From positions 1 to 50,667 of the IMG/VR virus record IMGVR_UViG_3300021961_011345: a DNA stretch of 50,667 bases. One strand, given 5' to 3'. Numbering within the stretch: position 1 is the first letter of the stretch; each line of letters begins with the position of its first letter. The position numbers and the translations under genes were made by a program. Below are positions 1 to 50,667 of the stretch, piece by piece. Below the pieces are notes generated by a model. The model made no database searches. It worked only from the letters and a program-made list of their open reading frames with translations, and was not told the origin of the DNA. This stretch comes from a virus.

Positions 1-497
1 ATTAGTTCTTCGATCGTATCAATTTGATTTTGTAAAAACCCATCTTCAACAGATTCTCTTAAGTTTTCAACATCGTTTAATAATCTTTCAAAATAAGATA
101 TAATTTTTTTTATATTTTTGAAGTTTTCAATTTTATAACTTTTATAACTTTTCATAAGACCATATTTTCCTTGATAAGATTCAACTAAACCATCAACTAA
201 ACCGTCGATTGACTCGTAGTATGTTTGAAGAGCTTTATGTGCGGCATATGAACCTTTTCCTGTAACAGCAAAATGAAACACATGTGCTTGATGTTGTGAG
301 TTCAATAACTTACAAACCATTTCACAAAAATCCTCATTTGTGTCATCTACTTCTTGATCATCATCATCGTCATCATCGTCATCATCGTCATCTTGATCAT
401 CATCATCATCGTCATCATCTAAATCATCTTCTTCTTGTTCGAAAAGTCCTCTTCTTTTGATTTCTTCAAAAATTCTATCGTTTAAATCTTTTTTCAT
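1..497 (-). CDS. DUF5856-like phage protein, C-terminus cut by window edge
   Basis: Open frame from ATG at 497 to the left edge without a stop, so the C-terminus is missing. After about 18 charged residues comes an acidic tract of roughly 25 residues that is nearly all Asp, built from GAT/GAC codons (about 360-425). The rest is helical, with HVFHFAVTGKGSYAAHK followed by a YYESIDGLVDGLVESYQGKYG stretch. That pattern (His-rich helix, then a YYE...D..VE..QG motif) resembles the DUF5856 family of phage proteins, which looks like a small ferritin/Dps-type helical bundle; this is recognition from memory. Function unknown. It is the last gene of its transcription unit visible here. Confidence 0.7.
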   Translation of the reverse strand, partial: MKKDLNDRIFEEIKRRGLFEQEEDDLDDDDDDDDQDDDDDDDDDDDDQEVDDTNEDFCEMVCKLLNSQHQAHVFHFAVTGKGSYAAHKALQTYYESIDGLVDGLVESYQGKYGLMKSYKSYKIENFKNIKKIISYFERLLNDVENLRESVEDGFLQNQIDTIEEL

Positions 498-528
498 AGT
501 TTTTTTTATTATAAATACTTTGAAGTTT

Positions 529-1029
529 TTATTTTTCTATTAAATCTTTTTCTGCGATCAAAATTAATTCTTCATCAATAAAAACACCCATAGATTTTAT
601 TTTCGTAACAATTTCAGGATAGTTTTTCCAAACTTTAACTCCTTCATTCTCAGGACTGTAATCATTATCAACCAAATATTGTACAACGGTGTTCTCATCA
701 AGAGTGACAAATCCGTGGGCAAAATATCGTGGTACATAAACCTCATCACCATCACTCATTTCAAAAAAAAATACTTTATTGTAATCTTCTGATACGGTTC
801 TTAGATCAATGACAAAGTCCAATATCTTACCAGATATAACTTTGATTAATTTGGCTTGAGCGTATTCGTTCTTTTGATAGTGAAGTCCCCGTAATGTATA
901 TTTACGGGGATTAACACTAATATTACTCTGAAGCCAATTCTTATCAAGTTTATCTAACATCAAAGGACTAAATGTTCCTCTTTTGTCTTTGAAAATTTTT
1001 TTCTCAATAAAATGTGCCTTTTCCATCAT
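529..1029 (-). CDS. dTDP-4-dehydrorhamnose 3,5-epimerase-like (RmlC/RfbC family cupin)
   Basis: A cupin of about 166 residues. The family signature is clear: a DKRGTFSP N-terminal motif, LRGLHYQ with the catalytic His, VISGKILDFVIDLR, and VPRYFAHGF. RmlC enzymes epimerise C3 and C5 of 4-keto-6-deoxyhexose nucleotides; many relatives are 3- or 3,5-epimerases acting on other sugars. The frame is open to a TTG at 1074, but the ATG at 1029 is the better start because its ATGA overlaps the TGA of the upstream phosphoesterase and the conserved domain begins just after it. It lies outside the main sugar island, where a second RmlC-like gene sits at 27423-27944, so the two probably act on different sugars. 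Confidence 0.85.
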   Translation of the reverse strand: MMEKAHFIEKKIFKDKRGTFSPLMLDKLDKNWLQSNISVNPRKYTLRGLHYQKNEYAQAKLIKVISGKILDFVIDLRTVSEDYNKVFFFEMSDGDEVYVPRYFAHGFVTLDENTVVQYLVDNDYSPENEGVKVWKNYPEIVTKIKSMGVFIDEELILIAEKDLIEK

Positions 1030-1718
1030 AGAAATACTATTTCGTTTGTTATTGGATTCCAATCTATATTCCAAGGTAAGTGGGCATAAGCGTATCTCTC
1101 ATTAAGAACTGAAGCATTGAAGAAGTGAGTATGTCCATTATAATAATGTCCGTAACCAGTATGGATATGTCCACAGATATGAATCTTAGGTTTAATTTGT
1201 TTGATTCTTTCAGCAAGTAATTCACAACCTAAATGTTGACCTCTTCGACCTTCTACATCATCTAAGAATCCCCAAGCCGGTCCGTGTGTTATTAGAATGT
1301 CAATATCCTCAGGAATCATATTCCACTTTTCTTTCAACTCATCACCATTTCGTGGTAGATTAAACGCCCAATTATAAAACTCAGGTTGCCATGGACTACC
1401 CCAAATTTTAACTTCAGGTTCTCCTCCTTCAATTATCCCCATAAAGTCATCTTCAAGATAATCTATATTTTTATAACCCGTAAGAACACCTTTAATTTTC
1501 TCTGTATTGTTTTGAAATCCCCAATCGTGGTTACCCGCAATAAAAACTTTACTGGTGTAATTATCCAACCCATTGTACCACTTAGCGAACTCACGGATCT
1601 CGTGTTCATAACCCATAGAACTAAGGTCACCAGCATGAATAAGAAGATCGCCACCAGGAAGATCATCAGTAATTCTTTTGTGATGATTATGAGTATCTGA
1701 AATTATTGTAAGTTTCAT
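1026..1718 (-). CDS. Calcineurin-like metallophosphoesterase (230 aa)
   Basis: All dinuclear-metal motifs of the metallophosphoesterase fold are present in order: SDTH (residues 7-10), a GDL motif near 30, GNHD near 62-65, a THGP motif near 145, and GHIHTG near 183-188. Length and layout fit the MPPED/YfcE-like group of phosphodiesterases or phosphatases. The substrate cannot be told. Stop and next start overlap as ATGA with the RmlC-like gene downstream. A second, unrelated-looking phosphoesterase is at 11916-12659. Confidence 0.9.
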   Translation of the reverse strand: MKLTIISDTHNHHKRITDDLPGGDLLIHAGDLSSMGYEHEIREFAKWYNGLDNYTSKVFIAGNHDWGFQNNTEKIKGVLTGYKNIDYLEDDFMGIIEGGEPEVKIWGSPWQPEFYNWAFNLPRNGDELKEKWNMIPEDIDILITHGPAWGFLDDVEGRRGQHLGCELLAERIKQIKPKIHICGHIHTGYGHYYNGHTHFFNASVLNERYAYAHLPWNIDWNPITNEIVFL

Positions 1719-1909
1719 ATATTTTTTTTATTTCTTTTTCTTTCTACTTTGTATTTGAACATGTAATCTACAAGTTCATAACATTCCATTCTTTTTTTCC
1801 ATTTATTTTTGAAATTCTCAAACAGTTTATCTGTAGTTTTGATATGATCACTGTTTTCACTTGAGTTGAGTACTCTTAGTACAAATTCAAAATCTTTAGT
1901 TGCGTTCAT
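1715..1909 (-). CDS. Small hypothetical protein (64 aa)
   Basis: Charged, Lys/Glu-rich protein with no recognised domain. The frame is open to a TTG at 1918, but the ATG at 1909 is the likely start. It overlaps the 3' end of the thioesterase gene by 14 bases and its stop overlaps the phosphoesterase ATG by 4 bases, so it sits in a coupled string of genes. Function unknown. Confidence 0.6.
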   Translation of the reverse strand: MNATKDFEFVLRVLNSSENSDHIKTTDKLFENFKNKWKKRMECYELVDYMFKYKVERKRNKKNI

Positions 1910-2312
1910 TTTGTTCAATTAAATTATTAATTCTTTTTTTTGCCTTTTCTCCAAGTGGAATGGGATTACCCCCTTCGTCAATTTGTACAAATGTGATGTT
2001 AGTTTTTAACACCAAATCTTGTTTTCCTGTGTAAACACTATGGGTTCTTGCTTCCATATACAAAGATAGTGAAGTATTTCCGATTCTACAAGGAAAACCA
2101 TAAATTTTTAATAACTGACTTTCTTTTGCCGGTCTTTCGAAATTACATTGATCGATTGAAACTGTGACCATTCTTGGTGTATCGCATAGTTGCATTGCAT
2201 AACCTGCCGCTGCGGAGTCAATCCATTTGAGTAAAGATCCCCCAAAAAGATTTCCATGAAATCCTAAATCCGATTTTTTTATTGGGTGTGTCGAGATTAA
2301 TTCCATAACCAT
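1896..2312 (-). CDS. Hotdog-fold acyl-CoA thioesterase (YciA-like)
   Basis: 138 residues with the hotdog acyl-CoA thioesterase pattern: HGNLFGGSLLKWIDSAAAGYA (residues 19-39, with the conserved Asp at the start of the long helix), then VTVSIDQCNFERPA and a C-terminal strand with LVLKTNITFVQID. Members hydrolyse acyl-CoA thioesters in the cytoplasm. Two ATGs (2312 and 2306) are in frame; the upstream one is used here. The first 16 bases overlap the end of the HNH gene. A thioesterase is an uncommon phage cargo; a role in altering host lipid or acyl pools is only a guess. Confidence 0.82.
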   Translation of the reverse strand: MVMELISTHPIKKSDLGFHGNLFGGSLLKWIDSAAAGYAMQLCDTPRMVTVSIDQCNFERPAKESQLLKIYGFPCRIGNTSLSLYMEARTHSVYTGKQDLVLKTNITFVQIDEGGNPIPLGEKAKKRINNLIEQNERN

Positions 2313-2965
2313 TTATATGTTTTTTTTTGTTTTATAGATGTTATTTGTGCCTGACTTATATTATATTTTTCAGATATAAATTTATAAGTTTTTCCTTGAT
2401 TAATCAACTCTACAATTTCTAAAACTTCAAGGTCCGAAAGTTTCGAGTTATGTTTTGATAATTTTTCTTTAGTGGATTCACTTAACGTTTTCCCTTTATG
2501 TGCTTTGGAAATATTTTCTCTCCATAATTTTCTAGTTTCTCTATCATTTTGTTTGTAAAAATTTTTCAAACCGTCAACTCTAGATTTTATTTGTTCCTCT
2601 GACCATTTATAACCTATTAATTTTTTTCTCATTTTTTCCACAACTTCAATCGGTCTTTTTTTACCAACTAATTTTTTTCTTATTTTTTCACGAATTTCTT
2701 GTGAAACTGTCCAACCAGTTAAATTTTGAGGATTTATATTAATTCGTTTCATTAAAAATACCAAAGATCTGAATTCTTTTTCAGATTTTGTTTCTTCAAA
2801 TTGTTTCAAATGAACTTTATAATGATCTTTAATGGATAAACATATCAAATTATCTATTGAATTATTTTTTCTATTTCCATCAATGTGGTGTATGTCAAAA
2901 GTTCTTCCTTGTTCGTCTTTTGGTATTTTCCCATGGAATTCTTCCCATATTTTTCTATAATTCAT
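2297..2965 (-). CDS. HNH homing-type endonuclease
   Basis: About 222 residues. The N-terminus has the HNH signature: DIHHIDGNRKNNSIDNLICLS, typical of phage HNH nucleases. The middle and C-terminus carry repeated basic elements of the NUMOD3 kind (HKGKTLSESTKEKLSK and two related KLVGKKRP / KLIGYKWSEE segments) and a C-terminal helix-turn-helix-like part (GKTYKFISEKYNISQAQITSI), which in homing enzymes bind target DNA. The ATG at 2965 is chosen over a TTG at 2980. The last codons overlap the thioesterase start by 16 bases, consistent with a mobile gene wedged between host-phage genes. Confidence 0.88.
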   Translation of the reverse strand: MNYRKIWEEFHGKIPKDEQGRTFDIHHIDGNRKNNSIDNLICLSIKDHYKVHLKQFEETKSEKEFRSLVFLMKRININPQNLTGWTVSQEIREKIRKKLVGKKRPIEVVEKMRKKLIGYKWSEEQIKSRVDGLKNFYKQNDRETRKLWRENISKAHKGKTLSESTKEKLSKHNSKLSDLEVLEIVELINQGKTYKFISEKYNISQAQITSIKQKKTYKWLWN

Positions 2966-3017
2966 ATTAATAAATATCAATTAACCTCCAAAAAGAAGGT
3001 TCTCACCGAAAATTACT

Positions 3018-3407
3018 TCAATTGTTCCATTCTATTTTTATCCATTTATTGTCGTGATTGTACTTGAAAGATCCGATATACTTTTTATTCCATTCACTTG
3101 GTGAAATCAGTGATAGAAATATTTTTTCGTCCGTGGAATAATAAAGGTGATAAATTTTTCCAATTACCGGCTCAAAACTAAACTTTGATCTATAAACCAT
3201 ATCGTTCCATTGATATTCATCAACAAGTTTTTCATATTCTTTTTTCAACTCCAAGAACTTATCCTCAAATTGTTGATTGACATTTATAACTCTTGGTTCC
3301 TTCCAATGTTCCATATTGGTGACCTTAATTGCTGGCGCACCAACATTACTACCATACGGTAATAACCCAGGGTTATCAGAAACATTATCAGGTTTTTTGT
3401 CACTCAT
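3018..3407 (-). CDS. DUF2452 (C1orf50-like) protein
   Basis: 129 residues. N-terminal NPGLLPYGSNVGAPAIKV is followed by a helical middle and a C-terminal GKIYHLYYSTDEKIFLSLI / SPSEWNKKYIGSFKY block. That last block closely matches what I remember of DUF2452, a family shared by bacteria, phages and eukaryotic C1orf50. The molecular function is not known. The start overlaps the stop of the upstream 107-residue gene by one base. Confidence 0.8.
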   Translation of the reverse strand: MSDKKPDNVSDNPGLLPYGSNVGAPAIKVTNMEHWKEPRVINVNQQFEDKFLELKKEYEKLVDEYQWNDMVYRSKFSFEPVIGKIYHLYYSTDEKIFLSLISPSEWNKKYIGSFKYNHDNKWIKIEWNN

Positions 3408-3730
3408 TAGTAGAGATCTATTTGTTTTTTAATTCTATCAAGAATATCTTCATTCATGATATTTTCATTAATTAAAATTTGTTCCAATAGGTCTTTTATT
3501 TCGTTCTTGGACTTTTCTTTTGATCTTTGTCTGTTTACCAGCTCAACTTGGTATAAATGATATGCAACCTCATCAACTTTTCTTAATTTATTAAGATATT
3601 TTTCAATTCGTTGGTCAAGTTTTCTATGTCTATCCATGTTGTAGATAGTTGGAAGAGCCTTGAACAATTCGTCCAATCTACCTTTTAGGTATTGAATTTC
3701 TCCGTACTTAATTATTTCTTGATCTGTCAT
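3407..3730 (-). CDS. Hypothetical helical protein (107 aa)
   Basis: Highly charged, mostly helical protein with likely coiled-coil segments (YLKGRLDELFKAL; KLDQRIEKYLNKLRKVDEV). No domain recognised. It starts with ATG at 3730 and ends overlapping the DUF2452 gene by one base, so the two are probably co-translated. Confidence 0.6.
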   Translation of the reverse strand: MTDQEIIKYGEIQYLKGRLDELFKALPTIYNMDRHRKLDQRIEKYLNKLRKVDEVAYHLYQVELVNRQRSKEKSKNEIKDLLEQILINENIMNEDILDRIKKQIDLY

Positions 3731-3739
3731 ATTATTATA

Positions 3740-3832
3740 TTAAAGGAAACCTCTTCCATTGAAAGTCATTGCGTTAATTTTTTCTTTCTCAAGAAATCTT
3801 AGATAGGTAAATAATTTTTTAATTAGTTTCAT
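3740..3832 (-). CDS. Very small protein (30 aa), tentative
   Basis: Short frame starting ATG at 3832 and ending TAA at 3740, translating to a basic peptide ending in MTFNGRGFL. It packs tightly between the neighbouring short genes, 9 bases before the 107-residue gene and 5 bases after the 28-residue one. The packing and the glycine-rich ending suggest a real micro-gene, but support is limited to that. Confidence 0.4.
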   Translation of the reverse strand: MKLIKKLFTYLRFLEKEKINAMTFNGRGFL

Positions 3833-3837
3833 TTTTT

Positions 3838-3924
3838 TTAAAATAGTGATATTAATATCATACCAAACAATATACCCGCAATCATTACAAATAACATTTC
3901 TATACCTGTATTATCTTTTTCCAT
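3838..3924 (-). CDS. Single-pass membrane micro-protein (28 aa)
   Basis: MEKDNTGIE followed by one hydrophobic segment (MLFVMIAGILFGMILISLF). Starts ATG at 3924 soon after the terminator at 3991-4016. No homologue recognised; one of several single-helix micro-proteins in the window. Confidence 0.45.
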   Translation of the reverse strand: MEKDNTGIEMLFVMIAGILFGMILISLF

Positions 3925-3990
3925 TGTACTTTCAAATTTTTGATTCTGTTTTCAAATCAAAATATAATATTATTTTCCAATTTAATCAAA

Positions 3991-4016
3991 CAAAAAACCC
4001 CACCTTTTGAGTGGGG
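3991..4016 (-). terminator. Intrinsic terminator (minus strand)
   Basis: On the minus strand CCCCAC (4016-4011), a seven-base loop, GTGGGG (4003-3998) and then six T (3997-3992). A GC-rich six-pair stem followed at once by a T run is a textbook Rho-independent terminator. It would end transcription arriving from the 31-residue and coiled-coil genes at 4027-4301, so the genes to its left need their own promoter. Confidence 0.85.
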
Positions 4017-4026
4017 ATTAACTATT

Positions 4027-4122
4027 TTATTTTTTATTTCTATTTTTGTACTTTTCTGTTATTTTAATAAGTCCAATAGAAAATAATGATCCGAGTGTAA
4101 TTGCTATAATAATTGTAATCAT
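4027..4122 (-). CDS. Single-pass membrane micro-protein (31 aa)
   Basis: MITIIIAITLGSLFSIGLI hydrophobic segment followed by a short Lys/Asn-rich tail. Its ATG overlaps the TGA of the coiled-coil gene upstream as ATGA, the coupling used all over this genome, which supports it being real. Last gene before the terminator at 3991-4016. Confidence 0.5.
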   Translation of the reverse strand: MITIIIAITLGSLFSIGLIKITEKYKNRNKK

Positions 4123-4301
4123 AATCCTGATAATCTATGAATCTCCAATTTCATTTGATCGTTTTTAAGTTGGAGTTGTTCTTCTTTTTTTTCAAGTTTA
4201 TCTTCCAAACGTAAGACCAATTCTTCGGTTTCTTTTCCTTGGATTCTTTTAAGTTCATCAAGAAGTGGTTTTACTTCTTTTAGAATTTCAACATTTCCCA
4301 T
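4119..4301 (-). CDS. Short coiled-coil protein (60 aa)
   Basis: Almost entirely Leu/Glu/Lys helix (ELVLRLEDKLEKKEEQLQLK), predicted coiled coil. Followed by an overlapping membrane micro-protein; the pair could form a complex, spanin-like in arrangement, but neither has a lipobox or signal peptide, so that is only a thought. Function unknown. Confidence 0.55.
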   Translation of the reverse strand: MGNVEILKEVKPLLDELKRIQGKETEELVLRLEDKLEKKEEQLQLKNDQMKLEIHRLSGL

Positions 4302-4351
4302 TTCAAAAATTTAAATATTATTGGTGTGACCAAGTTGGGGATCTTTTCCCC

Positions 4352-4924
4352 CTATGAATGAAAATTATGTAAATTTTCTTCCATGTCTTCTACCACTTTT
4401 AAACATTCTTCGAAAACTATAAAAGGGTAATCTTTAAATAACCATTGGATGATGTCTCCAAGATTTTCAAATAAATTTTTCAAATTAATTGCTTCATAAT
4501 ACGATCCACTAATGTCGTAATCTTTTTTAAATCTAAAGTTATCAAAATCTATTGGTACAAAATAATTTGAATCCCAATAAGGTGTTGCCATGCCATGTAG
4601 TTCCACTTTATTTTCGTTTGATACGCTCTCAAATAAAAAATTAACTGTTCCAACAAATGAATCGATTTCAAAAGTTATTCTGTAATCACCATCGCTTATA
4701 CCCTCGTTCCAGTAGTTTTTATTTCTACTTATAAAATACATACAAAGTTCGTAAAGGTCGTCTGAATCAAAATTATTGACAGGTATGTGTCCAATTAATT
4801 TTATGGCATCTTTCATAGATAATTTATATCTATACAAAACAGTTTGTAATCCATTTTTTTTTATAGATTTTTCAAATAACTGTGACAATGATTCACTTTG
4901 CGATTCGGAAAATAAAATTTTCAT
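4352..4924 (-). CDS. Hypothetical protein (190 aa)
   Basis: Begins MKILFSESQSESLSQLFEKSIKKNG, an N-terminus style (MKIL.SESQ) seen in proteins of large Bacteroidetes phages, then a mixed alpha/beta body rich in Asp and Phe. No catalytic motif seen. It lies four bases after the endolysin stop in the direction opposite to transcription, so it is co-transcribed just downstream of the endolysin. Confidence 0.65.
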   Translation of the reverse strand: MKILFSESQSESLSQLFEKSIKKNGLQTVLYRYKLSMKDAIKLIGHIPVNNFDSDDLYELCMYFISRNKNYWNEGISDGDYRITFEIDSFVGTVNFLFESVSNENKVELHGMATPYWDSNYFVPIDFDNFRFKKDYDISGSYYEAINLKNLFENLGDIIQWLFKDYPFIVFEECLKVVEDMEENLHNFHS

Positions 4925-4928
4925 TTTG

Positions 4929-5813
4929 TTATAAACTTAATAACATGTCGATAAGTTCTTGTTGTGGAAACATATCTGACTTATCTTTTCTCGTGTTAGT
5001 GTGTGTCCACATACCTTTTATCTTTCCGTAGTAAGCGTCAGAATTGAATTCGAAACCTGCGGCACCTTTGCTTTTTATCTCTTGTACCAAACCTTTTCTT
5101 ACATCAATATTATCTCTCTCAGCGATAAATAAAATAAATGATTTGAGTGTACTGATTTGCTTCTCAGAATATCTATGATAAAATTTTGATCCTCTGAATG
5201 GTTGTTTTAGTTCAACAATTTGAAGTGGGTTTGCTTTTTGTCCTGTATAAGTTAAACCATTTTTAATTGGTCCAAAATTACAAACTTCAATACCTACTGA
5301 ATGAGTATGCATGTGTTGTGATCCATTGTCTCCTAAGTGCCAACCGTAAGCCCCCTCAGGAAAACATTGAACAAGAGTTCCATCATATATGTCGTTACCG
5401 TTGAACACGGATTGTCCTCCCATCACAAACTCTGTCCCTACTCTTCCTCGAGTGTCGTTATTCCACATCCTAATTACAGAATAGGGGTCGTGTCCTCCAG
5501 CAGTATGGTGTAAAAACAAATATTCTTTTTTTGTTGGTCCCACCAAATACTCATCTTTATCCATGTATTTTTGATCTATGATCAATTTTTCGGTAGAAAT
5601 AACTGTTTCAGATAAATCAGTGGTAATATAGAAACCCATGGCATTCCATGTTTTTTCACCAACAATACCATCTGCAACTAATTTATTTGCACTTTGGAAT
5701 TTTTTTACGGCCTCTTCCGTTTTTGGGCCGAAATCACCGTCTACTTTGATTTTTAGGTATTTTTGAAGATCCTCTACTTCTTTTCCTTTAGAACCTAATT
5801 TGAGTACTTTCAT
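4929..5813 (-). CDS. Endolysin: peptidoglycan-binding domain plus N-acetylmuramoyl-L-alanine amidase
   Basis: 294 residues, two domains. Residues 1-60 are a PG_binding_1 domain (LKLGSKGKEVEDLQKYLKI, VDGDFGPKTEEAVKKFQ, DGIVGEKTWNAM). From about 95 comes an amidase_2 type catalytic domain: LFLHHTAGG with the first zinc His, GWHLGD, and THSVGIEV, then the C-terminal MWTHTN..KDKSDMFP with the last His and Lys/Asp. It would cut the bond between N-acetylmuramate and L-alanine. No signal peptide, so it would need a holin. It is separate from the membrane-anchored glucosaminidase at 20791-21336. Confidence 0.92.
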   Translation of the reverse strand: MKVLKLGSKGKEVEDLQKYLKIKVDGDFGPKTEEAVKKFQSANKLVADGIVGEKTWNAMGFYITTDLSETVISTEKLIIDQKYMDKDEYLVGPTKKEYLFLHHTAGGHDPYSVIRMWNNDTRGRVGTEFVMGGQSVFNGNDIYDGTLVQCFPEGAYGWHLGDNGSQHMHTHSVGIEVCNFGPIKNGLTYTGQKANPLQIVELKQPFRGSKFYHRYSEKQISTLKSFILFIAERDNIDVRKGLVQEIKSKGAAGFEFNSDAYYGKIKGMWTHTNTRKDKSDMFPQQELIDMLLSL

Positions 5814-5858
5814 ATCTATCGTTTAATAATAAATATGCGTCAATTAATAAAATTGGTT

Positions 5859-6140
5859 TTACTTTTGATCATACCATTTCCAACCAAGAAATAATTTTGT
5901 AAAATATCTGTGAATTACATTTGGCTTAACTTCAAAGAAAACATGGAAACTTTTACCAATTTTATAATAACCAACTTGTTTTGATAACCCTTTAATATTT
6001 GGTACCTCTTCAGATCTCATAACAAACTCTTCATTCAAATCAAACCTTTCTTCTTTTTTCTTTCGAGGTTTGTATGTTCTTTTTTTATCAGAACTTGATT
6101 TGTTATTTCTATACGTCTCTTTAATAATTACTTTTTCCAT
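5859..6140 (-). CDS. Hypothetical basic protein (93 aa)
   Basis: The first 32 residues are Lys/Arg-rich (KKRTYKPRKKKEER), the remainder a small aromatic domain ending KLFLGWKWYDQK. Could bind nucleic acid through the tail. No family recognised. Confidence 0.55.
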   Translation of the reverse strand: MEKVIIKETYRNNKSSSDKKRTYKPRKKKEERFDLNEEFVMRSEEVPNIKGLSKQVGYYKIGKSFHVFFEVKPNVIHRYFTKLFLGWKWYDQK

Positions 6141-6164
6141 ATTATAATAATACTATTTTAACTT

Positions 6165-6401
6165 TCATTGTAAATGTTCCAACTGATCTTCGTTAAAGAT
6201 GTGAAGAAGTCCGTACTCATCCATTTCGCCAACCACTCGAACATTTCCTTCTACGGTTTTAAATACCGATACAATAGTACAAGGAAACTTATACCCTTTT
6301 AATTTTACTGCTTTATCGCCTACTTGGAATTTTGTTTTGTTTACTTGGGGGAAATCTCCATCTGATAATTGTGGGTCATTCCAATCATTTTTTATTTCCA
6401 T
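6165..6401 (-). CDS. Hypothetical small beta protein (78 aa)
   Basis: Contains FQVGDKAVKLKGYKFPCTIVSVF and VRVVGEMDEYGLLHIFNEDQL, the spacing of a small SH3-like/KOW-like beta barrel. No specific family assigned. Short gap to the dehydrogenase gene. Confidence 0.55.
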   Translation of the reverse strand: MEIKNDWNDPQLSDGDFPQVNKTKFQVGDKAVKLKGYKFPCTIVSVFKTVEGNVRVVGEMDEYGLLHIFNEDQLEHLQ

Positions 6402-6409
6402 AATTTTAT

Positions 6410-7258
6410 TTATTCTGAAACAGCCCTACCTATTTGTTTTGTCCAATCCAAATCTGTTCTGACTTCTTTATTTTTTTTTATTGTTGCTTTCAACATGATT
6501 GCGTTTACTCCTGAATTTTCCGCCAAGAAACTTAATGCCTCAATATCTTTTGGAAAACAGTGTCCTCCAAAACCAAAATCACCGTCAGGTCCTGGAACAG
6601 ACCAATGACTATAACCTAATCTTTCGTCTTGTTTTGCATATTCTATCACTTTATCATAGTCAATATCAAGTTGTTGACATATTTGGAACATCTCATTAGC
6701 AAAAGAAACTTTTGTTGCTAAAAAGGTGTTAGTTAAATACTTGATCATCTCGGCAATGGTGGAGCTTGTTTTTATAATGGGGACTTTGGGAAATGGTTTG
6801 TGAAACAGTTGAGTAACTTTTGAAGAATAAGGTCTTTCCGCCCCTATAATTATTCTTTTTTGATTTTTATAATCATCAACCGCATTTGCTTCAGTGAGAA
6901 ATTCAGGATTGAAAGCAATAAAAATATTATTAAAATTTTTATTCAATCTATCTGTTGTTCCAGGTGGAATGGTGGATTTAAGAATGACAATGAAATCTTT
7001 TTTATTGTGTATTTCTACACTTTTAGAAATTTCTTTCAAACAATTTTCGACAATGGACAAATCACACTCCCCATTTTTTTTCATTGGTGTTGGTAAACAC
7101 AAAAATGTTTCGTTAACTTTTTCAATTAAACTTTCGAGGGTTTCTTCAGTGCAATTTTTATTTATGTCGAAAGTTTTAACATCAAAATAATTTTTCATAA
7201 CCTCAAAAACCGCATTTCCAACAAAACCTTGTCCTATTATACCTAAAGTTTTTTTCAT
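6410..7258 (-). CDS. Short UDP-glucose/GDP-mannose dehydrogenase-like enzyme lacking the C-terminal domain
   Basis: 282 residues against about 390-450 for the family. The Rossmann loop GQGFVG is at residues 9-14; LPTPM, KSTIPPGT, FNPEFLTE and IKYLTNTFLATKVSFANE follow as in UgdH/WecC. The catalytic cysteine motif GFGGHCFPKD is present near residue 233. The protein stops soon after it, so the usual C-terminal sugar-nucleotide-binding domain is absent. Family enzymes oxidise C6 of UDP-glucose or similar with NAD+. Short forms occur in phages. Substrate unknown; it may act with the sugar island at 23-35 kb. Confidence 0.85.
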   Translation of the reverse strand: MKKTLGIIGQGFVGNAVFEVMKNYFDVKTFDINKNCTEETLESLIEKVNETFLCLPTPMKKNGECDLSIVENCLKEISKSVEIHNKKDFIVILKSTIPPGTTDRLNKNFNNIFIAFNPEFLTEANAVDDYKNQKRIIIGAERPYSSKVTQLFHKPFPKVPIIKTSSTIAEMIKYLTNTFLATKVSFANEMFQICQQLDIDYDKVIEYAKQDERLGYSHWSVPGPDGDFGFGGHCFPKDIEALSFLAENSGVNAIMLKATIKKNKEVRTDLDWTKQIGRAVSE

Positions 7259-7262
7259 AATT

Positions 7263-8087
7263 TTAATTTATTCTTTTTAATATATCACTTAATCTCGAAA
7301 ACATTTCAACGGCCACAGGAACTGATAACAATGAAATCATAAAATTGTTAACGTAGGAGTAAACCGTGACAACACTTCCTATAGTTATGTTTTTTGTTGT
7401 TGTAACAAGAAGGATTATACTTAAAAATAAAAATAAATTTTTAATTGATCCAATCAAAAACCAATTTTTCCCTTGAAGTGTTGATTCAAAAATCTCTAAT
7501 TTCCTTCTTCTGTTAAAAAAAGATATTGACTCTACATAACCTTTTTCCAATGCGTCTCCTTTTTTTTCGTATTGATTATTTCGAACTTTTATTGCTTGTT
7601 TGATTTTTTTGTAATAAACTAAAACCGCAAGAAGTATCAAAATAAATCCCAAGGTCACAAGTAGTCCAACTCTCCAGTTTTCAGAATAAATAAATCCTAT
7701 TGATCCTAAAATTGTAACAATTGTTGCAATATAATAATGGACATATCCTTCTAAAACACCAACTATCTGATGAGCCATGTCAGTTCTTGCCATTTTTGTG
7801 GACACATCAACATTATTTTTTTTCAAAAATCTAAAAACAATACTGTTGTAAATTTTTGTATAAACTTTGGTGTCATATACCATTCTTTTGTAATTAAAAA
7901 AGTTTGACACAAAATAAGATAGTCCAAGAAATATTAACCAGTACCAAGTTCCATTTATCAATCCATCAATACTTTTTCCAAGTAAAAAAGGAGTTGCTAA
8001 AATTGACAATTCTGTTATCAACATGAAAAAATAAATCCACATCAATTCAGTTTTGAACTGTTTAAAAATTTCTAAAATTTTATTCAT
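7263..8087 (-). CDS. ABC-transporter-type six-helix membrane domain without ATPase
   Basis: 274 residues with about six hydrophobic segments (near residues 15-35, 48-65, 118-135, 140-160, 215-235, 240-265) arranged as in the ABC type-1 exporter membrane domain, including MARTDMAHQIVGVLEGYV. No Walker A, signature or Walker B follows; the gene ends right after the membrane part. Half-proteins of this kind are known as stand-alone ABC six-transmembrane-domain proteins. It lies four bases before the dehydrogenase gene. Role in a phage is unclear. Confidence 0.75.
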   Translation of the reverse strand: MNKILEIFKQFKTELMWIYFFMLITELSILATPFLLGKSIDGLINGTWYWLIFLGLSYFVSNFFNYKRMVYDTKVYTKIYNSIVFRFLKKNNVDVSTKMARTDMAHQIVGVLEGYVHYYIATIVTILGSIGFIYSENWRVGLLVTLGFILILLAVLVYYKKIKQAIKVRNNQYEKKGDALEKGYVESISFFNRRRKLEIFESTLQGKNWFLIGSIKNLFLFLSIILLVTTTKNITIGSVVTVYSYVNNFMISLLSVPVAVEMFSRLSDILKRIN

Positions 8088-8090
8088 TTT

Positions 8091-9230
8091 CTAATTAGAA
8101 AGTGGTGCTTTAATTGATTCGTGTGATTGATAATCTTTAAGTGTAAAATCACTGACGACATAACATTCAATCCCCGGTTTAGTTCCTTGATAAATTGGAA
8201 AAGAATTCAACGTTGGTAATGCAAATGGTTCTCTTGTGATCTGTTCTTTTGCTTGTTCAATATGATTAAGATAAAGGTGGGTATCACCTAAATTACCAAT
8301 CAGTTGGTCGGGAACCATGTTAACTTCTTTCGCTAAGATTGTAAGTAAAAGTCCGTAAGATGCGATATTGAATGGTAAACCTAAAAATGTATCTACTGAA
8401 CGTTGATTCCACATTAAAGATATTGCTCTACGAGGTATTTTTGCTTCATCGCACTGTTTATGTACAACCTCATCTAAATCAATACTAACGTTTTCATTAT
8501 TTTTTATAAAATCATAAAGTTCGTGTGAATCAAATAGTTCGGTTTTTTTAAAATTTTTATATGTAATTCTTTCACTAGCACTCAACTCTCTTGTATAAAC
8601 TTGAAATCCATAATGACAAGGTGGAAGAACCATTTGGTCTAATTCACCTACATTCCAAGCATTAACCATTAATCGTCTTGAGTCTGGATTTGTTTTAAGG
8701 TCGTTGATTAGGTTTGCAATTTGGTCTATATCTTTTTTCCAATGTTCATAACGAGGTGCATCTAAATCATCTGTTTCCCATCTTCTCCATTGCTTACCAT
8801 AAATTGGACCTAAATCAGCCCATATTCTATATTCAATATCCTTTCCATTTTTAATATAATCAACGAATTCTTCTTTAGTATATTTTCTATAGGTATAAAT
8901 TTTTCCATTTTCTTCAACCTGTTTCCCTTCTTCAACGGATTTAACATTATTAAGGTAATTCTTATAAGCATCACCATCCCAAATATGACATCCATTATCA
9001 ACTAAATACTTGATATTGGTATCTCCTCTTAGAAACCATAGTAGTTCAACTACCATAGTTTTGAATGCCATTTTCTTTGTAGTAAGCAAAGGATAACCTT
9101 CAGACATTTTATGTCTAATTTGACGACCGAATACTGAAATAGTTCCGGTACCTGTTCTGTCTGTTTTCTCTACTCCGTTATCTAGGATATCCTGAAGGAG
9201 TGCTTGATATGCTTTATCAATATTATTCAT
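8091..9230 (-). CDS. thyA: Thymidylate synthase ThyA with two insertions
   Basis: Converts dUMP to dTMP using methylenetetrahydrofolate. Recognised from DRTGTGTISVFG (residues 24-35), LLTTKKMAFK, ELLWFLRGDTN, the catalytic Cys205 in VLPPCHYGFQVY, SLMWNQRSVDTFLGLPFNIASY and GDTHLYLNH. It is 379 residues against about 264 for E. coli ThyA. The excess lies in two places: about residues 90-135 (before GPIYGKQWR) and about 214-265 (between QVYTREL and ISLMWNQRS), both Lys/Glu-rich. No intron or frame break is seen. The start overlaps the stop of the upstream small gene as ATGA. Confidence 0.97.
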   Translation of the reverse strand: MNNIDKAYQALLQDILDNGVEKTDRTGTGTISVFGRQIRHKMSEGYPLLTTKKMAFKTMVVELLWFLRGDTNIKYLVDNGCHIWDGDAYKNYLNNVKSVEEGKQVEENGKIYTYRKYTKEEFVDYIKNGKDIEYRIWADLGPIYGKQWRRWETDDLDAPRYEHWKKDIDQIANLINDLKTNPDSRRLMVNAWNVGELDQMVLPPCHYGFQVYTRELSASERITYKNFKKTELFDSHELYDFIKNNENVSIDLDEVVHKQCDEAKIPRRAISLMWNQRSVDTFLGLPFNIASYGLLLTILAKEVNMVPDQLIGNLGDTHLYLNHIEQAKEQITREPFALPTLNSFPIYQGTKPGIECYVVSDFTLKDYQSHESIKAPLSN

Positions 9231-9400
9231 TTTACAAATCTTGTTGCTGTTTGTGTTCCGTCTGGATTGTTTTGATAACTGGCTAGACTTATAAAATCTC
9301 GCTTATTAGGCACTGCCCCATCAACTACAATGTAGATTATTTTTCCTGTAATGTCGTCAATTAAAACGTATCCTTTATCGTTTTCTATTGATAGCTTCAT
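9227..9400 (-). CDS. Small hypothetical protein (57 aa)
   Basis: ATG at 9400, TGA at 9227 overlapping the thyA start as ATGA. Translates to a small beta-rich protein (GYVLIDDITGKIIYIVVDG). No family recognised. Coupling to thyA supports it. Confidence 0.5.
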   Translation of the reverse strand: MKLSIENDKGYVLIDDITGKIIYIVVDGAVPNKRDFISLASYQNNPDGTQTATRFVK

Positions 9401-9545
9401 ATGTTGTTTTGTAATATTCTTCAGTCATTACTCGAACTCGGCTACCAGGATGTTTTAGAGCTGCTTTGAAATCAGAATAGTGGTGTACTTGATCCTCTGA
9501 ATCAACTACAACCCACTTATCTGATATTGGTTTTTTCTTAACCAT
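9375..9545 (-). CDS. Small hypothetical protein (56 aa)
   Basis: ATG at 9545, TAA at 9375. Starts MVKKKPISDKWVVVDSEDQVHHY. Overlaps the upstream 83-residue gene by 8 bases and the downstream 57-residue gene by 26 bases. No domain seen. Confidence 0.45.
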   Translation of the reverse strand: MVKKKPISDKWVVVDSEDQVHHYSDFKAALKHPGSRVRVMTEEYYKTTYEAINRKR

Positions 9546-9789
9546 TGGTATTATTTTGGATAATACGAACTAAATCTTCTAGATCACCTGAACCTTTAAT
9601 TTTCATAGTAAAAGAATCAAAAATGTAGGCTTCCCAACCATTCTTAGCTGCTTCATCGTCTGAATTTGACATAAGGCAAATGTCACCAATATCCATAGTG
9701 TAATAATAGAAATCAGCATCACATCCTGATTCTTCCATTGTTACTACTACTTTCTCAAAACTCAATTTTTCAAAGATATCTTCAGTCAT
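9538..9789 (-). CDS. Hypothetical acidic protein (83 aa)
   Basis: Acidic protein with YYYTMDIGDICLMSNSDDEAAKNGWEAYIFD. No family recognised. Start ATG at 9789 fits the short intergenic gap. Part of the coupled small-gene run. Confidence 0.55.
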   Translation of the reverse strand: MTEDIFEKLSFEKVVVTMEESGCDADFYYYTMDIGDICLMSNSDDEAAKNGWEAYIFDSFTMKIKGSGDLEDLVRIIQNNTNG

Positions 9790-9793
9790 GTTG

Positions 9794-9943
9794 TTATTTT
9801 TTATGTCCCCAAGATAATGAAAAACCCCAACGAAGCCAAATGAAATCTACACAATAGAAACCAAATAGTAACTTATCGTAAGTGTATTTGATTGTGGGAG
9901 TTATAAAAAACTCATATGCTTGTTCGTAACGTTCTATTTTCAT
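9794..9943 (-). CDS. Small hypothetical protein (49 aa)
   Basis: ATG at 9943 overlaps the TGA of the 95-residue gene (ATGA). Aromatic-rich peptide (FFITPTIKYTYDKLLFGFYCVDFIW). No family recognised. Confidence 0.45.
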   Translation of the reverse strand: MKIERYEQAYEFFITPTIKYTYDKLLFGFYCVDFIWLRWGFSLSWGHKK

Positions 9944-10227
9944 TCTAACCAATCTGAATATTTGAGTCCCCATTGTAAATTAATCCACATCATTTCTACT
10001 TCAGCTGCTCTAGCTCTCATACGAAAGTTCTTTATAAGGTATTGTTTACCCCATTCTTTCCATTCATCAGCTTGAGCTGTAGTCATTTCCCAATCCCAAA
10101 ACCAATTGTCTTTTCGGTCTTTGATGTCTTCGTAAGTAACATTATGACCTGCAATTTCAAACATTTTATTGATTAAATCAATAACTGCCTTTTCTTTCTT
10201 CTGTTCTCGAGTTAATCGTTTTACCAT
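9940..10227 (-). CDS. Conserved-looking phage hypothetical protein (95 aa)
   Basis: Basic N-terminus, then FWDWEMTTAQADEWKEWGKQY and MRARAAEVEMMWINLQWGLKYSDW. The Trp-rich EMT..Q.DEW..WG.QYL pattern recalls a small uncharacterised protein seen in many marine and flavobacterial phages. Function unknown. Overlaps the upstream gene by 7 bases. Confidence 0.6.
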   Translation of the reverse strand: MVKRLTREQKKEKAVIDLINKMFEIAGHNVTYEDIKDRKDNWFWDWEMTTAQADEWKEWGKQYLIKNFRMRARAAEVEMMWINLQWGLKYSDWLE

Positions 10228-10460
10228 ACTAATTCAAATCTATATGCTTTACCTGTTTTATTGCTTTCTACTTCATCGTGCCATTCACTATAGGGTCGAG
10301 CATGAAACCCACCAAATGATAGAGAACGATAAATAACCAACACTTCATCTGTATCAGTGTGGTTACACATTGCAACTATTTCGTATCTACCTCCTTTGTA
10401 GTGTTGCCAAACTTCTCCTGGTTCAGGATAACCTCTTTGTTTATTTTGTTTTGCTTCCAT
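10221..10460 (-). CDS. DUF1653-like protein (79 aa)
   Basis: PEPGEVWQHYKGGRYEIVAM, VLVIYRSL and ARPYSEWHDEVE follow the DUF1653 pattern (G.YrHYKG..YEV...a.HtEt.e.lVvYr.l.......RP...F...V). This is a small beta domain of unknown function common in bacteria and phages. The acidic/aromatic positions are kept, so it is likely intact. Confidence 0.7.
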   Translation of the reverse strand: MEAKQNKQRGYPEPGEVWQHYKGGRYEIVAMCNHTDTDEVLVIYRSLSFGGFHARPYSEWHDEVESNKTGKAYRFELVW

Positions 10461-10656
10461 GTTTTTTCAATTTGTTCATTTGTTCTACAATAAACACTGG
10501 TGAGACTAAGATAAGAAATACTCCAAGGATAGGCCACATTAAAGCAATACCTGCTTGTCCTGCTGTATCTTCTTCACCACTAGCATCTTTTGGTCCTTTA
10601 ATCCAAGCGGTTACAAAGAATCCTACAATATAGATTAGTATGTAGAGTAGTGTCAT
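10441..10656 (-). CDS. Two-helix membrane protein (71 aa)
   Basis: Hydrophobic segments at about residues 3-18 and 37-56 separated by a charged loop with GPKDASGEEDTAGQ. Basic tail. Start overlaps the upstream gene stop as ATGA. No family recognised; small membrane proteins of this shape in phages are sometimes holins, but nothing specific supports that. Confidence 0.5.
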   Translation of the reverse strand: MTLLYILIYIVGFFVTAWIKGPKDASGEEDTAGQAGIALMWPILGVFLILVSPVFIVEQMNKLKKHGSKTK

Positions 10657-10850
10657 TTCTCGTTGATGTTATCCGTTAATAATTTGCACCAGCCGTACCA
10701 ACCACTCCATCCAAATTCTACTTTAACTCCAGTGTCTAGAGTTAATATCATTCCTTCATCAGCGTTTTCGTTGTGTTCAATGCTTAATATGGTAGCTCCT
10801 ACAATGTTATCTTTAATTGCAGTTAGCTCTTTTTCATACATTTTTTTCAT
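10653..10850 (-). CDS. Hypothetical protein (65 aa)
   Basis: Small alpha/beta protein: IVGATILSIEHNENADEGMILTL then TGVKVEFGWSGWYGWCKLL. The DEG..L....G...EFGWS pattern is typical of a short beta domain found in phages, name not known to me. ATGA overlap on both sides. Confidence 0.55.
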   Translation of the reverse strand: MKKMYEKELTAIKDNIVGATILSIEHNENADEGMILTLDTGVKVEFGWSGWYGWCKLLTDNINEK

Positions 10851-11095
10851 TTCTCGTTGGTGTTAAAGGTTTTGTCAAAACAATCTTCCCAACTGTCATA
10901 TTTTACCCAAAAGTCAGTTGATTGTCCATCTTCCTGAAATTTACACATCTGCTCCTTCTCTTTCTTAAGGTAGATATGCTCTATAAGATTTTTAGCTTGA
11001 TTAATACCAATAACCTCACGCCTCCAATCATTCTGGATGTAGACTGTTTCTAGATCATTCAGAGCATTCATAAGCTCTTGCATTGCTGTTTTCAT
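10847..11095 (-). CDS. Hypothetical helical protein (82 aa)
   Basis: Starts MKTAMQELMNALNDLETVY and contains IYLKKEKEQMCKFQEDGQ. The pattern (KTAMQEL...., ...LEKEKEQ......G) is that of a small helical protein frequent in Bacteroidetes phages. Function unknown. Overlaps neighbours as ATGA. Confidence 0.55.
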   Translation of the reverse strand: MKTAMQELMNALNDLETVYIQNDWRREVIGINQAKNLIEHIYLKKEKEQMCKFQEDGQSTDFWVKYDSWEDCFDKTFNTNEK

Positions 11096-11715
11096 TGTTC
11101 TTTATTCTTTAATTTTCCCTCAAGCTCTTCTAATTGTGCTTCAAATAATTCAATGCTACCCCAAATGATTGGAGCGTTTGGATCCAATTCTAAGATTTGT
11201 GCAACCAATTCCTTTTGTTTACCTCTACTATAGAAACCAGATTCAATATCACTGGCAAGGTTCTGTAGGTGTTTTGGTGCTGTAATTGAAATTCGTAAAT
11301 CATACTGAGACCATTTAGTTTTCCAATCCCAGAACTGGATGCCCTTGGTTAATTTACGATGTAGGTTGGATAGTCTACGATTACGAACACGAACCAATGA
11401 CTTGTCGTTTCCAAACACGTGTAAAAAACGTAGAAACCATCTTGGACACCATTTTGGTTTAGCTTCATAATCCATTGCTAATACAAGCGGCATCAGTGCT
11501 TCATAGTATGGACTATCATCTCTATAGAATGTGATGTTTAAATAGCCGTATTTTTCCAGTTTAGACGGAAAGAAAATATAACGTAAATCATCCCATTCTA
11601 AATTACGGGTGTGAATCATACCCTTGGAACGACCTTTCCAAAATAACATAGATTGACCGAACGACTTAGCTTTTTGGCTAAATGTTTTATTTTCTTTTAT
11701 TTTAAATTTGCTCAT
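11092..11715 (-). CDS. Hypothetical protein (about 207 aa)
   Basis: Basic, aromatic protein with RSKGMIHTRNLEWDDLRYIFFPSKLEKYG, a region with KWCPRWFLRFLHVFG and a helical C-terminus. No domain recognised. An upstream in-frame ATG at 11742 would lengthen it by nine residues; the ATG at 11715 is preferred because it follows a GGAAAAAAG stretch and shortens the overlap with the upstream gene to 14 bases. Confidence 0.6.
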   Translation of the reverse strand: MSKFKIKENKTFSQKAKSFGQSMLFWKGRSKGMIHTRNLEWDDLRYIFFPSKLEKYGYLNITFYRDDSPYYEALMPLVLAMDYEAKPKWCPRWFLRFLHVFGNDKSLVRVRNRRLSNLHRKLTKGIQFWDWKTKWSQYDLRISITAPKHLQNLASDIESGFYSRGKQKELVAQILELDPNAPIIWGSIELFEAQLEELEGKLKNKEQ

Positions 11716-11911
11716 CTTTTTTCCACGGTTCAAGGGGTTCATTCAAATACGCAAGGTACACAACACATTCGTATTTTCCACCTCTAAATTGTTCTTCTTT
11801 TTTTGCTGCTAATTGAGCTTCATTAGAATCTTCCCATACACCAACCACATAAGAATGATCGTTCATCTTACCTAAACGGTAAGCCTGAACATAATATAGA
11901 GGTTTATTCAT
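11702..11911 (-). CDS. Hypothetical protein (69 aa)
   Basis: MNKPLYYVQAYRLGKMNDHSYVVGVWEDSNEAQLAAKKEEQFRGGKYECVVYLA reads as a small alpha/beta domain in which strand-helix-strand packing is plausible. No family recognised. Confidence 0.55.
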   Translation of the reverse strand: MNKPLYYVQAYRLGKMNDHSYVVGVWEDSNEAQLAAKKEEQFRGGKYECVVYLAYLNEPLEPWKKDEQI

Positions 11912-11915
11912 AACT

Positions 11916-12659
11916 TTAAAGTTCTACTGGAGTTAATTTACCATCCTCATAGATAACATACCCACCCCTTTGCATAGCATCAACTAGGTAGTAACGTCCA
12001 CCCATTGCTTTTTCACTAGCAGTAAAACTATCAAAGATGTTATTCACTTGAGTATGTCCTACTACTTGTCTAAAACGTTTTTTCAATCCATCATCACCCT
12101 TATTTGATTTCATCAATGAGCGAGGACGAATCCATAGAGGACCTTGTTCAACTGAATCACCACTTGGGTCCCAACCTAGATGGCTAAAATTAAATAGTGT
12201 AGGTTTAACTTTGTAGAGTTCATTAAGGTCTTCTACAATAGTGTCTTTACTCCAAGATTGTTTTACTTGTCTATAAAAAGTATCATCCATCCAAATTGGA
12301 CTTACTCCAGCATGAGTAAATAAAATATCATCAAGTTTATAAGCGATTTGAAGGTGGTGCATGTTCTTTTTTAGGATATCTTGAATATCCCATTTCATAG
12401 CTGCTTTAAAACCACTATAAGTCTCACCTACATCCATGTAGTGATGATCGTGGTTACCAATCAACATTACAACCTCTTTATCAGTTGATTCTTTAAACTG
12501 AATAATTTCTTTAAAGTTGTGGATTTGTTCAACACCTGAGATGTCAAATGAGTCAAAGTAATCACCCATAAAGATAACTCGCTGAGCGTCTTTATGAAGT
12601 TCGATAATTTGTTTCCACAAATTCAAACCGTGAGTATCTCCTAAAATTATAGTTTTCAT
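11916..12659 (-). CDS. Calcineurin-like metallophosphoesterase (247 aa, Ser/Thr-phosphatase-like)
   Basis: Motifs in order: LGDTHG (residues 6-11), MGDYFDSFD (31-39), GNHDHHYMDVG (68 on), FTHAG (near 114-118) and VVGHTQV (near 202). The GDYFDS form of motif II and SHLGWDPSGDS resemble the PPP-like bacterial/phage protein phosphatases (lambda phosphatase type) more than the phosphodiesterase at 1026-1718. It could dephosphorylate proteins or nucleotides; substrate unknown. Its start overlaps the upstream membrane protein stop as ATGA. Confidence 0.9.
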   Translation of the reverse strand: MKTIILGDTHGLNLWKQIIELHKDAQRVIFMGDYFDSFDISGVEQIHNFKEIIQFKESTDKEVVMLIGNHDHHYMDVGETYSGFKAAMKWDIQDILKKNMHHLQIAYKLDDILFTHAGVSPIWMDDTFYRQVKQSWSKDTIVEDLNELYKVKPTLFNFSHLGWDPSGDSVEQGPLWIRPRSLMKSNKGDDGLKKRFRQVVGHTQVNNIFDSFTASEKAMGGRYYLVDAMQRGGYVIYEDGKLTPVEL

Positions 12660-12955
12660 TTTGTTGTATCTAAAGTATTAACAACGGATTTTACAGTATC
12701 TTTTACTACGGGGGTCGCTACAACAACTGGAGCTGGTTTTGCTACAACTGGAGCTGGTTTAACAGGAGCAGGTTGATTAATCAAAACTACAGGTTTAACT
12801 GTGTCTTGTTTCTTTTCAACTACCACTACTTCTTCTTCTACTTCTACTGAAGTAGAACTATTAGCAACATAAATTAGAGTTGCTAGAGCTACTAAAATAA
12901 TAGGAGACAAAACTGTGATTGTTCCTACAACCTGAAGGTATTTAAACTTGTTCAT
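12656..12955 (-). CDS. Membrane protein with Pro/Ala/Val-rich tail (99 aa)
   Basis: One transmembrane segment (about residues 9-32) after a short basic N-terminus, then an acidic Glu/Val block and a low-complexity tail with repeated PAPV / PVV units (PAPVKPAPVVAKPAPVVV). This is the layout of a periplasm-spanning linker as in TonB, but no C-terminal TonB domain follows. N-in orientation expected. It may reach across the periplasm as a spanin-like or adaptor protein; that is inference from shape only. Confidence 0.6.
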   Translation of the reverse strand: MNKFKYLQVVGTITVLSPIILVALATLIYVANSSTSVEVEEEVVVVEKKQDTVKPVVLINQPAPVKPAPVVAKPAPVVVATPVVKDTVKSVVNTLDTTK

Positions 12956-13367
12956 TAACTAGATTTTCGTAAATGTTAGACAATGAGTGTTTAATGTTAG
13001 CTCGGATTTCACCTTCCATCACATTACGACGTGCTTCTACTTCCATATCAAACATTCGAATCAGGCGCTCATGTGATTTACCTTCCATTGGAATAACATA
13101 GCTATATGAATGGTTTACAATTGTAACCAAATGCCCGTCAATAATAACGTGAATCTGATTATCTTTGCTTCGAATGTATCGTTTACCTGAAATAGGAGAC
13201 AATAATAAAACACTAGCTTTCCTAGATGCTAGTCGTTTACAAATAGCAAGCGCTTCAGTTTCGTATTCATGTTTAGGTGCCTCGTATTTACTTGGGTCTG
13301 CCATTCGAAGCATCCCAATAGCTACCTTTTGAGTGAAACGTTTAAATCTGTGTATCATGACCTTCAT
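12942..13367 (-). CDS. Hypothetical protein (141 aa)
   Basis: Basic N-terminal helix (MIHRFKRFTQKVAIGMLRM), then EALAICKRLASRKASVLLLSPISGKRYIRSKDN and HLVTIVNHSYSYVIPMEGKSHERLIRMFD. The 'LLLSPISGKRYI' and 'NHSYSY' blocks look like a conserved beta core. No named family. First gene after promoter element 13381-13412, with ATG at 13367. Confidence 0.6.
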   Translation of the reverse strand: MKVMIHRFKRFTQKVAIGMLRMADPSKYEAPKHEYETEALAICKRLASRKASVLLLSPISGKRYIRSKDNQIHVIIDGHLVTIVNHSYSYVIPMEGKSHERLIRMFDMEVEARRNVMEGEIRANIKHSLSNIYENLVNEQV

Positions 13368-13380
13368 TTTCTTATTTACC

Positions 13381-13412
13381 TAAATATATGAAATATATTT
13401 TGGGTAGCCAAA
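13381..13412 (-). promoter_or_regulatory. Promoter-like element A: TTTG - 20 bases - TATATTTA
   Basis: Minus strand: TTTG at 13412-13409, spacer GGCTACCC-type 20 bases, TATATTTA at 13388-13381, then AGGTAAATAAG and the ATG at 13367. The two boxes fit the Bacteroidetes -33 TTTG and -7 TAnnTTTG signals. The same spacer length and the GGCTaCCCC extension recur at 19340-19371 and 20155-20186, which makes chance unlikely. It starts right after the stop of the gene at 13414 and would drive the 9-13 kb small-gene operon. Confidence 0.65.
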
Positions 13413-13413
13413 A

Positions 13414-13827
13414 CTATTCAAAGAAGTAGTAAACTTTTTTATGATCTTTAACATAAATTGCTAGTTTGAATTTTTCTTCAATTGTACTAGCAATAACTAA
13501 AACTGGGATATTTAATCGCTCATTAAAAGCTTCCATCACTACCATTGAAATACCATCTCGTTGCTCAATAGTTGATTTATTTACTCGGTAAGTAATAGAA
13601 CCAGAGGTAATAAAACCTTCTCCTGCTACTACATCCAAAGTAATATCCCAAACAGCACTTTCTGCTTTATAATCGTGATTATCAAAAAACAAATATTCTT
13701 GATCAATCGCGCTCCAAACCATCTCAGAGGTTGACATGTAATTAGTGACTTTATGCCACTTCATAAGTTGTTGTCCAAACGAGCTAAATGTTGCTAAAAG
13801 GGCAACTAGTGTGAATAACCTTTTCAT
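13414..13827 (-). CDS. Secreted hypothetical protein (137 aa)
   Basis: Clear signal peptide: MKRLFTLVALLATFSSFGQQ with cleavage likely after SSFG or at the QQ. The mature part is a beta-rich domain (ITLDVVAGEGFITSGSITYRV; LAIYVKDHKKVYYFFE) of unknown family. FGQQ at the cleavage site is a common style in flavobacterial exported proteins. It belongs to the exported-protein island 13414-17460. Confidence 0.7.
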   Translation of the reverse strand: MKRLFTLVALLATFSSFGQQLMKWHKVTNYMSTSEMVWSAIDQEYLFFDNHDYKAESAVWDITLDVVAGEGFITSGSITYRVNKSTIEQRDGISMVVMEAFNERLNIPVLVIASTIEEKFKLAIYVKDHKKVYYFFE

Positions 13828-13843
13828 TAGTTTTTTATTTAGT

Positions 13844-13875
13844 TAAATATAAGAAGCCCCTTTTGGGGCTCCAAA
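13844..13875 (-). promoter_or_regulatory. Hairpin-bearing promoter/terminator element E
   Basis: Minus strand: TTTG (13875-13872), then GAGCCCC AAAA GGGGCTT hairpin (stem 13870-13865 with 13860-13855), then TATATTTA (13851-13844). Box-to-box distance is exactly 20 bases. The hairpin followed by T-rich sequence could end the transcript of the micro-gene at 13876, while the flanking boxes could start transcription of the secreted protein at 13827. Confidence 0.6.
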
Positions 13876-13965
13876 TTAAGGTTTCCATTTTATCCACTTG
13901 ATCCACCAAAAACCAAGTAACATAAAATAAGCCATAAAAACTGTCATTAATGGCACACTCTCCAT
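13876..13965 (-). CDS. Single-pass membrane micro-protein (29 aa)
   Basis: Starts ATG at 13965, directly after the TAA of the gliding-domain gene, and ends TAA at 13876. One hydrophobic helix (MTVFMAYFMLLGFWW) then a Trp/Lys tail (IKWIKWKP). Direct abutment of stop and start supports coupling. Function unknown. Confidence 0.45.
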   Translation of the reverse strand: MESVPLMTVFMAYFMLLGFWWIKWIKWKP

Positions 13966-15549
13966 TTAACGTAAAACTGTTACAGTAAATGTATGTTGTT
14001 CATTTAATTTACCATCTGAGATGTTTAATACTCCGTAATACACTCCATCTGCTACTTTACCTCCATCCCAATCATTTTTGTAATCTGAGTTCTGATAGAC
14101 TATTTTACCCCATCTATTTAAAATGGTTATTGAGCGATTATCCCAATCCAGTAGATTTTTAATTACAAATAAATCATTTTTATTATCATTGTTTGGAGTT
14201 ACAACATTAGGAATAATTATTGGTTTTGGGCCTAAAACAGGAATTGAATCTGGACCATATCTGTCTTCTGGTAATTCAAGATCACCTGGAGGTGGAGGTG
14301 GGGGGCAAGGTCCTACTTTAACTAAAATAGTATCAAATTCAGCCATCGGAATGCCACATTTATTAATTAATGTATTCCCGTCATTACCTTTTTTACTGTA
14401 TAAATAATAATTACCAGCTTGATTGAATGGATATAACATTACTATTCTAACTGAATCAGTCTCCAGGTCAATATTTAACCCTGAATAGATGTTTACAATA
14501 GATTGAGGTTGACTATTATTGGTGTTGGTCATTCTAAAATCAATACCATTGATTGAAGTACCATCCAAGTTAATATGAAACTTTAAAGTAAAAGCACTAT
14601 CACCACAATCTACTTCTACATAAGGTAAACCTGTGATTGTATCAATTGGGTAAGACAAGGGATCATATTGTACACCTGAAGTAGCAGCGGCATTGCAATT
14701 AGGAGAGATACTAATCATCATATCTCTAGAAGCTGAACCTACCTTGTACCATACTTGATAAAGTGAATCAAATCTATACTCTTCAACTAATACAGATAAA
14801 ACATCAATCTCATTTTGAGTAGGTAGGAATGAAATTAATCCTGTAGCAGGATCTAAATTAAAGTAGGTTGATGTTACAGGTTGAGTTGCTGAATAACCCG
14901 GATCAAATGGGATATTGGTTTGATTTGGGTAAACATTTTCTCTACAATTGATAAGTGAATAAACAACTGAGTCACCATCTTCCTCAATTGCGGTTTGTTT
15001 CCAATTAAACGGATTACCTACACAAAACGCTCTAACAGGTTCACTTACAAATACAGGTGATGAATTTTGCCCAAATGTAGCATTATCCAGTAACGCGTCA
15101 AAAAAGAACCCATCATTACCTACAGTACCATTTGAAGCAAATATATTAGTTATATTACCTGGTCGGCAACAATTCTCGTACCAAAATCTAAATGTAGAAC
15201 AGTTACCAGGTAAGATTACATAACCAACATACATGTAAACCTCTAATGTTTTAGTTGTTGGTCCTGGGTTAACACAGTCAAACAAAGTTGGTGAGATTAT
15301 TCCTGAACCAGGAACTAAATTCATAGGTACATTTATATCAGCGTAACAACCAGAGCTTACAGTTACTTGATCAGTAGTTGCCAGAGTTGTACCGGATACA
15401 TCCCTATAAACACGTAAAATTACCTTATAATGGCGTTGAATTCCGGTTGAATCTCCAATATAGCGGTATTGAATATCACCACCCGCTAAGTGCGTTGCCA
15501 TAGAACTAAAGCTAAGTAACAGCGCTATAAAAACTAGTATTTTTTTCAT
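13966..15549 (-). CDS. Secreted protein with gliding-motility-associated C-terminal domain (type B T9SS sorting, CHU_C type)
   Basis: 527 residues from ATG 15549; the frame runs on to a TTG at 15597 but the signal peptide (MKKILVFIALLLSFSSMA) starts at the ATG. The mature protein begins THLAGGDIQYRY, the usual start of this Bacteroidetes family, followed by Cys-containing beta domains, a poly-Pro stretch (GPCPPPPPPGD) and a C-terminal domain: IPNVVTPNNDNKNDLFVI, ITILNRWGKIVYQN, WDGGKVADGVYYGVL. That domain is the gliding-motility-associated sorting domain, which directs export by the type IX system. In a phage this would need the host's secretion machine. Probably an adhesin or surface protein. 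Confidence 0.88.
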   Translation of the reverse strand: MKKILVFIALLLSFSSMATHLAGGDIQYRYIGDSTGIQRHYKVILRVYRDVSGTTLATTDQVTVSSGCYADINVPMNLVPGSGIISPTLFDCVNPGPTTKTLEVYMYVGYVILPGNCSTFRFWYENCCRPGNITNIFASNGTVGNDGFFFDALLDNATFGQNSSPVFVSEPVRAFCVGNPFNWKQTAIEEDGDSVVYSLINCRENVYPNQTNIPFDPGYSATQPVTSTYFNLDPATGLISFLPTQNEIDVLSVLVEEYRFDSLYQVWYKVGSASRDMMISISPNCNAAATSGVQYDPLSYPIDTITGLPYVEVDCGDSAFTLKFHINLDGTSINGIDFRMTNTNNSQPQSIVNIYSGLNIDLETDSVRIVMLYPFNQAGNYYLYSKKGNDGNTLINKCGIPMAEFDTILVKVGPCPPPPPPGDLELPEDRYGPDSIPVLGPKPIIIPNVVTPNNDNKNDLFVIKNLLDWDNRSITILNRWGKIVYQNSDYKNDWDGGKVADGVYYGVLNISDGKLNEQHTFTVTVLR

Positions 15550-15554
15550 GTTAA

Positions 15555-15586
15555 TAAATATAAAGAGGGGCTTTCGCCCCTCCAAC
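15555..15586 (-). promoter_or_regulatory. Hairpin-bearing promoter/terminator element F
   Basis: Minus strand: GTTG (15586-15583), 20-base spacer that contains GAGGGGC-GAAA-GCCCCTC (hairpin 15582-15565), then TATATTTA (15562-15555) and the ATG of the gliding-domain gene only five bases further. The stem of seven pairs closed by a GAAA tetraloop, followed by CTTTATATTTATT, is a good terminator for the upstream 502-residue gene. The hairpin core is identical to element G at 18070-18101. Confidence 0.65.
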
Positions 15587-17095
15587 TTAATACACAAATA
15601 CTTTCTCTAGCTTACCACTATATTTAATTACATATAATCCTTTAAGTTTACCATAAGGTATATTCTTACCCACGTAAATTAAATTACTATGCCAATCATA
15701 AATCTCGTAAGTAACATCTAATTGATCTTCATTAACTGAGATATTACCAATTAAATTATTGTCGCTAAAATCCGCTCCTGTATTGAGGATACTGTTAGGA
15801 GCTGGTCTATAATCGCCTGTTATGTAATTATAAGGGTTCATTAATAACCCACTAGTAGAAACGACTGTATCATTGTTATTGGCAAAGAACCAAGTACCAG
15901 CATCAAACGAAGGATTAGTTACTCTACTTACATACTTTGTTACACAGCCTGCTATTACATTATTTCTAAATCTTAAAGTACCTAACATAGCATTTACTTC
16001 AGTAACTGTACCGTCAATGTGTACACCTTCTTTAAAGTCCATAAACACTGAATTGTAAACTTTTAATTCAGTATTTCTTCTTAAACGAAGTGCTCTTCTA
16101 AATTTAGGATCAACGGTAGCCTGTAAGTTACCTCTTAGTGGTCCAATAGCTGTAATGTTAGAGAATACAGCTGCTGTTTTAGGTCCGTTGTTAGATCCAG
16201 CTCCATCGTTATCACTCTCAAATCCTTCAGAGGTTGAGCTAGCTGATTGGTCAGCGATAAAAGGATCTCTAACAATCAAACCAAACTGTACTTTACCTCT
16301 GTAACCAAAATCAGTATCAAAATCATCATCTAGGTTTCTGTAAGAAACTATGTGCTTGCAATTTACAGTACCTCCAAACCATTCAAACGCATCATCGTTA
16401 GCAAATGATACTTGAACGTAATCAACTACAGTACCGCTACCAACTGAACCAAATGTTATACCGTTGATCTCCTTGTCAGGTTGGTATGCATATCCTCCAA
16501 ATTCAATTCTAATGTATCTTAGAACTCCTGAAGTATCTTCGTCGTTATTACCTCCGTACTGAGTGTTCTTAGATGTAGGTAGGCCTTCAACATATCCAAT
16601 ACCTGCAGGAGTACCTGAAGCAGCATTAGCTGGTAGGTTGTTTTGAGCTTCACCTAACAGAACTATTCCTCCCCAGTCACCGATATTCCTTTGACCCGGA
16701 GCGGCATTTGAAGCAAATACAATTGGACTATTTACTAATCCGTCTGCAAATAATTTACCTTTATTAGTTACAATTAAAGCAGAACCTGCTGCTGTCTTAT
16801 CAAATAAAACTACTGTACCTGGTTGTATAGTTAAGTTAGCCTTTACATACAACGGACCTTGAACCAAGTAAGTCTTATTATTAGTCCAAGTAGTATTTAC
16901 TGTAATCGAATCTGAAACTGTATCAGTAGCAGCTGGGTAAATTGTATGTTGTGGGTCAAAATTAGTCCAAGAATCTGTCCACATTGGAACAGGAGCTGAT
17001 TCAAATGCTCCTCTATATACTGTAGGAGTCCAAAATGTACTTTGTGCAAACAAACTTGTTGCAACTAAAGAAAATAGTAACACTAGTTTTTTCAT
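15587..17095 (-). CDS. Secreted beta-helix-like protein with T9SS type A-like tail
   Basis: 502 residues with signal peptide MKKLVLLFSLVATSLFAQ. The body holds motifs of a large Bacteroidetes exported family: SPIVFASN, QRNIGDWGGIVLLGEA, SGVLRYIRIEFGGYAY, NGITFGSVGSGTVVDYVQVSFANDDAFEWFGGTV, YRNLDDDFDTDFGYRGKVQFG. These right-handed beta-helix-like proteins usually end in a T9SS sorting domain; here the end (VTYEIYDWHSNLIYVGKNI, GLYVIKYSGKLEKVFVY) looks like a short type A domain. Likely exported to the host surface. The ending overlaps hairpin element F. Upstream is a divergent regulatory region. Confidence 0.85.
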   Translation of the reverse strand: MKKLVLLFSLVATSLFAQSTFWTPTVYRGAFESAPVPMWTDSWTNFDPQHTIYPAATDTVSDSITVNTTWTNNKTYLVQGPLYVKANLTIQPGTVVLFDKTAAGSALIVTNKGKLFADGLVNSPIVFASNAAPGQRNIGDWGGIVLLGEAQNNLPANAASGTPAGIGYVEGLPTSKNTQYGGNNDEDTSGVLRYIRIEFGGYAYQPDKEINGITFGSVGSGTVVDYVQVSFANDDAFEWFGGTVNCKHIVSYRNLDDDFDTDFGYRGKVQFGLIVRDPFIADQSASSTSEGFESDNDGAGSNNGPKTAAVFSNITAIGPLRGNLQATVDPKFRRALRLRRNTELKVYNSVFMDFKEGVHIDGTVTEVNAMLGTLRFRNNVIAGCVTKYVSRVTNPSFDAGTWFFANNNDTVVSTSGLLMNPYNYITGDYRPAPNSILNTGADFSDNNLIGNISVNEDQLDVTYEIYDWHSNLIYVGKNIPYGKLKGLYVIKYSGKLEKVFVY

Positions 17096-17244
17096 AATTG
17101 TTTTTTCTTATACATATGACTTTAATACCTGCAATAAGGTACATAAAATTTACGAGGATGTAAAGCGTCATATTAAAAAGTCATATTAACGTAATATTTC
17201 AAATATGTATCACTGTCAATTAGTAACCTTAAAGTCATATTACC
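17096..17244. promoter_or_regulatory. Divergent intergenic region with repeated GTCATATTA motifs
   Basis: 149 bases between the only divergent gene pair in the window. GTCATATTA occurs three times on the plus strand, at 17167-17175, 17180-17188 and 17234-17242; the last lies 2 bases before the lipoprotein ATG. A partial inverted copy (ATATGAC) is at 17114-17120, just before the minus-strand gene. Repeats at both gene starts suggest operators for one regulator. No strong promoter boxes are evident on either strand. Confidence 0.45.
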
Positions 17245-17460
17245 ATGAAAAACATATTTACAATTTTAGGAGTTGCATTAGTTATGTCTGCTTGTTCAAC
17301 AGCTAATTTTGCTACGCATAGCATTCGTAACACACCAACAACCACTCGTCAAGCCTTAATTTATGATGACCATGTAGTTATAGTTACACGAACGAAAATG
17401 TCAATTGAAGACTATAATAAAATTATAGCAGTATCTGTAAATAGAGAAGAGCGCAATTAA
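17245..17460 (+). CDS. Small lipoprotein (71 aa), the only plus-strand gene
   Basis: MKNIFTILGVALVMSACSTANF is a lipoprotein signal with lipobox MSAC, so Cys17 would be acylated. The mature part is about 54 residues (ALIYDDHVVIVTRTKMSIEDYNKIIAVSVN). It has its own terminator directly after the stop and lies opposite all other genes, which indicates an independently controlled unit such as a moron-type or lysis/superinfection gene. No family recognised. Membrane location in the host is expected. Confidence 0.75.
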   Translation: MKNIFTILGVALVMSACSTANFATHSIRNTPTTTRQALIYDDHVVIVTRTKMSIEDYNKIIAVSVNREERN

Positions 17461-17473
17461 GCGCTCTTTTTTA
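17447..17473 (+). terminator. Intrinsic terminator for the plus-strand lipoprotein gene
   Basis: AAGAGCGC (17447-17454), loop AATTAA (17455-17460, containing the stop codon) and GCGCTCTT (17461-17468) followed by TTTTA. The eight-pair stem and T run fit a Rho-independent terminator on the plus strand. It lies just past the 3' end of the convergent minus-strand gene at 17471 and could serve in both directions. Confidence 0.85.
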
Positions 17474-17677
17474 TCCCTTTATTACTTGCCTTTTATTTTG
17501 ATTGGCGTAATATTTCTTTTTAGCTTGTTGTTTCAATTTACTTACTTCATTATTTAGATAATGGATTTGCTCTTGAATTTCATGAATTTGCTTTTCCATT
17601 TTTCCAATCTCCAAGTAGATCATAAAACATACTACTAGGGATAGGACAATGGATGTTGCTGCTATTGCTATTGCCAT
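17471..17677 (-). CDS. Membrane-anchored coiled-coil protein (68 aa)
   Basis: One N-terminal transmembrane helix (about residues 4-23) followed by a coiled coil (GKMEKQIHEIQEQIHYLNNEVSKLKQQ) and a basic tail. Such layouts occur in spanin or membrane-scaffold proteins, but no family is recognised. Converges on the lipoprotein gene. Confidence 0.55.
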   Translation of the reverse strand: MAIAIAATSIVLSLVVCFMIYLEIGKMEKQIHEIQEQIHYLNNEVSKLKQQAKKKYYANQNKRQVIKG

Positions 17678-17693
17678 TTTTATTTAATTTAAA

Positions 17694-17873
17694 TTAATCA
17701 AGTGGAGGAAAAGCATTTAATTTAGCTCTTTTAGCTTTTTCATAAGCTAACTCGTATCGGTCACTCACCTCCATTTTAGGATTTTCTTTTTTTATCTCTT
17801 TAGCTAGAGACATCGTATGCTCATAAATGCCTGTTTTATAAGCTTCATGTAAAATATTTTCTATTTGACTCAT
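17694..17873 (-). CDS. Hypothetical helical protein (59 aa)
   Basis: ATG at 17873, TAA at 17694; the ATG abuts the TAA of the upstream 63-residue gene. Helical and charged (ILHEAYKTGIYEHTMSLAKEIKKENP, then YELAYEKAKRAKL). No family recognised. Confidence 0.5.
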   Translation of the reverse strand: MSQIENILHEAYKTGIYEHTMSLAKEIKKENPKMEVSDRYELAYEKAKRAKLNAFPPLD

Positions 17874-18065
17874 TTACTTTTTTAAAAAACTTATTACAAA
17901 ATTGTATAAAAATCCTAATACACCAACTGGCCAGATGAATACTAATGTAATTCTTTCCATATGGGTAAATAAGTATCTAGTATCTAGTTTAGTAGAAACC
18001 CAATACATGAACCATTGAAATAACATTCCTATTATTAGGTAATTCAATATCCAATTAATGTACAT
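17874..18065 (-). CDS. Two-helix membrane protein (63 aa)
   Basis: Hydrophobic segments at about residues 4-21 and 38-58 (ITLVFIWPVGVLGFLYNFVIS). ATG at 18065 lies only four bases beyond the TATATTTA box of element G, so its mRNA may be leaderless. No family recognised. Confidence 0.55.
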   Translation of the reverse strand: MYINWILNYLIIGMLFQWFMYWVSTKLDTRYLFTHMERITLVFIWPVGVLGFLYNFVISFLKK

Positions 18066-18069
18066 ATGA

Positions 18070-18101
18070 TAAATATAATGAGGGGCTTTCGCCCCTCCAA
18101 T
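18070..18101 (-). promoter_or_regulatory. Hairpin-bearing promoter/terminator element G
   Basis: Minus strand: ATTG (18101-18098), 20-base spacer carrying GAGGGGC-GAAA-GCCCCTC (18097-18080), then TATATTTA (18077-18070) and ATG at 18065. The hairpin and flanking CCAA/AAATATAA are the same as in element F (about 30 near-identical bases). The T content after the stem is moderate, so termination should be partial or full; promoter activity is inferred from spacing alone. Confidence 0.6.
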
Positions 18102-18142
18102 CTTTATTTTTCCTATTATAATCTTTCTTACTAGCTTTTACC

Positions 18143-18256
18143 TTAGTAATCATCTTCCTCCTGATCATATTCGCCATATGACCCTCTTCGGTATTTCGTC
18201 TTTTGTTTGGAATATCCATCTTCATAATCTACATAATCTTCAAAGTCGGTATCCAT
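18143..18256 (-). CDS. Very small acidic protein (37 aa), tentative
   Basis: ATG at 18256 to TAA at 18143. Tyr/Asp/Glu-rich peptide (DYVDYEDGYSKQ ... GSYGEYDQEEDDY). Low-complexity composition makes the call uncertain, but the frame fills an otherwise empty 160-base stretch between a membrane micro-gene and element G. Confidence 0.35.
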   Translation of the reverse strand: MDTDFEDYVDYEDGYSKQKTKYRRGSYGEYDQEEDDY

Positions 18257-18263
18257 AAATATC

Positions 18264-18353
18264 TTAGCTAAGTGAATCTACAATTTTAATAAATAGGTAG
18301 AAAGCAAACCATCCAAAAAAGAATCCAGTCCAAAATTTATTTGTGTTTTTCAT
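18264..18353 (-). CDS. Single-pass membrane micro-protein (29 aa)
   Basis: ATG at 18353, TAA at 18264. Aromatic single helix (FWTGFFFGWFAFYLFIKIV). Overlaps the end of the 38-residue gene by 17 bases. One of the repeated micro-membrane proteins of this phage. Confidence 0.4.
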   Translation of the reverse strand: MKNTNKFWTGFFFGWFAFYLFIKIVDSLS

Positions 18354-18453
18354 ATATCTCATTCATCCATTTGTTATAGTCACGTTTAGCAGGATCGTAA
18401 TTTGGTGGGTAAACTACCTTAAAATCCTGCTTGATTTCGAGGTCGCTTTGCAT
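18337..18453 (-). CDS. Small hypothetical protein (38 aa)
   Basis: The frame is open further upstream, but the plausible start is ATG 18453, because the upstream part would lie wholly inside the 102-residue gene. Ends PPNYDPAKRDYNKWMNEIYEKHK. No family recognised. Confidence 0.4.
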   Translation of the reverse strand: MQSDLEIKQDFKVVYPPNYDPAKRDYNKWMNEIYEKHK

Positions 18454-18727
18454 CTCGGGGATCAATATTGTTGATGAAGGCCAAACCAACTTCTTTAAGT
18501 TTTTTAGCAATTCGATTGGTCCCATAATAATAAATTGGACCCAAATATTCCTCGTAATATACTTTGTTAGGATTTTCAACATTTAAAATTCGTCTTTTAC
18601 CATTAAAACTTCTAAACTCACGGGCTGTAACTCGAGCCCACTTTTCACCATCAAAACTAACTTCACAACATCTAGCTGAGTTGAACTCATAAACTAGTTT
18701 AACTAAATCTCCTCTTTTTTCAGCCAT
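18419..18727 (-). CDS. Hypothetical protein (102 aa)
   Basis: Basic alpha/beta protein: GDLVKLVYEFNSARCCEVSFDGEKWARVTAREFRSFNGKRRIL at the N-terminus, then YYEEYLGPIYYYGTN. No family recognised. Start overlaps the upstream stop by one base (TAATG). Confidence 0.6.
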   Translation of the reverse strand: MAEKRGDLVKLVYEFNSARCCEVSFDGEKWARVTAREFRSFNGKRRILNVENPNKVYYEEYLGPIYYYGTNRIAKKLKEVGLAFINNIDPRDAKRPRNQAGF

Positions 18728-19014
18728 TAGAAAGGTAATTCATCTTTATCAAATGCATAACGATCAGCATTCATTTCCTCATATGCCTCAATTTGGACAT
18801 TTAGATTGTCAATGTATTCTTTATTGATAATGTCACCATTTTGATAGTTGATCATATCAATAATCTCTTTCTCAGTTTCAATTACGTTTACACTATTACC
18901 ATTGTTTAGGCTGATATGAGTGTAGTTTTTAGTAAATTCAATATCTGAAATTGAGCGAAGTGCAATTATGTGCTTGTGGGCGTTTCCGAAACCAGTTAAT
19001 TCGAGAAATTTCAT
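18727..19014 (-). CDS. Hypothetical protein (95 aa)
   Basis: N-terminal half MKFLELTGFGNAHKHIIALRSISDIEFTKNYTHISLNNGNSVNVIE is beta-rich and resembles the short LytTR-like or flagellar FlbD-like strands, but not enough to name it. C-terminal half helical and acidic. Confidence 0.55.
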   Translation of the reverse strand: MKFLELTGFGNAHKHIIALRSISDIEFTKNYTHISLNNGNSVNVIETEKEIIDMINYQNGDIINKEYIDNLNVQIEAYEEMNADRYAFDKDELPF

Positions 19015-19015
19015 T

Positions 19016-19087
19016 TTATTTATTTTTAGGCATTTTTTCTAAAATAGCGAACAACAAGATAATGATTATAAGTCCAATAACTACCAT
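19016..19087 (-). CDS. Single-pass membrane micro-protein (23 aa), tentative
   Basis: ATG at 19087 overlaps the upstream TAA (TAATG); TAA at 19016. Sequence is almost wholly one hydrophobic helix (VVIGLIIIILLFAIL) plus a Lys tail. Supported by coupling and by similar micro-proteins nearby. Confidence 0.35.
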   Translation of the reverse strand: MVVIGLIIIILLFAILEKMPKNK

Positions 19088-19317
19088 TACAACAACAAAT
19101 TATTATTTTCTAAACCATACCAAAAACGCTCCAACCATACTCCGACTTTCACCTTTTCAATCTTATCATCAACTGCTAGACCATCATTGTAACGCTTATC
19201 AGCTACATGCAAAATACCAAAATCAAACAAATCACGGGCATGGTCCATATTGCCTTGTTCAACAGCCAATTTTGCCTGTTCATATGTTTTGGTCAAGATA
19301 CCTTTTTCTTTCTTCAT
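19087..19317 (-). CDS. Hypothetical protein (76 aa)
   Basis: Helical N-terminus (TKTYEQAKLAVEQGNMDHARDLFDFGILHVADKRYNDG) with the spacing of a tetratricopeptide-like helix pair. First gene after promoter element B (19340-19371). Confidence 0.55.
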   Translation of the reverse strand: MKKEKGILTKTYEQAKLAVEQGNMDHARDLFDFGILHVADKRYNDGLAVDDKIEKVKVGVWLERFWYGLENNNLLL

Positions 19318-19339
19318 AACTCTTATTTTTTCTTACATC

Positions 19340-19371
19340 TGAATATAACATCCTATTTTGGGGAAGCCAAA
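19340..19371 (-). promoter_or_regulatory. Promoter-like element B: TTTG - 20 bases - TATATTCA
   Basis: Minus strand TTTG (19371-19368), GGCTTCCCCAAAATAG... spacer of 20 bases, TATATTCA (19347-19340). Same spacer length and same GGCTnCCCCA extension as elements A and C. The element overlaps the last codons of the 51-residue gene at 19353-19508. Confidence 0.6.
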
Positions 19372-19508
19372 CTTAGGGTAGAAACTTTAACTACTGCTCT
19401 CAAGGTTTTATCTTGAATAGCACATGTTTCATCTCCCTTTTGATACCAAACCAATTCAAATACTCGGCCTGGAAATTTACTGCTGATTACTTTGTCTCCT
19501 AGTTTCAT
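19353..19508 (-). CDS. Small SH3/KOW-like protein (51 aa)
   Basis: ATG at 19508 overlaps the upstream TGA (ATGA); TAG at 19353. MKLGDKVISSKFPGRVFELVWYQKGDE fits a small SH3-like barrel that begins 'lGdkV.s..fpG.V.el'. Its 3' end is inside promoter element B. Confidence 0.45.
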   Translation of the reverse strand: MKLGDKVISSKFPGRVFELVWYQKGDETCAIQDKTLRAVVKVSTLSLASPK

Positions 19509-19729
19509 TGAATTTTATATTTAGTGGTCCAAGTATCAAATAATTTTTTTCCAATTCCAACTTCTAAAATAATAGCATCCAATGGAATACCAGGTATTGT
19601 AGAATCAGCTTTTAGGAAATAATCTAAGTTATAGTTAGATGTTTTTTTAATTTTGGTTTGGGCGTTTGAACGGTTGGATGTTTTCCAAACAATAACTAAC
19701 GGTCCAATATAATCCTTAGGCTTGGCCAT
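19505..19729 (-). CDS. Hypothetical protein (74 aa)
   Basis: Basic N-terminal half (KPKDYIGPLVIVWKTSNRSNAQTKIKKTSNYNLDYFL) and a beta-type C-terminal half. No family recognised. Overlaps the SWIM-finger gene by 14 bases. Confidence 0.5.
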   Translation of the reverse strand: MAKPKDYIGPLVIVWKTSNRSNAQTKIKKTSNYNLDYFLKADSTIPGIPLDAIILEVGIGKKLFDTWTTKYKIQ

Positions 19730-20132
19730 TTTCTACTGCTTTAATATGTTTACATTTACGATCTTTTGCTCTCCAAGCGCCTGGACAACTACAAGTTAGT
19801 TTAAGACCATTTTGACGAACCTTGTAAAAACCATCACCTGAAGATGATTCAAACATCCATTCATTTTTCACTTTAGGTTCTTCAACTACTGGAGCATTAT
19901 AAACAATATCAGCATAAGTGGTTTGAGGGTGGACTTCAATCCAGTCAGGTGTAAGATATCGCTTACCATTATGATCCACCAAACCATGATATGGGGTTCG
20001 AGACTCATAACGAAAGCGCCTTGCGGCTTGGAACGGACCAAACCCTTTACCAATCTTCAAGGCACCGTCTGAATAGACAACACGGCTTCTTAAATTACCA
20101 TGTTTATTCGTGTTTGTAAATAACCACAACAT
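19716..20132 (-). CDS. SWIM-type zinc-finger protein (138 aa)
   Basis: The C-terminus holds a SWIM finger: YKVRQNGLKLTCSCPGAWRAKDRKCKHIKAV, that is CxC then CxH with about ten residues between. SWIM domains bind DNA or protein through one zinc. The N-terminal 90 residues (YSDGALKIGKGFGPFQAARRFRYE; KRYLTPDWIEVHPQTTY) are of unknown type. Expressed from promoter element C, first gene of its unit, so it may act early as a host-takeover factor (inference). Confidence 0.75.
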   Translation of the reverse strand: MLWLFTNTNKHGNLRSRVVYSDGALKIGKGFGPFQAARRFRYESRTPYHGLVDHNGKRYLTPDWIEVHPQTTYADIVYNAPVVEEPKVKNEWMFESSSGDGFYKVRQNGLKLTCSCPGAWRAKDRKCKHIKAVENGQA

Positions 20133-20154
20133 AACCTTTATTCTTTCTTATACC

Positions 20155-20186
20155 TAAATATAACATCAAGATATGGGGTAGCCAAA
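20155..20186 (-). promoter_or_regulatory. Promoter-like element C: TTTG - 20 bases - TATATTTA
   Basis: Minus strand TTTG (20186-20183), GGCTACCCCATATC... spacer of 20 bases, TATATTTA (20162-20155), then AGGTATAAGAAAG and an AAAGG box before the ATG at 20132. Shares boxes, spacing and GGCTACCC extension with A and B. It lies across the end of the 59-residue gene. An inverted copy of TGGCTACCCCA is at 20222-20232 (plus strand), against TGGGGTAGCCA at 20174-20184. Confidence 0.65.
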
Positions 20187-20345
20187 CTCCTTAGAGACTT
20201 CTTCAATCTCATGAAGTTCCATGGCTACCCCAATACAAATGGTTTTCATTAGAATTGGTCGTTCAATTAGTATTTCAGCTAATTGATCATCTGGGAGTGT
20301 ATAAAGTAACTCCAACATAGAGTTAGGGACTTTAATATTCCTCAT
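20166..20345 (-). CDS. Small hypothetical protein (59 aa)
   Basis: ATG at 20345, TGA at 20166. Helical: SMLELLYTLPDDQLAEILIERPILMKTICIGVAMELHEIEEV. No family recognised. Its last codons form part of element C. Confidence 0.5.
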   Translation of the reverse strand: MRNIKVPNSMLELLYTLPDDQLAEILIERPILMKTICIGVAMELHEIEEVSKEFGYPIS

Positions 20346-20468
20346 CTAACCTCATGTAGTCAGGCACTAGAGGCTTTTTCTTACGTTTCATTGAAGAATA
20401 CTTATGTTGAGCCCATTTATGCCATTCCATGAATGCTTCGTAACGAGACTTGCTTGAGACTTTACTCA
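20331..20468 (-). CDS. Small basic protein (45 aa)
   Basis: ATG at 20468, TAA at 20331, overlapping the next gene by 15 bases. Basic, with FMEWHKWAQHKYSSMKRKKKPLVPDYMRLDEEY. No family recognised. Confidence 0.45.
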
Positions 20469-20478
20469 TAACAAAAAT

Positions 20479-20598
20479 TTAATTAGTTAATTTTTCTAAA
20501 ATAAGATAATTAGCCTTTAAACGTTTTCCAAATTTAACTTTAGTACTTCTGTTTAGAGGTTTTTTACCTTCAACTCGTTTTTTCTCTGACTGTGCCAT
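20479..20598 (-). CDS. Small basic protein (39 aa)
   Basis: ATG at 20598 to TAA at 20479. Lys-rich: EGKKPLNRSTKVKFGKRLKANYLIL. A longer reading of this frame from 20787 exists, but that part would overlap the better-supported 47-residue gene, so the short form is given. Confidence 0.4.
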   Translation of the reverse strand: MAQSEKKRVEGKKPLNRSTKVKFGKRLKANYLILEKLTN

Positions 20599-20599
20599 C

Positions 20600-20743
20600 T
20601 TATTTACCTTGCCCTCTGTAGGCCTTTTTATAGTTTTTACTTGTTTTAAGGCTAGATGTTTTAGTTTTAGCATGAACACCAGGACGAGATACAGTTGGTT
20701 TTTCTTGAAACGAGGTTGTAGTTTGAGATTTAATTTTGGCCAT
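20600..20743 (-). CDS. Conserved-looking basic phage peptide (47 aa)
   Basis: ATG at 20743 to TAA at 20600. Sequence includes SFQEKPTVSRPGVHAKTKTSS and ends KNYKKAYRGQGK. The 'RPGVHAKTK.S..K.SKNYKK.YRGQG' pattern is one I recall from small proteins in marine T4-like and flavobacterial phages. Positively charged, possibly nucleic-acid binding. Confidence 0.55.
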   Translation of the reverse strand: MAKIKSQTTTSFQEKPTVSRPGVHAKTKTSSLKTSKNYKKAYRGQGK

Positions 20744-20767
20744 TTAAAGAACAAATTAACATTAGTA

Positions 20768-20783
20768 ATAACTGAGCAGTTAT
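20768..20783. promoter_or_regulatory. Dyad ATAACTG-AG-CAGTTAT
   Basis: A perfect inverted repeat of seven bases each side of a two-base centre, located between the glucosaminidase stop and the small basic gene at 20743. Too tight to form an RNA loop, so more likely a protein-binding operator, if functional. Only one copy noticed. Confidence 0.3.
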
Positions 20784-20790
20784 ACATATG

Positions 20791-21336
20791 TTAAAATTTG
20801 TGCTTAAGTTCTTCGGCTAATTTTCTAACTTTTATAATATAATTAGGATCTTCAGCGTAACCCATTTGTGATAGTAGGTTATAGTATTGTTGATCAGTTC
20901 GTGCTTTAACTAACCCAGTTGTTGCCTGATAGTAACCATAATCCTCAACTGATGATTCCCAGTGATCATAATATGCATGGCCATTTTTAGTACCTTGACA
21001 AGTTGTAGGACGACGGTGTGATTGCTTCATTCCAAACAGGTTATGATTCTGTTTGAATACTTTAGACCTAAAACCACCTGTCTCCAGTGTTGCTTGGGCT
21101 AAAACAATGTGGGGGAATTTTAAATGTTTATCTTTAAGGGCCTCAACTAAAGCATCTTGACTAAAGTAATTCCGATCCATGTAAACGATAAATTCTTTCT
21201 CATATAGAGTAAGATGATTAACCTGAATAAAACGACCTGCTGTATAGGTTAAAAATAGAATAAGAGCTAAAATTGAATAATGTTTAAACCCGAATCGTTT
21301 AAGTTCGAGATTTTTGCGGTTGTAAGTATAAAACAT
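20791..21336 (-). CDS. Membrane-anchored glucosaminidase (GH73-type)
   Basis: 181 residues. An N-terminal transmembrane segment (about residues 18-35) keeps the C-terminal enzyme in the periplasm. The catalytic region reads LAQATLETGGFRSKVFKQNHNLFGMKQSHRRPTT, with the family Glu in TLETG, then YYDHWESSVEDYGYYQ. This is the mannosyl-glycoprotein endo-beta-N-acetylglucosaminidase/Bax-like family that cuts peptidoglycan glycan strands. It may be a lysis or entry enzyme acting with the amidase at 4929-5813. Preceded by an AAAGG box before ATG. Confidence 0.88.
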   Translation of the reverse strand: MFYTYNRKNLELKRFGFKHYSILALILFLTYTAGRFIQVNHLTLYEKEFIVYMDRNYFSQDALVEALKDKHLKFPHIVLAQATLETGGFRSKVFKQNHNLFGMKQSHRRPTTCQGTKNGHAYYDHWESSVEDYGYYQATTGLVKARTDQQYYNLLSQMGYAEDPNYIIKVRKLAEELKHKF

Positions 21337-21351
21337 AACCTTTGGTTTAAG

Positions 21352-21507
21352 TTAAAACAAGTCTAAAAATTTACCTGTACCTTTCTTTTCCTTAAATTTA
21401 TCAAACTTTTCTTGGTTAGCCAAAATATCATCGGCAAGTTTTTCAAGATGTTTTGCTTTTGTTTTTTGATAATCTTTAGTTATCTTATCATGTTTTTTAC
21501 TTTTCAT
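21352..21507 (-). CDS. Small basic helical protein (51 aa)
   Basis: ATG at 21507 overlaps the upstream TGA as ATGA; TAA at 21352. Lys-rich helix (KAKHLEKLADDILANQEKFDKFKEKKG) ending GKFLDLF, a hydrophobic C-terminal tail that resembles a clamp-binding peptide only loosely. Function unknown. Confidence 0.5.
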   Translation of the reverse strand: MKSKKHDKITKDYQKTKAKHLEKLADDILANQEKFDKFKEKKGTGKFLDLF

Positions 21508-22142
21508 ATCCTTGAAATTAGGTCTAAATCATCATCCTTAGGTGGCTCATATAACCCTAATTCTTTTAGACGTTCAAGTTGATAATCATCTAATTCCCAA
21601 TTAACATGTTCAGTTGTATTATTTTTAGGAACTGAGGTTTCAATTTGGGTGATATCATTTTGGTTAAAGATATCAGTTACAGTTAGAAAGTAATGGTTGT
21701 AACAAAGTACCTCAATATTTTCTAACCTATAATTTTTAGTGTTTTTATCCTTAAAATGAAGTAGAAGTGGTATTTTATAATCAGTTATCCTACGCTCATT
21801 AAAACCACATATAGCACATTCCTCAGTTAAGTACCCTTCATCAAATAGACGTTTTTTAACCTTATCAGGATTAAAATTAGTCATAGGAATAATTCCATTA
21901 ATTAGGTCCTTAAGTGGAGGAGTTTTACCTGTGTTAGGTAAGAATTTAGGAATACCTTTACCTGCTTGGTTTAGGTGTTTTTTAAATAATGTTTCACCTG
22001 TTGCCTCATCCTTATAAAGTTTAGCGTATCGTTTATAGTGATGGTAACTGCAGTTAAGGTAACGAGCAGCTGAGCGATTACTTTTGGTAACCGCCATCGC
22101 TGATAAAATTTGTTCCTTACTGAGTGGTTTAGGTAAAGGCAT
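21504..22142 (-). CDS. HNH-like zinc protein with N-terminal helix-turn-helix (212 aa)
   Basis: N-terminus ILSAMAVTKSNRSAARYLNCSYHHYKRYAKLY reads as a helix-turn-helix. The centre has CAICGF, a stretch of basic residues, LLLHFKDKNTKNYRLENIEVLCYNHYF: this matches the layout of HNH-type treble-clef domains (CxxC...LHf.d.n..n..leNl..lCyNc), though the first catalytic His of a nuclease (normally before D/H-G-N) appears as LHFKD. Could be a nuclease or a DNA-binding regulator; both readings are open. C-terminus is acidic. Confidence 0.65.
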   Translation of the reverse strand: MPLPKPLSKEQILSAMAVTKSNRSAARYLNCSYHHYKRYAKLYKDEATGETLFKKHLNQAGKGIPKFLPNTGKTPPLKDLINGIIPMTNFNPDKVKKRLFDEGYLTEECAICGFNERRITDYKIPLLLHFKDKNTKNYRLENIEVLCYNHYFLTVTDIFNQNDITQIETSVPKNNTTEHVNWELDDYQLERLKELGLYEPPKDDDLDLISRI

Positions 22143-22462
22143 TATCCAATATCTGTAATGTTTAAGTCAGTAATATCTGGTGTATCTTTATCCTCATCAA
22201 AGTTTTGGAATTCAGCTTTACTTGAACTTTTTTTACTTGATTTATCTTTGATAATGTATTGGATAAATTGTTTTTCTTCCATAATCACAACATCAGTGTA
22301 AGAATGGTCTCCCTCACCACGTTGTACTGTTACTCCACGTTTACGACCAGTGTCTGAGCATTGTACACAATGTTTAGTATTAGGGAGAATTTCTAAGCGT
22401 TTTGGGTGGATTTCAGTTCCACATGAAATGCATTCTACAGCCATTGTTTCAATTTGATTCAT
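22142..22462 (-). CDS. DksA/TraR-like zinc-finger protein (106 aa)
   Basis: CISCGTEIHPKRLEILPNTKHCVQCSDTG is a CxxC...CxxC finger with the 'I...RL..lP.t..C..C' spacing of DksA/TraR C4 domains. The usual DksA coiled coil before the finger is absent; a long Ser/Asp/Glu-rich tail follows instead. Such proteins may bind RNA polymerase. Expressed from promoter-like element D. Confidence 0.65.
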   Translation of the reverse strand: MNQIETMAVECISCGTEIHPKRLEILPNTKHCVQCSDTGRKRGVTVQRGEGDHSYTDVVIMEEKQFIQYIIKDKSSKKSSSKAEFQNFDEDKDTPDITDLNITDIG

Positions 22463-22487
22463 ACATATAACCTTTATTTCTAAGACC

Positions 22488-22518
22488 TAAATATAACTAT
22501 TCTTCTTCTAGAAGCAAA
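22488..22518 (-). promoter_or_regulatory. Promoter-like element D: TTTG - 19 bases - TATATTTA
   Basis: Minus strand TTTG (22518-22515), 19-base spacer, TATATTTA (22495-22488), AGGTCTTAGAAATAAAGG before ATG at 22462. The -7 box and the following AGGT...AAAGGTTAT leader match element C. The GGCTACCC extension is not kept (CTTCTAGAAG instead). Overlaps the end of the 131-residue gene. Confidence 0.5.
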
Positions 22519-22892
22519 ACTAAATCATACAAGTCATCAGCTGTTTTTATGATATAATCATCTTCTCCAAATGTTACAACAAAATCACCTTCGTCCTCAG
22601 CTAGTGAATGTTCATACACATACCAAAGAATTACTTCAACTGATTCAGGAGTAAAGGCATAATTGATAATACCTTCTAAAGACTTAGCAAACATGTCTTC
22701 CCAATTCCAAAGATCTAAACCAAATTTTTCTTGAACTTCTTGAGAACGGAATACAGCTTTTTTATAGTTGTTTACAAATATAGTAAAATTTTGCCTATCT
22801 AATTCTTCAGGAGTTAAAACCACCCCATGTATTTCAACTGGGGTGTCAAACATTTTTTGGAAGAATTTTTTAAAGTCCTTCTTTGGTTCCAT
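22497..22892 (-). CDS. Hypothetical acidic protein (131 aa)
   Basis: Helical protein with EELDRQNFTIFVNNYKKAVFRSQEVQEKFGLDLWNWEDMFAKSLEGIINYAF and a very acidic end (LVLLLEEE). No family recognised. Start overlaps the upstream stop by one base. Confidence 0.55.
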   Translation of the reverse strand: MEPKKDFKKFFQKMFDTPVEIHGVVLTPEELDRQNFTIFVNNYKKAVFRSQEVQEKFGLDLWNWEDMFAKSLEGIINYAFTPESVEVILWYVYEHSLAEDEGDFVVTFGEDDYIIKTADDLYDLVLLLEEE

Positions 22893-23062
22893 TAAAATAC
22901 TTTTTTCTTACCTATAGCCCAGATTGTGAGAAACGTTTTAAGTGGTAAACATTTTTGAGCAGCAAATTCTTTAGCGGCAGCTAGTCTTGATGTGGTTAAA
23001 GCTTTACCTAATATCTCTTTATTAGGATCATTTTTAATATAGTAATAACAATATGTAATCAT
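22892..23062 (-). CDS. Small hypothetical protein (56 aa)
   Basis: ATG at 23062 overlaps the upstream TGA (ATGA); TAA at 22892 overlaps the next ATG (TAATG). Reads YCYYYIKNDPNKEILGKALTTSRLAAAKEFAAQKCLPLKTFLTIWAI. The coupling on both sides makes it a confident small gene. Function unknown. Confidence 0.55.
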   Translation of the reverse strand: MITYCYYYIKNDPNKEILGKALTTSRLAAAKEFAAQKCLPLKTFLTIWAIGKKKVF

Positions 23063-23373
23063 AGTCTAGATTTTAAGGTAACTAATTCACTACATTGAGC
23101 ATAGTCTTCTAAAGCCTCATAATGTCTGATAGCTTTATTTAGGAATGTTTTGTAATGTTCTTTTTTAATAGCCACTTTTAAATTGTAGTTTAAAATATCA
23201 AATATTACACATTCACTTTTATTTTTACGAATAGCTTGCTTAATGGCTGCTATTGCGTTCTTAAACATGAATGTAACAAATTCATCTTGAGAAGCCAAGA
23301 GCATTAGCTCCTCTGTTTCATCATATTTGATTTCTACTTGGAGTGGAAATTCAAGTTTAACTTTTTGTTCCAT
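23059..23373 (-). CDS. Hypothetical protein (104 aa)
   Basis: Alpha/beta protein with a long helix (FMFKNAIAAIKQAIRKNK), ECVIFDILNYNLKVAIKKEHYKTFLNKAIRHYEALEDYAQCSEL. This recalls a conserved phage family with the same central strand and final 'ye..EdYe.C..l' helix, name unknown. Confidence 0.55.
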   Translation of the reverse strand: MEQKVKLEFPLQVEIKYDETEELMLLASQDEFVTFMFKNAIAAIKQAIRKNKSECVIFDILNYNLKVAIKKEHYKTFLNKAIRHYEALEDYAQCSELVTLKSRL

Positions 23374-23378
23374 AACTA

Positions 23379-23408
23379 TAAATATAAAAATTAAGGAGTT
23401 ACTACTCC
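23379..23408 (-). terminator. Weak hairpin terminator after the sugar island
   Basis: Minus strand GGAGT-AGTA-ACTCC (23408-23395, containing the kinase stop codon) followed by TTAATTTTTATATTTA. Five-pair stem with a T-rich tail; plausible terminator at the end of the 13-gene island. The TATATTTA at 23386-23379 is the same box as in elements A-G, but no TTG lies 20 bases upstream (GTGG instead), so promoter use is doubtful. Confidence 0.5.
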
Positions 23409-24125
23409 ACGTTTTGTAACTACTTTACCCGCTGCCATGTTGGCATGTGTTATAGCATTTTCTATGTCTTTAGATTTAAAATAATTTAAAATAAAAGCAG
23501 CTACAAATGTATCCCCAGCTCCTGAAACATCTATGGTTTGTTGAGGATTAGATTGAGGGATTACTTTACCTTTATACCAAGCACCTCTAGAACCTAAAGT
23601 TATAATTAACCCAGGATGAGATAAATCTGGGTTATTTTTATGTTCTGATTCATTAAGTTTTACAAAAGTAAAATCTTTAATAATATTATTATCTAGTTTT
23701 CTTTTACTATCTAAAATAGACAATTTAGATTTTTTAGCTATAGTTTGTAAATGAGTATTACTTAAGAATCCTTTATTATAATCACTTACCACAACAATAT
23801 CAGCTTGACCTAAATGAACATCCATAAGTGGAGTCCATTTAAAAGGAGTAACATTATTTTCTCCTTCATCTACTCTTATAAACATGTGGTTAGTTTTTAT
23901 ATCAACATAACGTGTTTTATAAATGCTTTCTTCTTGTGCTAAATGAATTAACTTAGAATTAGTTTCTAAAGCTTTTAAATTAGCTACCACATTACCAGCC
24001 ATACCTGGGTTTTGAGTGGTTTCAATTGGGGAAAATACAGGTACAGGGGCTTCAGGTGATAAACGATTCACTTCACCATAGATAAACTTGTCAATACAAG
24101 ATTCTCCTATAACTAAAATGTTCAT
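23391..24125 (-). CDS. PfkB/ribokinase-family sugar kinase, HldE N-domain-like
   Basis: 244 residues. GESCIDKFIYGEVNRLSPEAPVPVF, the PfkB-like N-terminal strand set NPGMAGNVVANL, ADIVVVSDYNKGFLS and the anion-hole motif DVSGAGDTFVAAF with the catalytic Asp. The EVNRLSPEAPVPV block is typical of the heptose-7-phosphate kinase half of HldE/RfaE. The nucleotidyltransferase half is absent. It would phosphorylate a sugar (heptose-7-phosphate by analogy). Last gene of the glycosyl island. Confidence 0.85.
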   Translation of the reverse strand: MNILVIGESCIDKFIYGEVNRLSPEAPVPVFSPIETTQNPGMAGNVVANLKALETNSKLIHLAQEESIYKTRYVDIKTNHMFIRVDEGENNVTPFKWTPLMDVHLGQADIVVVSDYNKGFLSNTHLQTIAKKSKLSILDSKRKLDNNIIKDFTFVKLNESEHKNNPDLSHPGLIITLGSRGAWYKGKVIPQSNPQQTIDVSGAGDTFVAAFILNYFKSKDIENAITHANMAAGKVVTKRGVVTP

Positions 24126-25009
24126 TAGATTCTTTCAAATTCAATTTCAATAGGACCTAGTCCCCAACTATCTTCATTTTTGGTTTGAGTAAAATACTCA
24201 ACATAATTCCATACATTATTATAGGCTTTAGTATCACCTGTATAAGCACCTTTATGGTTTGGATCTGAGACACGGGTACCATCTTCTTTAGTGAAATAAG
24301 CTCCATGTTCAATATGAAATAAAGGAGGATTGTAAATATCTTTTAAATTATATCCATTTAATACTGCTTTTTTCTGAACATTACTATCAGCAAAACAAGC
24401 ATAAAGCATTGACTCTTCAAATCCTTTAATTTTATGCCAAATATCTCTATGAGCCATTTGAAAGTCTCCACAACAATTAATTAAACTATACTTATCGCCT
24501 GGAGAAACCATAGCTGGGAAATGTCTTTCAGGAACTGTATTATATAGTCCTTCTTGGAGTTCTTTCCATTTTTTATGACCATATTTGTATACTATGTCTT
24601 TAGGAGCTTCTCTTCTAGAAATAGTATAAAATGTATTTTTATCTAGTTGCTCAATTAAATTGAGCATATCTTCTCTTTTAGGAGCAATAATATCAATATT
24701 AGTAGAAACAATCCAATCTGCTTCACTTCTACGAATACCAATATTGCGACTTATAGTCTCATTACATTGTTGTGCTTTTGGATCTTCAATAATCTGAGAT
24801 ACAATCTCAGGAGGGATTATAAAATGTTTTAATTTACCTGTTTTAGGTAATTCATCTTGTATTTCCCATAAAAATGATCCTTCAGGAGAATTCCAGTCAA
24901 TATAAGTTACTTCATCAAATGCTTCTAGCATTGATTTAAAGTGAATTATACCACGTTCATAGTCTTTATAACCATCATTTCTGTTTACTACTACTACTCC
25001 TAGTTTCAT
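24125..25009 (-). CDS. GT-A type glycosyltransferase-like protein (294 aa)
   Basis: N-terminal VVVVNRNDGYKDYERGIIHFKSML and SRNIGIRRSEADWIVSTNIDIIAP (the place of a DxD-like motif) followed by GDFQMAHRDIWHKIKGFEESM, a typical acceptor-side motif of family 2 like transferases. The donor is unknown. Overlaps the upstream epimerase gene by 35 bases. Confidence 0.7.
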   Translation of the reverse strand: MKLGVVVVNRNDGYKDYERGIIHFKSMLEAFDEVTYIDWNSPEGSFLWEIQDELPKTGKLKHFIIPPEIVSQIIEDPKAQQCNETISRNIGIRRSEADWIVSTNIDIIAPKREDMLNLIEQLDKNTFYTISRREAPKDIVYKYGHKKWKELQEGLYNTVPERHFPAMVSPGDKYSLINCCGDFQMAHRDIWHKIKGFEESMLYACFADSNVQKKAVLNGYNLKDIYNPPLFHIEHGAYFTKEDGTRVSDPNHKGAYTGDTKAYNNVWNYVEYFTQTKNEDSWGLGPIEIEFERI

Positions 25010-25856
25010 AATATTTTATTGTTTCAATAAGTCCTTCAGCTAAAGGAGTAAATTTAAAGTCTTGTAAATGAGTATTAATTAATTTTTTACTAGGTGAACC
25101 TACAAACGCTGTTGTATCCCATTCAATTAAATTAAAATCATAATTTACAATATCACAAATCAGTTCAGCATATTCTCTTATAGAATGTTCTTGACCTGAA
25201 GATAAGTTAACTATTTCTTTATTCCAAGCTAAAGCTTGAATTATGATATTAATTGCATCTTTAATATAAATGAGTTCACGAGTTTGTTCTCCATTTCCCC
25301 AAAGAACTACTTTATCACCTCCATTTTTAGCATTTACAATTTTTCTAATCAGGTCAAAAATAAAGTGCTTATCATGCAAATCATATTCAGGACCATAAAA
25401 TACAGATGGAATCAAATAACTATAGTTCATTCCGTATTCTTGTTTTAATGCTTTTAAACCAACAAGTAAACTACGCTTTATTGTTCCATAAACCTCATAA
25501 CCTGGTTCTGGTTCACCTTTAAGATAATTATCTTCAGTTTTAATTACATTTTTATCATAACCGCAAGATGAACCAAATGTTATCATTTTAGCTTGAGGAT
25601 ATTTATTTTTCCAAGCAAACAACATATCTGTATTGATACTAGTATTACTTAAATACTGTTCACCAGGGTGTGTTTGGCAATAACCTCCAGCTGCTGTCTT
25701 TACAGCTAAATGAATAACATAGTCAATATCTTTTAGAAACCAAATATCAGTATAATTAGAAGAATTAAGAACATAAACTGTATGTCCTTGTTCCTCTAAT
25801 GTAGGTACTAAATGCCTACCTACAAAACCACTTGCTCCTGTGACTATAATGTTCAT
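24975..25856 (-). CDS. NAD-dependent nucleotide-sugar epimerase/reductase (extended SDR)
   Basis: Rossmann motif GASGFVG (residues 7-13), VIHLAVKTAAGG, TFGSSCGYDK with the active-site Ser, YEVYGTIKRSL with the YxxxK pair, and LIPSVFYGP. Closest in feel to GDP-fucose synthase or other 4-reductase/epimerases. Substrate unknown. The reading frame ends inside the next gene (35-base overlap). It ends in a short Ser-run. Confidence 0.85.
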   Translation of the reverse strand: MNIIVTGASGFVGRHLVPTLEEQGHTVYVLNSSNYTDIWFLKDIDYVIHLAVKTAAGGYCQTHPGEQYLSNTSINTDMLFAWKNKYPQAKMITFGSSCGYDKNVIKTEDNYLKGEPEPGYEVYGTIKRSLLVGLKALKQEYGMNYSYLIPSVFYGPEYDLHDKHFIFDLIRKIVNAKNGGDKVVLWGNGEQTRELIYIKDAINIIIQALAWNKEIVNLSSGQEHSIREYAELICDIVNYDFNLIEWDTTAFVGSPSKKLINTHLQDFKFTPLAEGLIETIKYYETRSSSSKQK

Positions 25857-26473
25857 TAAAAATCAAGTACTTTAGAACGTTTTCTAAGTAATGTTAAACC
25901 GTTATTGACTGGAATAGTCATCCATTCCCATTTGGTTTTATCTAGTTCATCTACAGCTCTAAAAGGACCTCCTTCATCCCATTCAGTACCTCTAGCTGTA
26001 ATTGGATTGTAATAGTTAGGGGCACAATTACTACCCATCAAATCATGAAGTACAATAATAGTTTTTTCATCTGAAAGATGATCAACTAATTCTAGTTCTC
26101 GTTTAACATGAGGATAAGTATGCCAGTCATCAATGTAAATGAAATCATAATATTCTTTTCTTTCTACTGCTTCCTCTAAAAATTTAATAGCATCAGACTT
26201 TACAAATGTATAAATATCTTTTAAATCATCAGGGCATGACCAAAGTGTTTGTTCAATATCTACACAAGTAATTTTACCTCCTACTAATGAAGCAGCTGAA
26301 ATCATAGGCTCAGTTGTATCACCATAACGAACACCTAACTCTAGGATATTTTTACTTTTGTTTTGTAATACTAAAGAAAACAAGGTCATTAAATGCCAAT
26401 CACTATCTCTAGGAGTTTCTGATAAAGTAAAATTGATGCACCTTCCAAAAAGGTATTGAACTGATTCAGTCAT
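25856..26473 (-). CDS. SAM-dependent methyltransferase-like protein (205 aa)
   Basis: NILELGVRYGDTTEPMISAASLVGGKITCVDIE is motif I and II of a class I methyltransferase; YDFIYIDDWHTYPHVKRELELVDHLSDEKTIIVLHDL matches the Methyltransf_24 / cephalosporin-hydroxylase-like group. Likely a sugar O-methyltransferase in the island. Joined to the next gene by a one-base overlap. Confidence 0.75.
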   Translation of the reverse strand: MTESVQYLFGRCINFTLSETPRDSDWHLMTLFSLVLQNKSKNILELGVRYGDTTEPMISAASLVGGKITCVDIEQTLWSCPDDLKDIYTFVKSDAIKFLEEAVERKEYYDFIYIDDWHTYPHVKRELELVDHLSDEKTIIVLHDLMGSNCAPNYYNPITARGTEWDEGGPFRAVDELDKTKWEWMTIPVNNGLTLLRKRSKVLDF

Positions 26474-26475
26474 GA

Positions 26476-27426
26476 TTATAGGTTTGTAAAATTGTTATTT
26501 GAGTTTTCAATTATAGGATATGCTTTAAGTAATTCACTAATACCCTCTTCTAATGTGAATTTAGGATACCAACCTAAAGACTCTAATTTTTCATTACTTA
26601 CAATGTAATTTCGTTTGTCTGGGTCTTCATTAATTTCACTTTCAGCTATATAAAAGTCAGGAATAAATGTTTTAATAGACTCACATAATTCTTTTTTACT
26701 GATGTTGGCTGAAGATAATCCTACATTATATGCTTGACCCTTCATCAATTCAAAGTTTTTAATAGCAAATATAAAGGTGTAAGCAATATCTCTAATATGG
26801 ATAAAATTACGTTTGAAATGAGATTCAAACAATACAATGTATTTATCTTTATAGGCTTTATAAGTGAAATCATTTACTAATAAATCCAAACGCATTCTAG
26901 GAGACATACCAAATACTGTAGCTAATCTTAAAGTAACAGCATTACCATTAGCTAATAATGATTTTTCAGCTTCAGTTTTAGTTACACCATAAAGTGAAAT
27001 TGGATTTAGGGGTGTTTCCTCAGTACAGTAAATACCATCTTGACCAATTCCATAACCACTATTTGTAGTTGGGAATATAATTTTTTGATCAGGACGAGTT
27101 ATTTTAGTTAACCATTGAACTGCTTCCTGGTTAGTTGCTACTGTTAGTTCAGGATATTTTTTACAAGCAGGCATACCTACAATGCAAGCTAAAGGAATAA
27201 TAACATCAGCTTGTTCTACTAGAGGCAGCATTTTATCATAATCACGAACATCTAATTTATGAAACTCAAACCCATCTCGGTGACAGTATTGAGTTAAAGA
27301 TGTTTGTTTATACATTAGATTATCTACAGCGATAATCTTATTAAACATAGTATCATGTTTATCAAACAGGTGGTCAATTAAAACCGATCCAATATAACCT
27401 GCAGCTCCAGTAATTAATATAGTCAT
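26476..27426 (-). CDS. NAD-dependent epimerase/dehydratase (extended SDR, 316 aa)
   Basis: GAAGYIGSVLIDHL (residues 7-20) is the NAD site; VIIPLACIVGMPACKK, FPTTNSGYGI (catalytic Thr/Ser), LYGVTKTEAEK (YxxxK) and LRLATVFGMSPRMR follow. The 'NSGYG' and 'LACIVGMPACKKYP' blocks are like the GalE/UDP-glucuronate-epimerase-related SDRs found in O-antigen loci. The ATG at 27426 overlaps the upstream RmlC stop as ATGA. Confidence 0.87.
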   Translation of the reverse strand: MTILITGAAGYIGSVLIDHLFDKHDTMFNKIIAVDNLMYKQTSLTQYCHRDGFEFHKLDVRDYDKMLPLVEQADVIIPLACIVGMPACKKYPELTVATNQEAVQWLTKITRPDQKIIFPTTNSGYGIGQDGIYCTEETPLNPISLYGVTKTEAEKSLLANGNAVTLRLATVFGMSPRMRLDLLVNDFTYKAYKDKYIVLFESHFKRNFIHIRDIAYTFIFAIKNFELMKGQAYNVGLSSANISKKELCESIKTFIPDFYIAESEINEDPDKRNYIVSNEKLESLGWYPKFTLEEGISELLKAYPIIENSNNNFTNL

Positions 27427-27944
27427 AGATAATTTGCTTGTGAATCCCTCAAAGATAGAATAGGATTATTAATAGGCCAAGGAATATTAACTTTAGGATC
27501 ATCCCATCTAACTGTAAATTGTGCTTTAGCTCCTTGATATAAAGTAGACTGTTTGTAAGAAAAAATTCCAAACTCACTCATTACTAAATGACCATTAGCA
27601 AAACCAGGAGGAACTAAAATTTGATTTCTATTTTTATCATTAATAGAAAACATATCGTACTTAAGATAATTTGAACTACCTGGTCTCATATCTACTACTA
27701 CCTGAAGTAGTGAACCGTATAAACATTGGACCAATTTCCAGGTTTCAAAGTCACCATGTAAACCTCTTAAAGTATGTTTTACTGAAGTACTGATATCGTC
27801 TTGTTTAAATTCGATTTTACCACCTCCAAATACTTTGTAGTGTTCTTTATTCCAAGTTTCAATATATTCACCTCTATAATCATAGTGAACATCAGGTTGA
27901 ACAATAACAACCTCAGGTAGTGTTTTGCTAAATTCGTATTTCAT
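27423..27944 (-). CDS. dTDP-4-dehydrorhamnose 3,5-epimerase-like (second RmlC-family cupin)
   Basis: 173 residues. DYRGEYIETWNKE, HTLRGLHGDFETWKLVQCLYGSLLQVVVDMRPGS and LVPPGFANGHLVM are the conserved cupin motifs with the catalytic His in RGLHGD. Here WKLVQCLYG replaces the usual Lys/Leu-Val pattern, so substrate may differ from the gene at 529-1029. Acts on a 4-keto-6-deoxy nucleotide sugar; no RmlA or RmlB is present in the window. Confidence 0.87.
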   Translation of the reverse strand: MKYEFSKTLPEVVIVQPDVHYDYRGEYIETWNKEHYKVFGGGKIEFKQDDISTSVKHTLRGLHGDFETWKLVQCLYGSLLQVVVDMRPGSSNYLKYDMFSINDKNRNQILVPPGFANGHLVMSEFGIFSYKQSTLYQGAKAQFTVRWDDPKVNIPWPINNPILSLRDSQANYL

Positions 27945-27945
27945 A

Positions 27946-28344
27946 TTACCAACTAATTTCCCAATCTTTAAAGTCTGCTGCTAAACAATCAATCTTATAG
28001 TCTTTACGACCACCTACAACCTCTTGAATTTTATTTTTAGCTGTATTACGGATGCCATTTAGACCATGTGTTAATTCCAGATTATTACCGTCTTTAATAC
28101 CCTTACGGTAATTAGATTCATTATGCCATATATGAAGATTCATTTGAGATAAAACCACTATAGCACGGATTGTTTCAGCTGTAATTTTACCATCTTGCTC
28201 ATCAAGTAATACTTGAATATCATGAGTAATGTCAGCAATTTCTTGAGCGTATGTGTCTTTAAATTCTGGAATGAATACTTCTTTAAGTTGTACAATTGAT
28301 AAGCGGTCAACTAATTCGCTTAATGTTGGAAGGTATTTTCTCAT
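27946..28344 (-). CDS. Helical protein of the sugar island (132 aa)
   Basis: Starts MRKYLPTLSELVDRLSIVQLKEVFIPEF and continues as helices (IADITHDIQVLLDEQ; TIRAIVVLSQMNLHIWHNESNYRKGI). I recall this kind of protein (LPTLSELIDRLSI....) in glycosyltransferase neighbourhoods, possibly related to DUF4254, but cannot be certain. Its ATG overlaps the upstream GT gene stop as ATGA. Confidence 0.6.
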   Translation of the reverse strand: MRKYLPTLSELVDRLSIVQLKEVFIPEFKDTYAQEIADITHDIQVLLDEQDGKITAETIRAIVVLSQMNLHIWHNESNYRKGIKDGNNLELTHGLNGIRNTAKNKIQEVVGGRKDYKIDCLAADFKDWEISW

Positions 28345-29030
28345 AAGGGTATTTTATTATATTCTTTGTGAGGTGCATTAAAACCAGGAGCAAATTTATC
28401 AAAAGCTAACTGGACGTCATGTTCTAAGGAATGAGGTATTTTAGAGTATAAAGCAGGGTTACCTGGAGGTTTGGTATGGATCATTTTAATGGAATCTATT
28501 ATGGCTACTTTATCTGTAGGATTACCTAGTAAATGAGGCCATAATCCATCTAACCCCCAAGAAGAATAATTTACGTCAAACGTTTCTTTTAGTTTAAGTG
28601 CGGTTTCTAAATTCATTATAGGAGCCATTACTTCAACAAAGTTGGTATAACGTAATAAAGAATTTTCTTGTGGTAAAGTTATTTGGTGAGAAGCATATCC
28701 TAAAAGAGCAGGTTGAGCAATATATAAGTCATATTCTTTAGCTACCTCAAATAATTTATTTATATCCTCAGTAGTGATTTTTAAGTCATCATCTGGGAAC
28801 CAAATATACTCATATTGAGAAATCCATTCTAGATTATCTTCAATAAAAGCTTTAATTAACCACCATTTGAATCCTTTTGAAGCATAAACATAAGGAGTAT
28901 CTTTTAAATATGATTCTGCTTTCTCTAAATTATCTCCATAATAAAGAAGAACTAAATCAAAGTTAGGACTACCTTGTATCCATTCTGAATGGAAAGAGTT
29001 ATCACCAGCTGGGGATAAGATTAGGTTCAT
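28341..29030 (-). CDS. DUF707-type glycosyltransferase-like protein
   Basis: YEYIWFPDDDLKITTEDINKLFEVAKEYDLYIAQPAL carries the DDD acidic motif; then TNFVEVMAPIMN and YSSWGLDGLWPHLLG. These are the characteristic blocks of DUF707, a family related to GT-A transferases. Predicted to transfer a sugar, substrate unknown. Coupled to the next GT2 gene by ATGA. Confidence 0.82.
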   Translation of the reverse strand: MNLILSPAGDNSFHSEWIQGSPNFDLVLLYYGDNLEKAESYLKDTPYVYASKGFKWWLIKAFIEDNLEWISQYEYIWFPDDDLKITTEDINKLFEVAKEYDLYIAQPALLGYASHQITLPQENSLLRYTNFVEVMAPIMNLETALKLKETFDVNYSSWGLDGLWPHLLGNPTDKVAIIDSIKMIHTKPPGNPALYSKIPHSLEHDVQLAFDKFAPGFNAPHKEYNKIPL

Positions 29031-29668
29031 ACTTTGTATTTACTTCTTCCGGTTTGTTCAATTTTATCGTATAAATTGTTTTGAGCAATTTGACGATCTA
29101 ATTGTTTTGGGTGTAATATACAAAATAATTCTTCAGGAGGCAAATGTAAATATGTTTTATGTCCTTCAATTTTACTATGAAGTAAACCATCCCATTTTAC
29201 CCAATCACAGTTTCTATAAAGACGCATCTGCCAGTCTGGAAAATTAATCCATCCCTTTTCATTAACATTCCATCTCCATTTAGTAATCCATTCTTGAGTT
29301 AATCCCTCTACTGTATTGATTCTAGGTACAATAAATAAATCTACTTCAGAATTACCTTCTAATAAATCAGGTAAAACATTAATAAATTCTTTACTAATTA
29401 ATTCATCAGCGTCCAATTGTAAAATATAATCTCCAGTACATAAACTATTAAGGTAATTCTTTTGGGTATGGTCACCATCAAAAGTTCTATAGTATAGTTT
29501 GATATGGGGTTTATAATCTTCTAAATATTTTTTAGTTAGAGAATCATCTGAATGATCATCTACAATAACAATTTCATCCTCAGCTCTCTTATTATTAACT
29601 AAAAAGTTAAGTAGTTTACCAATATATTCTCCTTCATTATGAGTTAAAATAGCATAACTAATCTTCAT
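29027..29668 (-). CDS. Family 2 glycosyltransferase
   Basis: SYAILTHNEGEYIGKLLNFLV at the start, IVIVDDHSDDSLTKKYLEDY, GDYILQLDADELIS (DxD-like D-A-D) and the acceptor-loop pattern. 213 residues, short but complete GT-A core. Uses a nucleotide sugar; acceptor unknown. Confidence 0.87.
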   Translation of the reverse strand: MKISYAILTHNEGEYIGKLLNFLVNNKRAEDEIVIVDDHSDDSLTKKYLEDYKPHIKLYYRTFDGDHTQKNYLNSLCTGDYILQLDADELISKEFINVLPDLLEGNSEVDLFIVPRINTVEGLTQEWITKWRWNVNEKGWINFPDWQMRLYRNCDWVKWDGLLHSKIEGHKTYLHLPPEELFCILHPKQLDRQIAQNNLYDKIEQTGRSKYKV

Positions 29669-30350
29669 ATAAAAATTGATTTAATTTTGTAACATCCATA
29701 CCTACATTTAAAGGTACTCTAATATCAGTATTATAAATAGGAGCTACATCTGGTCTAGTTTGTTGAGCTAAACGATGCATACTCTTAAATTCAGTACCAA
29801 CATTAAAAATACCTTTAGCATCTTTTTCAATTAATTTAATGTATAATTTAGCTATAACATTTAAATAATCAAAATTACCTAAGTGATTAATCCAAGCTCC
29901 TTCATATGGAAAAGGATTAGGTTTATGAGTACCCCTTAAAATTAAGTAATTATCTGATTTTAACTCAATATAAGCATCAGCTAATAGCTTAGTATAAGCA
30001 TAATAAGTAGCTTGATGGACTGGAACTCCTTCTTCATTTTGAGGGTTGAATGAATTAGCATATACATAATCTGTTGATATATGAACTAATTTTTTATAAT
30101 GGAGTTTGCAATAGTCTGTTAATATTGAAACTGCTTTATAGTTAATATCCCAATGAAGTTGTTTATTGGTGTCATAAGTGTTAGTGTGAGCTACACAATT
30201 GATAATAGTATCATAGGATAATAATTTATCACCCCAAGTAGTTATATCAGTTAGATCTAACCCATCAACAGAGCGGGATAAAATATCCCACCCTGTTTTC
30301 TTGGCTAGTTCACTACCTAGTAATCCATTTCCTAAAATTACAGCTTTCAT
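29658..30350 (-). CDS. dTDP-4-dehydrorhamnose reductase-like (RmlD family)
   Basis: GNGLLGSELAKKTGWDILSRS, TIINCVAHTNTYDTNKQLHWDINYKAV, LVHISTDYVY (the family's STDYVF-like motif) and YYAYTKLLAD with YxxxK. This is the RmlD_sub_bind fold. 230 residues against about 290, so a shortened C-terminal substrate part is likely. It would reduce a 4-keto sugar nucleotide formed by the RmlC-like epimerases. Confidence 0.82.
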   Translation of the reverse strand: MKAVILGNGLLGSELAKKTGWDILSRSVDGLDLTDITTWGDKLLSYDTIINCVAHTNTYDTNKQLHWDINYKAVSILTDYCKLHYKKLVHISTDYVYANSFNPQNEEGVPVHQATYYAYTKLLADAYIELKSDNYLILRGTHKPNPFPYEGAWINHLGNFDYLNVIAKLYIKLIEKDAKGIFNVGTEFKSMHRLAQQTRPDVAPIYNTDIRVPLNVGMDVTKLNQFLYED

Positions 30351-31489
30351 TAAGCAAAAAATTCTTTGATTTTATCACAAACGTAGTCTACATCTTCAAT
30401 AGTCATCCCGTGGTGTGCACCTAACAAGAAACCATTTTTCATAATAGCATCAGCGTTCTCAAAATCTTGAAGGAATTCTCTGTATGCTGGGTGACGTGTA
30501 ACATTACCTGCAAATGTAACTCGAGTTTGGATATTATTATTTTCTAGGAAAGTAAGTAATTCAAAACGACGTTCTGTTTGAAGCGGAATAGCTAACCAGT
30601 TAGGTTTAATTGAATCATCAGGTAGAATCAAATCGCCTACACCTTGAAGATTTTCAATGTAACGTTCAATGTTTGCTCTACGAATTTGCTCAAATTTTTC
30701 AAAGCGATGGAGTTGAACTAAACCAAAGGCAGCATTCATTTCACTTGCTTTCATATGATATCCTAGAACTGAATATAGAAATTTATGGTCATAAGGAATA
30801 CCGTCTACCATATGATTAAAGCGATCATCCATAATTTCAGAATCATCACCTAAACGACCCCAATCACGGTATTGTAACGCTAAAGTAACATGTTTTTTAT
30901 CATTAAACATTACCATACCACCTACTCCACCAGCTGTAATAACATGTGAAGCATAGAAACTAGTTGTAGCAACATCTGATTCAGGGGTTTCAGTAATTGT
31001 ATCAGCTGAGTCTTCAATTAAGATAATATCAGTTCTACCTAACAGTTTAATTTCTTGTTTTAGACGTTTCCAATCAGGTTTATTCCCAATCAAATTAGGC
31101 AACATAATTGCTTTAACATCAGGAGTAATAGCGGCTATTACTTGATCAACATCAGCTACATAATCATTTAAACCAACATCTACAAATTTAGGTTGATAAC
31201 CTAATTGCAAGATAGGAGCTAATGTAGTTGAGAATGTACAAGCAGGAGTAATAATTTTACTTCCTTTAGGTAGATTCAAAGCCGCAATCGCTAATAGACA
31301 AGCTGATGATCCTGAGTTAACAAACACACCATACTTTTTTCCAAATCGTTTAGCAATTTTTTCTTCAAATTCTACAGAACGAGGACCTTGTCCTCCTAAC
31401 CATCCTGAACGGAGTGATTCTTCTACTGCTTTAATTTCTTCTTCCCCATAAGATTCAAATTTATAAGGGGCGTACCATATTTTTTTCAT
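30350..31489 (-). CDS. DegT/DnrJ/EryC1/StrS-family enzyme with His in place of the PLP lysine (3-dehydratase-like)
   Basis: 379 residues of the DegT fold: GWLGGQGPRSVEFEEKIAKRFG, NSGSSACLLAI, TPACTFSTT, ILIEDSADT (Asp160). At the place of the Schiff-base lysine the sequence reads TSFYASHVITAGGVGG, so residue 182 is His. The same substitution occurs in ColD (GDP-4-keto-6-deoxymannose 3-dehydratase) and in the E1/RfbH dehydrases. The following YRDWGRLGDD...YDHKFLYSVLGYHMKASEMNAAFGL block also resembles that group. The cysteines that hold the 2Fe-2S cluster of E1 are missing, favouring a ColD-like PMP-dependent deoxygenation of a sugar rather than aminotransfer. Confidence 0.82.
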   Translation of the reverse strand: MKKIWYAPYKFESYGEEEIKAVEESLRSGWLGGQGPRSVEFEEKIAKRFGKKYGVFVNSGSSACLLAIAALNLPKGSKIITPACTFSTTLAPILQLGYQPKFVDVGLNDYVADVDQVIAAITPDVKAIMLPNLIGNKPDWKRLKQEIKLLGRTDIILIEDSADTITETPESDVATTSFYASHVITAGGVGGMVMFNDKKHVTLALQYRDWGRLGDDSEIMDDRFNHMVDGIPYDHKFLYSVLGYHMKASEMNAAFGLVQLHRFEKFEQIRRANIERYIENLQGVGDLILPDDSIKPNWLAIPLQTERRFELLTFLENNNIQTRVTFAGNVTRHPAYREFLQDFENADAIMKNGFLLGAHHGMTIEDVDYVCDKIKEFFA

Positions 31490-31497
31490 ATAACAAT

Positions 31498-31944
31498 TTA
31501 TTCAGGTAATACTCCAATGTAAGTTAAAGCTTCTATAAATTCACGCTCTGGGAAATGTCTTAGAGTAGTCATATCCATTTTCCAGTCATATTCTTTACCT
31601 TTAGCTTTAAATTTAGCTTTTTCATCTTCGGGCATTAGGGTTGCTTTTACAGCACCCCAAGCCCAACTTGAACCATTAGCACCATCAGCAAACACCATTC
31701 CTTTATCAGGAATGTTTATAGCTGAGGGAATCCAAATAAGTCCATTTTCATCTTCACCCATTAGTTCTTTATACAACTCAGGAAGTACTTCCATTTGTTG
31801 GGCTAAAAATTCACTATCACGAGTCATTACATTATTGGCTTGGAAACCACAGCCATAACAAAAATGAAGTCTTACAGTCTCATTTACTTCTTGAACGTAA
31901 CAAGCATCAGAACCGCAACGATCACAGGTAGTTAAATTATCCAT
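31498..31944 (-). CDS. Zinc-ribbon protein (148 aa)
   Basis: N-terminal CDRCGSDACYVQEVN...FCYGCGFQ is a CxxC...CxxC zinc ribbon. The rest (ELYKELMGEDENGLIWIPSAINIPDKGMVFADGANGSSWAWGAVKA) is a beta-rich domain of unknown family that looks characteristic of large Bacteroidetes phages. Lies between the DegT gene and a GT4 gene but need not act on sugars. Confidence 0.6.
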   Translation of the reverse strand: MDNLTTCDRCGSDACYVQEVNETVRLHFCYGCGFQANNVMTRDSEFLAQQMEVLPELYKELMGEDENGLIWIPSAINIPDKGMVFADGANGSSWAWGAVKATLMPEDEKAKFKAKGKEYDWKMDMTTLRHFPEREFIEALTYIGVLPE

Positions 31945-33247
31945 TTTTTACTGGTTTTTTAGGAAGTTCAATTTTCTTTAAAGCAGGTAACTTAAGTTCT
32001 ACTTTTTTAGGTAATTCAGGAATATATTGAGTAAATAATTCATTTACTTTTTCTTTCATTTTATCCCAATTGAAATCATTTTTGTTTTTGAATGCTTGAC
32101 GCTTTGCACCATTAGTATACTTTTTATAGTTTTCAAAAACATCTTTTAAGTAGAGTCCTACAGCTCCATGATCAACTGAGAACCATTGACTTTCTTTTAA
32201 AATCATATTAGGTACAACTGCTGACTCATGGACATTTTCTAATTTACCAGGTAGTAAAGTTACAAATTCTGGATCTAGGAAATCCATATGACCTGACCAT
32301 CCTGAAGTTATAATTGGTTTTTTAGTTAAACTAAACTCAAGTAGTGGACGGCCAAATCCTTCACCTTTAGTTAAGCTAATCATAGCTTTTACTTTAGAGT
32401 GATTGTATAATTGACTCATTTCAATATCTGTAAATTCACCATGCAATATGTAAATGTTAGGTAAATTAGTTGAGTTTACAGTTTTTTTAATTTGAACTAT
32501 TTTCTTTAAAATCTCATTTCGGTCCATATAAGAAGCACCTGAACCGCTAGTTTTTAAGATAAGGGCTGGTTTTTTAGATTTATTTTTAAAGGTTTCAAAA
32601 AATGCTTTAATCAATAAACCTACATTTTTTCTGTCTTGACCTAAATCTCCTTGCATCCAATGTCCTACAAACAAGTAAGCAAAAGATTCAGGAATAGAAT
32701 TAATTGTAGTATACAATTCATTTTTAGGTAGCAAATCAATTACTTTGTAAATGTCTGTATTAGCGCCTTCAAACAATACTTCAATTGGTTTTTCAACTTT
32801 AACTTCACCTAGTGATTGACCACTAGTATGCTTTTTTTCAAAAGTTGAATTAATAAAAGATTGTTTTGAGTGTTCTGAGGAAACTAAAGTAACATTCATT
32901 CTATTTACTCCTTCAACCCAACTACCATCTACTAAAGTAGTTTCCATACCTGCAGTACATCCAATATTGAATTTACCAACTGGTTGGAATTCATTTGGAA
33001 CTGTAATTTGCATCCAAATATCAGGCTGCTCAGTTAATTGAGGAGCTTTATATAGGTAATTAGTTAAAAATGCCCATTCAGGATTGTCTTTACAAAAACC
33101 CCAAGGTGTGTTTCCCCAACGTTGTGATATTAGTTTAACATCATATTTATCTAGTTCTATAATCGCTTTAATCAAATCTCTAGAACGGGCCCCATAACCA
33201 CTATAAGTATCAAAAGGGCAACTTATATAAAACGTATTTTTACTCAT
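31937..33247 (-). CDS. GT-B (family 4-like) glycosyltransferase (436 aa)
   Basis: SCPFDTYSGYGARSRDLIKAI at the N-terminal acceptor domain, FVGHWMQGDLGQDRKNVGLLIKAFFETF, then the donor domain with MISLTKGEGFGRPLLEF (EGFG...E motif) and PIITSGWSGHMDFLD. This is the EX7E region of GT-B retaining transferases. Ends with a Lys/Pro tail (LPALKKIELPKKPVKNG). Overlaps the next gene by eight bases. Confidence 0.87.
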   Translation of the reverse strand: MSKNTFYISCPFDTYSGYGARSRDLIKAIIELDKYDVKLISQRWGNTPWGFCKDNPEWAFLTNYLYKAPQLTEQPDIWMQITVPNEFQPVGKFNIGCTAGMETTLVDGSWVEGVNRMNVTLVSSEHSKQSFINSTFEKKHTSGQSLGEVKVEKPIEVLFEGANTDIYKVIDLLPKNELYTTINSIPESFAYLFVGHWMQGDLGQDRKNVGLLIKAFFETFKNKSKKPALILKTSGSGASYMDRNEILKKIVQIKKTVNSTNLPNIYILHGEFTDIEMSQLYNHSKVKAMISLTKGEGFGRPLLEFSLTKKPIITSGWSGHMDFLDPEFVTLLPGKLENVHESAVVPNMILKESQWFSVDHGAVGLYLKDVFENYKKYTNGAKRQAFKNKNDFNWDKMKEKVNELFTQYIPELPKKVELKLPALKKIELPKKPVKNG

Positions 33248-33248
33248 A

Positions 33249-34682
33249 TTAGTAAATTAATTTATGATTTAGAACTGGTTTTTTGTATGTGGTAGCATTA
33301 ATGAACTCAAATTTTTCTCTAGGAGACCAAACTGATAACAATTCATCTATACCTTCAATAATTCGTTTTGCTTGATGTTCCTGAGTAAATCCAGCTTCAC
33401 TAGACAAAGCCCACTCTTTACCTTCTTTACCTCTAGCTTCAAGTTCTTCTTTAGGTAAGTTATAAACTTCCTTAATACATTCAGCCGCATCTTCCCAAGA
33501 ACATCTATCATCAAAGATATAAGGTGTTGGAACTGAACCTTGAATTGAACGGTTAGTTGGGTAGACTGGGAATGCCCATTTACCATGTTTACGAATTGTA
33601 CCTCTATGGTTTGAAGGAAAATCAGCATCAAAATCAATCCAAGTACCATCTTCAAATTCAAAACGCATTTGATCTTGCATTCCACCTGTTACGTTAGCAA
33701 TAATTGGTGTGCCTGTTAGAAGTGCTTCTGTAAGTGATAGACCCCAACCTTCATTTGAGGTAAGTAGAATCTGAACATCTGCTAAATTATACAGGTAATT
33801 CATTTCTTTAGGTCCATATCTACCTTGAGTAAATATAATATTACAGTATTCAGGGCAAAGTGTTTCAATTACAGCATATAAATCAGTTCCATGCTCATCA
33901 ATTGGTTGAGTGTGAAGTACTAATGCTACTTTTTCTCTTTGTTGAGGAGTTAGTTCTTCAACAAATTGTCTAAAAGCTAAAATAGTATCTGGAACTTGTT
34001 TACGACGAATATTTCTAGAATTAAAGAATACTACAAATTCATATTCTTTTCCTTTAAATAGAGTCTTTTTAAAATCTTGAAATTCTTTATTTTGTTCCTT
34101 ATTTTCAAGTGGAAAATATATTTGAGGATTTAGACCATGAGGAACATACTTAATAATCTTATTTTTAGCCTTATCACCTAAAACAAGTTTATTAATGTTA
34201 ACTGTTTGTTTTGAAATCCCAAACAATGCATCACATGCCTCATAAAAGGCTTCATTATACATTGGTGCTGGGTAGTCATCCCAAATGTTTAAGTAAATGA
34301 TAGGAATAGTTTTACGGATTTCATTTTCAATAGAAAACAACCAAGCCCAGTAACGTGGGTCAGTAATTAAGAAAATAGCATCTGGTTTTTCAATGCTGAT
34401 AATGTTTCTCAAAAGAGTAGCATCACCATAACCATTAATAGGATACATAATTACGCTTGCATCATCAATACCAGCGTTAGTATTAGTGTCTGGGCTTAAG
34501 TCTAAACGTTTTCCAGCATCTGGATGTTTAATAGCTCCTCCTATGTTTACCCAATTGTATCTATGGGCTGTACCAATTACTACTTCTTTTCCTACTGTTC
34601 CGATACCAGATGGCATTCTAATATCATCACACATCAAAAGAATTTTTTTCCTTTGATCCTTTGGAATATAACCTTCTTTCAT
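33249..34682 (-). CDS. GT-B (family 4-like) glycosyltransferase (477 aa)
   Basis: N-terminal ILLMCDDIRMPSGIGTVGKEVV, middle YVPHGLNPQIYFPL and FNSRNIRRKQVPDTILAFRQF, then LLTSNEGWGLSLTEALLTGTPIIANVTGGMQDQM, the donor-site motif of group 1 transferases. It is longer than the neighbour and carries an insertion near residues 355-395 (IDFDADFPSNHRGTIRKHGKW). Probably the first transferase of the island in transcription order. Confidence 0.88.
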   Translation of the reverse strand: MKEGYIPKDQRKKILLMCDDIRMPSGIGTVGKEVVIGTAHRYNWVNIGGAIKHPDAGKRLDLSPDTNTNAGIDDASVIMYPINGYGDATLLRNIISIEKPDAIFLITDPRYWAWLFSIENEIRKTIPIIYLNIWDDYPAPMYNEAFYEACDALFGISKQTVNINKLVLGDKAKNKIIKYVPHGLNPQIYFPLENKEQNKEFQDFKKTLFKGKEYEFVVFFNSRNIRRKQVPDTILAFRQFVEELTPQQREKVALVLHTQPIDEHGTDLYAVIETLCPEYCNIIFTQGRYGPKEMNYLYNLADVQILLTSNEGWGLSLTEALLTGTPIIANVTGGMQDQMRFEFEDGTWIDFDADFPSNHRGTIRKHGKWAFPVYPTNRSIQGSVPTPYIFDDRCSWEDAAECIKEVYNLPKEELEARGKEGKEWALSSEAGFTQEHQAKRIIEGIDELLSVWSPREKFEFINATTYKKPVLNHKLIY

Positions 34683-34688
34683 AAATTA

Positions 34689-34874
34689 TTAAATATCTAA
34701 ATCGTTGTGGTTGTGTATTTGTTTTCTGAAATTATCATCAGTAAGATATAAATGAATTGCTCGGTCTGCAAGCTTTTGGAACGAGAATTTATGCCTTACA
34801 CAAGAAACTTTAAATTCATCAAACAAATCGGTTTGTATTTTTACACTCGTAAGTGTCATATCCTTTTTGCTCAT
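34689..34874 (-). CDS. Ribbon-helix-helix-like small protein (61 aa)
   Basis: TLTSVKIQTDLFDEFKVSCVRHKFSFQKLADRAIHLYLTDDNFRKQI fits the short RHH pattern (strand, then two helices) seen in phage regulators. It has little sequence beyond the domain. Possible DNA-binding autoregulator at the boundary of replication and sugar modules. Confidence 0.55.
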   Translation of the reverse strand: MSKKDMTLTSVKIQTDLFDEFKVSCVRHKFSFQKLADRAIHLYLTDDNFRKQIHNHNDLDI

Positions 34875-34917
34875 AACATTGTTTTTATATTGTCATATAT
34901 AAATATCTCAAAATATA

Positions 34918-35868
34918 CTAAGATACGTTTCTGTCACATAAATCTTTTCTATCTTTGAAAGGACAATATTGACAGTTTTGTTTTGAAGGATTTTTTAGCA
35001 TAGGACCTTCTCTATGTTTTCCTTCTTTATCAAAAGCCATTTCAATGAATTCCTCGAAACGTTTAGTGGCTTTATTTAATTTAATTTTACCAGAGGCAGG
35101 TACATGAATTTGTACTCTTGGATCAGGAAAATCAGGATTACCATGTAATTTTCTCTTTACAATAAAATATTCTACATCAATATTTTCAACTGGGAAGTTA
35201 AATTGTTCTGAGAAGAATTTTTTATAGAGAATAACTTGAGCGTTTTTAACCTCGTCTGCTTTTTCTTTATCTCTCCATCCGCGAGTAGAAGTCTTAATAT
35301 CAATGATTTTTATTTTATTAAGCACCTCATTATATAAGACAACATCGATATATCCCTTATATAGTATGTTTTTATAGAACGGATTAGGCGGAAGTAAAAT
35401 AGGTACTTCAATGCCTACTAACCACCAACTCTTTTTACCAAAATATTTTCCTCTATGTTTTTTAAACCATTGAAGAATAGCTGTTCCGTCTTCAAAGAAT
35501 TCTCCTAATTCAGCTGAATTTGAGAAATGGGTATTGTTATTTTTCTTATAATCTTCCTTATAAAGAGCTCGTAAACGCTCTTCAAAATAATCTTCTACAC
35601 CAATTCTATCAGCTGCTGCTACACTTTCATTATACATTACATCTAGATAGTTTTGCATAGTTTCATGCATTGCAGTTCCAAATGTCATGTGAATTGAAAC
35701 TTCAGATGTATAATGCCCATCCCGGTATTGGAGTGCCCACTTATGTGGACAACTCTCAAATACCGAAAACTGACTAAAAGATATCTGTTTTTGATATCTA
35801 TGGTCAACGTCTGGGGGCGTGAATTTTTTTACTGCCTCAACAATTAGAGGTGTTTTCTTTTTAGCCAA
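34918..35868 (-). CDS. PD-(D/E)XK nuclease with four-cysteine Fe-S motif (RecB/Cas4-like), TTG start
   Basis: SFSQFSVFESCPHKWALQYRDG holds the first Cys; FGTAMHETMQNYL; KGYIDVVLYN and IKIIDIKTSTRGW give the D...DxK core; the C-terminus has NCQYCPFKDRKDLCD, the three remaining cysteines. This is the layout of RecB-family exonucleases with an iron-sulphur clasp (AddB/Cas4-like). No in-frame ATG exists before the core: a TAG lies two codons upstream, so TTG at 35868 is the start. Likely works in recombination or DNA end processing beside the replisome genes. Confidence 0.86.
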   Translation of the reverse strand: MAKKKTPLIVEAVKKFTPPDVDHRYQKQISFSQFSVFESCPHKWALQYRDGHYTSEVSIHMTFGTAMHETMQNYLDVMYNESVAAADRIGVEDYFEERLRALYKEDYKKNNNTHFSNSAELGEFFEDGTAILQWFKKHRGKYFGKKSWWLVGIEVPILLPPNPFYKNILYKGYIDVVLYNEVLNKIKIIDIKTSTRGWRDKEKADEVKNAQVILYKKFFSEQFNFPVENIDVEYFIVKRKLHGNPDFPDPRVQIHVPASGKIKLNKATKRFEEFIEMAFDKEGKHREGPMLKNPSKQNCQYCPFKDRKDLCDRNVS

Positions 35869-35871
35869 AAC

Positions 35872-36507
35872 CTATTTATTTAAGTATTTTTCAATATAAG
35901 TTTTTTGATCTTGTTCTCCAATTTTAAGTATCTCAGGAGATAAAGATGTAGACATTTCTGTATAAATTTTTTCTCCTAAGTAACTATAATTAGGAAATTT
36001 ACTATAATTTAAACAGTAACTATCACCACACCAATGTTTTAGATCATCAGGTATAACTACTTTATTTAACTTATGACTGAACATTAAACAACCCCAACCA
36101 TTAACTGCTTCTATGTCTTGTTTTCTTTCAAAACCATAAACTAAAGGTTCAATTTGGGTTTCAAATTGACTAGGATGCATTCCTATAAAACCAGTTTGAG
36201 GATGTTGTTTATAAAAATTTAAAACATCAATTATAAGCCTAGGATTAAAATTGATATCATCACTACATAATGCATAATAATAGTTAGATGATTTTTCAAC
36301 TCCATAGTTCCAAGCTCCATTGCAATATCTTTTTTCAGTAAATGGAAGAATTTTAACTTTTTTTAAAGTTATATTATCTAACATCCCATTGCTATGGGTA
36401 TCCTCTACAACTAAAATTTCACTAACATAATCACAACCATTCAAGTCCTGAAGTAGTTGGATGAGTCTAGGTGATTTATAAATAGTAGGAATTATAAAGC
36501 TGATCAT
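35872..36507 (-). CDS. Family 2-like glycosyltransferase (211 aa)
   Basis: SFIIPTIYKSPRLIQLLQDL, SEILVVEDTHSNGM, YCNGAWNYGVEKSSNYYYALCSDDINFNPRLI: a GT-A core with an SDD acidic motif, then EAVNGWGCLMFSH. A lone transferase separated from the main island by the nuclease gene. Substrate unknown. Confidence 0.75.
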   Translation of the reverse strand: MISFIIPTIYKSPRLIQLLQDLNGCDYVSEILVVEDTHSNGMLDNITLKKVKILPFTEKRYCNGAWNYGVEKSSNYYYALCSDDINFNPRLIIDVLNFYKQHPQTGFIGMHPSQFETQIEPLVYGFERKQDIEAVNGWGCLMFSHKLNKVVIPDDLKHWCGDSYCLNYSKFPNYSYLGEKIYTEMSTSLSPEILKIGEQDQKTYIEKYLNK

Positions 36508-36512
36508 CTATT

Positions 36513-36869
36513 TTATTTCCATTTGCCTCTTAAAACCAACTGGGCAATAATTCCGTAGTTTGAGATATCAATAAAACTATCAATCGCTGCTTCTCCAGCT
36601 ACATAGGTTTTACCACCACGTTTTAGGATGTTTTTAAGGCGATTGATTTTATCATTACAACGAAGCCAAATTCCTGTAATTGAAAGATTAATATCATCTT
36701 GATTTTCAAGTGTTGAACCTAAAGCAATATTTTGAAGACCATAATCCATCATCTTACTAGCAAACAATTCGTATTGTTCTTTTTGAATTTGTTGAAATTC
36801 ATAAGCTAGTTCAGGATATGTTTTTTCAAAATCTGTAACTGATTTATTATAACCTACTTGTTCTTCCAT
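36513..36869 (-). CDS. DUF1599 / nucleotide-modification-associated domain 1 protein
   Basis: 118 residues: FQQIQKEQYELFASKMMDYGLQNIALG, GIWLRCNDKINRLKNIL and AAIDSFIDISNYGIIAQLVLRGKW. This is the pattern of DUF1599 (nucleotide modification associated domain 1), small helical proteins often met near base-modification genes in phages. The true activity is not known to me. Its place next to the clamp-loader genes and in a phage with deazaguanine genes is suggestive. Confidence 0.75.
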   Translation of the reverse strand: MEEQVGYNKSVTDFEKTYPELAYEFQQIQKEQYELFASKMMDYGLQNIALGSTLENQDDINLSITGIWLRCNDKINRLKNILKRGGKTYVAGEAAIDSFIDISNYGIIAQLVLRGKWK

Positions 36870-36870
36870 T

Positions 36871-37287
36871 TTAGAGAGTTTTAACTAATTTATCTTGTTC
36901 TTTTTGATCGATTCCCATTTGCCACAAAATACTTCGAACACCTGGTTCTCTGATTATATCAATGTAATGATCGGCTTCACCTAAACTACATTCATAATAT
37001 TTTGCTATATATTCTGCAACACTTTGTGGTCTTTGTTTTTTACTTGGCTTGACATACTTTAGCCAAACCTTTTTCTTTGGGATCATTTCTCTGTAAATGG
37101 TATAAATTTGTTTTTTATTCTGTGGATTTATTTTTTGAACATAATTTACAATGTCTATGTAATTTATATCCATAGATAAATATCTATTAACCATATAAGA
37201 ATTGAATGAGTCCCATGACTCTTCGCTGAAGTCTCCAGGAGGAGTCTTTTTAGTTGTGATTTCTTCTAACCAATCAAACAGTGTCAT
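36871..37287 (-). CDS. Clamp-loader small subunit (T4 gp62-like)
   Basis: 138 residues: MTLFDWLEEITTKK, then NSYMVNRYLSMDINYIDIVNYVQ, QIYTIYREMIPKKKVWLKYVKPSK and a helical C-terminus. 'fmiNRylS' plus 'ipkKk.flKyiK' is the short gp62-like pattern of T4-related marine phages as I remember it. gp62 with gp44 loads the sliding clamp. The gp44-like gene lies about 590 bases upstream, consistent with the role. Confidence 0.7.
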   Translation of the reverse strand: MTLFDWLEEITTKKTPPGDFSEESWDSFNSYMVNRYLSMDINYIDIVNYVQKINPQNKKQIYTIYREMIPKKKVWLKYVKPSKKQRPQSVAEYIAKYYECSLGEADHYIDIIREPGVRSILWQMGIDQKEQDKLVKTL

Positions 37288-37513
37288 ATTCGTCTTGAAG
37301 TTCCTGAGGAAGTGTTTCCTTCAAGATAGCACCTGTTTTGACATCATAAAACACAGGAATCGGAATAAGTGCATCTTGTGCAGTACCTACTGCAAAGCGT
37401 GATGCTTTACGCAAAATGATACCTTCAGCAACTACATAGTTACCATCTGGTGTTTCTACTTTTTCTGTGTTTTTTAGATCAATGTTTAATTTAAGATCTT
37501 GATTTTGATTCAT
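37274..37513 (-). CDS. Conserved-looking phage protein (79 aa)
   Basis: LKLNIDLKNTEKVETPDGNYVVAEGIILRKASRFAVGTAQDALIPIPVFYDVKTGAIL. The 'LRK.Sa...g.gqdaliPi.VF.c..CGhv' pattern occurs in small proteins of T4-like marine phages, which there keep a zinc ribbon; here the cysteines are absent (ETPDG and DVKTG in their place). Function unknown. Confidence 0.55.
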   Translation of the reverse strand: MNQNQDLKLNIDLKNTEKVETPDGNYVVAEGIILRKASRFAVGTAQDALIPIPVFYDVKTGAILKETLPQELQDEYDTV

Positions 37514-37707
37514 GAGTTTTCTTTTTTATGTTTTAACCAATCAATATAGAAACCAATGGCCACTATTATATTCATACCAAATGAAGCTAGTATTTCATAA
37601 ATGTCTTCATAGATATTCATTGTCAAATGGACGTGTCCTACCATCCAGAAAGGTATGGAAAGATTTCCTGATATCCAAGTGATAGTGTATTTAAGGAATG
37701 TTTTCAT
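37510..37707 (-). CDS. Two-helix membrane protein (65 aa)
   Basis: Segments FLKYTITWISGNLSIPFWMVG and ILASFGMNIIVAIGFYIDWL look membrane-spanning, basic tail. No family recognised. Embedded between replication genes. Confidence 0.5.
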   Translation of the reverse strand: MKTFLKYTITWISGNLSIPFWMVGHVHLTMNIYEDIYEILASFGMNIIVAIGFYIDWLKHKKENS

Positions 37708-37876
37708 ATTCTACGTCTTCTATCTCCCGCACAAAATATATAGCTCCTTCTTTTCTGAAGGTATGTGTGCAATGCCAAAGTTGTCGTAATGTATCTAAAT
37801 CCCATTGTTTATTATCTCTAATAATTCTAACTACCTTAAATAACTTATTATTAGCATTTATAACCTGATAGTTCAC
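37691..37876 (-). CDS. Small phage protein with GTG start (61 aa)
   Basis: GTG at 37876 overlaps the TGA of the clamp-loader gene (GTGA); no ATG is available. NNKLFKVVRIIRDNKQWDLDTLRQLWHCTHTFRKEGAIYFVREIEDVEYE is a small domain that looks conserved in T4-like phages. Function unknown. Confidence 0.55.
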   Translation of the reverse strand: MNYQVINANNKLFKVVRIIRDNKQWDLDTLRQLWHCTHTFRKEGAIYFVREIEDVEYENIP

Positions 37877-38799
37877 AGTACTTGAATAATTTTAGCAATG
37901 CAAGCCATAATATTGATTTCTTTATCAATTCTAAAGTTAGAATGATATTGATATTCTTCAATAATAATAGTTACCATTCCTTCATTTCCTTCAGCATATG
38001 ATGAGGCATTCTCATAAAGGGCTTTAAATAACTCATCATAATCATTAATATTAGAATCAGCTATTATCTGGCGAATGGTTTTCCAGTTTCGAGTCGTTTT
38101 AAGCTCGTTTATTACTTGCTCAATGTAGTTGTTTGATACAAGTATTGACTTGTCTAGAACTAGTTTATTATCAATGGTTGATAATTGAGCTGTACCTAAG
38201 ATTTTACGAATATCAGGATAGTATTGTTTAACAATAGGTCCTAATGTTTCTTTACTCCATTCAATATTTTCTTTTTCTAAAATACCTGCTACGTGAGCAG
38301 CTACTTCTTTCATTGAAGGAGGTACAATCTTAAGTACCTGACAACGTGATTGTAAAGGATCAATAATACGTTCTACATAATTACAGGTTAAGATAAACCT
38401 GGTAGTACGAGAAAATGTTTCAATTACGTTACGAAGTGATGCTTGAGCCTGAATTGTTAAGAAATCAGCCTCATCTAGAATAACTACTTTAAGAGGCTTG
38501 AACGAAGCTGTTGAAGCAAACCCTTGGACTTTATCCCTAATTGTTTCAATTCCTCTTTCGTCTGAGGCATTGATGTAAAGATAGTCACAATCAAGGTTAT
38601 TGACAATGAGCTTAGCAAGAGTAGTTTTGCCAGTTCCAGCTGGTCCATAGAATATTAGGTTTTGTATATCGTTCTGTGATAAATATTTTGATATAGTTGC
38701 CTTAATATTCTCATTACCTACATACTCATCTAGTATTTTACTACGATATTTTTCAACTAATAGAGTATGTTCTTTATTCGAAGTCACCATATAAGTCAT
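37873..38799 (-). CDS. Clamp-loader ATPase (T4 gp44 / RFC small subunit-like)
   Basis: 308 residues, AAA+ ATPase: Walker A GPAGTGKT (52-59), INASDERGIETIRDKV, Walker B ILDEAD (107-112), sensor RFILTCNY, and the arginine-finger motif SRC at 151-153. It opens and loads the sliding clamp onto primed DNA with the gp62-like subunit. An in-frame ATG at 38790 is an alternative start. The gene overlaps its upstream neighbour by 26 bases. Confidence 0.93.
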   Translation of the reverse strand: MTYMVTSNKEHTLLVEKYRSKILDEYVGNENIKATISKYLSQNDIQNLIFYGPAGTGKTTLAKLIVNNLDCDYLYINASDERGIETIRDKVQGFASTASFKPLKVVILDEADFLTIQAQASLRNVIETFSRTTRFILTCNYVERIIDPLQSRCQVLKIVPPSMKEVAAHVAGILEKENIEWSKETLGPIVKQYYPDIRKILGTAQLSTIDNKLVLDKSILVSNNYIEQVINELKTTRNWKTIRQIIADSNINDYDELFKALYENASSYAEGNEGMVTIIIEEYQYHSNFRIDKEINIMACIAKIIQVL

Positions 38800-39033
38800 A
38801 TTTCTTAGGTTCCGCTTTTGGAATTTCTATTTCCTCAGTAGTGATAAGATATAATTTACTTTTTAATGGCTCAAGCCTAAATGCTGTAGGTTTTGAATTT
38901 GATGCTTGATAGTAGGCATTTAAGACCTCAGTTAATGAGTCATAAATTTTTTCACCGTTGAGGAGTTTCCACCTGTCACCAGGTGGAACTCTCTCAGCGA
39001 TTAGAATATTTTTTTCTACTTGCTTAGTTTCCA

Positions 39034-39034
<1 letters not shown>
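38774..39034 (-). CDS. Hypothetical protein (86 aa)
   Basis: NILIAERVPPGDRWKLLNGEKIYDSLTEVLNAYYQASNSKPTAFRLEPLKSKLYLIT then a charged tail with KKYDLYGDFE. No family recognised. Sits between groEL and the gp44-like gene with overlaps at both ends. Confidence 0.55.
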
Positions 39035-40930
<1,896 letters not shown>

Positions 40931-40934
<4 letters not shown>

Positions 40935-41218
40935 ATGTTGTATGCTTGGTTTAATTTATTAATAACAGACTCATAATTGTCAATATAAGCTTGAATTGAG
41001 TCATAACTTTTACTCATAGAATCATTTTTAGCTATTGCTCTAAGAGCAGCAGATAAAGTATTATAGTATCCTACAACCTGAGAATAGTCATTACCACTTT
41101 CTCCAGCTACAATTCCTTTATGGAGTACATATCCATAATCATCTAGTTGGAGGTAGTAAGGTTCTAATACAGGATCTTTAAGATATCGAGTATATGTTTT
41201 TTTAGCTTTTTTATTCAT
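40931..41218 (-). CDS. Hypothetical protein (95 aa)
   Basis: KTYTRYLKDPVLEPYYLQLDDYGYVLHKG, VVGYYNTLSAALRAIAKN, SYDSIQAYIDNYESVINKL. The 'yLKDPvLePYYiqLDdy' opening looks conserved among Bacteroidetes phages but has no function I know. Starts the short run to GroES. Confidence 0.55.
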
Positions 41219-41235
41219 AACAATATTTTATAATA

Positions 41236-41251
41236 ACCTATAAGGGCACCT
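41236..41251. repeat. Left arm of inverted repeat flanking hsp20
   Basis: ACCTATAAGGGCACCT on the plus strand. The right arm at 41756-41770 reads AGGTGCCCTATAGGT, the reverse complement with one A fewer. The two arms lie 504 bases apart, one downstream and one upstream of the hsp20 gene. Confidence 0.6.
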
Positions 41252-41267
41252 ATTAATATAACAAAAC

Positions 41268-41699
41268 TTATTTAATCTTCAAAGCTTTAGGTTTAGCTTC
41301 TACAGCAAATGGAATTGAAATTTTCAATAGACCATTTTTCATTTCAGCGTCAGCCCCTAGAAGATTAAATTTAGATGCCACTTTATAACCTAAATTGAAA
41401 GAACGACGTGCTATACCCTTATGTAGGTAATTACAGTCATTTACATCACAACACTTATCGTCTTCATGTTTGTTGTAAGATATTCTAAGAACATCTCCTT
41501 CGATATTGATTTCAATATCGTTTTTTTCAAGACCAGTACATGCAACTTCAAAGTGCAAGCCGTCTTTGTTCTCGTAAATATCTACTGGGTGGGGGATTTT
41601 AGCCTCAATGGCTGGTTGGAAATTTAATTCTGATCTGAAAAAATCCTTAAATAACAGATCAAATGGTGAGAGATGTCTCTCTGTAATAAATGTATTCAT
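41268..41699 (-). CDS. Small heat shock protein Hsp20 (alpha-crystallin domain)
   Basis: 143 residues: HPVDIYENKDGLHFEVACTGLEKNDIEINIEGDVLRISYNKHE, RSFNLGYKVASKF and ADAEMKNGLLKISIPF are the alpha-crystallin core with the GLLKI motif. A DCCDVNDCNY-like cysteine patch (CCDVNDCNY) lies before RRSFNL. Prevents protein aggregation. Marine T4-like phages also carry hsp20. An AAGGATT box precedes the ATG. Confidence 0.9.
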   Translation of the reverse strand: MNTFITERHLSPFDLLFKDFFRSELNFQPAIEAKIPHPVDIYENKDGLHFEVACTGLEKNDIEINIEGDVLRISYNKHEDDKCCDVNDCNYLHKGIARRSFNLGYKVASKFNLLGADAEMKNGLLKISIPFAVEAKPKALKIK

Positions 41700-41755
41700 A
41701 ATCCTTAGATTTATGGTTAAACAATAAATAAAATTTGGTTTCCGAAGATAACCGA

Positions 41756-41770
41756 AGGTGCCCTATAGGT
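41756..41770. repeat. Right arm of inverted repeat flanking hsp20
   Basis: AGGTGCCCTATAGGT, pairing with 41236-41251 over 15 positions with a one-base bulge. It lies 57 bases upstream of the hsp20 start, next to a CTTCGG direct repeat in the leader on the minus strand. Confidence 0.6.
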
Positions 41771-41783
41771 CATATTATAAATA

Positions 41784-42524
41784 TTACTGATCTGCTTTCC
41801 TTACCATGTAGTAAGTACTAGTCCAATTCTCTCCTTTAAATACTAATTTGAGTAGGCCTTGAGTGTTTAGACTCATATAAGCCTCATCAGCATCTTTATT
41901 GTTAGAGAGAACTGTCTTAAGCATTTCAGAATTGAATGGAACTTTAAAATCCAATACATCTTCCTCAATTGTAGTGCCGGGAATGATGTATTCAATTTTA
42001 TTTGTATGGGATGAAGCATCTCCAAATACTAAAGTAAGTACTTGTTCATTATCAAAATTTCTACCTACAACAAATGATACTAGTTCACTTTGTAGGGCAT
42101 TTTTAGCTCTAATAATGGCTGAGATAGCATCTGATTCTAAAGTACATTCAACTGTATAGTTGTTTGGATCTTTAACTGTACCTGGTTCTTGAATCAACAT
42201 TAGGTCAGATAAAGTATAACTTAAAGTATAATTTACATCACCAATAACTAAACGAGTAAATACTTTACCTATTTTTTCTAATTGTAAATCTAGATCACCT
42301 GAAGTAATGGCTAGTAGCTTATCAAGTTGAGGAGTATCATAAACAGCAATCTCACTATCTGCAAGATCAAAATCAGTATGAATTACCTCACCAATCATGT
42401 CTTTAGTAGGAGCATTAAACTTAATGTTTAATTGCTTATTTTGAGTAGTCCATTTGACAGACTCAATCATTCCATTTAAGGAATATTTAGAGATAATTCT
42501 CTGTAATTCGCTTTTATTAATCAT
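41784..42524 (-). CDS. DNA polymerase sliding clamp (T4 gp45-like)
   Basis: 246 residues of beta-alpha clamp repeats: LQRIISKYSLNGMIESVKW, EVIHTDFDLADSEIAVYDTPQLDKLLAI, LMLIQEP and a C-terminal domain with VPFNSEMLKTVLSNNKDADEAYMSLNTQGLLKLVFKGENW. Pattern as in gp45 of T4-related phages, which form a trimeric ring. Located between the polymerase C-half and hsp20, transcribed in the same direction. A one-helix difference from T4 cannot be judged by eye. Confidence 0.87.
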   Translation of the reverse strand: MINKSELQRIISKYSLNGMIESVKWTTQNKQLNIKFNAPTKDMIGEVIHTDFDLADSEIAVYDTPQLDKLLAITSGDLDLQLEKIGKVFTRLVIGDVNYTLSYTLSDLMLIQEPGTVKDPNNYTVECTLESDAISAIIRAKNALQSELVSFVVGRNFDNEQVLTLVFGDASSHTNKIEYIIPGTTIEEDVLDFKVPFNSEMLKTVLSNNKDADEAYMSLNTQGLLKLVFKGENWTSTYYMVRKADQ

Positions 42525-42526
42525 AA

Positions 42527-43456
42527 CTAGAAACTAAAAAATAGGTTTCGATATGGGTTTAAATTTAATGACCAACCCAGGTCATGGTAAAATCCTTCAA
42601 GTTTAGATTCCAAAATTGACTCAAATGATCGGTTTTTATCAGCATATTCTTCTAATAAGGTACGAATCTTATCTGGCATGTCAAAATCTAAGAAAGCAAG
42701 TGCTTCAATTTTGTATGGGTTATTTTTTAGGTAAATCCATTTTACTTTATCACCCTGTACAATTCTAGAGTGTTTTTTATCTAAGCCCCAAAATGTAAGT
42801 AAATCATTATATTTAACAGCTGCTTTAATTGCAGCTGGTGCTCCTTGAGCTATAACTGAAAACATTTCACCTGGTTTAGGTTTACGAGCAATATATTTGT
42901 CTAGTGTTTTAACTGAAGTTGGATTACCTAGTACAGTTAAGTCTAGATCTTTTGACATTACATGCTCCCTAAACTTTAAGAGCAAATCATCAATTTCAGT
43001 TTGTTTAGCTCCTTTAAGTGCTTTTTCTAGGATTGAATTAAAGAACTTCCCAAATATAGGAGGAAAGTTAGCTTTCATAAACTCTAGACCTTTAATATCT
43101 AGCTCGTTTTTAATTACACCTTCTTTTTTAGTAATCCATTGAGCATATCGTCTTGTACTTCTAAAGTAAGCTGAACGGATAATACATTCAGTTTTCATTT
43201 CAAAACGATGTTCAGGAACATTAAATGCTTCTTGAGCTAATGTAGTGTAATAATTTGTAATTAGGTCTTGATATTTGAGGGCGATTTCTTCGAGTTTATT
43301 ATCTCTTTCTTCCTCATCCATCTCATCAAAATTAGGATAGAGGTGCCTAAGCAAAGGTTCAGCATTATAATAGTTAGAGTCTGTATCAACATAGGCACAA
43401 AAGTTCTTGTCTTCTTTTTTACAGATAAACCAAGGTGTATTTTCTAATTGTATCAT
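42527..43456 (-). CDS. DNA polymerase family B, C-terminal piece (palm motif C, thumb)
   Basis: 309 residues. Motif C is at residues 22-26 (YVDTDS with Asp24 and Asp26), followed by thumb-type sequence and an ending NLFFSF that could be the clamp-binding tail. Motifs A and B are absent; they are in the separate gene at 43918-45642. Together the two proteins (574 + 309 = 883 residues) equal T4 gp43 (about 900). The start codon overlaps the stop of the Smr gene (ATGA), so translation is probably coupled. The MIQLENTPWF start shares IQL with the C-end (GEIQL) of the N-half. Confidence 0.93.
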   Translation of the reverse strand: MIQLENTPWFICKKEDKNFCAYVDTDSNYYNAEPLLRHLYPNFDEMDEEERDNKLEEIALKYQDLITNYYTTLAQEAFNVPEHRFEMKTECIIRSAYFRSTRRYAQWITKKEGVIKNELDIKGLEFMKANFPPIFGKFFNSILEKALKGAKQTEIDDLLLKFREHVMSKDLDLTVLGNPTSVKTLDKYIARKPKPGEMFSVIAQGAPAAIKAAVKYNDLLTFWGLDKKHSRIVQGDKVKWIYLKNNPYKIEALAFLDFDMPDKIRTLLEEYADKNRSFESILESKLEGFYHDLGWSLNLNPYRNLFFSF

Positions 43457-43677
43457 TCTACTACTACTATTTCTCCTAAATTGTGAGATGAAATATAATA
43501 CTTAAAGTCGTATTGATCAAGGAAATCCATAACTAATTCTTGCATTTTTTGTGAGTTGCCTGTTATAATGTTTACTCCTTTATGGTCAAAGCCTTGCCAG
43601 AAGAAAAAGTCAATTAACTTATCTTCAACATCAGCATGTTTAATTCCATGCAAATCAAGCGTTGTCTTCTTCTTCAT
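43453..43677 (-). CDS. Smr-domain protein inside the split polymerase gene
   Basis: 74 residues consisting of one Smr domain: TLDLHGIKHADVEDKLIDFFFWQG carries the LDxHG motif, then VNIITGNSQKMQELVMDFLDQYDFKY, where the usual HGxG is TGNS. Smr domains (MutS2 C-terminus, free-standing forms) bind branched or nicked nucleic acids and some nick DNA or RNA. It sits between the two polymerase halves with coupling overlaps at both ends. Confidence 0.8.
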   Translation of the reverse strand: MKKKTTLDLHGIKHADVEDKLIDFFFWQGFDHKGVNIITGNSQKMQELVMDFLDQYDFKYYISSHNLGEIVVVE

Positions 43678-43918
43678 TATGCATTACACCCTCAACTTCA
43701 CCTTTTTGGTTAAAGATTTGTTCTGGGACTGTAATATAGAATTTTTCTCCTTTGATACTAAAACGTCCTCCTTGTTTAAGCATTTTCTTAAAGAAGGTTA
43801 TTTCTTTATCTGACCATTTTTCAGATTTATTAATTACAGTATCCTTGTCAAGTTTTTCACCAGCACTGAAGATAGTGACACCTGCACGAATTGATTGTTT
43901 TGAGATTTTATGTTCCAT
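43655..43918 (-). CDS. Small protein inside the split polymerase gene (87 aa)
   Basis: KSEKWSDKEITFFKKMLKQGGRFSIKGEKFYITVPEQIFNQKGEVEGVMH. The charged helix followed by RFSIKGEKFYI is of unknown family, though it resembles small proteins of T4-like phages in style. ATG overlaps the stop of the polymerase N-half (TAATG); the end overlaps the Smr start by 23 bases. No nuclease motif seen. Confidence 0.65.
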   Translation of the reverse strand: MEHKISKQSIRAGVTIFSAGEKLDKDTVINKSEKWSDKEITFFKKMLKQGGRFSIKGEKFYITVPEQIFNQKGEVEGVMHNEEEDNA

Positions 43919-45642
43919 TACAATTGAATTTCTCCTTTTAGTACTTTGTTCATGTGTGTGTTAGCAAACAAAGCTGATTCTTGAATAATACGTTGACCAG
44001 TCAAAGTAATACTCTCACTTAAAATTACATTACCATATCTAAAACTACCAAGAGCAGTTGCACCATACAAACTATTTAGCAAAATTTTCATTGTATGTTG
44101 CATTAGGTGAAATTTCTCCCCATCTGCCTTGTTTCCAGCCTTATAAGCGGCTTTCATTTTATTTTTATAAATAACTCGTTCTTCAAACCATTTCGCTAGA
44201 ATTGTTTTTAGTACTGAGTCAAAATCTGTTCTATACATAACCCCATTAGCTGAAATTGATAAGTTGGAAGTTTCAATTAAGTCAATAACTTCTTTAACTT
44301 TCATTTGAGCTAATTTGCGTTTTGAATTTTGAACATTTAAAATCCTATCAGGGTCCATAACTTTTAAATCATTTAGACCATAACGATTATTAAATATTTC
44401 TTTCCCTTCTACTACTATCTTCTCATCAGGAATCAATATACGTCCAACAAGTGTCTCTTTACCAATATTAAGCGACATTATGATGGAAGGATACAGTGAA
44501 GTTAAGTCCTCATCAAACATGTACTTGTATAGACCTGCTTGAGGGCAGAACAGATAACCACCCGCGTAATTCTTTTTAGTTATAGGATTACGATCCCTAG
44601 CAGGTGGAATAATACCTTGAGACAATAGGTAAGCGGAAATAGCACCATCATGAATCAAACTGTTTTTATAAACGTCTGAGTATCTAATTTTACCTTTGTG
44701 GGCTAGGTTCTTTGTTAAAGGTAAGTACTGGAATTTCTCATCTAGTGCTTTTAAGATTTCAACATCTCGAAAGTTGTACTCAATAAACTTTTGTTTGTCT
44801 TCTTTAAACAAACGATCCAAACTTCCATCATATTCAATCTTTTCTAGATTAGCATATTTTTTACCTAGGTAATCGAGTTTGTAAGATGGTTCATCTTTAA
44901 AACTAAACTTTTTATGCAGTTTCATATAGTCTAGAGATTCTAGACCTGCAATATCTAACCAACGGTGATCATTCCATTGTGATTCATCTCTAACCCATCC
45001 TATTGGGGATAACATACTAGCTACCTCTTGATCGAATATATTACACATTCGGTAATATAGGTAAGGTATATCGAAGTAGTCGCTGTTATAACCGACTAAT
45101 ATGTCTGGGTTAATAGTGCGAATTGCTTCTAGGAACTTCATTAGAAGTTCTTGTTCACTTTTTAAGGGAATAATCTTTCTATTTCCTTCAGTAGTTTCTT
45201 CTAATTCACCTTTTTGATCTAGAATTAAGATGACCCATTCATCTTTTTGTTTGTACCACCAAGCAATTGAGGTAACAGGTTTAGGAGCACTTCGGATATA
45301 ATCCTCAGTTAATGCTCCTCCCATTTCAATCTCAATATCAAAGAATATTTCTTTATGGCTAGTTGAGGGTTCATCATTAGTTCCATATTTGTCAATTAGG
45401 AACCTTTGATAAGGCTTAATGTCATGAAAATGAAGTTTTTCATTATCTCTAGACCACTTGGTTACCTTACGGAGTGATTCATGACGTAGACCTCTAATAT
45501 TAGGATTAGCATCTATGTCATCACACTCTTCGTAAGCGTAATAATTCCAAGTTAGTGTTTTGTAACCTTCATCATCCCATAAATGGATCTTATAATTATT
45601 AGAATCCTTTATAGGCTGAGCATGACATGCTTTATAACTCAT
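43918..45642 (-). CDS. DNA polymerase family B, N-terminal piece (exonuclease, fingers, palm motifs A and B)
   Basis: 574 residues. 3'-5' exonuclease motifs: ExoI FFDIEIE (Asp102, Glu104), ExoII VGYNSDYFDIPYL (183-194), ExoIII YNFRDVEIL (289 on). Polymerase motif A DLTSLYPSI with Asp379, motif B KILLNSLYGA (519-528). The protein stops 27 residues before the palm Asp pair would occur; motif C is supplied by 42527-43456. It ends GEIQL. No frame break or stop-codon readthrough signal is seen at the end, so a genuine two-subunit polymerase is likely. Confidence 0.95.
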   Translation of the reverse strand: MSYKACHAQPIKDSNNYKIHLWDDEGYKTLTWNYYAYEECDDIDANPNIRGLRHESLRKVTKWSRDNEKLHFHDIKPYQRFLIDKYGTNDEPSTSHKEIFFDIEIEMGGALTEDYIRSAPKPVTSIAWWYKQKDEWVILILDQKGELEETTEGNRKIIPLKSEQELLMKFLEAIRTINPDILVGYNSDYFDIPYLYYRMCNIFDQEVASMLSPIGWVRDESQWNDHRWLDIAGLESLDYMKLHKKFSFKDEPSYKLDYLGKKYANLEKIEYDGSLDRLFKEDKQKFIEYNFRDVEILKALDEKFQYLPLTKNLAHKGKIRYSDVYKNSLIHDGAISAYLLSQGIIPPARDRNPITKKNYAGGYLFCPQAGLYKYMFDEDLTSLYPSIIMSLNIGKETLVGRILIPDEKIVVEGKEIFNNRYGLNDLKVMDPDRILNVQNSKRKLAQMKVKEVIDLIETSNLSISANGVMYRTDFDSVLKTILAKWFEERVIYKNKMKAAYKAGNKADGEKFHLMQHTMKILLNSLYGATALGSFRYGNVILSESITLTGQRIIQESALFANTHMNKVLKGEIQL

Positions 45643-46265
45643 TATTTAAAGAATTGCTTCAGATCTGGTTTGAAGTAATTAATTGATTTCATTACCTTGC
45701 GGTCTCTGCTACGATATACAACGTACTTGTCAGCAACCTGTTCATAGTGACAAGGTTCACCTTGTTCTTGGGCTCGTACTTTAACAGTCTTTTGTGCCTC
45801 TTCTTGTGTAGAGCAAGCTTTTGAAAGATTTGATGCCTGTACTTCCATATAGGCGGGCCAAATTTTATCCTTAAGACCATGAAGCATAGCACCGTTCCCA
45901 ATGGATACATAAGCAATGTCACACAACGCATCCAGAACTTCCACGATGTCTTGTTTTTCGCAAGCTTGTTTATACTCCTCAAGTTCTTCCAAAACGAAGT
46001 TGTAAACAAAGTCCCATTCACTTTTGGCTGGAATTGTTGGTACATAATTGTTTGGTTTATTCATTAAGCTGTTGAACTCTTCAACCTCGCTGACGAATGG
46101 TACATATTGTGAATTTAACAAATTTGTAATCCTTTCTGCGGTAGCTTCAGCCCAATCAAATTCAGGATTACGAGTATCGCTATCTCGATCTGAAAGTGAG
46201 CGAAGCATACCAATGCTTTTAATCAGCTCAATGATAATTAGTTCTTTAAATTGAGACATGCCCAT
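45642..46265 (-). CDS. MazG-like nucleoside triphosphate pyrophosphohydrolase
   Basis: Middle region VEEFNSLMNKPNNYVPTIPAKSEWDFVYNFVLEELEEYKQACEKQDIVEVLDALCDIAYVSIGNGAML contains the EExxE...ExxD metal motif of all-alpha NTP pyrophosphatases (MazG-like). It would remove modified NTPs or (p)ppGpp-type nucleotides. An extra N-terminal helix (residues 1-60) and a C-terminal basic tail are added. Possible second ATG at 46259. The end meets the polymerase start by a one-base overlap. Confidence 0.78.
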   Translation of the reverse strand: MGMSQFKELIIIELIKSIGMLRSLSDRDSDTRNPEFDWAEATAERITNLLNSQYVPFVSEVEEFNSLMNKPNNYVPTIPAKSEWDFVYNFVLEELEEYKQACEKQDIVEVLDALCDIAYVSIGNGAMLHGLKDKIWPAYMEVQASNLSKACSTQEEAQKTVKVRAQEQGEPCHYEQVADKYVVYRSRDRKVMKSINYFKPDLKQFFK

Positions 46266-46950
46266 TATTAATTTTTAGTGAATCAAAAAATTCTTTACGT
46301 GCTTGGTTTTCATTATCCATAAACACACCTGATGCTTTAGTAGTTACCATAGCTGCTCCTTGATGTTTTACACCTCGGCAAGATACACAAGAGTGAGTAG
46401 CGACAACAGTTACAATTACACCTAAATTATCTTCACATACTTTATCTACTGCTTGGTGAATTGCAGCTGTAAGTTGTTCTTGAATAGCACCACGGCGACC
46501 AAAGTGTTCTACAATACGATTTAGTTTGCTCAATCCAATAACTCGTCCACTTTGGCCTGCAATGTAGCCGATATGTACAACCCCATTGATGGTTTGATGA
46601 TGGTGAGAACACATAGAAGTAAGAGGTATATTACGTTCAATGATAATGCCATCATAGCCATCTGAGGGGAAAGAAGTGATTTCAGTAAACTTCTCATAAC
46701 GTCCCTTCCAGAGATCGTAAACATACGCTTTAGCCACTCGACGAGGCGTTTCCATTGAGTTCGGATCATTTCTCCAATCGCATTTTAAGGCATCAAGAAA
46801 CTTACCAAAATGCTCAGCTGCTTCTTCTACCATTTGTTTTTTCTGTTCATCGGTAAGCGGAAAATCTCCTGCTACACCATTAGCAAAACCGGGTTGAACA
46901 CACTCGATGTTGTCGTATTTTTTACGACGCTTGTTTTCTAAATTTTCCAT
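46246..46950 (-). CDS. folE: GTP cyclohydrolase I
   Basis: FolE domain from about residue 45: TPRRVAKAYVYDLWKGRYE, LTSMCSHHHQTINGVVHIGYI (zinc Cys and His), GLSKLNRIVEHFGRRGAIQEQLT and ATHSCVSCRGVKHQGAAM with the second zinc Cys. All metal ligands are intact. Produces 7,8-dihydroneopterin triphosphate, first step of the 7-deazaguanine route completed by QueD, QueE and QueC in this window. 20-base overlap with the MazG-like gene. Confidence 0.97.
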   Translation of the reverse strand: MENLENKRRKKYDNIECVQPGFANGVAGDFPLTDEQKKQMVEEAAEHFGKFLDALKCDWRNDPNSMETPRRVAKAYVYDLWKGRYEKFTEITSFPSDGYDGIIIERNIPLTSMCSHHHQTINGVVHIGYIAGQSGRVIGLSKLNRIVEHFGRRGAIQEQLTAAIHQAVDKVCEDNLGVIVTVVATHSCVSCRGVKHQGAAMVTTKASGVFMDNENQARKEFFDSLKINNGHVSI

Positions 46951-46954
46951 AACT

Positions 46955-46985
46955 ATAATATATAAAATACTCCTTACAGAGCAAA
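46955..46985 (-). promoter_or_regulatory. Possible promoter-like element upstream of folE
   Basis: Minus strand TTTG (46985-46982), 19-base spacer, TATATTAT (46962-46955), then AGTT and ATG at 46950. Spacing as in element D; the -7 box deviates by two bases from TATATTTA. Offered with low certainty. Confidence 0.35.
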
Positions 46986-47498
46986 GATTGATTTTAAATT
47001 TCTTTTATAACCTCCAGATGAGTCCATTCCATAACCAATTAACCATTCATTATCGCACTCAAACGCATGTCTGAAGGTATAAACATGACTATAGGGGTCC
47101 AAAGGATTCCATTCATTTTTAGCTCGTTTCACTAAAGTAACTAAGTTAATTGTCTTAGCCCCTTTTAGATGAAAATACTTAGCTAAAAATTTCATTGTTT
47201 CTCCTGAATCAAAAATATCATCTACTAGATAAACATGTTTACCTTGAACTGATGTTTCAACATCTTTAGTTAGTTGAATACTACCTCGTTCTTTACCTGA
47301 GTAGGATTTAACTCTAATAAAATCACACTCAACATCAATTTCCATGTTGCGAACTAGATCAGAATAGAACATAAATGCTCCATTTAGTACTCCAACCATT
47401 ACTACCGGGGTAGCATCGTTTTTATGTTCTCTGGAGATTTGTTGAGCGATAATTTTGGTTTTAATGTCTATATCTTTAGACGAATATAACTCTATCAT
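46974..47498 (-). CDS. hpt: Hypoxanthine phosphoribosyltransferase
   Basis: 174 residues. VGVLNGAFMFYSDLVRNM, DFIRVKSYSG and the PRPP motif HVYLVDDIFDSGETMKFL (about 89-106), followed by the base-contact end with WLIGYGMDSSGGYKR. Adds PRPP to hypoxanthine or guanine. In a phage with deazaguanine synthesis a purine salvage enzyme could help keep GTP available for FolE. Start overlaps the upstream small gene as ATGA. Confidence 0.93.
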   Translation of the reverse strand: MIELYSSKDIDIKTKIIAQQISREHKNDATPVVMVGVLNGAFMFYSDLVRNMEIDVECDFIRVKSYSGKERGSIQLTKDVETSVQGKHVYLVDDIFDSGETMKFLAKYFHLKGAKTINLVTLVKRAKNEWNPLDPYSHVYTFRHAFECDNEWLIGYGMDSSGGYKRNLKSIFAL

Positions 47499-47632
47499 TT
47501 TTTATTACATTTTTTACAAATCCAAACAAAGTGAGGAATACCGAAGTTATTCCTCTCTACTTTGACACCTGTTTTGAATGTCATAGGACCTAAACAGTCA
47601 TGACAAACTACTTTTTCACTCGCGTGTGCCAT
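47495..47632 (-). CDS. Small zinc-ribbon protein (45 aa)
   Basis: ATG at 47632, TGA at 47495. VVCHDCLGPMTFKTGV...FVWICKKC carries CxxC and CxxC in 45 residues, a minimal zinc ribbon. Overlaps the 60-residue gene by 17 bases and the hpt start by 4. Function unknown. Confidence 0.55.
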   Translation of the reverse strand: MAHASEKVVCHDCLGPMTFKTGVKVERNNFGIPHFVWICKKCNKK

Positions 47633-47798
47633 AACGAAATTCAAAGGTTTCGTTTTCTTTTTCTACTTTAATCCCATTTAAATCAATATAACTTAATTTA
47701 TATCCATAAGGAGAAATAGCAGAAATAACACCAGCTATCTCAAGTACTTTAAGAGCCCATAACTGGTGTAGGTTTTGAAGGTAATAATGTGGAATCAT
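47616..47798 (-). CDS. Small hypothetical protein (60 aa)
   Basis: YLQNLHQLWALKVLEIAGVISAISPYGYKLSYIDLNGIKVEKENETFEF. A short helix-strand protein without recognised family. ATGA coupling with the 59-residue gene upstream. Confidence 0.5.
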   Translation of the reverse strand: MIPHYYLQNLHQLWALKVLEIAGVISAISPYGYKLSYIDLNGIKVEKENETFEFRYGTRE

Positions 47799-47974
47799 TT
47801 TAATTGTTTTACTTCGTAAATATTTCCTGATGTAGTATTGGCTTGAAATAGCTCGGCTAATTTTAAAGCAGCGTCTGCTGATTCAAACTCCATAGGAATA
47901 CCCTCACTATCATTTACAATGATAATACGAGGGGTTCCTTGGATTTGTGTATGTTTAAGAATGATGTAAGCCAT
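47795..47974 (-). CDS. Small hypothetical protein (59 aa)
   Basis: ATG at 47974 overlaps the queE stop by one base; TGA at 47795 overlaps the next ATG. Strand-helix-strand peptide (AYIILKHTQIQGTPRIIIVNDSEG; ADAALKLAELFQANTTSGNIYEV). No family recognised. Confidence 0.5.
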   Translation of the reverse strand: MAYIILKHTQIQGTPRIIIVNDSEGIPMEFESADAALKLAELFQANTTSGNIYEVKQLK

Positions 47975-48756
47975 TATACTTCACGTTTTGTATCAAAGGC
48001 AATGATGTGTTCACGGCCTGTGAAGTTATAATAATTTTGAGTACACCAATCAATTACCATAGGGTAAACTCGAATTAGTTCTTCACGATTATCACCTGGG
48101 GGCATGATCCAAATTTTGTCTTTAGGTACTTCTAGTTCATCCATAAATGCTCTAATTTCGTTCCATGTTTCAGGCATTTCAACTGGGTTGACAACTACCT
48201 TCATATGGTAATCAGAGTGGTAAACCATTGATTGTTTAATTGACTCTTTATTTAATCTAAGGCGATTATGAGTATCAATGAATTTTTGGTCTACAATACT
48301 CCCAAGAGGTGTAGTAGCCCCAAGTACAGGCACGCTGTTGCTAAATTTAGGGCTGAAAGATATAAGCCCAATAGGATAATCTGTTTCGAGGAAAGCAGAC
48401 CCTTCTGTTTCGATTGTGATGATGATTTGCCTTTCATTTGCAAAATGTGTTAATTCATTTACAATAGCAGGATGCATAGTTGGAGAACCTCCAGTTAACA
48501 TCATTTCCTTAATTTCAGGATTAGCGTCGTAAATATTAATAATATCCTGGAAAGTATATTTACCTTTCTCAGGGTGAATACTTGTATACCAAGAGTCACA
48601 CCAACCACCTTCACCAAAGTAGCAGCGGTGGGTACAACCTGTAGTACGAACTGCAACAGTAGGACGACCAGCACGGCTACCTTCTGATTGTACACAAGTG
48701 TATAATTCTACAATAGGTAGAATTTTATTATAATCTTCAATTCTTTTTAATGCCAT
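47974..48756 (-). CDS. queE: 7-carboxy-7-deazaguanine synthase QueE with unusual radical-SAM spacing
   Basis: 260 residues. IVELYTCVQSEGSRAGRPTVAVRTTGC begins the QueE pattern; cluster cysteines are Cys41, Cys45 and Cys53, so the motif is CX3CX7C instead of CX3CX2C. LTGGSPTMHP, IETEGSAF and ISFSPKFSN follow as in QueE. It converts 6-carboxytetrahydropterin to 7-carboxy-7-deazaguanine using SAM. Coupled to queD (two-base gap). Confidence 0.9.
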   Translation of the reverse strand: MALKRIEDYNKILPIVELYTCVQSEGSRAGRPTVAVRTTGCTHRCYFGEGGWCDSWYTSIHPEKGKYTFQDIINIYDANPEIKEMMLTGGSPTMHPAIVNELTHFANERQIIITIETEGSAFLETDYPIGLISFSPKFSNSVPVLGATTPLGSIVDQKFIDTHNRLRLNKESIKQSMVYHSDYHMKVVVNPVEMPETWNEIRAFMDELEVPKDKIWIMPPGDNREELIRVYPMVIDWCTQNYYNFTGREHIIAFDTKREV

Positions 48757-48758
48757 AA

Positions 48759-49223
48759 TTATCCTTTATAAAATGCTGTGTTTTTTTCATGTTCACGGAA
48801 CTCAACCTGAACTACTCTTACACGACCATTAGTTTCTTCTTGAATAAAATCATTTAGTTTATTATAGAAGTATTCAGCAAAACGTTCTGCTCCTGTAGCT
48901 GGGATGATACGGAGTTGGATGACTCCAAATTTTTCCATTGCTTTAAATCCTTCTAATTCAGGATCATCTTCAGCAATAATTGTAGTATGGTCAAGCATAT
49001 AATCCATCCATGCTTTAGGATTCATATCATCAATGGTACCTTTAGCACGTTTCATACCTCCGAAGTCCCATACCCAGTTACGCTCATCAAGTTCACCTTC
49101 GAACCATACTTTCAAGCTTACTCCATAACCATGAAGGAATTTACAATGAGTTCCTTCAGCTTTCCATTGACGGAATACTGTTGAGTAGCCATCAAATACT
49201 TTTGTTGACCTAAAACTTCCCAT
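48759..49223 (-). CDS. queD: 6-carboxytetrahydropterin synthase QueD-like
   Basis: 154 residues from ATG 49223; the in-frame TTG at 49244 is rejected as start. Identified from the order: strand KVFDGYSTVFRQW, THCKFLHGYG with the catalytic Cys27, GFELDERNW..DFGGMKRA and MLDHTTI (Asp-His) plus the C-terminal EFREHE. Two canonical zinc histidines are replaced: the usual AAH reads DGYS and the HGH reads HGYG. Catalytic Cys, Asp/His and Glu seem present. Forms CPH4 from dihydroneopterin triphosphate. Confidence 0.85.
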   Translation of the reverse strand: MGSFRSTKVFDGYSTVFRQWKAEGTHCKFLHGYGVSLKVWFEGELDERNWVWDFGGMKRAKGTIDDMNPKAWMDYMLDHTTIIAEDDPELEGFKAMEKFGVIQLRIIPATGAERFAEYFYNKLNDFIQEETNGRVRVVQVEFREHEKNTAFYKG

Positions 49224-49224
49224 A

Positions 49225-49473
49225 TTATTGATTAAAAAATTCAATTACTTGTTGTGCTGAACGAGCTCCTGTAAAGCGAGCTTTTTCTTGTTCATTTTCT
49301 ACTAGAATAACTGTAGGAATACTTTTAATTTTGTAGATTTTAGTAGCATCAGGAGTATAGTCTACATTAAGTTTTTTAATAGGCATACCTTGTTTAGCTA
49401 ATTCATCCATTACAGGTCCAAATTGTTTACAAGGACCGCACCAATCAGCTGAAAAATACCATAATTGTTTCAT
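49225..49473 (-). CDS. Thioredoxin
   Basis: 82 residues with WYFSADWCGPCKQFGPVM (CGPC active site near 12-15) and IKSIPTVILV with the cis-Pro loop. Shorter than the usual 105 residues: the N-terminal helix is absent. Reduces disulphides; may support ribonucleotide reductase or the QueE/QueC enzymes. Two-base gap to queD. Confidence 0.93.
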   Translation of the reverse strand: MKQLWYFSADWCGPCKQFGPVMDELAKQGMPIKKLNVDYTPDATKIYKIKSIPTVILVENEQEKARFTGARSAQQVIEFFNQ

Positions 49474-49616
49474 TGTTTACGTATAAATTGATAATTAATA
49501 AAAAGAAACATAAATGCTGCGGCTGTAAACCAACGAGCACTTAATGCTTCAAAAAGTGAGCTTACGAAAAAGCTCCAATGTCCATATTTCAGAAACCAAG
49601 TTTCAAATTTTTTCAT
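49470..49616 (-). CDS. Small membrane protein (48 aa)
   Basis: ATG at 49616 overlaps the TGA of the upstream gene; TGA at 49470 overlaps the thioredoxin ATG. Aromatic, probably one or two helices (FFVSSLFEALSARWFTAAAFMFLFINYQF). No family recognised. Confidence 0.45.
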   Translation of the reverse strand: MKKFETWFLKYGHWSFFVSSLFEALSARWFTAAAFMFLFINYQFIRKQ

Positions 49617-49822
49617 ACTAATTCTTCTAATATTCCTACTATTTCACTAAAGATAAGTACTACTGCTGCTGAAGCCAAATCAAATGGAATCAAGGCGTAA
49701 CCAGTTATACGAATGCTTGATTTAATAAAACTCATTACCTTATGCCAAAATGGATTTGGAATGTGTTTTTGTGTTACTTTGACACTAGTGTCTGGATAAG
49801 TCCAGTCTGATTTATTTTTCAT
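49613..49822 (-). CDS. Membrane protein (69 aa)
   Basis: A hydrophobic stretch near residues 40-62 (ALIPFDLASAAVVLIFSEIVGI) after a basic N-terminal half. The end overlaps the small membrane gene. Overlaps the QueC gene end by 11 bases. No family recognised. Confidence 0.5.
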   Translation of the reverse strand: MKNKSDWTYPDTSVKVTQKHIPNPFWHKVMSFIKSSIRITGYALIPFDLASAAVVLIFSEIVGILEELV

Positions 49823-50667
49823 AACTTTCTAATACTTTAGTTACTTCTGCTACTACATGCTCCCAAGTTACAGGACCTGTCTCGTCAGCATATTCTACTG
49901 GGTCAGGACGACCTAATTTAATAAACGCTTCAACTCGTTCTACTGAAGAAGCTGATTTGTAGTCGCTAAACCAACCTTCATAACTCATCTCATCATTTAC
50001 TCGTACTGTATGTAATATTGGTTTGTAAGATGTATTTGTACGTGAATATACTTCATTAAAATCAAGTCCTAATTCACTACACAATACTTCTCCATCTTGT
50101 AAAATGGTGAACTTATCACCTTTAAGATAAGGTGTAAAATAACTTACATTTTCAGCACCCCAGTTACCTACTCTAAAAGCATAATCGTCTGCGTCACGGA
50201 ATTCTTGACGACAATCAGGATAAATTGCGTGATCACCTGCATGGATACCCATTGCTATATCACACATTTCACCTGTTTTATCAGCGATTGAAAGTGCAAC
50301 TGCTTGAGTAATTGAAGCAAAGATTTTGTTACGATTAGGAACAACTGTTGCTTTCATATTTTCTTCAGCATAGTGCCCTTCAGGTACTTCGTCTCCACCT
50401 GTTACAAGTGCTGAGTTAAGTAGATCAACCAAGCCATCAAGTTTGATAACTCGGTAATTAATCATTGAATAAGCATCTTTACTTTTGCCTTCTACTAATC
50501 TTTGAAAATTTAAAAAGTTTACTAAAGATTGAGCTCGTTCAAGCTCTACTCTATGTTTTTGACCATAATCAAATGAAAGTGCTGTTACTGTATCGTACTC
50601 TTTCAAGCAACGAAGCAACAATGTTGAGGAATCCATTCCTCCAGATAACGAAACTACAACGTGTTGT
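49812..50667 (-). CDS. queC: 7-cyano-7-deazaguanine synthase QueC-like, N-terminus cut by window edge
   Basis: Runs off the right edge. The frame upstream of the first ATG (50636) continues to the window end as VVVSLSGGMDSST, the PP-loop that binds ATP, so the true start is outside. Then FDYGQKHRVELERA, TVVPNRNKIF, DIAMGIHAGDHAIYPDCRQEF and VSYFTPYL follow as in QueC. In the C-terminal zinc region all four expected cysteines are absent: CGKCGTCVER is replaced by a DYKSASSVER-type sequence and the first Cys by Ser in TNTSYKP. It should make preQ0 from 7-carboxy-7-deazaguanine. Confidence 0.9.
   Translation of the reverse strand, partial: QHVVVSLSGGMDSSTLLLRCLKEYDTVTALSFDYGQKHRVELERAQSLVNFLNFQRLVEGKSKDAYSMINYRVIKLDGLVDLLNSALVTGGDEVPEGHYAEENMKATVVPNRNKIFASITQAVALSIADKTGEMCDIAMGIHAGDHAIYPDCRQEFRDADDYAFRVGNWGAENVSYFTPYLKGDKFTILQDGEVLCSELGLDFNEVYSRTNTSYKPILHTVRVNDEMSYEGWFSDYKSASSVERVEAFIKLGRPDPVEYADETGPVTWEHVVAEVTKVLESYEK

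What the first reader, a model, noticed from the sequence alone, without database searches (positions are those of the whole stretch)
42527..45642. DNA polymerase gene split between motif B and motif C by a two-gene insert
The N-half (43918-45642) holds exonuclease motifs and palm motifs A and B; the C-half (42527-43456) starts about 22 residues before the DTDS motif C. Summed length (883 aa) matches T4 gp43. Between them lie an 87-aa gene and an Smr-domain gene, all four joined by stop/start overlaps. The N-half ends ...GEIQL and the C-half begins MIQLENTPWF, so joining at the shared IQL restores an ordinary polymerase, as though insertion repeated a short target. Split gp43 genes are known in some T4-related phages; the Smr partner in the gap and the break so close to motif C are what strike me. 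Smr domains can nick nucleic acid, so it may be a non-classical homing or self-mobile gene, or a subunit needed for the split enzyme.
Basis: partly seen in the sequence, partly recalled or inferred. Interest (0 to 1): 0.85.

Follow-up and report, generated by a model that had tools for sequence, protein, structure and literature searches.

The report
Split phage DNA polymerase carrying cargo genes
In a whole clade of uncultured phages the replicative DNA polymerase is permanently encoded as two genes, broken just before a catalytic motif, and the gap between the halves is a changeable docking site for passenger genes, of which the window's 87-residue and Smr genes are just two.

Summary
The two ORFs match consecutive parts of one T4-type family B polymerase (PHROG 262 positions 56-568 and 565-842), all catalytic motifs are present, and the four genes overlap as described. 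Relatives change the interpretation. All 101 distinct relatives examined in IMG/VR are split at the same residue (RB69 gp43 about 608-612). The gap runs from -4 nt (23 loci, stop and start overlapping as ATGA, halves out of frame) to 2.7 kb, with 26 cargo sets in 86 tips. The 87-aa and Smr genes are dispensable: both are absent from eight zero-gap contigs, a close relative has a truncated Smr gene, and 87-aa homologues sit elsewhere in the nearest unsplit relatives. Those relatives (39-42% identity, syntenic) show that joining at 'IQL' would leave about 14 extra residues. The C-half start overlaps the preceding stop by ATGA in 83/101 loci, whichever gene precedes (baseline 16%). GIY-YIG and HNH endonuclease genes occur in this gap in two lineages. 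Best reading: an ancient, fixed, two-subunit replicase, probably split by a homing-type invasion, whose junction is now a translationally coupled cargo site. Split gp43 is known, at another site; this is a new variant.

The parts
43918..45642 (-). N-half of family B DNA polymerase (574 aa): exonuclease, palm motif A, fingers, motif B
   Evidence: PHROG 262 positions 56-568 E 9e-110; Pfam DNA_pol_B and exo1; aligns to RB69 gp43 residues 51-612
42527..43456 (-). C-half of the polymerase (309 aa): motif C DTDS, rest of palm, thumb, C-terminal peptide NPYRNLFFSF
   Evidence: PHROG 262 positions 565-842 E 9e-42; 38-sequence profile finds RB69 gp43 from residue 608
44062..44076 (-). motif B NSLYG, the last conserved catalytic motif of the N-half
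   Evidence: sequence; alignment
43376..43387 (-). motif C DTDS, first catalytic motif of the C-half
   Evidence: sequence; invariant in 38 C-halves
43418..43456 (-). clade-specific N-terminal extension of the C-half (MIQLENTPWFICK; clade consensus M[IK]xLExTPW[FW]IC), absent from unsplit polymerases
43453..43456 (-). ATGA stop/start overlap at the C-half start, kept in 83 of 101 loci whichever gene precedes
   Evidence: baseline 15.6% of 1017 gene pairs
43655..43918 (-). 87-aa cargo gene (O87 family; no known relatives in Pfam, PHROGs, PDB or phage records)
   Evidence: AF2 model pLDDT 80, no Foldseek match
43453..43677 (-). 74-aa Smr-like cargo gene (LDLHG ... ITGNS)
   Evidence: Pfam Smr weak for the window copy (E 0.0085); 15 of 20 family members hit, best 1e-5
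41784..42524 (-). sliding clamp-like gene just downstream of the C-half (context)
   Evidence: called clamp from its position and from matching the gene downstream of PolB in relatives; no profile search made
45642..46265 (-). MazG/PRA-PH-type nucleotide pyrophosphohydrolase upstream of the N-half (context)
   Evidence: Pfam PRA-PH E 2.6e-8

Best explanation
The window holds a fixed, two-subunit replicative family B polymerase. In the ancestor of this clade the gp43-type gene was broken in the palm between motif B and motif C (RB69 about 608), most likely by insertion of a homing-endonuclease-type element (inferred). Each half gained a short new terminus and its own stop or start (shown by comparison); they are made as two proteins from one run of overlapping genes and must associate to complete the palm active site (inferred). 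The break is now inherited throughout the clade (shown), and the junction is a gene boundary where cargo genes come and go as cassettes with ATGA or TAATG overlaps (shown), so that the C-half start stays translationally coupled to whatever precedes it (inferred). The 87-aa and Smr genes are such cargo, not parts of the enzyme and not the cause of the split.
For: All 101 relatives are split at the same residue, gap -4 to 2687 nt. 42 contigs at zero-gap spacing: none in frame, 41 of 42 ATGA. The split clade is monophyletic, sister to syntenic unsplit polymerases L359 and L360. 26 cargo sets, at least 36 changes on the tree; cargo differs between polymerases 95-98% identical. The C-half start overlaps the preceding stop by 4 nt in 83/101 loci, across 12 kinds of preceding gene, against a 15.6% baseline. 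Purifying selection on both halves. In six contigs of 96-170 kb the split enzyme is the only PolB and no PolA passes the cut-off. No intron found. A GIY-YIG homing endonuclease (L133/L134) and an HNH/endoVII-like gene (L087) occur in the gap; in L087 the first ~105 nt of the C-half, motif C included, are a different version while the rest is 90-100% identical to L013. AF2 of the C-half alone: thumb confident, palm part not. Split 43A/43B of Aeromonas phage 25 co-purify and are active (PMC2988022).
Against: No biochemistry: association and activity of these halves are inferred. The homing origin of the first split is not shown; only later endonuclease insertions are seen. Flanking gene boundaries (MazG-N, C-clamp) also take cargo, though less (29-32% over 100 nt against 76%), so the junction may simply be one more tolerant boundary. 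ATGA counts are not phylogenetically independent. The contigs are incomplete, so absence of a second polymerase or of 87-aa/Smr homologues is not proven.
Confidence: 0.85

Rival explanations
1. The 87-aa and/or Smr protein is an accessory subunit or assembly factor of the split polymerase, or Smr is a non-classical mobile gene that made the split.
For: In 66 of 80 loci found with the 87-aa profile, and in several more cut by contig ends, the gene lies between the halves; both genes are under purifying selection.
Against: Eight zero-gap contigs of 18-113 kb lack both genes; Smr is in 29 of 101 gaps and truncated in L003; the nearest unsplit relatives carry the 87-aa gene beside groEL or about 9 kb from the polymerase; gap nucleotide identity can exceed that of the flanking N-half (window vs L005), as expected for exchanged cargo.
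Confidence: 0.06
2. The halves are rejoined: group I intron splicing, an intein or split intein, or programmed frameshifting makes one polypeptide.
For: Introns, inteins and split inteins in phage polymerase genes are known (PMC6892783, PMC12363816); LR756508 has intein-like segments at motif B and motif C.
Against: No Rfam group I intron hit in the window or seven relatives; no intein hit in either half; 24 loci have no intervening DNA, with stop and start overlapping; a frameshift cannot bridge 461 nt.
Confidence: 0.04
3. Ordinary phage mosaicism only: once split, the junction is just another intergenic boundary, and the ATGA overlaps are neutral by-products of compact genomes. (This shares the two-subunit part of the best explanation and disputes only the coupling part.)
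For: Cargo also occurs at the MazG-N and C-clamp boundaries; -4 and -1 overlaps are the commonest kinds genome-wide.
Against: 82% ATGA at the C-half start against 15.6% elsewhere, across unrelated preceding genes; the N-C gap is the most variable of the three boundaries.
Confidence: 0.3
4. The polymerase is a decaying pseudogene or an assembly artefact.
For: None found beyond the break itself.
Against: Same arrangement in many independent samples, dN/dS 0.03-0.04, all motifs intact, no other PolB in long contigs.
Confidence: 0.01

Closest known systems
Split gp43 (43A/43B) of Aeromonas phages 25 and 44RR2.8t
   Same: T4-type family B polymerase encoded by two adjacent genes; in phage 25 an endonuclease gene lies between; the halves co-purify and are active (PMC2988022)
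   Different: Break lies at RB69 residues 512/521, between motif A and motif B, not between motif B and motif C; the halves are not joined by stop/start overlaps
Genes-in-pieces nrdA of Aeromonas phage Aeh1 (mobE insertion)
   Same: Essential enzyme broken by a homing endonuclease gene, pieces reassemble (PMC2988022)
   Different: Ribonucleotide reductase; here most gaps hold no endonuclease gene and the split is clade-wide with changing cargo
Split archaeal PolB of Methanobacteriales and Nanoarchaeum
   Same: Family B polymerase encoded in two pieces (PMC4104785); from memory, not tested, the Methanothermobacter break is also between motif B and motif C
   Different: Cellular enzymes; attributed to erratic intein excision or trans-splicing; no cargo site
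LR756508 huge phage (484 kb) polymerase
   Same: Broken at the same interval (Mel-JY01 residues 553/564), 3 kb of other genes between
   Different: Groups with the intact Mel-JY01 enzyme (support 0.92), so probably an independent break; has intein-like segments
vB_PaeM_MIJ3 split polB
   Same: Phage PolB in two ORFs with a gene between
   Different: [quoted passage not shown] no intein seen here
MEP401-type OM43 phages
   Same: DNA polymerase split by a small ORF of unknown function in most of a lineage (PMC10580990)
   Different: A different phage lineage (Zobellviridae-related); polymerase family and break site not compared here

Membership tests
T4-type (gp43-like) family B DNA polymerase | exonuclease and palm motifs A, B, C in order, homology to gp43 over full length | tested here: met
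Genes-in-pieces phage enzymes | one ancestral ORF now two ORFs, unsplit homologues known | tested here: met
   unsplit syntenic relatives L359, L360
Genes-in-pieces phage enzymes | homing endonuclease gene in the break (usual, not universal: 44RR lacks one) | tested here: not met
   absent in the window; present in relatives L087 and L133/L134 only
Genes-in-pieces phage enzymes | pieces associate into an active enzyme | not testable with these tools
   known for 43A/43B of phage 25 (PMC2988022), not for this clade
Aeromonas 43A/43B split gp43 | break at RB69 512/521, between motif A and motif B | tested here: not met
   this break is at RB69 608-612
Intein or split-intein interrupted polB | intein splicing domains at the break | tested here: not met
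   no intein or Hint hit in P0001 or P0002
Group I intron interrupted gene | group I intron RNA between the exons | tested here: not met
   no Rfam hit; zero-gap loci
Smr domain family (PF01713), for the 74-aa cargo gene | score over the curated cut-off | tested here: inconclusive
   window copy 16.7 bits against 25.7; 15 of 20 members hit at E <= 0.1, best 1e-5

The most novel reading that the evidence does not exclude
The split is kept by selection: placing cargo between two essential, mutually dependent, translationally coupled polymerase subunits makes the junction a protected dock. Insertions or deletions that break the reading chain would stop C-half synthesis and be purged, while well-formed ATGA cassettes are expressed and retained. 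The split polymerase would then act as a bracket that domesticates auxiliary genes.
Probability: 0.2. Interest if true: 0.75.

Novelty: new variant of a known kind. Interest (0 to 1): 0.55.

Why it matters
Split replicative polymerases have been reported mostly as isolated cases. Here the break is fixed across a diverse clade, lies about 23 residues from the catalytic DTDS, and has not been repaired in any of 42 zero-gap contigs, where a small frame change could fuse the halves. It offers a natural series (zero gap, one gene, many genes, endonuclease gene) for testing how a broken essential gene is kept, and how translational coupling shapes where phages store auxiliary genes.

Tried and rejected
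IQL target duplication: rejected, tails and heads vary and unsplit relatives lack both new ends. Smr as homing gene or subunit, and the 87-aa protein as subunit: rejected or unlikely. Intron, intein, frameshift. A DNA-pattern search for a close unsplit gene found only distant ones, 25-31% identity, although both halves of that pattern are present in 83 of 101 split loci. Relatives of LR756508 in IMG/VR: none found. Fold search for the 87-aa protein: nothing. Distant blastn of a divergent locus against phage records: nothing.

Full report
Observation. N-half and C-half match consecutive positions of one polymerase family, PHROG 262 positions 56-568 and 565-842. The C-half profile meets RB69 gp43 from residue 608 and the N-half aligns to RB69 51-612, so the break is in the palm between motif B (564) and motif C (621). 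Stop/start overlaps are as described. Independent contigs at 97% identity carry the same four genes.

Relatives. Two scans of IMG/VR gave 160 loci; 101 distinct junctions could be read. Every one is split at the same place. The gap ranges from -4 nt to 2687 nt. In 24 loci the halves are adjacent. A direct pattern scan for zero-gap spacing found 42 contigs; in all of them the halves are out of frame and 41 have the N stop and C start overlapping as ATGA. So the split does not depend on any insert.

Unsplit relatives. The nearest ones came through the 87-aa profile: L359 (862 aa, intact; 39% identical to the window) and L360 (42%; incomplete at a contig end, with motifs B and C in one frame). 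Their neighbourhood matches the window (MazG-type gene and clamp in L359; clamp, hsp20, groES, groEL and clamp loader in L360). Motif B to motif C is 56-58 residues in unsplit enzymes; the split halves together have about 14 residues more even if joined at IQL, because the N-half has a short added tail and the C-half an added head, M[IK]xLExTPW[FW]IC. The tree puts the 86 split tips next to L359 and L360; LR756508, a huge phage broken at the same interval, groups instead with intact Mel-JY01 (support 0.92) and so probably broke independently. LR756508 also has intein-like segments at motif B and motif C.

What is in the gap. Clustered gap ORFs include the 87-aa family, Smr, DUF4254/DUF6165- and DUF2452-type genes, a KdsA-like/HAD-like/transaldolase block, a mannose-6-phosphate isomerase-type cupin, cytidylyltransferase, cysteine synthase-like, dTDP-sugar epimerase, NAD epimerase, methyltransferases, a glycosyltransferase, a GIY-YIG homing endonuclease and an HNH/endonuclease VII-like gene (some names are from reading the sequence only). 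There are 26 cargo sets in 86 tips and at least 36 changes; polymerases 95-98% identical can differ in cargo. The window's own gap is closer to that of L005 than its N-half is (gap mostly 83-98% nucleotide identity, N-half 63-85%), consistent with cassette exchange. Neighbouring boundaries also take cargo, less often.

87-aa and Smr. Eight zero-gap contigs (18-113 kb) have neither (one weak 21-residue Smr-profile hit at E 6e-4 in G008 was disregarded). L003, 98% identical to L004 in the polymerase, has a truncated Smr gene. The 87-aa gene in L360 sits beside groEL, and in L359 about 9 kb from the polymerase. Neither is a needed part of the split enzyme.

Coupling. The C-half start overlaps the preceding stop by exactly 4 nt in 83 of 101 loci and by 1 nt in 10, with N-half, Smr, DUF2452, DUF6165, CysK-like, cytidylyltransferase, HNH and other genes preceding. 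In 1017 other gene pairs of the same loci the figure is 15.6% (the binomial p-value printed there ignores relatedness and is not relied on). Shine-Dalgarno-like motifs are rarer before the N-half and clamp starts than at random positions (3 of 86 and 0 of 97, against 16%), but occur before 31 of 101 C-half starts. Translational coupling is therefore likely but not shown.

Origin. Two lineages carry endonuclease genes in the gap. L087 against L013: the 87-aa/Smr stretch and both polymerase halves are 90-100% identical apart from the first ~105 nt of the C-half, which is a different version including motif C, directly beside the added HNH gene. L133 against L126 shows a diverged N tail beside the GIY-YIG gene, but L129 against L127 shows a similar tail divergence without an endonuclease gene, so that case is weaker. 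This fits homing at the junction today and makes a homing origin of the first break plausible; it does not prove it.

Order of events. Rooted with L359 and L360, parsimony leaves it open whether the first split state had an empty or a filled gap (zero-gap: 8 changes, ambiguous root; 87-aa gene: 7 changes, ambiguous root).

Function. Both halves are under strong purifying selection. In six long contigs the split enzyme is the only PolB and no PolA passes the cut-off. No intron or intein was found. AF2 of the C-half alone is confident in the thumb and not in the palm part, as expected if the palm needs the N-half. Association and activity are inferred, with phage 25 43A/43B as precedent (PMC2988022).

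Host. A window protein has a type IX secretion CHU_C domain, two of four genome-collection hits are contigs in Flavobacteriaceae MAGs, and Shine-Dalgarno-like motifs are scarce; a Bacteroidota host is likely.

Novelty. Broken gp43 genes and other genes-in-pieces are known (PMC2988022), as are split archaeal PolB (PMC4104785), a split-intein PolB in MIJ3 (PMC6892783) and a split polymerase in OM43 phages (PMC10580990). No report of this clade or of this break site in phages was found in the library searched, which lacks most subscription journals. What is new here is the break site, its fixation across a clade, and the cargo series at the junction.

Noticed in passing
L163 (LR756508.1) 4364-7417 and 10423-12288: Huge-phage polymerase broken at the same interval, with a Hint/intein-like segment at motif B and an intein at motif C, and several unrelated ORFs between the halves
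   Followed up: partly
L087 8262-9104: HNH/endonuclease VII-like gene inserted before the C-half, with the adjacent ~105 nt of the C-half, motif C included, replaced by a different version
   Followed up: yes
L134 2318-2995 (same gene in L133 7698-8375): GIY-YIG homing endonuclease gene directly after the N-half, with a changed N-half tail
   Followed up: partly
window 13966-15597: Phage protein with a CHU_C type IX secretion signal domain, pointing to a Bacteroidota host and unusual for a phage
   Followed up: no
window 39034-41699: Phage-borne groEL and groES near an hsp20 gene, kept in the unsplit relative L360
   Followed up: no
L201 3001-7081: Another polymerase in two ORFs, broken after motif C with a ~1 kb gap, in a distant contig
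   Followed up: no
L037-L041, L045, L047, gap between the polymerase halves: KdsA-like, HAD-like and transaldolase genes as a block, suggesting sugar-metabolism cargo
   Followed up: no
L019, L043, L145 N-halves: N-halves with longer C-terminal tails than the rest of the clade, so the new end tolerates extension
   Followed up: no
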